In this document: one piece after another, positions 1 to 37,673 of the stretch
How the letters are laid out: every line of letters starts with the position of its first letter
Numbering within the stretch: position 1 is the first letter of the stretch
NCBI GenBank assembly: GCA_028749255.1
Contig: JAQTYE010000008.1
Coordinates: 1-37,673, forward strand
Direction of reading: 5' to 3'
DNA length: 37,673 nt
Source: Paracoccaceae bacterium
GTDB taxonomy: Bacteria; Pseudomonadota; Alphaproteobacteria; Rhodobacterales; Rhodobacteraceae
The notes under the pieces: model-generated
What the model saw: the letters and a program-made list of their open reading frames with translations, nothing else
The model's database searches: none
Told to the model about the DNA's origin: nothing
Translations under genes and position numbers: made by a program

Positions 1-107
1 CTCGGTCTGGCCAACGGATCGTCAGCAAACCACGGCGCTTGCGCGCTTGGTTATCGGCGGCCCAGTCCTTGATCTTGCAGGTCGGGGGGGGGGGGCGGTT
101 TGCTCAT
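1..107 (-). pseudogene. IS5-type transposase N-terminus, frameshifted at a 12-base homopolymer
   Basis: From the minus-strand ATG at 107 the frame reads M-S-K-P and then enters a run of twelve C residues. In the start frame translation soon hits a stop. One frame over, the sequence continues KIKDWAADNQARKRRG and LLTIRW, closely matching the N-terminal IS5 transposase pattern (K-x-x-W-x-x-Y-N-x-A-L-x-x-R-G-S-L-T-x-W). A tract of 11 or 14 C would join the start to this frame. The tract may therefore reflect decay, slippage during replication or transcription, or a sequencing error. The usual Tyr and Ser of the motif are replaced (D and L), which favours decay. The rest of the protein lies outside the window. 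Confidence 0.58.
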
Positions 108-170
108 GCCCGACAATTATCATGCTGCATTCACAAGATGAATCCCAAGCCCGGTTTGCGCAACAGGGCC
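1..170 (-). mobile_element. IS5-family insertion sequence, one terminal part
   Basis: Read on the minus strand, the segment begins GGCCCTGTTGCGCAAACC, which resembles the terminal inverted repeat of IS5-family (IS903/IS1031-like) elements. About 60 bases inside it a transposase-like reading frame starts and runs off the left window edge. Only one end is visible, so neither the partner repeat nor the target duplication can be checked. The element ends about 49 bp beyond the stop codon of the neighbouring sensor kinase, so it did not interrupt that gene. The 171-218 gap holds nothing recognisable. The family assignment rests on remembered IS5 consensus features. Confidence 0.62.
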
Positions 171-218
171 TTTGGTCGGTTGCTATGCCATACGTGGCAC
201 CCTCAGTCCCTGTCCGCG

Positions 219-2441
<2,223 letters not shown>

Positions 2442-2576
2442 CCGGCATACGCCCCATGTCCAAACCTGAGCCGGACCTTGGCAGAGCCGTGTGAATTTAG
2501 CCTTAACCTGCGTAACCACCGTTGCCACACCCTGACCCGCATGAGACCATCGCGGCATCTTTCGGGAGGATTGAGT

Positions 2577-5500
2577 ATGCGTGTTTCGTTCAAGGCCTTG
2601 TCGCTTGCCGCGGCACTTTTTGTGTCAGCGGTGCCTGTGATGGCGCAAGACGGGCCTTTGGTGCCCGCGCGGCGTATGGTGTTTACCGAAGGTACCGATC
2701 TGGCCGGGCGCGATCTGACGCAGATTTTCGACACGACGCTTGAATCCTGCGAGGCCGCCTGTCTGGCCAATCCTGCCTGCGAGGCGGTGACCTTCAACGC
2801 GCGCAACAATTCGTGCTTCCCGAAAGCGCAGATCACCGCGATGAGCCCCTATCAGGGCGCGTTCTCGGGCTTTGTCCGGGCGGCGGCGCCGGGGGCGGAA
2901 ACGCTGGCGAAACAACGCGCGGCTGATCTGGCATTTTTGCGTGCCGGTGATTTCGACGCGGCGTTGCGTCTGGCGCAGGGGTTGGGACGGCGACACCTGA
3001 GCGGGGATTGGTCCGAGGCAGATCTGGCGCAAGCCCTGTCTGCGGCGCGTGGGCGCGGCGATCTGGCCGAGATCTGGCGTTTGCAGGGCGCGTTGCTGAC
3101 GCTGACCGATGCGCCCGATCAATGGGTGGATTACGGCCGCACCGCTTTGGCCCGCGATGCCCGCAACGGCGCCAATGTGGCGATTCCGGCGGCGATCAAC
3201 GGGTATCTGCGGGCGCCGGGCAAGGCCACGCAGGCCGAAGCGCTAAGTGTTCTGGCGCAGGCGTTCGAGGCAGACGGACGCGGGCGCGACATGATCCCTG
3301 CGTTGGTGTTGGCGCAGGGCCTGTCGTCGCGCGCCGATATCGCTGCCGCGCTGGACGATGCCACCGCGAAATATGGCTTTCGCGTTTCGGGCCACGAGGT
3401 CGAGGCCGACAGTGCCAGCCCGCGGATCTGTGCGCAGTTCAACGCCGATCTGGTCCGCGCGGGCACTGATTACACCAGCTTTGTGCAGCTGCCCAAACCT
3501 GGCCTGTCGGTCGAGGCTTCGGGTGACCGGATTTGCGTCGAAGGGTTCGCCCATGGCGAACGCCAGAGCCTGACCTTCCGCAAGGGTCTGCCCGCCGCAT
3601 CGGGCGAGGCGCTGGCGAAGGATGTGACGATCACCGCCTATATTCGTGACCGTTCGCCTGCCGTGCGGTTCCCGGGGCGCGCCTATGTTCTGCCGCGGGC
3701 GGTGGATGCGGGGCTGCCGGTGGAAACCGTGAATACCGAGCATCTGGAATTGCGCCTGCTGCGGGTGTCTGACCGCAATCTGGTGGCCGCAATGCGCGAA
3801 GATTATTTCGCCCGTTCGCTCGATTATTGGCAGGCGGATTATTACAGCGACACCATGGCCGAAGAAGTCTGGACCGGGACGGCCGATGTCGCGATGCAGG
3901 TCAACCGCGACATGACCACGCGCCTGCCTGTGCAAGAGGTGACCGGGCCGCTGGGGCCGGGCGTCTATGCGCTGCAGGCCAGCGTTCCGGGCAAGGACGA
4001 GATGGACAACCCGGCAGCGACGCAGTGGTTCGTGATTTCGGATCTGGGGCTGAGCACCTATGCGGGCACCGATGGGCTGACGGTGGCGGTGCGCGGGCTG
4101 TCCGATGCCGCGCCGCGCGCCAATGTCGCAGTCGAGTTGATTTCCAAGGCGAACGCCGTGCTGGGCCGCACCCAAACCGATGCCGAGGGCGTGGCCCATT
4201 TCGACGCGGGTCTCAGCGCCGGGCGGGGTGCCGCGGCGCCGGCGCTGGTGACGGTGGCCTCGGGCGATGACATGGCGTTCCTGTCGCTGACCGATGCCGA
4301 ATTCGACCTGTCAGATCGCGGGGTCGAGGGCTTGCCGCCCGCGCCGCCGATCGACGTGTTCCTTGCCACTGATCGCGGTGCTTACCGGGTGGGCGAGACG
4401 ATCCATGCGACGGCTCTGGCCCGCGATGCGGCAACCCGCGCGCTGCCCGGCCTGCCGTTGACCGCCGTTCTGATGCGCCCGGATGGTGTCGAATATTCCC
4501 GGATGATTGCCACCGATGCGGGCGCGGGCGGTCATGTTGCCGAATTCGCACTGGGCGGGCAGGCGCCGCGCGGCACCTGGCGGCTGGATGTGTTTGCCGA
4601 CCTCAAGGCGGCGCCGCTGGCTTCGTCGAAACTGCTGGTCGAGGATTTCCTGCCCGAACGGATTGATTTCACCCTGAGCCTGCCCGACGGGCTGCTGGCG
4701 GGGGGTGACATGCCCGAAATCGGCGTCGATGCGCGCTATCTGTTCGGGGCGCCGGGCGCCGGGCTGGAGATGGAAGGCGACCTGCGGCTGAGCGCGGCGG
4801 CCAGCGTTCCGGGGTTTGAAGGCTATCGCTTCGCCCGCCACGATGCGCCGTTCTCTCCCTGGAGCGCGCCGCTGGGCGATGGCCTGACCGATGGCGCAGG
4901 CCATGGCAGCCTGTATGCCGAGTTGCCCGATATGGGCGACGAGGGCAAACGCCCGCTCGATGCCACTTTCACGGTGCGCGTCAAGGAAGGCTCGGGGCGC
5001 CCCGTCGAGCGCACGATCAGCCGCATCATCCTGCCTGCCGATCCGGTGATCGGCATTCGCCCGATGTTCGACGCCACCGTGGCCGAGGGGTCCGAGGCGC
5101 GATTCCGCATTCTGGCGCTGGGTCAGCAGGCCGCACCCGTGCCGATGCCGGTGCATTGGGTGCTGAACCGTATCGAAACCCGCTATCAGTGGTATTCGCT
5201 TTATGGCTCGTGGAACTGGGAGGCCGTGACCCATCGCAAGGCGGTGGCGCAGGGCGATTTGACCTTGGGCACCGATGGCCCGGCGGAAATCGGCGTGCCG
5301 GTGGACTGGGGCCAGTATGAGCTGGTGGTCGAACGCACGGGCGGCACCTATACCGCCAGTTCGGTGGGCTTCGATGCGGGCTGGTATGCGCCCGCCGATG
5401 TGCTGGCCAGCCCTGATCGGCTGGAGCTGTCGCTGGACAAGCCGGGCTATCGCAGCGGCGATGTGGCGTGGCTGCGGGTGGTTCCGGCCACTGATGGCGT

Positions 5501-8021
5501 GGCGCTGGTCTCGGTGCTGTCGAACCGTCTGATTTCGCTGAAATCCGTGCCGGTGACCGCGGGCGAGAACGTGATCGAGCTGCCGGTGACCGATGACTGG
5601 GGCGCCGGGGCCTATGTCACGGCCTCGGTGCTGCGTCCGCTGGATGCGGACGCGCCCGAACGCGCCCCGGTGCGGGCGATGGGGCTGGCCCATGCCGCGG
5701 TCGATCCGGGCGCGCGCCAGTTGCAGGCCAGTTTTGAGGTGCCAGCGGCATCCGATCCGCGCGCGGCCCTGCCGGTGGCGATCAAAGTCGCGGGCGTGGC
5801 GCCGGGGGAAACCGCGCATGTCACCATCGCGGCGGTCGATCTGGGGATCCTCAACCTGACGGGGTTCAAATCGCCCGATCCGTCGGCGCATTACTTCGGC
5901 CAGCGGCGGCTGGGCGTGGGCTTGCGTGATATTTACGGGCGGTTGATCGACGGGCAAAGTGGCGTGGACGGGATCATCCGGTCGGGCGGCGATGCCGGGC
6001 GCGATATGGCAACGCAAGCGCCGCCCCCCACCGAAGAACTGGTGGCCTATTTCTCGGGGCCGCTTGAGGTGGGCGCCGATGGCTATGCCCGCACCGAATT
6101 CCAGATGCCCGCCTTCAACGGCACCGTGCGGCTGATGGCGGTGGCCTGGTCGGAGACCGGCGTGGGGCAGGCGCAGGCCGATGTTCTGGTGCGCGATCCG
6201 GTGGTGGTGACCGCTTCGGTGCCGCGCTTCCTGGCACCGGGCGACCAGTCGCGGATGCTTTTGGAAATCGTGCATGCCAGCGGGCCGTCGGGGCGGATGG
6301 GTCTGGATGTGACCTCGGCCGGGCTGACCCTTGGCGGCGCGCCGTCGGGCGTTGATCTGGCCGATCTGGGCAAGGCGGAACTCAGCGTGCCGATCACGGC
6401 GCCGGATGCAGCCGGACTGCATCAGATCCGCATCGCGCTGACCACGCCCGATGGCAAGCTGCTGGAGAAACTGCTGACCCTGCCGGTGCAGCAAAACGAC
6501 CCGGCCGTGGCGCATCAGACCCGCTTCGATCTGGCGGCGGGCAGCAGCTTCACCTTCGATGCCAATGCTCTGAGCGGCTTTGTTCCGGGGTCGGCGCGGG
6601 CGACGCTGGCGGTGGGGCCCTTGGCGCAGTTCGATACGGCGGCGCTCTTGGATGCGCTGGACACATACCCCTATGGCTGCACCGAACAGGTCACGTCAAA
6701 GGCGCTGCCGCTGCTGTATCTGTCCAGCGTGGCCGAAACGATGGGGCTGGCCAGCCCCGCCGATCTGCGCGACCGGGTTGATGTGGCGATCCGCAAGGTG
6801 CTGACCAATCAGGATGCCTCGGGCGCCTTTGGCCTGTGGTCTGCCAGCTCGGGCGATCTGTGGCTGGATGCCTATGTGTCCGATTTTCTCAGCCGGGCGC
6901 GTCACGAGGGCTACACTGTGCCCGATGCCGCCTTCCGCAACGCGATGGACAATCTGCGCAATCAGGTCAATTACGCCCCCGATTTCGATGGCGGCAGCAA
7001 CGGCGGCGGCCGCGATCTGGCCTATGCCTTGATGGTGCTGGCGCGCGAAGGCGCGGCCTCGGTGTCGGACCTGCGCTATTATGCCGATGTGAAGGGCGGC
7101 GATTTCGCAACACCGCTGGCGGCGGCGCAGCTGGGGGCCGCGCTGGCGTCTTATGGCGATCAGACGCGCGCCGATGCGATGTTCGCGCGTGCGGGCGCGC
7201 TGTTGCAGACGCCCGAGGATGCGACGCTCTGGCGGGCCGATTACGGCACCGCGTTGCGGGATCGTGCCGCGGTTCTGGCACTGGCCGCAGGGGCGGGGTC
7301 GCAGGCGGTGCCTTTGGCCGATCTGGGCCAAAGCCTTGCGACGCGGATCGCCGGACAGCGCCTGTCCACGCAAGAGGCCGCCTGGACCCTGCTGGCCACC
7401 CACGCGATGATCGACCGTCCGGGTCTGGATGGGTTCACCATCAACGGCGCGCCGGTCGAGGGGCCGCTGCTGCGAATGATCGGGGCCGATAGCGCGGGCC
7501 AAAGCCTTGATATCCGCAACGGCACCCGCCGCGATGCGGTGTTGACGCTGACCACCATCGGTGTGCCCGAGGTGCCCGAGCCCGCGGGTGGCAAGGGCTT
7601 CTCGATCACCCGGCAGCTCTACGCGCTGGATGGGTCCAAGGTCGCGCCCGATGCCGTGGGGCAGGGCGACCGTCTGGTCGAGGTGCTGGAAATCACTCCG
7701 CATGGGAAGGTCGCAGCGCGGTTGATGGTCTCTGATCCGCTGCCCGCAGGGTTCGAGATCGACAACCCCAACCTGCTGCGCGCGGGCGATCTGGCGGCGC
7801 TGGACTGGCTGCGGGTCGAGGGGAGCACCGAGATGACCGAATTCCGGCAGGATCGGTTCCTTGCCGCGCTGGACTGGCGGTCGGATAAACCGTTCCGGCT
7901 GGCCTATATCCTGCGCGCGGTCAGCCCGGGCAGCTTCCATCGTCCGGCGGCCTCGGTCGAGGATATGTATCGCCCCGATCAGCGGGCGCAGACCGATGCC
8001 GAACAGGTGGTAATCAAGTAA
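2577..8021 (+). CDS. Alpha-2-macroglobulin family periplasmic protein with PAN/Apple domain and thioester
   Basis: A broad-spectrum protease trap, 1814 residues. It has a type I signal peptide (cleavage near VMA|QD) and no lipobox, so it should be soluble in the periplasm, unlike the E. coli lipoprotein homologue. A four-Cys PAN/Apple-like segment follows (C58, C62, C68, C80), then macroglobulin-type domains (one near 590-690, another near 940). A conserved bacterial A2M stretch, [13 protein letters not shown], comes next. The thioester motif YGCTEQ (Cys1368) opens the thioester domain, and a C-terminal receptor-binding-like domain ends the protein. The ORF track starts at 1524, but ATG 2577 is preceded by GGGAGGA and begins the signal peptide. 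pbpC starts at the base after its stop, the classic pairing in which the trap protects a breached envelope while PBP1C repairs it. Confidence 0.93.
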
Positions 8022-10058
8022 ATGCACCGCCTGCTTGCGGCCCTGGCTGTTGCGCTGGCGCTGGTCGGCGCCGGGCGTGATGGCTTTAACGACTGGATCG
8101 CGCGCACCGATCTGCCCGCGCTGGTGGTTGCGGTGGGAACCGAGGTTGTGGCCCGCGATGGCAGTCTGCTGCGTGCCTTTCCGGTGGCGGACGGGCGGTG
8201 GCGGCTGGCGCCGGGGCCGGTCGATCCGGCCTATCTGCGCCTGCTGATCGCCTTTGAAGACCGCCGGTTTTACGATCACGCCGGGGTGGATCCGCGCGCG
8301 GTGCTGCGCGCGGCGTGGCAGGGGTTGTGGGCCGGGCGGATCATCTCGGGCGCCTCGACGCTGAGCATGCAGGTCGCGCGGCTGCTGGAGGCGGGTCCGA
8401 CCGGCACGGTGCACGGCAAGATCCGGCAGGCGCGGGTTGCGCTGGCGCTGGAACGGCATCTGTCGAAGGCGCAGATCCTGGATCTGTATCTGCGGCTGGC
8501 GCCTTTTGGCGGCAATCTGGAAGGGGTGCGCGCCGCCAGTCTGGCCTGGCTTGGCAAGGAACCGCGTCGTCTGACCCCCGCCGAGGCGGCGTTGCTGATC
8601 GCACTGCCGCAAGCGCCCGAAAGCCGCCGCCCCGATCGTGCGGCGCAGGCCGCGCGGGTGGCGCGTGACCGGGTGCTGGCGCGGCTGGCTGCGGCGGGCG
8701 TCCTGACGCCCGAACAGCTGATCGCCTCACAGGCCGAACCGATGCCCGGGCCCCGGCGCGACTTTCCCGCGCTTGCCCCGCATCTGACCGAACGGCTGGC
8801 ATGGGCAGCGCCGCAGGGCACGCGGATTGAAACCACGATTGACGCCGGGCTGCAACGCGCGGCCGAAGCGCTGGCACGCCGCGCGGTGGCGGGGTTGGCG
8901 GGGCAGGTCTCGGCGGCGATGGTCTTTGCCGATCATCAGAGTGGCGAAATTCTGGCGCAGGTCGGCGCCGCGGAATGGAGCGATGATCGCCGCGCGGGGT
9001 TTGTGGATATGACGCAGGCGCTGCGCTCACCCGGATCGACGCTGAAACCGTTTGTCTACGCGCTGGCCTTTGATGATGGCCTGGCCCATCCCGAAACCCT
9101 GATCGAGGATCGCCCTGTGGCCTTTGGCTCCTGGCATCCGCAAAATTTCGACCGCAAGTTTCGCGGCACGGTCAGCATCCGCACCGCGCTGACGCAATCG
9201 CTGAACATCCCGGTGGTCACCCTGACCGAGGCACTGGGCCCCGCGCGGCTGATGGCCAGCCTGCGCCGGGCGGGGGCCGAGGCGCGGTTGCCAGGGGGCG
9301 AGCCGGGTCTGGCGATCAGCCTGGGGGGGCTGGGGATCACGCTGCAAGATCTGGTGCAGGCCTATGCTGCGCTGGCACGGCTGGGCGCGCCGATCCATCT
9401 GTCGGCCGAAGCCGGGGGCGCCCATCCCTTGCAGACGCGGTTGTTTGGTGCGGTGGCGGCGTGGCAGGTAATGGATATTCTGGCCCGCATTCCGCCGCCG
9501 CATGGCGCGGCCCCCGGGCGGCTGGCCTACAAGACGGGCACCTCTTATGGCCACCGCGATGCGCTGGCGGTGGGGTTCGACGGGCGGCATGTGGGGGGGG
9601 TCTGGCTGGGGCGGGCGGATGGCACGCCGGTGCCCGGGGCGTTCGGCGGCGATCTGGCGGCGCCGGTTCTGTTTGAACTGTTTGCGCGCGCCAAGGCCGC
9701 GCCCGACCCGTTGCCGCCGCCACCGCCTGCGACGCTGCTGCTGCCGAATGCCCGGCTGCCGCTGCCGTTGCAGCGGTTCCGCCCGCGCGACGCGGTCTTT
9801 GCCGAGGCGCCCGAAGACGCGCCCGCGCTGGCTTTCCCACCCGATGGGGCAGAACTGGACGCGCCGCAGGGCGGGCTGGTGGTGAAGCTGCGCGGCGGGG
9901 TGGCCCCGTTTACCTGGCTGGCAAACGGGGTGCCTGTGGCAATTGGATCAAGGCTGCGCGAAACCACGCTGCCGATGCCGGGGCCGGGGTTTGTGACGCT
10001 GACGGTGCTGGATGCGCGCGGGCGTTCGGCCAGCGCGCAGATCCGGCTGCGGCCCTGA
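8022..10058 (+). CDS. pbpC: Penicillin-binding protein 1C (transglycosylase/transpeptidase)
   Basis: Bifunctional peptidoglycan synthase of 678 residues with an N-terminal membrane anchor (about residues 4-18). The GT51 transglycosylase domain contains AFEDRRFYDHAGVD (catalytic Glu near 79) and SGASTLSMQVARL. The transpeptidase domain has SxxK (S339-T-L-K342), SLN (393-395) and KTG (504-506), so both activities look intact. The C-terminal 90 residues match the Ig-like domain typical of PBP1C (BiPBP_C). Its ATG immediately follows the TAA of the macroglobulin gene, so the two are almost certainly co-translated. In other proteobacteria the same pair is thought to act together on envelope damage. 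Its stop abuts the stop of the convergent small gene at 10059. Confidence 0.93.
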   Translation: MHRLLAALAVALALVGAGRDGFNDWIARTDLPALVVAVGTEVVARDGSLLRAFPVADGRWRLAPGPVDPAYLRLLIAFEDRRFYDHAGVDPRAVLRAAWQGLWAGRIISGASTLSMQVARLLEAGPTGTVHGKIRQARVALALERHLSKAQILDLYLRLAPFGGNLEGVRAASLAWLGKEPRRLTPAEAALLIALPQAPESRRPDRAAQAARVARDRVLARLAAAGVLTPEQLIASQAEPMPGPRRDFPALAPHLTERLAWAAPQGTRIETTIDAGLQRAAEALARRAVAGLAGQVSAAMVFADHQSGEILAQVGAAEWSDDRRAGFVDMTQALRSPGSTLKPFVYALAFDDGLAHPETLIEDRPVAFGSWHPQNFDRKFRGTVSIRTALTQSLNIPVVTLTEALGPARLMASLRRAGAEARLPGGEPGLAISLGGLGITLQDLVQAYAALARLGAPIHLSAEAGGAHPLQTRLFGAVAAWQVMDILARIPPPHGAAPGRLAYKTGTSYGHRDALAVGFDGRHVGGVWLGRADGTPVPGAFGGDLAAPVLFELFARAKAAPDPLPPPPPATLLLPNARLPLPLQRFRPRDAVFAEAPEDAPALAFPPDGAELDAPQGGLVVKLRGGVAPFTWLANGVPVAIGSRLRETTLPMPGPGFVTLTVLDARGRSASAQIRLRP

Positions 10059-10307
10059 TCAGCCGCGCGCGGCCAGCAAGTCCTGCGCCGCCGTAATCGC
10101 ATTGGCCACCGACTGCCGTGCACGCGGGGCGTTGGCCCAACAGGTGGTTCCCAGATGCGCCGCGACAAGGCGGCAGATGTGGTCGGCCTCGGCCCCGGCC
10201 AGCGCTTGCGCTGAACCGAAGCCGATTTCTTCGAACCGGGCCAGAACGGTCGGCCCGACCAAAGGCGCGGCCAGCAAGGCCGCGCGCTCTTCGGGAGAGA
10301 ACCCCAT
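10059..10307 (-). CDS. Small helix-hairpin-helix protein
   Basis: An 82-residue protein. The segment PLVGPTVLARFEEIGFGSAQ resembles a helix-hairpin-helix DNA-binding element. The overall pattern recalls Cdd1/'pathogenicity locus' or TfoX C-terminal-like domains, but I cannot decide between these. The ORF track places the start at 10355, inside the thiolase gene. The better start is the ATG at 10307, which shares one base with the thiolase stop (TGATG) and implies translational coupling. It is convergent with pbpC with no gap. Function unknown; a nucleic-acid role is inference only. Confidence 0.68.
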   Translation of the reverse strand: MGFSPEERAALLAAPLVGPTVLARFEEIGFGSAQALAGAEADHICRLVAAHLGTTCWANAPRARQSVANAITAAQDLLAARG

Positions 10308-11482
10308 CAGACCCGTTCGATCGCGATGGCGATGCCCTGACCGCCGCCGATGCACATCGTGATCAGCCCGAGTTTGCCGCCGGTGCGTGCCAGATGATAC
10401 ATCGTCTTCACGGTCAGCAGCGCGCCAGTGGCGCCAATCGGGTGACCCAACGCAATCGCGCCGCCGTTCGGGTTGACCTTGGCCGGATCAAGGCCCAGCT
10501 CGTTCGAGACGGCCAGCGCTTGTGCGGCGAAGGCTTCGTTGCTTTCGATCACGTCGAAATCGGCAACCGTCATCCCCAGCTTTTCGCACAGCTGCTGCAC
10601 CGCGGGGATCGGGCCCAGACCCATCACTTCGGGGCGCACGCCGGCAACCGAATAGCCCAGGATTTTCGCCAGCGGCTTCAGACCGGCGGCTTCGGCGGCC
10701 TCGGCCCGCGCCAGCACCACGGCAGCGGCGCCATCGTTGATGCCGCTGGCATTGCCCGCGGTGACCGAGCCATCCTTTTTGAAGACAGCTTTCAGCCCAC
10801 CCAGTTTCTCCAGCGAGGTCGCCTTGGGGTGCTCATCGGTGTCAAACACCACGGTGCCCTTGCGCGAGGCGATTTCAATCGGGACGATTTCATCCTTGAA
10901 CAGGCCAGCCGCAATGGCGGCGGCGGCGCGGTTCTGGCTTTCCATCGCGAACGCATCCTGATCATCGCGCGAGATGCCGCATTCGCTGGCCACGTTTTCG
11001 GCGGTCACACCCATGTGGCCGGTGCCGAACGGGCAGGTCAGTGCGCCGGTCATCATGTCGATCATCTTGGCGTCGCCCATCTTTTGACCAAACCGGGCCG
11101 AGGGGATGATGTAGGGGCCGCGGCTCATGCATTCGGCGCCGCCCGCAAGTGCGAAATCGGCGTCCCCCAGCATCAGCGCCTGCGTGGCCGAGACGATGGC
11201 CTGCGCGCCCGATCCGCACAGGCGGTTCACGTTCATGCAGGGCGTGCCGACGGTGACACCGGCGTCCAGCGCGGCGACGCGGCTCAGGTACATGTCGCGG
11301 GGTTCGGTGTTCAGCACATGGCCGAACACGACCTGACCGATCTTGTCGGCCTCGATGCCCGCGCGCGCGATGGCGGCCTTGGCGGCAGTGGTGGCCAGTT
11401 CGATCGGCGTGAAGCCTGCAAGGCTGCCGCCGAAGGTGCCGATGGCGGTGCGGGCGCCCGAAAGAATAACGATGCCGGTCAT
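10307..11482 (-). CDS. Acetyl-CoA C-acetyltransferase (thiolase)
   Basis: A thiolase of 391 residues that condenses or cleaves acetyl-CoA/acetoacetyl-CoA (AtoB/PhaA type) or a related beta-ketoacyl-CoA. It shows the acyl-accepting Cys in NRLCGSG (C89), the NEAF motif, the catalytic His in GGAIALGHPIGATG (H347) and the second Cys in MCIGGGQG (C377). Length is normal for the family. The start at 11482 is chosen over the ORF-track start because GGGGGA precedes it and MTGIVILSGARTAIG is the usual thiolase N-terminus. No phaB, atoDA or other pathway gene is adjacent, so its exact pathway is open; polyhydroxybutyrate or ketone-body use is plausible. It is coupled to the small gene downstream. Confidence 0.9.
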   Translation of the reverse strand: MTGIVILSGARTAIGTFGGSLAGFTPIELATTAAKAAIARAGIEADKIGQVVFGHVLNTEPRDMYLSRVAALDAGVTVGTPCMNVNRLCGSGAQAIVSATQALMLGDADFALAGGAECMSRGPYIIPSARFGQKMGDAKMIDMMTGALTCPFGTGHMGVTAENVASECGISRDDQDAFAMESQNRAAAAIAAGLFKDEIVPIEIASRKGTVVFDTDEHPKATSLEKLGGLKAVFKKDGSVTAGNASGINDGAAAVVLARAEAAEAAGLKPLAKILGYSVAGVRPEVMGLGPIPAVQQLCEKLGMTVADFDVIESNEAFAAQALAVSNELGLDPAKVNPNGGAIALGHPIGATGALLTVKTMYHLARTGGKLGLITMCIGGGQGIAIAIERV

Positions 11483-11690
11483 GGATAAATCCCCCAGTTG
11501 GTTGCGTGCGAACCCTAACGCGGTGGCCCCCCTCGCGCTAGTTGGTCGGGGCAAGGCGACGTAGCGTAAATTTCGCAGTTGGCGCTATCATCGGCGGTTT
11601 GGTGGGGGCCCGGAAAATCCCGGCCGCCGAAGGGCGATTGCGCGGGCTGGCGGTTCGGCTAAGCTTCGCCAGTCCCGACGGAGCGCACCG
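11483..11690. other. Divergent intergenic region between thiolase and LysE-type gene
   Basis: These 208 bp must carry the promoters of both flanking genes. I see no convincing -35/-10 pair. An inverted repeat CTGGCG...CGCCAG (11647-11652 with 11667-11672) could form a leader hairpin 18 bp before the exporter start. ORFs crossing this region on either strand look like shadows. Confidence 0.45.
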
Positions 11691-12317
11691 ATGTTTGACA
11701 TTCTTGCCACCTACCCGACCGAGCAGCTGATCGCCTTTATGATCGGTGGGCTGGTGCTGAACCTGACGCCTGGGTCGGACGTGCTGTTTGCCACCGCCAG
11801 CGGCATTCAGGGCGGGCCGCGTGCGGGCGCCGCCGCCGGTCTGGGCGTCGGCCTTGGCGGTATTGTGCATGTCAGTCTGGCGGCGCTGGGGCTGTCGGCG
11901 CTGGTGGCGGCGCATCCCGGAGCGCTGGGGGTGATCCGCTGGGCGGGGGCGGCTTATCTGCTGTGGATCGCGGTGCGCAGCTGGCGCGCGGGGGCGCCGC
12001 ATATGGTGACCGCCCGTGCCCCGATCCGCCCGGTTGAGGCGCTGCGGCGCGGTGTGACGATCAACGTGCTGAACCCCAAGGTGATGCTGTTCATGCTGGC
12101 CTTTCTGCCGCAATTCACCCGCCCCGACTATGGCCCGATCTGGCAGCAGATCGTGCTGTTGGGAAGTATCGTCACCTTTACAGGAACCCTTGTCACCATC
12201 GGCTATGGGCTGACCGCGGGCTGGCTGGGCGCCCGTCTGGCGCGGCGGATGGGGGTGCTGAACCGGGTCGCGGCGGTGTTGTTTGGCGGGCTTGCCGCAC
12301 GGCTGGTGATCGACTGA
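11691..12317 (+). CDS. LysE/RhtB-family amino-acid exporter
   Basis: An inner-membrane exporter of 208 residues, the usual family length, with about six hydrophobic segments. The N-terminus has the family hallmark LNLTPGSDVLF (about residues 23-33), followed by a glycine-rich helix and LGVIRWAGAAYLLWIA. The conserved NPKVMLFMLAFLPQF stretch is at about 126-140. The family exports basic or neutral amino acids and their analogues; the substrate cannot be read from sequence. It lies 38 bp before rluA on the same strand and may be co-transcribed with it. Confidence 0.9.
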   Translation: MFDILATYPTEQLIAFMIGGLVLNLTPGSDVLFATASGIQGGPRAGAAAGLGVGLGGIVHVSLAALGLSALVAAHPGALGVIRWAGAAYLLWIAVRSWRAGAPHMVTARAPIRPVEALRRGVTINVLNPKVMLFMLAFLPQFTRPDYGPIWQQIVLLGSIVTFTGTLVTIGYGLTAGWLGARLARRMGVLNRVAAVLFGGLAARLVID

Positions 12318-12355
12318 GGCTTGACGCCCCGCGCGCCCCGCGCCATCCCCGGAAC

Positions 12356-13009
12356 ATGACCGAGTTCATCTATTCCCCGCCGTCCGAGGCCCCGCGTATC
12401 CTGCATGCCGATCACGAGATCCTCGTGGTGGACAAACCCGCAGGTCTGCTGTCGGTGCCCGGGCGCGGCGAGGATCGGGCCGATTGCCTGATCAACCGGC
12501 TGCGCGGCGCCTATCCGACGGTGCTGCTGGTGCACCGACTGGATCTGGACACCTCTGGCGTGATGATCTTTGGCCTGACCCCCCACGCGCAGCGCCATCT
12601 GGGGCGGCAATTCGAGGATCGGCAGACCAAGAAACACTATATCGCACGGCTTTGGGGGCATCTGGAGCCGAAGACGGGCCGGGTTGACCTGCCGTTGATT
12701 GTGGACTGGCCGAACCGCCCGCGCCAGCATGTGAACCATGACACCGGCAAACCCGCGCAGACCGACTGGCGCGTGCTGCGCCATGACCCGGACGGCACCA
12801 CGCGGGTGCGGCTGACGCCAGTGACCGGGCGCAGCCATCAACTGCGCGTGCATATGATGGAACTGGGGCATCCGATCCTGGGGGATCCGCTTTATGCCAC
12901 GGGGGCTGCGCGGGATTATCCGCGGCTGATGCTGCACGCTGAAAGCCTGCGGATCCGGCACCCGGACAGCAACCAGACCATGACCTTCAGCGCACCCTGC
13001 CCGTTCTGA
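12356..13009 (+). CDS. rluA: RluA-type pseudouridine synthase
   Basis: A pseudouridine synthase of 217 residues, nearly the length of E. coli RluA (219), which modifies U746 of 23S rRNA and U32 of some tRNAs. The catalytic Asp lies in VHRLDLDTSG (about D63). RluA-specific stretches are present: DKPAGLLSVPGRGED, LPLIVDWPNRPRQHV and TGRSHQLRVHM. There is no S4 domain, as in RluA and unlike RluC/RluD. These shared segments make RluA the best assignment within the family. It is convergent with the saccharopine-dehydrogenase-like gene, separated by 17 bp. Confidence 0.9.
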   Translation: MTEFIYSPPSEAPRILHADHEILVVDKPAGLLSVPGRGEDRADCLINRLRGAYPTVLLVHRLDLDTSGVMIFGLTPHAQRHLGRQFEDRQTKKHYIARLWGHLEPKTGRVDLPLIVDWPNRPRQHVNHDTGKPAQTDWRVLRHDPDGTTRVRLTPVTGRSHQLRVHMMELGHPILGDPLYATGAARDYPRLMLHAESLRIRHPDSNQTMTFSAPCPF

Positions 13010-13026
13010 CAGGCGCGCGCCCCGGC

Positions 13027-14172
13027 TCAGGCCAGATGATCATGCCTGGCCAGATATTGCGCCTGCGTGTCCAGTGCCGCGAGCCAATCCGCGATCAGTT
13101 TCGCATCATGCGGTGCAGGGTGAACACCCGCGGGGATGCTGTGGGCCAGAACTGCTTCGGTGGCCAGCGACACCGGCCCCGACACCAGCCGCGCCATGGC
13201 GGATCCGCGCGCGTCCCCGGTGGCATCGAGCGCCCAGGATTTGTGCCAGACCGTGCGCCCCGCCTGCTTGGCCTGCAATGCGACATGCAACACCACGCGG
13301 TCGGGTTCGTCCGGGCCATAGGCGTTGTCGTGCCACAGCTGGTCGGCCAGCATGGCCAGGCGATCATCGGCCCCCGGGGCCGCGTCTTCCAGCGCGGAGA
13401 AAACGGGCTTCCAAGCGTCGGCCCAGCCCATCAAGCGGATCGTGCCGCGCACGAAATCCTCGATCTTCCAACCTGGATCAAAGTGATAATCGGCGATGAA
13501 GGGCAGGCTGTCGCGGTTGGGATAGACTTCAAACGTCTCGGGGCGGGGCAGGGTGGCGTCGAACCGGCTGACAGCTTCCCACGGGCGGCTGACCCGCAAC
13601 TCGATGAAATGCCGGATCGAGCGCGAGGGTGATTTCAGTGCGCGCAAAACGCCCAGCGGTGACCAGCTGAATTTGTAGCGAAACGCATTGGGTTGCGCGG
13701 GCACGCCGCCGCAATAAGAGTGGAACGACAGCGTGGTGTCCGGTGTGGCCAGACCGCTGGTGCGGTAATCGGCGACCAGATCATGCGCCATCAGATGGTC
13801 AATGCCGGGGTCCAGGCCGACCTCGGCCACCAGTGTCACGCCGATATCGCGGGCCCGGGCATCCAGCGCGCGCAGCGCATCGCTGAGGTAAGAGGAGCAG
13901 ACGAAATGTGCGCCGCAGTCCAGCGCGATTTCGGCCAGACTCAGGTGCAGATCGGGCGGCAGCATCGACACGATGACATCCCCCGGCGTCACGGCGGCGC
14001 GCAGGGCATGGGGGCTGTAGGCAGCGATGCGGGCCGGGCGCCCGCCGATCAGCGCGTAGGCCGTGGGTTCGTCGATTGTCCAGACCGTGACCGCGCGGCC
14101 CTGATCAATCAATCGTCGCAGTCCCGGCCCCGAACTCAACCCCGTTCCGCACCAATGGACCATCGCACTCAT
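13027..14172 (-). CDS. Saccharopine dehydrogenase (glutamate-forming) family protein
   Basis: 381 residues with an N-terminal nucleotide-binding fold (HWCGTGLSSGPG) and family signatures EVGLDPGIDH (about 124-133) and SYCGGVPAQP followed by FRYKFSWSPLGVL. These match the Lys9-type saccharopine reductase group. Bacterial members act in lysine degradation or in uncharacterised NAD(P)-linked reactions, so the substrate should not be assumed. No lysine-ketoglutarate reductase partner is adjacent. The start follows the stop of the WGR gene by only 3 bp, so the two are probably one operon. An alternative start at 14163 would shorten it by three residues. Confidence 0.82.
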   Translation of the reverse strand: MSAMVHWCGTGLSSGPGLRRLIDQGRAVTVWTIDEPTAYALIGGRPARIAAYSPHALRAAVTPGDVIVSMLPPDLHLSLAEIALDCGAHFVCSSYLSDALRALDARARDIGVTLVAEVGLDPGIDHLMAHDLVADYRTSGLATPDTTLSFHSYCGGVPAQPNAFRYKFSWSPLGVLRALKSPSRSIRHFIELRVSRPWEAVSRFDATLPRPETFEVYPNRDSLPFIADYHFDPGWKIEDFVRGTIRLMGWADAWKPVFSALEDAAPGADDRLAMLADQLWHDNAYGPDEPDRVVLHVALQAKQAGRTVWHKSWALDATGDARGSAMARLVSGPVSLATEAVLAHSIPAGVHPAPHDAKLIADWLAALDTQAQYLARHDHLA

Positions 14173-14175
14173 CGC

Positions 14176-14415
14176 TCAGCCCCGCGCCGTCTGACGTTCC
14201 GTGACACGATAACCGCGCGCCACCGCCTTGCCGCGCCAGCGGTCGGCCGCATGCACCGCCTCGCGCAGGTTGGAAAACCAGTTCGCCCGGCTGCCCGCAC
14301 GTCGCCCCTGCCGCCCCCATTCGCGCAGCACGGTATATTCGCCGAACAGATTGTCCGAAATTTCAACGCGATAGAACGCCCGAGAGGGCGCGCGGTGGAG
14401 CAGAAGGGTCAGCAT
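14176..14415 (-). CDS. Free-standing WGR-domain protein
   Basis: A 79-residue protein that consists essentially of a WGR domain, including YTVLREWGRQGRRAG and the C-terminal Arg/Lys-rich half. In eukaryotes WGR occurs in PARPs, where it contacts DNA ends. Bacteria carry short stand-alone versions of unknown role. It sits directly upstream of the saccharopine-dehydrogenase-like gene with a 3-bp gap, which suggests co-translation, though no functional link is known. The 66 bp up to the response-regulator stop are non-coding, so transcription could also read through from the kinase/regulator genes. Confidence 0.8.
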   Translation of the reverse strand: MLTLLLHRAPSRAFYRVEISDNLFGEYTVLREWGRQGRRAGSRANWFSNLREAVHAADRWRGKAVARGYRVTERQTARG

Positions 14416-14481
14416 GGCAGTGCTTTCGATCCGGGGTTTGTGCCAAGGAATCAGAAGCGGGGGGGCAATGCCAGCGCAAAA

Positions 14482-15192
14482 TCACGCCCAGCGGACCTCG
14501 CCCAGAAAGATATAGCCCGCGCCGTAGATCGTCTTGATCAGCCGCGGGTTTTTCGGGTCTTCGCCCAGCTTGGTGCGCAGCCGCGAGATCCGCACATCCA
14601 TCGCCCGGTCGAAACTTTCGCCCGCCGCACCGCCCAGACTTTCCTGCATCTGCGCGCGCGAGATCAGCCGGTTGGGCGCGTCCAGAAACAGCCGCAGCAC
14701 CTCGCCTTCGGCATGGGAAAACGGGGTCTCGGTGCCGGCCGCATCGACCAGAATGTAGCGGTCGAAATAGGCGCGCCAGCCCGCGAAATGCGCGATCTGC
14801 GCGGCGGGGCCTGCATCGGCGCGATGCTTTCGCAGACGCGCGCGGATCCGCGCCACCACCTCGGCCGGGTCGAACGGCTTGATGATGTAATCATCGGCCC
14901 CGAGTTCAAGCCCGGTGACCCGGTCCTGCACCTGTGCGCGGCCCGAAATGATGATGATCGCCGCGCCCGATTCCAGCGCCAGCCGATGCACCAGGGCCAG
15001 CCCGTCGCGATCGGGCAGGCCCAGATCCACCAGACAGACATCGGGCGCGGTGCGTTTCAGCGCCGCCTCGAATTCGGTCGCGCGGCCATAGCTCGTGGTG
15101 CGGAACCCGGCCTCTTCCAGCGCGTCCGACAGCATCCGGCGAATTTCGGGTTCGTCGTCCAGAATGGCGACATGCGGTTGGGCGGCACTCAT
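14482..15192 (-). CDS. OmpR/PhoB-family response regulator
   Basis: A 236-residue DNA-binding response regulator. The N-terminal receiver has the acidic pair in ILDDEPE, phosphoacceptor Asp56 in CLVDLGLPDRDG and the conserved Lys in IIKPFDP. The C-terminal winged helix (about 135-230) has DVRISRLRTKLGEDP and IKTIYGAGYIF, typical of OmpR/PhoB. Its ATG overlaps the stop of the upstream kinase by four bases (ATGA), so it is very probably that kinase's partner. The ORF-track start lies inside the kinase and is rejected. Likely targets are the tandem repeats at 17158-17198 that precede the ligase/Liv operon. Confidence 0.93.
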   Translation of the reverse strand: MSAAQPHVAILDDEPEIRRMLSDALEEAGFRTTSYGRATEFEAALKRTAPDVCLVDLGLPDRDGLALVHRLALESGAAIIIISGRAQVQDRVTGLELGADDYIIKPFDPAEVVARIRARLRKHRADAGPAAQIAHFAGWRAYFDRYILVDAAGTETPFSHAEGEVLRLFLDAPNRLISRAQMQESLGGAAGESFDRAMDVRISRLRTKLGEDPKNPRLIKTIYGAGYIFLGEVRWA

Positions 15193-17093
15193 TGGCAGGC
15201 TCCGGCGATCAGGGCCGCAAGCTCGGCCTGGGTGAAGGGTTTTTGCAAAACCGGGCAGGGCGCTGCGGCGCGCAGCGCATTTCCGGGCGGCAACGAGGTC
15301 ATCAGCGCGACGCACCGCCGCCCCGCCAGCCGCTGCGCCAGATCGACGCCGGTGGTGGCACCGGGCAATTGCACATCTGACAGCACCATGCCGATATCGG
15401 GCAGATTGGCCAGGGCCTGGGCTTCGGCGACGGTGGTGGCCTCGATCACGCTATGGCCCAGACCGCGCAGCATTTCCCGCACATTCGCGCGGATGTCGTC
15501 GTCGTCTTCGACCAGCAGCACCAGCATCGGGCGCTGGGTTTCCGCCGCGCGCAGCGGCAGTCGCAGGGTGATGCGCGCGCCGGTGGGGGTGTTTTCAAGA
15601 CGCACCGTGCCGCCCGCCAGTTTGGTTTGATCATAGACCATCGACAGGCCCAGCCCCGAGCCTTCGCCACCCTTGGTTGTGAAAAACGGGTCCAGCCCGC
15701 GTTCCAGCGCCTCGGGGGAAAACCCCGGGCCGGTGTCGGTCACCGCAATTTCGACCCAGGTGTCGCGCACGGCATGAGCCTCGATCGTGATGTAGCCGCC
15801 CGCGGGGGCCATCGCATCACGCGCGTTCAGCAGCAGGTTCAGCAGGCTGTCCTGCAAGGGGCCGGGATCCAGCAGGATCGGCGCATCAAGCCCCGCAGAG
15901 AAGATGTCGAGCGTGACCGTAGCGCCCAGCGTAGGCCGCGCCATGGCCGCCAGATCATGCAACAAGCCGCGCAGATCCACCGCCTGTGGACGCAGTTCGC
16001 GTGGACCCGAAATCGCCGCGATCCGGTCAAGCAACATGCCGCCGCGCCGTGCCGCTGCAAGGGTCGAGCGCGCGATTTCGGCGGCCTCGGGGGGCAGATG
16101 GGCCATCCGCTCCAACCGCCCCTGAAGGCCCAGAATGATCGTCAGAAGATTGGCGAAATCATGCGCCAGCCCCGAGGTCAGCTGCGCCGCCAACTCGCGT
16201 TTGGACGATTGCGCCAGCGCCGCGCGGGTCTGCGCTTCGTGGGTGACGTCGGTGGACAGGATGTAGACGCCGTTCACCCCGCCTGCCGCGTCGCGGTCGG
16301 GCGTCAGCGCGATACGGATGCGCCGCCCCGACGGCGCGTGGGTGATTTCGATCACATTGGCCTCGCCCGCCAGCGCGCGGGAAAACCCCGGTTCAATCCG
16401 GGCGAAGGTTTCGGCCCCCAGCGCCTCGTCAACGCGCAGTTCCACCACATCGACCAGACTGCCCGGCATCACATCCGAAAGTTTGCGGTTCGAAAAGGTA
16501 TAGCGGAAGTCACGGTCCACATGGGCGATATGGGCGGGCATCATCTGGGTAACGTGCCGGGTGCGCGCCTCGATCAGGGTCAGTTCGCGCTTGGCCTCTT
16601 CCAGCGCGGCATTGGTGGCGCCAAGGGCCCGGTTCGCCTGCGCCAGCCGCTCGGCGTTTTCCAGAACCTGTTCGGACAGCTCGGCCGAATGGGCGCGCAG
16701 CAGGGCTTCTTGCCGCTTGATTTCGGTGATGTCGGTGTAAACGGTGACCCAGCCCCCCTGCGGCAAGGGCGAGCCCTCGACCGCAATCGTGCGCCCGTTG
16801 GCGCGGGTGCGCTCCATGTAATGCGGTTCAAACGCGCGGGCCTGATCAACGCGCGACCACACGGCTTCTTCGATATCGGCGACCGGGCCGTAATCGCCGC
16901 GCTCGATCAGATAGCGAATCGTGTCGGAAAATGGCGTCCCGGCACGGGTCAGCGCTTCGGGGAGGTCGAACATTCGCTGATATTCACGGTTTGAAACCGC
17001 CAGCCGCAATTCGCTGTCAAAGATCGACAGGGCCTGCTGAATCAGGTTCAAACCGGCCTGCGTCAGCCGTTCGCGTGTGTCATCAGTGGTCAT
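15189..17093 (-). CDS. PAS-containing hybrid sensor histidine kinase
   Basis: 634 residues with no obvious membrane segment. It has a PAS domain (about 5-120), a coiled coil (about 130-185) and a second PAS-like domain (about 185-290). The dimerisation domain carries the phosphoacceptor His in GLAHDFANLL (H311). The ATPase domain has DTGPGFSPE and GEGSGLGLSMVYD. A C-terminal receiver (about 520-634) has Asp573 in VLSDVQLPG. The start at 17093 gives the family N-terminus. It is unusual in feeding both its own receiver and a separate OmpR-type regulator. It is divergent from the acyl-CoA ligase/Liv operon, so sensing the transported compound or a metabolite is a reasonable inference. Confidence 0.92.
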   Translation of the reverse strand: MTTDDTRERLTQAGLNLIQQALSIFDSELRLAVSNREYQRMFDLPEALTRAGTPFSDTIRYLIERGDYGPVADIEEAVWSRVDQARAFEPHYMERTRANGRTIAVEGSPLPQGGWVTVYTDITEIKRQEALLRAHSAELSEQVLENAERLAQANRALGATNAALEEAKRELTLIEARTRHVTQMMPAHIAHVDRDFRYTFSNRKLSDVMPGSLVDVVELRVDEALGAETFARIEPGFSRALAGEANVIEITHAPSGRRIRIALTPDRDAAGGVNGVYILSTDVTHEAQTRAALAQSSKRELAAQLTSGLAHDFANLLTIILGLQGRLERMAHLPPEAAEIARSTLAAARRGGMLLDRIAAISGPRELRPQAVDLRGLLHDLAAMARPTLGATVTLDIFSAGLDAPILLDPGPLQDSLLNLLLNARDAMAPAGGYITIEAHAVRDTWVEIAVTDTGPGFSPEALERGLDPFFTTKGGEGSGLGLSMVYDQTKLAGGTVRLENTPTGARITLRLPLRAAETQRPMLVLLVEDDDDIRANVREMLRGLGHSVIEATTVAEAQALANLPDIGMVLSDVQLPGATTGVDLAQRLAGRRCVALMTSLPPGNALRAAAPCPVLQKPFTQAELAALIAGACQ

Positions 17094-17157
17094 GTGGCTG
17101 CCTCCGGTCCCACCGCTAACATCGTGGCCGTGTGGGGCAAAGAGAAGAAGTTGCCTT

Positions 17158-17202
17158 GTAAGAATTCGTAAGAATTTGGAAAAAGTCAGGAAAAGTTTGA
17201 CG
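17158..17202. promoter_or_regulatory. Tandem direct repeats, candidate binding site for the OmpR-type regulator
   Basis: In the 196-bp divergent region, GTAAGAATT occurs at 17158 and again at 17168. The similar GGAAAAAGT and GGAAAAGTT follow at 17178 and 17189, so four elements recur every 10-11 bp on the same face of the helix. OmpR/PhoB-family regulators bind head-to-tail repeats with this spacing. A -35-like TTGACG (17197-17202) directly follows, oriented toward the ligase/Liv operon; the -10 is unclear. Assignment to the neighbouring regulator is inference. Confidence 0.55.
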
Positions 17203-17260
17203 CAGAGGGTCACGGCATGACGCTATGGGGGACCGAGGAATCGCCCACTGCGACAAGGGG

Positions 17261-17276
17261 CGCCGGTTTGCCGGCG
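17261..17276 (+). other. Short leader hairpin before the ligase ribosome binding site
   Basis: CGCCGG-TTTG-CCGGCG forms a six-base-pair stem with a four-base loop, ending 3 bp before the GGGAGGA ribosome binding site of the acyl-CoA ligase. It could affect translation or mRNA stability; no function is shown. Confidence 0.4.
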
Positions 17277-17289
17277 TAAGGGAGGACTA

Positions 17290-19257
17290 ATGGCTGACGC
17301 TGTTGCGGCAGAGCAATCTGCGCATTCGATTCCGGCGCTTTTGGCCCGAAACGTCAAACGTTTCGGTGGCCTGCCCGCGTATCGGGAGAAAGAATTCGGT
17401 ATCTGGCAAAGCTGGACCTGGACAGAGACCGCCGAAGAAATCCGCGCGATGGCGTTGGGTTTCCTGAGCCTGGGCGTCGAGCGCGGTGATTACATCGCGA
17501 TCATCGGGCGGAACCGCCCCGCGCATTATTGGGCGATGGTTGCGGCGCAGATGTGCGGCGCGATTCCGGTGCCGCTGTATCAAGACGCTGTGGCCGAAGA
17601 GATGGCCTATGTTCTGGAAAACTGCGGCGCGCGCTTTGTTATCTGCGGCGATCAGGAACAGGTCGACAAGGTGGTCGAGGTCGAGGACCGGATCCACCAC
17701 ATCCAGCATGTGATGTACACCGACAAGCGCGGCATGCGGAAATACGACCACGCCCGGATGAATGCGCTGGAAGATGTGCAATCCGAAGGTCGCGCGGGCC
17801 ATTACCGCTATGAGGAAGAGCTGAACGCACGCATTGCAGAGCTGACCTATGACAGCACCTGCGTGATGCTTTACACTTCGGGGACGACGGGCAAGCCCAA
17901 GGGCGTCGTGCTGTCGAACCGCAACATCATCGAAACCGCCAAGAATTCAGTCACCTTTGATCGGCTGACCCATAACGAAGAGGTTCTGGCCTATCTGCCG
18001 ATGGCCTGGGTCGGCGATTTCATCTTTTCCATTGGTCAGGCGATGTGGGCGGGGTTCACCGTAAACTGCCCCGAAAGCCCGGCGACGATGATGACCGATC
18101 TGCGCGAAATCGGGCCGAGCTATTTCTTCGCCCCGCCGCGGGTGTTCGAAGGCCAGCTGACCAATGTGATGATCCGCATGGAAGATGCGGGCCCGTTCAA
18201 GAAAAAGCTGTTCGACCATTACATGCGTGTCGCGCGCAAGGTCGGGCCGGATATTCTGGATGGCAAGCCGGTCAGCCTGGGGGATCGGCTCAGCTATCTG
18301 CTGGGGGATTTCTTCGTCTACGGGCCGCTGAAAAACACGCTGGGCTTTTCCAATATCCGTGTGGGCTATACCGCGGGCGAGGCGATCGGGCCCGAGATCT
18401 TTGATTTCTACCGCTCGCTCGGGATCAACCTGAAACAGCTGTATGGCCAGACTGAGGCCAGCGTTTTCATCACCCAGCAGCCCGACGGCCAGGTGCGCTC
18501 CGACACGGTCGGTGTGCCCAGCCCTGGGGTCGAGGTGAAAATCGCCGAGAATGGCGAAGTGTTTTACCGCAGCCCTGGCACCTTTGTTGAATACTTCAAG
18601 AACCCCGAAAGCACCGCTTCGACGAAAGACGCCGAAGGCTGGGTCGCTACGGGGGACGCAGGGTTCTTCGAAGAAGGCACCGGGCACCTGCGGATCATCG
18701 ACCGCGCCAAAGACGTGGGCAAAATGGCCGATGGCCGTCTGTTCGCTCCCAAATATGTGGAAAACAAGCTCAAGTTCTACCCCAACATCCTTGAGGCCGT
18801 GGTCTTTGGCGCGGGTCGAGACCGTTGCACTGCCTTCATCAACATCGACCTGACGGCGGTCGGCAACTGGGCCGAGCGCAACAACATCGCCTATGCCTCC
18901 TATCAGGAGCTGGCCGGTCATCCGCGCGTCTATGCGATGATCAAAAGCCATATCGACGAGGTCAACGAAAGCGTCGCGCAAGATCCGATGCTGTCGGGTT
19001 GTCAGGTCCACCGCTTCTTGATCCTGCACAAGGAACTGGATGCGGATGACGGCGAAATGACCCGCACCCGCAAGGTCCGCCGCAATATCGTCGAAAGCAA
19101 ATACGCCGATCTGATCGCCGCGCTCTATGATGGTCGCGACAGCGTCTATACCGAGACCGAGGTGACCTATGAAGATGGCCGCAAGGGCAAGATCACGGCG
19201 ACGCTGACCCTTGCCGATGCGACGGTGACCCCGGAACAAAGGATGGCTGCGGAATGA
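17290..19257 (+). CDS. AMP-forming long-chain acyl-CoA synthetase-like ligase
   Basis: 655 residues of the ANL superfamily, closest to the long FAA1-type acyl-CoA synthetases. It adenylates a carboxylic acid and transfers it to CoA. The P-loop LYTSGTTGKPKGVV is near residue 194. The acceptor region contains GYTAGEAIGPE and LYGQTEAS, the A7-type motif is GWVATGDAGFF, and the hinge is RIIDRAKDVGKMADG. Length fits the FAA1 group. The RBS GGGAGGA precedes the start. It is the first gene of the Liv operon and overlaps livG by four bases, so it presumably activates the imported acid, trapping it as the CoA thioester. The substrate is not readable; fatty or aryl acids are both possible. Confidence 0.88.
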   Translation: MADAVAAEQSAHSIPALLARNVKRFGGLPAYREKEFGIWQSWTWTETAEEIRAMALGFLSLGVERGDYIAIIGRNRPAHYWAMVAAQMCGAIPVPLYQDAVAEEMAYVLENCGARFVICGDQEQVDKVVEVEDRIHHIQHVMYTDKRGMRKYDHARMNALEDVQSEGRAGHYRYEEELNARIAELTYDSTCVMLYTSGTTGKPKGVVLSNRNIIETAKNSVTFDRLTHNEEVLAYLPMAWVGDFIFSIGQAMWAGFTVNCPESPATMMTDLREIGPSYFFAPPRVFEGQLTNVMIRMEDAGPFKKKLFDHYMRVARKVGPDILDGKPVSLGDRLSYLLGDFFVYGPLKNTLGFSNIRVGYTAGEAIGPEIFDFYRSLGINLKQLYGQTEASVFITQQPDGQVRSDTVGVPSPGVEVKIAENGEVFYRSPGTFVEYFKNPESTASTKDAEGWVATGDAGFFEEGTGHLRIIDRAKDVGKMADGRLFAPKYVENKLKFYPNILEAVVFGAGRDRCTAFINIDLTAVGNWAERNNIAYASYQELAGHPRVYAMIKSHIDEVNESVAQDPMLSGCQVHRFLILHKELDADDGEMTRTRKVRRNIVESKYADLIAALYDGRDSVYTETEVTYEDGRKGKITATLTLADATVTPEQRMAAE

Positions 19258-20072
19258 CCGATATGAGCCAAGGATACGTCACCGCAGACGGCCGCAAAAT
19301 CGGCGGCGTGCTGATGGAGATGAAAAATATCACCCTGAAATTCGGCGGCGTAACCGCAATTCAGGACATCAGCTTTGACATTCGCGACGGCGAGATCCGC
19401 GCGATCATCGGGCCGAACGGCGCGGGGAAATCCTCGATGCTGAACGTGATCTCGGGGTTCTATGTGCCGACCGAGGGCGAGGTCTGGTTCAAGGGCTACA
19501 AGCGCGGGCCGATGCGGCCCTATCAGGTGGCCCAGTTGGGCATCGCCCGGACCTTCCAGAACATCGCGTTGTTCGATGGTATGTCGGTGCTGGACAACAT
19601 CATGACCGGGCGTCTGACCTTGATGAAATCGGGGCTGCTCTCTCAGGCAATGTGGTGGGGGGCTGCGTCGAAAGAAGAAGACGAGCACCGCGAAAAAGTT
19701 GAAAAGATCATCGACTTCCTTGAAATTCAGAACATTCGGAAAACGCCTGTTGGCCGTCTGCCCTATGGTCTGAAAAAGCGCGTCGAACTGGCCCGCGCAT
19801 TGGCGGCGGAACCCAAGATCCTGCTGTTGGATGAACCGATGGCCGGCATGAACGTCGAGGAAAAAGAGGACATGTGCCGCTTTATCCTGGATGTGAATGA
19901 CGAATTCGGCACCACGATCGCGCTGATCGAACACGATATGGGCGTGGTCATGGACCTGTCCGACCGCGTCGTGGTGATGGATTACGGCAAGAAGATCGGC
20001 GACGGCACCCCCGACGAGGTGCGCAACAGCCAAGAGGTGATCGACGCCTATCTGGGGGTGGCCCATGACTGA
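19254..20072 (+). CDS. livG: Branched-chain-type ABC transporter ATPase LivG
   Basis: 272 residues, cytoplasmic ATPase of a HAAT-family importer. It has Walker A GPNGAGKS (about 53-60), the signature LPYGLKKRVELARAL (a variant of LSGGQ normal for LivG), Walker B ILLLDEPMAGM and the H-loop IEHDMGVVMDL. The long insert between Walker A and the signature, with FQNIALFDGMSVLDNIMTGR, is typical of LivG. Its ATG overlaps the ligase stop (ATGA), supporting this start over the internal Met four codons later. With livF it powers the LivH/LivM channel. Liv names denote family only; the substrate need not be an amino acid. Confidence 0.93.
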   Translation: MTDMSQGYVTADGRKIGGVLMEMKNITLKFGGVTAIQDISFDIRDGEIRAIIGPNGAGKSSMLNVISGFYVPTEGEVWFKGYKRGPMRPYQVAQLGIARTFQNIALFDGMSVLDNIMTGRLTLMKSGLLSQAMWWGAASKEEDEHREKVEKIIDFLEIQNIRKTPVGRLPYGLKKRVELARALAAEPKILLLDEPMAGMNVEEKEDMCRFILDVNDEFGTTIALIEHDMGVVMDLSDRVVVMDYGKKIGDGTPDEVRNSQEVIDAYLGVAHD

Positions 20073-20113
20073 GTTGACCCCCACGACCCGCATTCAAGCC
20101 ACGGAGGCGCACC

Positions 20114-21100
20114 ATGCCTGATCAACTGCTTTACGCGATGGAGGTCACCCTCAACGGTCTGATGGCGGGGGTGATGTATGCGCTGGTCGCGCTGGGCTTT
20201 GTGCTGATCTACAAGGCGAGCGGAATTTTCAACTATGCGCAGGGCGTGTTGGCGCTGTTCGCGGCGCTGACGCTGGTCGGTATTCAGCAAGGCCAGGTGC
20301 CCTTTGCGCATCTGATCAACGCGGTCACCGGCGGGCATCTGACGCATTTCGGCTGGACCGTGCCCTCGGTGCTGGCAATTATCCTGACGGCCGCGGTGAT
20401 GGTCGTGCTGGCGATTGTCATCGAAAAACTGGTGCTGAAGCATCTGGTCAATCAGGCGCCGATCATCCTGTTCATGGCGACCATCGGCATGGCCTATTTC
20501 CTGGAAGGGTTTGGCGATGTGATGTGGGGTGCCGACATCAAGAAGCTGGACGTCGGCCTGCCGCAAGGCATTTCGGACACGGTCGAGGGGCTGACCGACC
20601 GCATTTTCGGCTATGGCTTCTTTGTTGATAACCTCGACATCGTGGCGACGGTGGTGGCGATTTTGCTGGTGACGGCGCTGACGCTGTTCAGCCAATATTC
20701 GAAACAGGGCCGGGCCCTGCGCGCGGTGGCGGATGACCACCAGGCGGCGCTGTCGGTCGGGATCTCGCTGCGCTTCATCTGGATTTTGGTCTGGTCGATC
20801 GCGGGCTTCGTGGCGCTGGTCGCGGGCATCATGTGGGGCTCCAAATCCGGGGTGCAATTCTCGCTGTCGCTGATCGCCCTCAAGGCGCTGCCGGTGCTGA
20901 TGCTGGGCGGGTTCACGTCGATCCCCGGGGCGATTGTCGGCGGTCTGATCATCGGTGTGGGCGAGAAACTGTTCGAGTTCCTGGCTGGCCCGCTGATCGG
21001 GGGCGCGACCGAAAACTGGTTTGCCTATGTTCTGGCGCTGATCTTCCTCGTGTTCCGGCCGCAGGGCCTGTTCGGCGAAAAGATCATCGAGCGGGTGTGA
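20114..21100 (+). CDS. livH: Branched-chain-type ABC transporter permease LivH
   Basis: 328 residues, hydrophobic with about eight to nine membrane segments. The N-terminus has the LivH pattern TLNGLMAGVMYALVALGFVL and KASGIFNYAQG. The C-terminal part contains the cytoplasmic coupling loop SKQGRALRAVADD and GAIVGGLIIGVGE. It forms the inner-membrane channel with LivM. It follows livG by 41 bp, with GGAGG before the start. It is separated from livM by about 400 bp that contain a small extra gene, an arrangement not seen in the standard liv operon. Confidence 0.92.
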   Translation: MPDQLLYAMEVTLNGLMAGVMYALVALGFVLIYKASGIFNYAQGVLALFAALTLVGIQQGQVPFAHLINAVTGGHLTHFGWTVPSVLAIILTAAVMVVLAIVIEKLVLKHLVNQAPIILFMATIGMAYFLEGFGDVMWGADIKKLDVGLPQGISDTVEGLTDRIFGYGFFVDNLDIVATVVAILLVTALTLFSQYSKQGRALRAVADDHQAALSVGISLRFIWILVWSIAGFVALVAGIMWGSKSGVQFSLSLIALKALPVLMLGGFTSIPGAIVGGLIIGVGEKLFEFLAGPLIGGATENWFAYVLALIFLVFRPQGLFGEKIIERV

Positions 21101-21268
21101 CGGCGATGAAAATTGTTTGCGATAACAAGAAAATCGTTGATCGGTGCGCCCGGGTGCGACATTCTGACACGGATCTGATCGCCAAGGGGAGTGGAGGCCC
21201 CGGTCGGAGAAAAGGGACGCAAGCGCGGCCCACCATGGTCGCGCAAGGGATTGGGAGGTCCTTTGGCC

Positions 21269-21448
21269 ATGAAAACCTGTGCAACCGTGTTCACGATCGG
21301 ATGGGGCGCCGCGCTGGCCTTTGGCTGGATCGCGCTGGCCGCACCGCCGGGCGAACCGCAAAGTCTGCAAATGCTGAATATCTTGCTGGCAGCCATCGGT
21401 GCGGGCGTCGGGATCTTTTCCTGGATGCGCATTCGGCGGGGCTGCTGA
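21269..21448 (+). CDS. Small two-helix membrane protein inside the Liv operon
   Basis: A 59-residue protein with two hydrophobic segments (about 5-24 and 34-51) and a basic tail (MRIRRGC), suggesting a small inner-membrane hairpin with the N- and C-termini on the same side. The ORF track gives a longer version from 21191, but the ATG at 21269 has a strong GGGAGG ribosome binding site and begins at the first helix, so it is preferred. No family is recognised. It lies between the two permease genes and may be a small accessory subunit or regulator of the transporter. The 168 bp before it are non-coding as far as I can tell. Confidence 0.68.
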   Translation: MKTCATVFTIGWGAALAFGWIALAAPPGEPQSLQMLNILLAAIGAGVGIFSWMRIRRGC

Positions 21449-21497
21449 GGGGAGCGACTGACGCCATCCCCCAAACGATTAATGGGGGGAGGATCTG

Positions 21498-22574
21498 ATG
21501 TTCTACCGCGAGGCAGGCGATTTCAAGACAACCTATCGGGAAGATAGCCAAACCTTCCCGATCAAATTCGATCGGCTGCGGTTTTATGCCGTGCTGGCCG
21601 TGGCTTACGGTGTGATCCCGCTGTTCATCAACGACTATTGGGCGAACGCGGTGGCGGTGCCCTTCCTGATCTATGCCATCGCGGCGATCGGGTTGAATGT
21701 GCTGGTGGGGTATGCGGGGCAGGTCAGCCTTGGCACCGGGGGCTTCATGGCGGTGGGCGCCTACGCCTGCTACAAGCTGATGACGGCCTTCCCCGAGGTG
21801 TCGATCTTTGTCCATGTGCTGTTGGCGGGCGGTGTGACGGCCGTTGTCGGCGTGCTGTTCGGCCTGCCCAGCCTGCGGATCAAGGGGTTCTATCTGGCGG
21901 TGGCCACGCTGGCCGCGCAGTTCTTCCTTGTGTGGCTGTTCAACAAGGTGCCGTGGTTTTACAACTACTCTGCCTCGGGGCAGATCACTGCGCCCGACCG
22001 TACCGTGTTTGGCGTGTTTGTCACCGGCGCACAGACCAGCGCGATGGCGAAATACATGTTCTGTCTGGTGATGCTGACCATCGTCGCGGTGCTGGCGCGC
22101 AATCTGACGCGCGGCATGGTGGGGCGTAAATGGATGGCCATTCGTGACATGGACATCGCCGCCGAAATCATCGGGGTGAACCCGCTGACCGCCAAGATGA
22201 CCGCGTTCATGGTCAGCTCTTTCTTCATCGGGATTGCCGGCGCGCTGTTCTTCTCGGTCTATCTGGGGGCTGCTGAAGTTGGCGAGGCCTTCGGGATCCA
22301 GAAATCGTTCCTGATCCTGTTCATGGTCATCATCGGCGGTCTGGGCAGCATCTTCGGCAGCTTCGCGGGGGCCGCGTTCCTGGTGCTGCTGCCGGTTCTG
22401 CTCAAGAACCTTCTGGTGGGGGCGCTGAACTGGCCGACCGATCTGGCCGCGCATATCGAGCTGATGATCGTGGGTGCCCTGATCGTGGTGTTCCTGATCG
22501 CCGAACCGCACGGGCTTGCGCAGCTTTGGCGTGTGGCAAAAGAGAAATTGAGACTTTGGCCCTTCCCGCACTAA
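21498..22574 (+). CDS. livM: Branched-chain-type ABC transporter permease LivM
   Basis: 358 residues with about ten membrane segments. Family features are AIAAIGLNVLVGYAGQVSLGTGGFMAVGAY (about 60-90), the coupling loop GRKWMAIRDMDIAAEIIGV and the C-terminal GGLGSIFGSFAGAAF. The roughly 30-residue hydrophilic N-terminus (YREAGDFKTTYREDSQTFP) is longer than in the classic E. coli protein. GGGGGGAGG precedes the start. It pairs with LivH to form the channel. Confidence 0.92.
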   Translation: MFYREAGDFKTTYREDSQTFPIKFDRLRFYAVLAVAYGVIPLFINDYWANAVAVPFLIYAIAAIGLNVLVGYAGQVSLGTGGFMAVGAYACYKLMTAFPEVSIFVHVLLAGGVTAVVGVLFGLPSLRIKGFYLAVATLAAQFFLVWLFNKVPWFYNYSASGQITAPDRTVFGVFVTGAQTSAMAKYMFCLVMLTIVAVLARNLTRGMVGRKWMAIRDMDIAAEIIGVNPLTAKMTAFMVSSFFIGIAGALFFSVYLGAAEVGEAFGIQKSFLILFMVIIGGLGSIFGSFAGAAFLVLLPVLLKNLLVGALNWPTDLAAHIELMIVGALIVVFLIAEPHGLAQLWRVAKEKLRLWPFPH

Positions 22575-22643
22575 GCGGGGCGGACCGACAAGATCCGGGA
22601 AACCGGCGCTAAATCAACGGATTACGTTCTGGGAGGAATACGT

Positions 22644-23927
22644 ATGAAGACGACTTTCGCAGCACTCGTGGCCGCTTCGATCACCCTGGCCGCTCCGGCC
22701 ATGGCCGATCTGAGCGTGCCGAACCTGAGCTATCGCACCGGGCCCTATGCCGCCAACGGCATCCCCTATGCGGATGGCTTCAACGATTACTTCACCCTGC
22801 TGAACGAACGCGATGGCGGCATCGGTGGCGAAAAGGTGCAGGTGCCGGAATGCGAGACCGCCTATAACACCGAAAAAGGCGTGGAATGCTACGAGGCGAC
22901 CAAGGGTCAGGCGGCGCTGGCCTATAACCCGCTGTCCACCGGTATCACCTATCAGCTGATCCCCAAGGTCACTGCGGACCACCATGTTCTGTATACCCCG
23001 GGCTACGGTCGGACCTCGGCGGCCAACGGCAAGGTGTTCGAGTGGGTCTTCAACTACCCCGCGAACTATTGGGATGGCGCTTCGGTCGCGATCAAATATC
23101 TGCTCAGCCAGAACGGTGACGACCTGAAGGGCAAGAAGATCGCGCTGGTCTATCACAACTCGGCCTATGGCAAGGAACCGATCCGCACGCTGGAAGAGCT
23201 GTCGAAAAAGCACGGGTTCGAGCTGAACACGATCCCGGTCGATCACCCGGGCCAAGAGCAGAAATCACAGTGGCTGCAGATCCGCCGCGACAAGCCCGAT
23301 TATGTGATCATGTATGGCTGGGGCGTGATGAACCAGGTTGCCATTCAGGAAGCCGTGAACATCAAGTTCCCGATGGAAAACTTCATCGGCATCTGGTGGT
23401 CGGGGTCTGAAAACGATGTGGGCCCGGCGGGCGAAGGCGCGAACGGCTACAAGTCGATCAGCTTCCACGGCGTGGGCAACAACTACCCGGTCTATGCCGA
23501 CCTGCAGAAATACGTCTTCGATGCGGGCAAATCGGCCGGGTCGGCGGATGAGCTGGGCACCGTTCTGTATTCGCGTGGCATGTATGCGGCGATGATCATC
23601 TCGGAAGCGATCCGTGAAGCGCAGGGGATGGCGGGCCATTCGGCTGTGACCCCGGAAGAAGTGCGTGACGGGTTCGAACACCTGAACCTGACCGAAGCGC
23701 GCCTGACCGAACTGGGTCTGCCGGGCTTCGCTCAGCCGATCGCGGCGACCTGTGCCGACCACGGCGGCCCGGGCTCTGCGATCATGCTGCAATGGGATGC
23801 CATGGCGAAAACCTGGGGTCCGGTGTCGGATTGGATCACCGCCGACAAGGACGTGATCGACCCGCTGATCGCCGAAGATTCGGCGGCCTTCGCAGCCGAA
23901 AGCGGCACGGCCGAGCGCTGCAACTAA
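22644..23927 (+). CDS. Periplasmic substrate-binding protein of the Liv-type ABC transporter
   Basis: 427 residues with a clear signal peptide (cleavage near AMA|DLS) and the two-lobed Peripla_BP_6 fold. YANGIPYADGFNDYF-like and NERDGGIGG segments mark lobe 1; GKKIALVYHNSAYGKEPI and ETAYNTEKGVECYE are typical of this HAAT binding-protein subgroup. It captures the substrate and delivers it to LivHM. Many members of this longer subgroup sit beside acyl-CoA or aryl-CoA ligases rather than amino-acid genes, which fits the present operon (family recollection). GGGAGGA precedes the start. A stable hairpin directly follows the stop. Confidence 0.9.
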   Translation: MKTTFAALVAASITLAAPAMADLSVPNLSYRTGPYAANGIPYADGFNDYFTLLNERDGGIGGEKVQVPECETAYNTEKGVECYEATKGQAALAYNPLSTGITYQLIPKVTADHHVLYTPGYGRTSAANGKVFEWVFNYPANYWDGASVAIKYLLSQNGDDLKGKKIALVYHNSAYGKEPIRTLEELSKKHGFELNTIPVDHPGQEQKSQWLQIRRDKPDYVIMYGWGVMNQVAIQEAVNIKFPMENFIGIWWSGSENDVGPAGEGANGYKSISFHGVGNNYPVYADLQKYVFDAGKSAGSADELGTVLYSRGMYAAMIISEAIREAQGMAGHSAVTPEEVRDGFEHLNLTEARLTELGLPGFAQPIAATCADHGGPGSAIMLQWDAMAKTWGPVSDWITADKDVIDPLIAEDSAAFAAESGTAERCN

Positions 23928-23934
23928 GACAAAG

Positions 23935-23958
23935 GCCCCCGGCGTTACAGCCGGGGGC
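23935..23958 (+). terminator. GC-rich hairpin after the binding-protein gene
   Basis: GCCCCCGGC-GTTACA-GCCGGGGGC is a perfect nine-base-pair stem with a six-base loop, eight bases after the stop codon. There is no T-run, so it is not a standard intrinsic terminator. Hairpins at this position commonly stabilise the binding-protein message or reduce read-through into downstream transporter genes. Confidence 0.6.
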
Positions 23959-23979
23959 ACCACCCCTACGGAGGACGCC

Positions 23980-24816
23980 ATGCTCGACGCCGCTCAGACT
24001 TCGGAAACCCGGACCGACACCCTGCTGGAGGTCAACAATATCGAGGTGATCTACAACCATGTGATCCTCGTGCTGAAAGGCGTGAGCCTTGCGGTGCCGA
24101 AGGGCGGGATCACCGCGCTTTTGGGCGGCAATGGCGCAGGCAAGACGACCACGCTGAAGGCGATTTCCAACCTGCTGAAATCGGAACGCGGCGAGGTCAC
24201 CAAAGGCTCGATCCTGTATCGCGGTGAGCGCGTTCAGGATGGCTCGCCCGCCGATCTGGTCCGCAAAGGCGTGATCCAGGTGATGGAGGGGCGGCATTGT
24301 TTCGAACACCTGACCGTCGAAGACAACCTGCTGACCGGCGCCTATACCCGCACCGACGGGCGCGCCGCAGTCGCCCGCGATCTGGAGATGGTCTATAACT
24401 ATTTCCCGCGCCTGAAAGAGCGCCGCAAATCTCAGGCGGGCTATACTTCGGGGGGCGAGCAGCAAATGGTCGCGATGGGCCGGGCGCTGATGTCCCGCCC
24501 CGAGATGATCTTGCTGGATGAACCTTCGATGGGCCTTGCGCCGCAACTGGTCGAACAGATCTTCGAGATCGTGAAAGCGGTGAATGAAGGCGAGGGCGTG
24601 ACCTTCCTGCTGGCCGAACAGAACACCAACGTGGCCCTGCGCTATGCGCATTACGGCTATATTCTGGAATCGGGTCGCGTGGTGATGGACGGCCCGGCAA
24701 AGGCGCTGCGCGAGAACCCCGATGTGAAGGAATTCTATCTGGGGATGTCCGACGAAGGTCGCAAAAGCTTTCGCGAAGTGCGCAGTTATCGTCGTCGCAA
24801 GCGCTGGCTGGCGTAA
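23980..24816 (+). CDS. livF: Branched-chain-type ABC transporter ATPase LivF
   Basis: 278 residues, the second ATPase of the importer. Walker A is GGNGAGKTTTLK (about 48-59), the signature is TSGGEQQMVAMGRAL, Walker B is MILLDEPSMGL and the switch region is LLAEQNTNVAL. It is about 40 residues longer than classic LivF, mainly from an N-terminal lead and a basic C-terminal tail (REVRSYRRRKRW) that is also found in relatives linked to acyl-CoA ligases. The RBS GGAGG lies seven bases before the start. It follows the binding-protein gene after the hairpin. Confidence 0.92.
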   Translation: MLDAAQTSETRTDTLLEVNNIEVIYNHVILVLKGVSLAVPKGGITALLGGNGAGKTTTLKAISNLLKSERGEVTKGSILYRGERVQDGSPADLVRKGVIQVMEGRHCFEHLTVEDNLLTGAYTRTDGRAAVARDLEMVYNYFPRLKERRKSQAGYTSGGEQQMVAMGRALMSRPEMILLDEPSMGLAPQLVEQIFEIVKAVNEGEGVTFLLAEQNTNVALRYAHYGYILESGRVVMDGPAKALRENPDVKEFYLGMSDEGRKSFREVRSYRRRKRWLA

Positions 24817-24845
24817 GTTAACTATTTGATTTTGAATGATTGCTG

Positions 24846-24859
24846 CGCAGCATGCTGCG
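24846..24859. repeat. 14-bp perfect palindrome in the livF-ligase gap
   Basis: CGCAGCATGCTGCG is a perfect palindrome, preceded by an unusually AT-rich stretch (TTAACTATTTGATTTTGAATG) in an otherwise GC-rich region. It lies 49 bp before the PaaK-like gene start. It could be an operator or an mRNA hairpin controlling the last gene of the operon. No function is shown. Confidence 0.45.
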
Positions 24860-24907
24860 GCGCGGCACTGGGGCGGCTGTGCCGCACGCAAGGAAAAGGG
24901 CCTGCTG

Positions 24908-26128
24908 ATGAGCCAGTATTTCGACGATCTGGAAACCCGCTCGCGAGAGGCGCGCGATGCGGCTTTGGCGCAGGACCTGCCGCGCATTCTGGCGCGGGCG
25001 ATGCAGGCACCGGGATTGGCCGCGCATCTGGGCGCGGTTGATCCGGCCGCTGTGACCGACCGTGCGGCGCTGGCGCGTCTGCCGGTGTTGCGCAAATCTG
25101 ATCTGGGGGCGGCGCAGAAACGCGCGGCGCCTTTTGGCGGGCTGACCACGAAGCCTGCGCATGCCTTTGCGCATATCTTCCAAAGCCCGGGCCCGATCTA
25201 CGAGCCGGGCGAGATCGGCCATGACTGGTGGCGGATGGGGCGGTTCCTGCATGCGGCGGGTGTCGGACCCGGTGATGTTGTGCAGAACTGCTTTGGCTAC
25301 CACCTGACCCCGGCCGGGATGATTTTTGAATCCGGGGCGCGGACGGTTGGCGCCGCCGTGCTGCCCGCGGGCACCGGCCAGACCGAGCTGCAGGTGCGTG
25401 CTGCGGTGGACATTGGCACCACGGTCTATTCGGGCACGCCCGACTACCTGAAGGTGATTCTGGACAAGGCCGACGAGATGGGCGAACGGCTGGAAATCAC
25501 CCGCGCGGCAGTGGGGGGCGGGGCATTGTTCCCCAGCCTGCGCGCTGAATATGCCGCGCGCGGCATCCAATGCCTGCAATGCTATGCGACCGCCGATCTG
25601 GGCAATATCGCCTATGAAAGTCCGGCGATGGAGGGGATGATCATCGACGAGGGCGTAATCGTCGAGATCGTGCGTCCCGGCACCGGCGACCCGGTTCCAG
25701 AAGGCGAGGTGGGCGAGGTCATCGTCACCACGCTGAATCCCGATTACCCGCTGGTGCGTTTTGCCACCGGTGATCTCGGCGCAATTTTGCCCGGTGTATC
25801 GCCCTGCGGGCGTACCAACCAGCGCATCAAGGGCTGGCTCGGGCGGGCCGATCAGACCACCAAGATCAAGGGCATGTTCGTGCGCCCAGAACAGGTGGCG
25901 GCCTTTGTGGCGGCACACCCCGAAGTCGCGCGTGCCCGTGTCGTGGCGACCCGCGCGGGCGAGATGGACGTGATGACGGTGCGTATCGAAACCCCGGCCG
26001 AGGATGGCGCGCGCTATCAGACGGGTGTGGTCGAAGCGCTGAAGATGAAGGCCGTGATCGAAGTTGTCCCGGTCGGCAGCCTGCCCAATGATGGCAAGGT
26101 CATCGAAGATCTGCGTAAATACGACTAA
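24908..26128 (+). CDS. PaaK-like (phenylacetate-CoA ligase family) AMP-binding protein
   Basis: 406 residues, slightly shorter than PaaK (about 430-440). The C-terminal half keeps adenylate-forming motifs: VRFATGDLG, RIKGWLGRADQTTKIKGMFV and a final lysine region NDGKVIEDL. Where PaaK has its P-loop SSGTTG-like motif, this protein instead reads FQSPGPIYEPGE. I recall this as a feature of a distinct Liv-linked subgroup. It may still be a CoA ligase with altered nucleotide binding. The start at 24908 is chosen over 24836 because it opens the conserved protein (MSQYFDDLETR). It is the last gene of the Liv operon and has a hairpin-like repeat after its stop. Confidence 0.82.
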   Translation: MSQYFDDLETRSREARDAALAQDLPRILARAMQAPGLAAHLGAVDPAAVTDRAALARLPVLRKSDLGAAQKRAAPFGGLTTKPAHAFAHIFQSPGPIYEPGEIGHDWWRMGRFLHAAGVGPGDVVQNCFGYHLTPAGMIFESGARTVGAAVLPAGTGQTELQVRAAVDIGTTVYSGTPDYLKVILDKADEMGERLEITRAAVGGGALFPSLRAEYAARGIQCLQCYATADLGNIAYESPAMEGMIIDEGVIVEIVRPGTGDPVPEGEVGEVIVTTLNPDYPLVRFATGDLGAILPGVSPCGRTNQRIKGWLGRADQTTKIKGMFVRPEQVAAFVAAHPEVARARVVATRAGEMDVMTVRIETPAEDGARYQTGVVEALKMKAVIEVVPVGSLPNDGKVIEDLRKYD

Positions 26129-26252
26129 CCCAGCGTGGCCGCGATCCAGCGGCCGCCCCCCCTGAGCACAATGGCGCCCAGATCAAAGGCCGCCCAGGCC
26201 GACCCCGACGGCACGCGGCTTGGGCGGGGCTGGACAACGCCCCCCCTCGTCA
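26129..26252. other. Non-coding junction after the PaaK-like gene
   Basis: An inverted repeat GGCCGC-GATCCA-GCGGCC (26137-26154, counting both arms) begins 8 bp after the stop and may help end transcription; there is no T-run. On the minus strand one frame ends in SAWAAFDLGAIVLRGGGRW before a stop, which looks like a possible C-terminal gene scrap, but I do not recognise it. Nothing else is supported here. Confidence 0.4.
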
Positions 26253-26390
26253 GTGCAGGACCATGGCGTCGATCTGATCCGCCCAACGATCCACCGCGTC
26301 TTTGAGATCAAAGAGGCGGGCACGGCCCATGCCGTGCTGAAAAGTGGCCCCTACTGTGGCAAGATTGTGCGGCGCGGCGTCGCCCACTGA
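26253..26390 (+). pseudogene. C-terminal remnant of an MDR (zinc-type alcohol dehydrogenase/quinone reductase) gene
   Basis: The plus-strand frame ending in TGA at 26388-26390 reads IRPTIHRVFEIKEAGTAHAV and then LKSGPYCGKIV. This matches the C-terminal signature of medium-chain dehydrogenase/reductase proteins (P-x-I-x-R-V-F-x-x-x-E-A-x-x-A-H-x-x-x-x-S-G-x-x-x-G-K-I-V). Only about 45 codons remain and no upstream portion is present in any frame. This is a gene stump, probably left by the rearrangement that brought in the neighbouring aromatic module. It is absent from the ORF track because it has no start. The minus-strand ORF at 26250-26471 is its shadow. Confidence 0.62.
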
Positions 26391-26453
26391 TCGGCGGGCG
26401 TGACCGCCGCCGGCGGCGGTTCGCACGGCTTCGACTGCCTGAATGACATGATG

Positions 26454-26479
26454 TGTCCGCCAGTCGGACACATTGTCCG
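26454..26479. promoter_or_regulatory. 17-bp palindromic operator upstream of the TRAP genes
   Basis: TGTCCGC-CAG-TCGGACA (26454-26470) is an imperfect 17-bp palindrome. A third half-site TGTCCG follows, making a second inverted repeat CGGACA-CAT-TGTCCG (26465-26479). Nearly the same palindrome recurs at 29467 and 34371. It lies about 160 bp before the first TRAP gene. Binding by the MhpR-like regulator encoded at 32939 is inferred from the shared pattern. Confidence 0.6.
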
Positions 26480-26619
26480 TGTCAGTTCGCTTCCCCCTGC
26501 CCCCCGGCTATCCCAAAGATGGGAGCACGCGTTGCGGTTTGGGAGAATACGCAGCAGTTTGCACGACAGAACATGACCAGACCGCCAAGGCGGTGGGTTG
26601 CGCTTGGGAGGGCGCTGCG

Positions 26620-27105
26620 ATGGTGCGCAAGATCAATCCGCTGATTTCAAAGGGGCTTCTGAGCGCCGCAACGGGGTTCTTCCTGCTCGGCACAGGGGTC
26701 ACGGTCGTCGATGTCGTCGCGCGCAAACTTGTGGGCTTCAACGTTCCCGGCGCGATCGAGCTGACCTGCTATTCGGTGGGCTTCGGGGCGCTTTTGTCGA
26801 TGCCCGTCTGCTATGCGACGCGCAGCCATGTCACGGCGAAGCTGCTTTCGGAACTCATGCCGACGCTGTTCCTGCGCCCGCTCGGCCGGCTTTCGACTGT
26901 CGCCTCGCTGATCTTCGCGGCGCTGCTCGTCTGGATTCTCGGCACCAATGCGATCTCCAAGCTCGGCTCGCCCGAGACCTCGGCCGATCTCGGCCTGCCA
27001 ATGCCGGTGCTGCTGTCGGTGGTCTCGGTCACGCTCGGCATGGCGTTCGTCGCCGCCTGTGCGGGCCTCTGGTTCGAATGGCGCCGCGCCGGGGGTGAGC
27101 AATGA
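26620..27105 (+). CDS. TRAP transporter small permease (DctQ type)
   Basis: 161 residues with four hydrophobic segments (about 10-32, 45-62, 85-105 and 125-148), the expected topology for the DctQ subunit. ATG 26620 follows GGGAGGG and starts with a short basic N-terminus before the first helix. The 49-codon upstream extension in the ORF track is rejected as it is hydrophilic and lacks family resemblance. The stop overlaps the next start (ATGA). It scaffolds the large permease in a sodium- or proton-driven importer. The context of aromatic-ring enzymes suggests an aromatic acid substrate. Confidence 0.85.
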   Translation: MVRKINPLISKGLLSAATGFFLLGTGVTVVDVVARKLVGFNVPGAIELTCYSVGFGALLSMPVCYATRSHVTAKLLSELMPTLFLRPLGRLSTVASLIFAALLVWILGTNAISKLGSPETSADLGLPMPVLLSVVSVTLGMAFVAACAGLWFEWRRAGGEQ

Positions 27106-28403
27106 GCGGGCTTGTGCTGGGCGGGTTCGGTTTCGTTGCCGCTATCGTTCTGATCTTTCTGGAAATTCCGGTGGCGGTTGCGCTGGGGCTTGTCGGGCTT
27201 GGTGGCGTTGCCATGGTGATCGGCGTCTCGGGGGCGATGACCGTGGGTGCGACCACGATCTGGGACAGCGTGACCAATTACACGTTGACGATGCTGCCGC
27301 TCTTCGTGCTGATGGGCAACCTGGCGGCACAGAGCGGGCTGTCGGGGCGGCTGTACCGGGCGATGTCGGTGCTGTTGGGGCACCGGCGCGGGGGGCTTGC
27401 ACTCGCCACGATCGGGGCCTCTGCGGGGTTTGGCATGATCTCGGGCTCGTCGCTCGCGACCACCGCCACGATGAGCCGGATCGCGCTGCCCGAGATGCAG
27501 GCGGCGGGCTATTCTCGGTCGTTGTCGGCAGGGTCGGTCGCTGCGGGCGGCACGCTGGGCATCCTGATCCCGCCTTCGACGGTGCTGGTGATCTATGCCT
27601 TCATCGCCGAGCAATCCATTCGCGAACTGATGCTGGCGACCGCCGGGCCGATCGTTCTGGCGATCTCGCTTTATTGCCTTGCGATCTGGCTGCCGCTCTG
27701 GCTTGGCATCTCGACCGCGCCCGAGCGCGAGCGCGCCCGTGGTGCCGAGCGGGTCGAGGCCTTGCGTGAACTGGTGCCGCCGGTCGGGATTTTCGGGCTG
27801 ATCATGGGCGGGCTCTATTCCGGCCTGTTCACCGCCAACGAGACGGCGGCGATAGGGGCGGCGGTCGTGCTGGCCTATGGCCTGCTCTCGCGCAGGCTGA
27901 ACTGGACAGGCTTCTTCGACGCGGCGATGGACACCGCGCTGACCTGCGGCGCGCTCTACCTCGTGCTGATCGGCGCCAACCTTTTCAACTTCTTCCTCGC
28001 GCTTTCGGGGCTGCCCTTCGGGTTGACCGGCTTGTTCTCGGGCATCACCGATCAACCGCTTTTGGTGATCCTTCTGATGCTGGTGATCTATCTGGCGCTC
28101 GGTACGCTGATGGACAGCCTTGCGATGCTGCTCTTGACCGTGCCGCTCTTCGTGCCGATTGCCCAGGCTGCGGGGATCGACCTGGTCTGGTTCGGCATCT
28201 TCGCGGTGATGGTGGTCGAGATGGGGCTGATCACGCCGCCGGTCGGCATGAACCTTTTCGTCCTGAAAACCACCAACCCCGAGATCGAGATGATGGAGTT
28301 GTGGCGCGGCGTCGCGCCTTTCGTTCTGGCCGATCTGGTGCGCGTGGCCATGATCATCGCCATCCCGGCGATCATCACCTGGCTTCCGCATCATGCAATT
28401 TGA
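27102..28403 (+). CDS. TRAP transporter large permease (DctM type)
   Basis: 433 residues with about twelve hydrophobic segments. DctM hallmarks include LEIPVAVALGLVGL at the N-terminus, LPLFVLMGNLAAQSGLSGRLYRA, GGTLGILIPPSTVLVIYA and, near the C-terminus, ALGTLMDSLAMLLLTVPLF and ELGLITPPVGMN-like MGLITPPVGMNLFVLK. It is the channel-forming subunit that imports substrate against an ion gradient. Translationally coupled to the small permease. Leu codons CTC and CTT look more frequent here than in the flanking chromosomal genes, in keeping with a transferred module. Confidence 0.92.
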   Translation: MSGLVLGGFGFVAAIVLIFLEIPVAVALGLVGLGGVAMVIGVSGAMTVGATTIWDSVTNYTLTMLPLFVLMGNLAAQSGLSGRLYRAMSVLLGHRRGGLALATIGASAGFGMISGSSLATTATMSRIALPEMQAAGYSRSLSAGSVAAGGTLGILIPPSTVLVIYAFIAEQSIRELMLATAGPIVLAISLYCLAIWLPLWLGISTAPERERARGAERVEALRELVPPVGIFGLIMGGLYSGLFTANETAAIGAAVVLAYGLLSRRLNWTGFFDAAMDTALTCGALYLVLIGANLFNFFLALSGLPFGLTGLFSGITDQPLLVILLMLVIYLALGTLMDSLAMLLLTVPLFVPIAQAAGIDLVWFGIFAVMVVEMGLITPPVGMNLFVLKTTNPEIEMMELWRGVAPFVLADLVRVAMIIAIPAIITWLPHHAI

Positions 28404-28431
28404 ATTTCGGACATCCAAGGGAGGGATATCC

Positions 28432-29457
28432 ATGGTCCAACATACTCTGAAATCCGCCATCGCGGCACTTGCGCTTGGCGCACTGGCCTTCGGCACATTG
28501 GCGCCCAGCACGGCGCACGCGCGGGAGATGCGTGTGTCGTCCTTCGAGCCGCCGCAGGGCTTCTATTCCTCGAAGGTTCTGCAAGTCTGGATCGACCAGG
28601 CCAATGCGAAACTGTCGAAGAGCGCGCAGTTCCGGCTGTACCCGGGCTCGATCCTTGGCGCACCGCCGGCGCAGGCCGAACTGGTGAAGGCGGGGGTCGC
28701 CGATGTCGCGCTGGTGGTGCCGACCTACACGCCGGGCCTGTTTCCGCTGTCGGGCGTCGTCGAGGTGCCGGGCATGGTGACCAGCTCGACCGAAGGCGCA
28801 CAGATCCTGAACACGCTCGAGGCCGAGGGGGCGCTGGCCAAGGAATATGCCGATTACAAGATCATCGCGCTGTTCACGACGCCGGCCTATCGCTTTTTCA
28901 TGACCGATGGCGGCGTGCGTCTGCCCGCGGATCTGGCTGGGAAGAAGCTGCGCACGCCCTCGCCCTTCGGCTCGACCCTCTTCGGCATGCTTGGCGCCTC
29001 GGGTGTGTCGATCCCCGCACCGCAGGTCTATGAAAACCTTGAACGTGGTGTGGTCAAGGGGGCGGTCTGGGTGATGGATGCCTATCGCACCTTCCGCTTG
29101 AACGAGGTCGCGCCGACGATCACCACGACAAAGTTCATGGCCTCGCCGATGGCGGTCTTGATGAACAAGGCTGCCTATCAGGCGCTGTCGGATGCCGACC
29201 GCGCGGTGATCGACGAGATGTCGGGCAAGGCGGCCGCGGACTGGATCGCCAAAGTGGTCGATGCGGCCGATGCCCAGATCGAGGCCGATTTCCGTGCGGG
29301 CGGCAAGGTCACCTTCATCGAGCCCACCGCCGAGGAAACCGCCGCTTGGGAGGCCGCCTTGGCCGGGGCGCCCGCCGCCTGGGTCGCAGGGCAGCCCGAC
29401 CCGGCGGCCGCGCAGGTCGTGCTTGATCGCGCCGCGGCGATCTCGGCCGGGAACTGA
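28432..29457 (+). CDS. TRAP transporter substrate-binding protein (DctP family)
   Basis: 341 residues with a signal peptide (AHA|REM cleavage) and the DctP fold. Typical segments are FRLYPGSILGAPPAQAELVKAG, a central LAGKKLRTPSPFGSTLFGMLG, and the helix ANEDIFRAL-equivalent VYENLERGVVKGAVW. The long C-terminal helix is also present. It binds substrate in the periplasm and delivers it to the DctQM pair. GGGAGGG before 28432 selects this start; the ORF-track start 13 codons upstream is rejected. A hairpin/palindrome follows the stop. The substrate is not identifiable from sequence; an aromatic or phenylpropanoid acid is inferred from the neighbours. Confidence 0.9.
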   Translation: MVQHTLKSAIAALALGALAFGTLAPSTAHAREMRVSSFEPPQGFYSSKVLQVWIDQANAKLSKSAQFRLYPGSILGAPPAQAELVKAGVADVALVVPTYTPGLFPLSGVVEVPGMVTSSTEGAQILNTLEAEGALAKEYADYKIIALFTTPAYRFFMTDGGVRLPADLAGKKLRTPSPFGSTLFGMLGASGVSIPAPQVYENLERGVVKGAVWVMDAYRTFRLNEVAPTITTTKFMASPMAVLMNKAAYQALSDADRAVIDEMSGKAAADWIAKVVDAADAQIEADFRAGGKVTFIEPTAEETAAWEAALAGAPAAWVAGQPDPAAAQVVLDRAAAISAGN

Positions 29458-29463
29458 CCGCCA

Positions 29464-29490
29464 CCCTGTCCGCCCAGTGGACGGACAGGG
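29464..29490. promoter_or_regulatory. Operator palindrome embedded in a terminator-like hairpin
   Basis: CCCTGTCCG-N9-CGGACAGGG is a perfect 9-bp stem just after the TRAP binding-protein stop. Inside it, TGTCCGC-CCA-GTGGACG (29467-29483) matches the 17-bp palindrome found at 26454 and 34371. The site is centred about 60 bp upstream of the predicted transcription start of the dioxygenase gene, close to the position I recall for the E. coli MhpR operator (17 bp, near -58). It may serve both as operator and as an mRNA end or processing hairpin. Confidence 0.58.
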
Positions 29491-29522
29491 ATCGCCCCCT
29501 GCGTTGGCGCGCAAGCGCCCGC

Positions 29523-29528
29523 TATAAA
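29523..29528 (+). promoter_or_regulatory. Candidate -10 box for the catabolic operon
   Basis: TATAAA stands out in GC-rich sequence 33 bp before the dioxygenase start. No good -35 is found at 17 bp, as expected for an activator-dependent promoter. It predicts transcription from about 29535. Confidence 0.45.
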
Positions 29529-29560
29529 GGGGTATGCCACTTCAACCGATGGAGAAGACC

Positions 29561-30544
29561 ATGGCAATCAATGCACTGGGCTATCTTGGCGTGCGCTCTG
29601 ACCGGCTCGACGACTGGTCAGATTTCGCCGGAAAATTGCTGGGCATGCAAAAAATCGACCGCGGCGGCAAGGCGCTGGCGTTCCGTATGGATGACCGTGT
29701 GCAGCGGCTTCTGGTGTCGGATGAACCGGGCGAGACGCTGGCATTTCTGGGCTTTGAGGTCGCGCATCGCGACGATCTGCAGGCCTATGCCGCGCGCCTT
29801 GATGCCGCGGGCGTCAAGGTCACTCTCGGCACGCCCGAACTGGCCGACCGGCGCTTTGTCGGCGACATGATCTGGTTCACGGATCCGGGCGGCAACCGGG
29901 TCGAGCTGTTCCACGCGCCGATGATCGCCTCGGACCCCTTCGTGCCGGGTCGCCCGATTGACGGCTTCATGACCGGTCCGCTTGGTATGGGCCACGCGGT
30001 GCTGCATGTGAACAACATCGAGATCATGATGCCGTTCTACCGGGATCTGCTCGATTTCCACGTTTCGGATTACGGGCTCAAACCCTATGGCCTCTACTTC
30101 TTTCATCTGAACAACCGCCACCATTCCTTTGCCATGGTCGGGTCGGGGCGTCAGGGGTTCCACCATTTCATGGTCGAGTTCCAGAACCTCGACGATGTCG
30201 GCCAGGGGTTGGATCTGGCGCAGCAGCAAGAGGGTCGCGTGGCCTATACGCTCGGGCGGCACACCAACGACTACATGACCAGCTATTACGCCAATTCGCC
30301 TTCGGGGTTCTTTGTCGAAAATGGCTGGGGCGGGCGGCTGATCGAGCCGGAAACCTGGGAGCCGCACGAAACCACCGTCGGCCCGAGTTTTTGGGGTCAC
30401 GACCGGCTCTATCTGGACGAAAACGATCCGGCGCGTCTGGCGCTTTTGGAAATGCGCCTTGAGGCGGGCCGCAACGGGCGCCGCGCCCCGCCGATCGCGG
30501 ATTGTCCGTGGCTCTACGGCGAACTCGCCAAACACGCCAAGTAA
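29561..30544 (+). CDS. Extradiol ring-cleavage dioxygenase, BphC-like (vicinal oxygen chelate)
   Basis: 327 residues, two-module VOC fold, strongly resembling 2,3-dihydroxybiphenyl 1,2-dioxygenase. It cleaves a catechol ring next to the hydroxyls using Fe(II). Metal ligands are conserved: His145 in MGHAVLHV, the His pair at 201-202 in FHHFMVEF and Glu253 in FFVENGW. Active-site residues are also kept: NNRHHSF (about 187-188), GRHTNDYM (H234) and a following Tyr (about 243). The ORF track starts at 29534, but that ATG falls at the predicted transcription start. ATG 29561 has GGAGAA and matches the BphC N-terminus (MAINALGYLGV). It is first in the catabolic operon. Confidence 0.9.
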   Translation: MAINALGYLGVRSDRLDDWSDFAGKLLGMQKIDRGGKALAFRMDDRVQRLLVSDEPGETLAFLGFEVAHRDDLQAYAARLDAAGVKVTLGTPELADRRFVGDMIWFTDPGGNRVELFHAPMIASDPFVPGRPIDGFMTGPLGMGHAVLHVNNIEIMMPFYRDLLDFHVSDYGLKPYGLYFFHLNNRHHSFAMVGSGRQGFHHFMVEFQNLDDVGQGLDLAQQQEGRVAYTLGRHTNDYMTSYYANSPSGFFVENGWGGRLIEPETWEPHETTVGPSFWGHDRLYLDENDPARLALLEMRLEAGRNGRRAPPIADCPWLYGELAKHAK

Positions 30545-30561
30545 CGAGGGGGGAAGACCCA

Positions 30562-32055
30562 ATGGAAAGCTTCGATGTAGCCATCGTGGGGTATGGCCCC
30601 GCAGGCGCCACGCTTGCGCATCTGCTGGGGCAATGCGGTCTCAAGACCGTGGTGCTGGAGCGTGAAAGCGCCGCCTATCACCTGCCGCGCGCCGTGCATT
30701 TCGATGCCGAGGTGATGCGGGTGCTGCAATGGATCGGTATCGCCGAGAAGATCGAGCCGATGACCGCGTTGCATCCCGGGATGCGTTTCCTTGACCGCGA
30801 TGGCAAGCTGCTGCTTGACTGGCCGCGCCCGCAGGGCGAGGGGCCGCAGGGCTGGCGCGCGAATTACCGTTTCCACCAGCCGGATCTGGAGACGCTGTTG
30901 CGCGACGGTCTTGCTGCGCGGCCCGAGGTCTCGGTGCGCACCCGCTGTGACGTGTTCTTCGTCGAGGATCAGGGCGAGGTGGTCGAGATCCGCTACGAAG
31001 ATATGTCTTGTGGCAAGGTCAACCGGATCGCGGCAAAATATGTCGTGGGATGTGATGGCGCCCGTTCGCTCATCCGGCGCTACATCGAAAGCGGTATGGA
31101 GGACTACGGCTTCCACGAACGCTGGCTGGTGGTCGATCTGATCCTGAATCGCGAAAAACCCGAGCTTGGCGACCACTCGATCCAGTATTGCGTGCCCGAG
31201 CGTCCCGCGACCTATGTCCGCGGGCCGGGCATGCGCCGCCGCTGGGAAATCACGGTGCGCCCCGAAGAGGATTCGGCCGAAATCTCGAAACCCGAACGGG
31301 TCTGGGAACTGCTCTCGGAGTGGATCAAGCCCGACGAGGCCGAACTTGAACGCACTGCGGTCTATGTCTTCCATTCGCTGGTGGCGGACGACTGGCGCAA
31401 GGGTCGGCTCATTCTGGCGGGTGATGCTTGCCACCAGACCCCGCCTTTCATGGGGCAGGGGATGTGCGCGGGCACCCGTGATGTCGCGAACCTCTACTGG
31501 AAGCTTGCGCTGATTTGTCAGGGCAAGGTGACCGGCGAGGATGCCGAACGGTTGCTCGATACCTATGAAAGCGAGCGCAAACCCAATGCCCGCGAGTATA
31601 TCCAGACTGCGGTGCGTCTGGGCGGGCTGATCAACACGATCGGCACCGAGACCGCGTTGCGCGCTGCGCTTCCGGGGTCGGACGGCTCGGCGCGGATGGA
31701 AAGCATCGCCCCGCCGCTCGGGTCGGGGCTCGGGCGGGGCGACAAGGCCGGGCGGCTCTTTGGTCAGCCGCGTCTGGCCGACGGTCGTTTGATGGACCGC
31801 GTCTTTCCGCACGCCTTCGTGGTGGTGGCTGACGCCGCGCTGACCCAGGGCCTTGATCTGCCCGAGGGCGTGGGCCTCGTGACCACCGCCAATTCCAATG
31901 CGGCCGAGCATCTGGCCCGGTTCGGCGCGCGCGCCACCGTGCTGCGTCCCGACCGCCACACACTCGGCGGTGCCGATACCGCCGAAGAGCTGCGCGCGCT
32001 GATCGCGCTCGTGCTTCCGAACCCCCTTACCCTGCAAGAACCGGAGATGGTCTGA
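30562..32055 (+). CDS. FAD-dependent aromatic hydroxylase, MhpA-like
   Basis: 497 residues of the flavin monooxygenase (PHBH) fold. The FAD-binding motif is GYGPAGATLAHLLG (residues 10-23), the DG motif CDGARSLIRR is near 163 and the GD motif LAGDACHQTPPFMGQGMCAG is near 285. It is most like 3-(3-hydroxyphenyl)propionate/3-hydroxycinnamate hydroxylase, which adds a hydroxyl ortho to a phenol to yield a catechol. That product is the natural substrate type for the dioxygenase encoded 17 bp upstream. The true start at 30562 follows GGGGGGAAG; the ORF-track extension overlaps the dioxygenase gene. The length is shorter than E. coli MhpA (about 554), mainly at the C-terminus. Confidence 0.87.
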   Translation: MESFDVAIVGYGPAGATLAHLLGQCGLKTVVLERESAAYHLPRAVHFDAEVMRVLQWIGIAEKIEPMTALHPGMRFLDRDGKLLLDWPRPQGEGPQGWRANYRFHQPDLETLLRDGLAARPEVSVRTRCDVFFVEDQGEVVEIRYEDMSCGKVNRIAAKYVVGCDGARSLIRRYIESGMEDYGFHERWLVVDLILNREKPELGDHSIQYCVPERPATYVRGPGMRRRWEITVRPEEDSAEISKPERVWELLSEWIKPDEAELERTAVYVFHSLVADDWRKGRLILAGDACHQTPPFMGQGMCAGTRDVANLYWKLALICQGKVTGEDAERLLDTYESERKPNAREYIQTAVRLGGLINTIGTETALRAALPGSDGSARMESIAPPLGSGLGRGDKAGRLFGQPRLADGRLMDRVFPHAFVVVADAALTQGLDLPEGVGLVTTANSNAAEHLARFGARATVLRPDRHTLGGADTAEELRALIALVLPNPLTLQEPEMV

Positions 32056-32057
32056 CC

Positions 32058-32900
32058 ATGAAACTTTGTTCCTTCATCCATGATGGCGTGCCGAGCTACG
32101 GCTTGGTGACCGACGCGGGTATCGTCGATCTGGGCAAGCGCTTTGCCGAGCCCACGCTGCGCGATTTCCTCGCCGCGGGCGATCTGGGTCGCGCCGCAGC
32201 CCTCGCGAGCGAACCGGCCGACTATGCCTTTGACGCAGTGGCGCATGCCCCGGTCATTCCGAACCCCGACAAGATCATCTGCGTCGGGCTGAACTATCAT
32301 GCGCATAACGAGGAAACCGGCCGCGAAGAGACGCCGAACCCGGTCTTGTTCGCGCGCTATGCGGGCAGCCAGATCGGCCACGATGCCCCGCTGCTCAAGC
32401 CGCTGGAAAGCGACCAGTTCGACTATGAGGGCGAGCTTGCGGTGATTATCGGCAAGCAAGGCCGTCGCATTTCCGAGGCCGATGCGCTTGAGTATGTCGC
32501 GGGCTATGCCTGCTACAATGATGCCTCGGTGCGCGACTGGCAAAAGCACACGCATCAGTTCATGCCGGGCAAGACCTTCGCCGATACCGGCGCCTTTGGC
32601 CCGTGGATGGTGACCGCCGACGAGATCCCCGATCCGACCACGCTGCATCTGCAAACCCGGCTCAACGGTCAGGTCGTTCAGGATACCGGGGTGAACCTGC
32701 TGGTGACCTCGATCCCGCGGCTGATCGCCTATTGCTCGACGATCCTGCCGCTGTTGCCGGGCGACGTGATCGTCTCGGGCACCCCGGGGGGCGTCGGCGC
32801 GCGCCGCACTCCGCCGCTGTGGATGAAAGACGGCGATGTCTGCGAGGTCGAGATCTCGGGCATCGGCGTGCTGTCGAACCCGATCAAGGCCGAGGTCTGA
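32058..32900 (+). CDS. Fumarylacetoacetate hydrolase (FAH) family protein
   Basis: 280 residues with the FAH fold. Conserved blocks are ICVGLNYHAHNEE (74-86), the metal-binding DYEGELAVIIG (E124, E126), NDASVRDW (D155) and GTPGGVGARRTPPLWMKDGD. The family includes acylpyruvate and fumarylpyruvate hydrolases, hydratases and decarboxylases, all acting on 2-oxo-enoic acids such as ring-fission products. It starts 2 bp after the hydroxylase stop, so it belongs to the same operon. Since no MhpC-type serine hydrolase is near, it is the best candidate for processing the ring-fission product. Which C-C bond it acts on is not known. Confidence 0.88.
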   Translation: MKLCSFIHDGVPSYGLVTDAGIVDLGKRFAEPTLRDFLAAGDLGRAAALASEPADYAFDAVAHAPVIPNPDKIICVGLNYHAHNEETGREETPNPVLFARYAGSQIGHDAPLLKPLESDQFDYEGELAVIIGKQGRRISEADALEYVAGYACYNDASVRDWQKHTHQFMPGKTFADTGAFGPWMVTADEIPDPTTLHLQTRLNGQVVQDTGVNLLVTSIPRLIAYCSTILPLLPGDVIVSGTPGGVGARRTPPLWMKDGDVCEVEISGIGVLSNPIKAEV

Positions 32901-32938
32901 GGCTTTCGCCGCGGGGCCGGGCATGACATTGTGGCGCC

Positions 32939-33751
32939 ATGACCGACCCCGAAAACGACCCGGCAAAGCCCCGGACGAAATCCGAGCCTGTGCGTGCGCT
33001 TACGCGCGGGCTTGCGATTCTGCGCCATGTCAATACCGCGGGCGAGGCGCGCCCGGGCGAGATCGCGCGGGCGCTGAACCTGCCGCGCCCGACCGTCTAC
33101 CGCCTGCTCGAGACGCTTGAGGAAGAGGGCTATGTGGTCTTCTCGGGCTCGGCCAGTCTGGTGCGGGTCACACGGCTTGCCGCCTCGCTGGGCGACAGTT
33201 CGGCGCTGGGGTCCGAGCTCTGCCAGGCAGCGATGCCACTTTTTGCCGACTACAGCGCCCGCCTGGTCTGGCCGCTCGATCTGACCGTCTATGAAAATGC
33301 CGCGATGGTGATTCAGGAAACCACCCACGGTCGTTCGCCATTGTCGATTGACCGCGCGATGATCGGCTATCGGCTGCCGGTGCTGCGCACCTCGGCGGGG
33401 CGCGCCTATCTGGCCTTTTGCCCAGAGGAGGAACGCGCGCTGATCGTGGCGCATCTGCACCGGCTGGGCGATCCGGCAGACCTGCCGTTTCTTGACGCGG
33501 GCAGGCTCGCGCGGATGATCACCGAGACGCGCGCGCGGGGCGTGGCGCTGCGCGAGGCGGGCGAGTTCCGCCCCCAGACCGCCTCGATTGCGGCACCGAT
33601 CCTCGGGCCGGGCGGGGTTCTGGGCTGCGTGTCGATGATCTGGATCCGCACCGCGATGTCGGCGCGCAAGGCGCTTGAGAGTTTCGGTGATCCCCTGCGC
33701 GAGATCGCCGACAAGATCGCGGCCGAGCTGTCCGAAGCTTCCCGAAGCTAG
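32939..33751 (+). CDS. IclR-family transcriptional regulator, MhpR-like
   Basis: 270 residues with an N-terminal winged helix (about 15-75, with LARALNLPRPTVYRLLETLEEEGY-like sequence) and an IclR effector domain (about 90-265). The effector part strongly resembles E. coli MhpR, which activates the mhp genes with 3-hydroxyphenylpropionate: VWPLDLTVYENAAMVIQETTH, then LSIDRAMIGYRLPVLRTSAG and AFCPEEER. It most likely controls this catabolic module through the three 17-bp palindromes. It follows the FAH gene by 38 bp. Its TAG stop overlaps the stop of the convergent CMD gene in the shared tetramer CTAG. Confidence 0.88.
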   Translation: MTDPENDPAKPRTKSEPVRALTRGLAILRHVNTAGEARPGEIARALNLPRPTVYRLLETLEEEGYVVFSGSASLVRVTRLAASLGDSSALGSELCQAAMPLFADYSARLVWPLDLTVYENAAMVIQETTHGRSPLSIDRAMIGYRLPVLRTSAGRAYLAFCPEEERALIVAHLHRLGDPADLPFLDAGRLARMITETRARGVALREAGEFRPQTASIAAPILGPGGVLGCVSMIWIRTAMSARKALESFGDPLREIADKIAAELSEASRS

Positions 33752-34305
33752 AGCGGCACGGCGTCCATTTCGGCCGCGATATTCGCGTCGATCGGCGTCT
33801 CGTAAGTCATCAGAAGATACCCGAGAACCGAATAGAAGCCGACCGTGGCGATCAGGTCGATCACACCCGCGCGCCCGATTGCAGCGGCGAGTTCGGCCTC
33901 GAGCGGCGCGGGCAGGCGCTTGAGGTCAAAAAGCGCATCAACTGCGCGCGCGATCAGCCCGTCCTCGCCCTCGGGGGTCCCGCGCAGCGCCGCGATCCGG
34001 TCGTCGGGAAAGCCCAGGGTGCGTGCGCGGCTGACGTGATGCGCCCATTCATAGGCCGAGCCCATTCGATGCGCGGCGCGCAGGATCACGACTTCGGAAC
34101 GTGCCGGGCCAAGGGCGGTTTCCTTCACCACATGCTGGCGCAGCGGCGCCCAGGCACGCAACAGCGCCGGGTGATGCGCCATCACACGGTAAACATTGAG
34201 CGCGCCGGCAAATCCGCCCCGCAGATCGGCAATCTCTGCTGGCCAGTCGGCATCGGTCAGGGGCTGGCAGGGCAGGGCGGTGCTGTTGGGGGGGGTGTCG
34301 GTCAT
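33748..34305 (-). CDS. Carboxymuconolactone decarboxylase (CMD)-family protein
   Basis: 185 residues, all-alpha CMD/AhpD-like fold. The core reads ARSEVVILRAAHRMGSAYEWAHHVSRARTLG with the E-W-x-x-H-H variant and no CxxC pair, so it is not an AhpD-type peroxidase. Related proteins appear in many aromatic and aliphatic catabolic clusters with mostly unknown roles; true 4-carboxymuconolactone decarboxylase activity is not implied. AGGAGAG before ATG 34305 selects this start. It is divergent from the GST gene with a shared operator at 34371, and its stop overlaps that of the regulator. Confidence 0.82.
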   Translation of the reverse strand: MTDTPPNSTALPCQPLTDADWPAEIADLRGGFAGALNVYRVMAHHPALLRAWAPLRQHVVKETALGPARSEVVILRAAHRMGSAYEWAHHVSRARTLGFPDDRIAALRGTPEGEDGLIARAVDALFDLKRLPAPLEAELAAAIGRAGVIDLIATVGFYSVLGYLLMTYETPIDANIAAEMDAVPL

Positions 34306-34370
34306 GTCTCTCTCCTCGCTGGGGCTCAGGAAACCTTGGACGGTGGATCGGGCAAGCACGGGGGCGGGGT

Positions 34371-34387
34371 TGTCCGCAAGGTGGACA
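34371..34387. promoter_or_regulatory. 17-bp palindromic operator between the CMD and GST genes
   Basis: TGTCCGC-AAG-GTGGACA is the best of three copies of this palindrome (one mismatch between arms). It sits 66 bp from the CMD start and 128 bp from the GST start, so one site could serve both divergent promoters. The other copies precede the TRAP genes and the dioxygenase. Binding by the MhpR-like regulator is inferred. Confidence 0.62.
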
Positions 34388-34514
34388 TTCGGCACGGGCT
34401 TCAACCGCTTCCGGCATCTCCCCTTGCACCGGGCGCCGCTGCCGGGTCAACTGCGGGCAACAGAAGGGGCAGGCCGCAGCGGCCACAGGCCCCGGGGAAC
34501 GAAAGGCGCATCAT

Positions 34515-35114
34515 ATGGAACTGTTTCACTCGCCGGGCTCGTGCTCGATCGGTATCCGCGTTCTGCTTGAGGAAATCGGGCAACCCTACACGCTGCACAT
34601 CATCGACGTGAAGAGCGGCGCGCAGCGCAGCCCCGATTATCTGGCGCTCAACCCCAAGGGCAAGGTGCCCGCGCTCGTCCGCCCTGATGGTAGCCTGCTG
34701 ACCGAATTCCCGGCAATCGCGCTTTGGCTGGCGCGCGCCTATCCGGCGGCGGGGCTCTTGCCCGAGGGGCTTGAAGCCGAGGTGCGCGCGATCGAGTTGC
34801 TCGATTACATCGTCGCGAGCCTGCACATGCGCGGCGCGACCTTTGCTTTGGTGCCGCAGAAATTCGTCGCCGACCCAGCGGCTCAGGCGGAACTCGCGAC
34901 GCATGGGCGTGCGGTGCTCGCGGCTGGCTATGCGGCGCTGTCCGAGCGGCTGATGGCGGGCGATTACGTGATGGGCGCCTTCTCGATTGCCGATGCGGCG
35001 GCCTTTTATCTGATCGGTTGGCACGAGCGGGCGGGGCTGAGCCTCGATCCGGTGCTCACGGCGTATATGGCGCGGATGCGGGCGCGGCCCGCGATCCAGC
35101 GCGCCCTGACCTGA
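34515..35114 (+). CDS. Beta-class glutathione S-transferase, BphK-like
   Basis: 199 residues with the thioredoxin-fold N-domain (MELFHSPGSCSIGI; Cys10 as in bacterial beta-class GSTs), a cis-Pro region GKVPALV and the SNAIL-type LLTEFPAIALWLA, followed by an all-helical C-domain with the GDYVMGAFSIADAA motif. It resembles BphK of biphenyl operons, which acts on (chlorinated) ring-fission products. The Cys10-type motif argues against a zeta-class maleylpyruvate isomerase. It probably handles a reactive intermediate or isomerises a ring-fission product here. It ends in a T-rich terminator. Confidence 0.85.
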   Translation: MELFHSPGSCSIGIRVLLEEIGQPYTLHIIDVKSGAQRSPDYLALNPKGKVPALVRPDGSLLTEFPAIALWLARAYPAAGLLPEGLEAEVRAIELLDYIVASLHMRGATFALVPQKFVADPAAQAELATHGRAVLAAGYAALSERLMAGDYVMGAFSIADAAAFYLIGWHERAGLSLDPVLTAYMARMRARPAIQRALT

Positions 35115-35129
35115 ACCATGCCCGGCCAG

Positions 35130-35155
35130 CGCCACCGATCTGGCGGCATTTTTTT
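35130..35155 (+). terminator. Intrinsic terminator after the GST gene
   Basis: CGCCA-CCGATC-TGGCG, a five-base-pair stem, is followed within three bases by seven T residues. It begins 15 bp after the GST stop. An alternative GCCAG/CTGGC pairing overlaps. It marks the right edge of the catabolic module. Confidence 0.65.
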
Positions 35156-35219
35156 CTGCAAGGCGGGCTGATGGGCCGGGGATGACATGCACGCGGGTTT
35201 GGGCCGCAGGGCAGGAATA

Positions 35220-35978
35220 CTAACGCAGGACGCGGCGCAGACCGTCCTGAACCTTCAGCAGGGGCGGTAGATACAGATCGACCAGATCGCGCGGCGAGAC
35301 CTGCACCGCGGCAACCCCGGTGTTCAGCGCGGCGACCACGCGTCCTTGGGCCGAGAACAGCGGCACGGCAATCGAGCGCAGGCCCAGCTCGACCTCCTGA
35401 TCAATCAGCGCATAGCCCTTTTGCTGTGTTTCGGTGATTTGCGCCATGATTTCGGCAGGGTCGGTCAGGCTGAAGGTCGTGCGCGGCGCCAGGTTCGAGC
35501 GCTCGATCAATGCACGGGCCTCTGGCGCGGGCAGGGCGGCCAGCAACACCCGCCCCATCGAAGTACAATGCGCGGGCAGCCGCGAGCCGGGCAACAGGCC
35601 GATCGACATGACGCGCCGTTGCGCAGCTCGGGCCAGATAGACGATTTCGGTTTCATCAAGGATCGAAACCGAGGTCGACTGCCCGATCTGATCGCTCAGC
35701 TGATCCAGCCAGGGCTGCACCAGCTGTGCCAGTGGCAGCGCCGCCAGCGCCCCCATGCCCAACCGCAGAACCCGCGGCGTCAGGGTAAAGAACTTGCCGT
35801 CATAATGGGCATAGCCAAGCTCGTGCAGGGTCAGCAGACAACGCCGCGCAGTGGCCCGGTCAAGCCCGGTCATGTCGGCGACATCGGCAATGGCGAGTCG
35901 CGGTTGCTCGGCCCGGAAGGCCTCGATCACGCGCAATCCCTTGCCCAGCGAGGCGATAATGTCGGTTTTGTTCACCAT
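35220..35978 (-). CDS. pcaR: IclR-family regulator of the beta-ketoadipate pathway, PcaR type
   Basis: 252 residues. The winged helix (about 8-65) has IASLGKGLRVIEAF and MTGLDRATARRCLLTL, as in the PcaR/PcaU/PobR branch of IclR. The effector domain follows with SVSILDETEIVYLAR, LPAHCTSMGRVLLA and IDQEVELGLRSIAVPL. This group senses beta-ketoadipate or protocatechuate and controls pca genes. It is divergent from pcaIJF, the PcaR target set in pseudomonads. The ORF track extends 157 codons too far upstream, across the promoter and into pcaI. ATG 35978 starts the conserved domain. No ribosome binding site precedes it, and the promoter places the start at or next to the first base of the message. 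Confidence 0.87.
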   Translation of the reverse strand: MVNKTDIIASLGKGLRVIEAFRAEQPRLAIADVADMTGLDRATARRCLLTLHELGYAHYDGKFFTLTPRVLRLGMGALAALPLAQLVQPWLDQLSDQIGQSTSVSILDETEIVYLARAAQRRVMSIGLLPGSRLPAHCTSMGRVLLAALPAPEARALIERSNLAPRTTFSLTDPAEIMAQITETQQKGYALIDQEVELGLRSIAVPLFSAQGRVVAALNTGVAAVQVSPRDLVDLYLPPLLKVQDGLRRVLR

Positions 35979-35985
35979 GCGCACG

Positions 35986-36014
35986 CAAATATTCAAAATG
36001 TGAACAAATGTCAA
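35986..36014 (-). promoter_or_regulatory. Promoter of pcaR (sigma70 type, probably leaderless)
   Basis: On the minus strand a perfect -35 TTGACA (36014-36009) and -10 TATTTG (35991-35986) are separated by 17 bp. Transcription should begin near 35979, one base from the ATG at 35978, implying a leaderless message. Confidence 0.6.
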
Positions 36015-36020
36015 TATACG
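35992..36020 (+). promoter_or_regulatory. Candidate overlapping promoter for pcaIJF
   Basis: On the plus strand TTCAAA (35992-35997), a 17-bp spacer and TATACG (36015-36020) form a weak promoter lying face to face with the pcaR promoter. The AT-rich overlap with ACATTTTG/ACATTTGT repeats is the natural place for PcaR to bind and control both genes. The element is weak, as expected for an activated promoter. Confidence 0.42.
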
Positions 36021-36087
36021 CACAAATCGGTTTCGCGATGGAATGCAGGGGCCTAGGGTCGCGGCGAACCATCTGCGGAGGATTTTC

Positions 36088-36816
36088 ATGGACAAACGTG
36101 TCGCCAATCTGGCCGAGGCCGTGGCCGACATCCCGGACGGGGCGGTGCTGATGATCGGGGGCTTTGGCGGCTCGGGCGCGCCGATCGAACTGATCCACGC
36201 GCTGATCGACCGCTTTCTTGCCACCGGCAGCCCGAAAGACCTGACCGTGATCAACAACAACGCGGGCAACGGCCATGTCGGGATCGCCGCGTTGATCGAA
36301 CAAGGGATGGTCGCCAGGATGATCTGCTCGTTCCCGCGTTCGGCCGATCCGCGGGTCTTTACCGAGCTGTACCTGGCCGGGAAGATCGAACTGGAACTGG
36401 TGCCGCAGGGCACCCTGGCCGAGCGGATCCGCGCTGGCGGCGCGGGCATTCCGGCCTTCTATACGCCCACCAGTTTCGGCACCGATCTGGCCAAGGGCAA
36501 GCCCGTCGCCGAATTCGAAGGCCGCCCCTATGTGCAGGAACGCTGGCTCAAGGCCGATTTCGCGCTGATCAAGGCGGAGCTGGGGGATAGCTATGGCAAC
36601 CTCACCTATCGGATGGCGGCGCGGAACTTCAATCCGCTGATGGCGATGGCGGCGCATCGCACGATCGCGCAGGTCAGCCAGGCCGTGCCCGCCGGGGGGA
36701 TCGACCCCGAGGCGGTGATCACGCCCGGCATCTTCGTGCAGGGCATCGTCGAGGTCGCGAACCCGCAACAGGAAGAAATCCTCAACCGCGCCGATGCGGC
36801 ATACCCGGAGGTCTGA
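36088..36816 (+). CDS. pcaI: 3-oxoadipate CoA-transferase subunit A
   Basis: 242 residues. The alpha subunit of succinyl-CoA:3-oxoadipate CoA-transferase, which activates beta-ketoadipate in the last steps of protocatechuate/catechol breakdown. It has the family I CoA-transferase N-terminal GGFGGSGAPIELIHAL and VINNNAGNG, plus GIPAFYTPTSFGT. The start at 36088 follows GCGGAGGA; the ORF-track extension lies in the promoter region. It ends 4 bp before pcaJ, as expected for stoichiometric subunits. Related acetoacetate transferases (AtoD/ScoA) look similar, but the adjacent PcaR-type gene and thiolase favour PcaI. Confidence 0.88.
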   Translation: MDKRVANLAEAVADIPDGAVLMIGGFGGSGAPIELIHALIDRFLATGSPKDLTVINNNAGNGHVGIAALIEQGMVARMICSFPRSADPRVFTELYLAGKIELELVPQGTLAERIRAGGAGIPAFYTPTSFGTDLAKGKPVAEFEGRPYVQERWLKADFALIKAELGDSYGNLTYRMAARNFNPLMAMAAHRTIAQVSQAVPAGGIDPEAVITPGIFVQGIVEVANPQQEEILNRADAAYPEV

Positions 36817-36820
36817 GACC

Positions 36821-37492
36821 ATGAGCGAGAAACTTTCCAACGCCCAGATCGCCTGGCGCGCCGCGCAAGACATCGAAGACGGCGCCTATGTCAACCTTGG
36901 CATAGGCTTCCCCGAGATGGTTGCCAAATTCCAGCCGCCCGGACGCGAGGCGGTGTTCCATACCGAAAACGGCGTTCTGGGTTTTGGCCAGGCGCCCGCG
37001 CCGGGAACCGAGGACTGGGATCTGATCAATGCCGGTAAAAAGGCGATCACGCTGAAACCGGGCGCGGCCTTCTTCCACCATGCCGACAGTTTCGCCATGG
37101 TGCGGGGCGGGCATCTGGATGTGGCCATTCTGGGCGCCTATCAGGTGGCGCAGAACGGTGATCTGGCGAACTGGTCCACCGGCCCCAAGGGCGTGCCCGC
37201 GGTTGGCGGCGCGATGGATCTGGTGCATGGCGCCAAGCGCGTGGCGGTGATCACCGATCATGTGACCAAGGACGGCAAGCCGAAACTGCTGGAAAGCTGC
37301 ACCCTGCCGTTGACCGGGGTCGGTTGCGTCACGCGGATCTATACCTCGCTTGCGGTGATTGATGTCGCAGACGGTCACTTCGTCTTGCGCGAAAAACTGC
37401 CCTCGATCTCGCTCAAGGATCTGCAGGCGCTGACCGGTGCCACGCTGCACCTCGACGGCCCGGTGGCCGACCTTATCGTTCCGGAGATCTGA
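36821..37492 (+). CDS. pcaJ: 3-oxoadipate CoA-transferase subunit B
   Basis: 223 residues, the beta subunit bearing the catalytic glutamate in HTENGVLG (Glu49). Further family motifs are NLGIGFPEMVA, GGHLDVAILGAYQV and STGPKGVPAVGGAMDL. Together with PcaI it moves CoA from succinyl-CoA to 3-oxoadipate in the cytoplasm. The ATG at 36821, after the pcaI stop and GGAGGTCTGAGACC, is preferred to the upstream in-frame Met in the ORF track. It is followed by pcaF after one base. Confidence 0.9.
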   Translation: MSEKLSNAQIAWRAAQDIEDGAYVNLGIGFPEMVAKFQPPGREAVFHTENGVLGFGQAPAPGTEDWDLINAGKKAITLKPGAAFFHHADSFAMVRGGHLDVAILGAYQVAQNGDLANWSTGPKGVPAVGGAMDLVHGAKRVAVITDHVTKDGKPKLLESCTLPLTGVGCVTRIYTSLAVIDVADGHFVLREKLPSISLKDLQALTGATLHLDGPVADLIVPEI

Positions 37493-37493
37493 G

Positions 37494-37673
37494 ATGACCG
37501 AAGTTTATATTTGCGACTATATCCGCACCCCGATCGGCCGCTTTGGCGGGGCGTTGTCCTCGGTGCGGGCCGATGATCTGGGGGCGATCCCGCTGAGGGC
37601 GCTGATGGCGCGCAACGGCGGCGTGGATTGGGCCGCCGTGGATGACGTGATCTTTGGCTGCGCCAACCAGGCG
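37494..37673 (+). CDS. pcaF: 3-oxoadipyl-CoA thiolase, N-terminal part (cut by window end)
   Basis: Sixty codons are visible: MTEVYICDYIRTPIGRFGGA, then a region ending FGCANQA. This is the N-terminus of a thiolase of the PcaF/PaaJ type (I-R-T-P-I-G-R-F/Y-G-G-A-L, V-D-D-V-I-x-G-C-x-N-Q-A). It would cleave 3-oxoadipyl-CoA to succinyl-CoA and acetyl-CoA, the step after PcaIJ. The ORF is missing from the track because it runs off the window. The start lies one base after the pcaJ stop, so the three genes form one operon. Confidence 0.88.
   Translation, partial: MTEVYICDYIRTPIGRFGGALSSVRADDLGAIPLRALMARNGGVDWAAVDDVIFGCANQA

Follow-up and report, generated by a model that had tools for sequence, protein, structure and literature searches.

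Three conserved 17-bp palindromes as predicted operators of an MhpR-like IclR-family regulator in a catabolic module of a Paracoccaceae bacterium

Three 17-bp palindromes in the 37,673-nucleotide stretch of Paracoccaceae DNA analysed here (hereafter, the window) are very probably the operators of the MhpR-like IclR-family regulator encoded at 32939–33751, which would most likely act as an inducer-dependent activator from about position −58. The sites are restricted to one catabolic module of the genome, are conserved in related loci, stand at a common distance from −10-like hexamers, and are linked with one type of recognition helix. On sequence grounds, this is a real and conserved operator set of a predicted MhpR-like regulon, with the geometry of the Escherichia coli mhp promoter and the half-site of a described class of motifs.

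A dimer of the regulator (or a pair of dimers) would bind TGTCCR-N5-YGGACA, the symmetric and better notation of the unit, centred about 58–60 bp before the transcription start, and, with an aromatic inducer bound, would assist RNA polymerase in initiating transcription from three promoters whose −35 elements are poor. The targets would be the TRAP uptake operon, the dioxygenase–monooxygenase–hydrolase–regulator operon, and the divergent gene of a carboxymuconolactone-decarboxylase (CMD) family protein. The inducer would probably be a hydroxyphenylpropionate-type compound. Since the regulator gene is the last one in the catabolic operon, activation would also raise the level of the regulator itself.

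Operator sites and the catabolic module

The module, its sites, and the neighbouring PcaR/PobR-type gene are as follows.

26454..26470, + strand: operator 1, TGTCCGCCAGTCGGACA; intergenic, upstream of the TRAP genes
26620..27105, + strand: trapQ, TRAP small permease; operon position and orthology, no NCBIfam match
27102..28403, + strand: trapM, TRAP large permease (DctM); TIGR00786, 291 bits
28393..29457, + strand: trapP, TRAP solute-binding protein (DctP); NF037995, 103 bits
29467..29483, + strand: operator 2, TGTCCGCCCAGTGGACG; upstream of the extradiol dioxygenase gene
29561..30544, + strand: bphC, type I (BphC-like, VOC) extradiol dioxygenase; TIGR03213, 248 bits, below the equivalog cut-off; Pfam BphC_D1 and Glyoxalase
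30562..32055, + strand: MhpA-like FAD monooxygenase; NF004829, 560 bits, above the cut-off of 390
32058..32900, + strand: FAA hydrolase family protein, probable cleavage-product hydrolase; PF01557, 211.9 bits; PDB relatives
32939..33751, + strand: MhpR-like IclR regulator, predicted binder of the three operators; NF007339; HTH_IclR and IclR_C; co-occurrence with the sites
33748..34305, − strand: CMD (AhpD-like) family protein; PF02627, 37.3 bits
34371..34387, strand.: operator 3, TGTCCGCAAGGTGGACA; between CMD and GST, geometry suits the CMD promoter
34515..35114, + strand: glutathione S-transferase-like (GST) protein; NF007831, 102 bits, below cut-off; regulon membership uncertain
35220..35978: PcaR/PobR-type IclR protein; TIGR02431, 317.9 bits

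The initial annotation had described three intergenic palindromes forming one MhpR-like regulon. All three are present at the positions it gave, fit the pattern TGTCCGCN3KYGGACR exactly, and lie between genes: before the trapQ ATG (26620), between the trapP stop (29457) and the bphC ATG (29561), and between the CMD (34305, − strand) and GST (34515) start codons. The idea of a single regulon is likewise supported by the confinement of the sites to the module, their conservation together with the regulator type, and the E. coli mhp geometry.

The genome scan that had been proposed along with this idea shows that the motif is not frequent: the 3,383,484-base (3.38-Mb) genome contains three exact matches, all within the module, with about 0.56 expected per genome and 0.006 per window given the base composition (64.6% GC). 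Matches with one mismatch elsewhere in the genome are not in excess (13 vs. 33 for the backward-read control), and hence no further regulon members are claimed in this genome; in five related genomes, the one-mismatch scan was overall at the background level, with some matches inside the module. A fourth near-match is seen at 31215, within the monooxygenase gene, with no counterpart in the orthologous loci.

The regulator scores 405.9 bits with NF007339 (the MhpR-type, PRK09834-type model; cut-off 299), in agreement with its initial description as an IclR protein most like MhpR, and is below the cut-offs of the sister models NF007341 (169.7 vs. 269) and NF007342 (163.3 vs. 251). Both IclR-family domains are above their cut-offs (PF09339, 60.4 bits; PF01614, 40.9 bits), and the recognition helix reads LPRPTVYRLL. 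The gene is co-directional with the mhpA-like gene and located downstream of it. At E 0.001, the PcaR-like protein at 35220–35978 is the sole further protein of this genome that matches the regulator.

Conservation of the sites

A search for the regulator with one genome per species yielded 22 loci, with regulators 57–87% identical; these, four further loci, and the window form a set of 27 loci. Sites are present at 25 of the 27 loci with the LPRPTVYRLL-type regulator (in one locus, a PRPS variant), so the conservation upstream of orthologous modules on which the initial proposal depended is indeed observed. At the other two (L042 and L089), the strict pattern gives no matching site. In total, 43 sites were found where 0.75 would be expected under a first-order Markov model, although the loci are related by descent and the counts do not represent independent events. 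By comparison, 26 loci around less closely related IclR proteins contain four sites.

In several genera, most sites precede trapQ and bphC, and loci with a CMD gene often have one in front of that gene too. Counterparts of operator 1 precede trapQ in Sinirhodobacter, Gemmobacter, Celeribacter, Donghicola, Allorhizobium, and others. The gene order is rearranged in the Bradyrhizobium-like loci, where bphC and the regulator gene point away from each other; there, the sites occupy the new junctions, between iclR and bphC and before mhpA. In the Xanthobacter and Azospirillum loci, an MFS transporter gene likewise has a site in front of it, which predicts co-regulated transporters elsewhere. Across a table of 30 sites, eight positions are invariant (among them G at 2, T at 3, C at 5, GG at 13–14, A at 15, and C at 16), and the centre is mostly C-A/C-G.

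The regulator itself is patchily distributed: besides the one in the window, there are five close homologs among 148 relatives, and one among the rest of a class sample of 385 genomes. This module, apparently for aromatic acids, occurs in Rhodobacterales, Rhizobiales, Azospirillum, and Pelagibius, and a regulator, an operator, and three promoters are now predicted for it.

Promoter geometry

The promoters were aligned on the site alone, without gaps (12 bphC, 12 trapQ, and 6 CMD promoters). In the window, the elements are as follows.

26509..26514, + strand: −10-like TATCCC, 38 bp after operator 1; weak match
29523..29528, + strand: −10-like TATAAA, 39 bp after operator 2
34328..34333, − strand: −10-like TTTCCT, toward CMD, 37 bp after operator 3
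34350..34355, − strand: −35-like TTGCCC, toward CMD, 16 bp before the −10-like hexamer

In all three promoter types, the best −10-like position has a common offset of 38 bp (37–39) after the site; for a spacing that had been spotted by eye prior to its test, shuffling gave p < 0.001 for bphC, p < 0.001 for trapQ, and a weaker 0.09 for CMD. The three types are not homologous to each other, and thus their agreement is informative, even though the loci within a type are related. Such an offset places the centre of the site about 58 bp before the transcription start, and the initial estimate of about 60 bp at the dioxygenase gene proves right, with TATAAA at 29523–29528 and a predicted start near 29535. 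In the window itself, the trapQ and CMD promoters agree only weakly with a −10 hexamer, and in one Bradyrhizobium-like locus (L079) the match fails. CTTG or CTTC is seen at the −35 distance in all six aligned CMD promoters. A scan with the sigma-70 consensus detected none of the proposed promoters, as expected from the poor −35 elements.

Operator 3 does lie between CMD and GST, as initially noted; since no matching −10 hexamer is seen at 37–39 bp toward GST, we now assign this site to the CMD promoter. In E. coli MG1655, TATACT stands exactly 38 bp downstream of the mhp operator (GGTGCACCTGGTGCACA), so that the suggested likeness to the 17-bp E. coli operator near −58 holds for the spacing. 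That operator is reportedly centred at −58 and acts in activation.

Alternative explanations

As the main remaining alternative, the regulator at 32939 could occupy these sites and repress the promoters until the inducer relieves the repression. In line with this reading, numerous members of the IclR family are repressors, and PheR, which regulates aromatic uptake and catabolism (PMC13273656), is a recent example. However, at all three promoters the sites lie upstream of the −35 position, with their centre near −58, and not over the −10 element or the start; the −35 elements are poor; and the geometry is that of the E. coli mhp promoter, where the database annotation of MhpR is that of an activator. 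Repression is therefore unlikely, and activation by the MhpR-like protein is preferred.

The binder might instead be the PcaR/PobR-type neighbour at 35220–35978, given its TIGR02431 score and the TGTCCG half-site in the known PobR operator of Acinetobacter, TTGTCCGATSATCGGACAR (TGTCCG-N5-CGGACA; PMC8222616). Yet two genomes of the same genus (G003 and G015) keep PcaR (82–83%), lack the MhpR-like gene, and contain no strict sites, while another genome (G056) has the module with perfect sites and no PcaR at E 1e-70. In addition, no pcaR is found within the 20 kb examined in Gemmobacter, Celeribacter, and Donghicola, and the pcaR–pcaI gap, where autoregulation would be expected, has no such site. 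The co-occurrence data and the siteless gap rule out this protein as the main binder, and we regard its involvement as highly improbable.

The palindromes might instead be RNA hairpins, either terminators or structures at mRNA ends, and operator 2 is indeed embedded in a larger repeat.

29464..29490, + strand: larger inverted repeat around operator 2, CCCTGTCCG-N9-CGGACAGGG; possible trapP–bphC hairpin with a 9-bp stem

This repeat, which lies close behind the trapP stop and also occurs in Gemmobacter and Celeribacter, has a predicted RNA fold of −21.1 kcal/mol (z −3.5), but no T-run follows it. Moreover, sites 1 and 3 are at operon starts, not ends; the core letters and the distance to the −10 hexamer are fixed, and a hairpin requires no particular letters; and in Azospirillum and Pelagibius the bphC site is kept without trapP upstream. 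Hence there is very little chance that the palindromes are purely hairpins, and we reject this reading, save for a possible extra role at site 2, which may combine both functions. Finally, chance similarity of GC-rich sequence has next to no probability: such palindromes do occur at the background level in genomes without the module, and a related pattern matches at least once in 38 of the 148 relatives, but the restriction within the genome, the conservation, and the spacing (three matches vs. about 0.56 expected, 43 locus sites vs. 0.75, and the shuffle test) contradict it.

Half-site and recognition helix

The half-site of the MhpR-like regulator differs from that of E. coli MhpR, as had been noted initially (GTCCGC vs. 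GTGCAC), and this difference follows the recognition helix. All seven loci whose regulator has the E. coli-type helix (LHRTTVRRLL or MHRTTVKRML) contain GTGCAC palindromes, which keep the 17-bp frame, and none of them contains a TGTCC palindrome; conversely, the GTGCAC half-site is found in none of the 27 loci of the LPRPTVYRLL-type set. A single locus with the helix LSRPTVFRLL (L018) has two GTTCAC-type palindromes. The split between helices and half-sites follows two clades, so the correlation reflects few independent changes.

The initial annotation went further and suggested a new specificity within the family, which does not stand. The operators agree with the TGT-11-ACA class (consensus TGTYCRYW3RYGRACA; 41 orthologous groups, with an enrichment of aromatic metabolism), as defined by Suvorova and Gelfand (2021; PMC8222616), in their 17-bp length and in the TGTYCRY and RYGRACA arms, and PobR shares the TGTCCG half-site; they depart from it in the centre, which is GC-rich here and A/T-rich (W3) in the class. 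The MhpR motif is listed in the same paper as GGTGCACCTGGTGCACA. A literature search for IclR and TGTCCGC returned no title on this regulon, and the orthologous group may already stand in the tables of PMC8222616.

Taking these data together, it is an evenly balanced proposition that in MhpR-type regulators the geometry is constant (a 17-bp palindrome, 38 bp to the −10 hexamer), and the half-site is switched between GTGCAC, GTCCGC, and GTTCAC along with a few helix residues (HRTTVR, PRPTVY, and SRPTVF, respectively) that set the DNA letter read. If so, exchange of these few residues would swap the operator choice. The main value of the system would be in this fixed geometry with a changing half-site, a natural series for finding out which residues of the helix determine the DNA specificity of IclR activators.

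Comparison with known systems

The closest counterpart is the MhpR–mhp system of E. coli K-12. Both have an MhpR-like IclR regulator, a 17-bp palindrome in the same frame (GT at positions 2–3, C at 5, mirrored) 38 bp before the −10 element, and targets including an MhpA-type monooxygenase and an extradiol dioxygenase. Apart from the half-site and the helix (LPRPTVYRLL here, LHRTTVRRLL in E. coli), the present module differs in having three operators, in the position of the regulator gene, which is last in the operon here and divergent from mhpA in E. coli, and in its enzymes and transporter: the dioxygenase is of the BphC/VOC type and not MhpB, an FAA hydrolase replaces MhpC, and a TRAP transporter is present.

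PobR and PcaU require a third direct repeat, which does not appear to be conserved here. An extra TGTCCG is present at 26474–26480 in the window and is not seen at that place in other trap promoters; in the bphC promoters, an invariant GGG follows the site at a distance of 4 bp. Members of the TGT-11-ACA class resemble the present system also in function, since aromatic-compound regulons are over-represented among them (PMC8222616).

By enzyme type, the module resembles hcdABC of Pseudomonas mandelii 7HK4 (PMC6222606), where a flavin hydroxylase, an extradiol dioxygenase, and an FAA-family hydrolase form one operon; the words "regulator" and "IclR" are absent from that paper. The hcdABC pathway degrades 3-(2,4-dihydroxyphenyl)propionate (PMC6222606), and, by analogy, a hydroxylated phenylpropanoid acid is no more than a reasonable guess for the substrate or inducer of the MhpR-like regulon.

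Sequence features around the operators

An additional TGTCCG half-site is located 3' of operator 1, the palindrome preceding trapQ, at positions 26474-26480 of the window, and no counterpart of this half-site was seen in the other trap promoters compared. Operator 2, preceding the bphC-like dioxygenase gene, is enclosed by a longer inverted repeat, CCCTGTCCG-N9-CGGACAGGG (29464-29490), directly 3' of the stop codon of trapP, the TRAP solute-binding protein gene; according to the locus comparison, long repeats that are similar or shifted in position are present in several orthologues. This repeat could have a role in the end formation or protection of the TRAP mRNA. The convergent genes of the MhpR-like regulator and the CMD-family protein overlap at their stop codons by four bases (33748-33751).

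Sites and regulators in other loci

Long ORFs lie downstream of the sites at L035:4640, L036:4650, and L034:11553; those in L035 and L034 encode MFS transporters, which apparently replace the TRAP genes.

Among more distant regulators, a perfect TGTCCG-N5-CGGACA palindrome (L043:1738-1754) immediately precedes the gene of a 34%-identical IclR-family protein from a gammaproteobacterial MAG, whose helix, LPRTTTYRIL, is different. Two GTTCAC-type palindromes (L018, 1354 and 2275) flank a 39%-identical regulator with the helix LSRPTVFRLL, possibly representing a third specificity, in addition to GTGCAC for the E. coli-type MhpR helix and TGTCC for LPRPTVYRLL.
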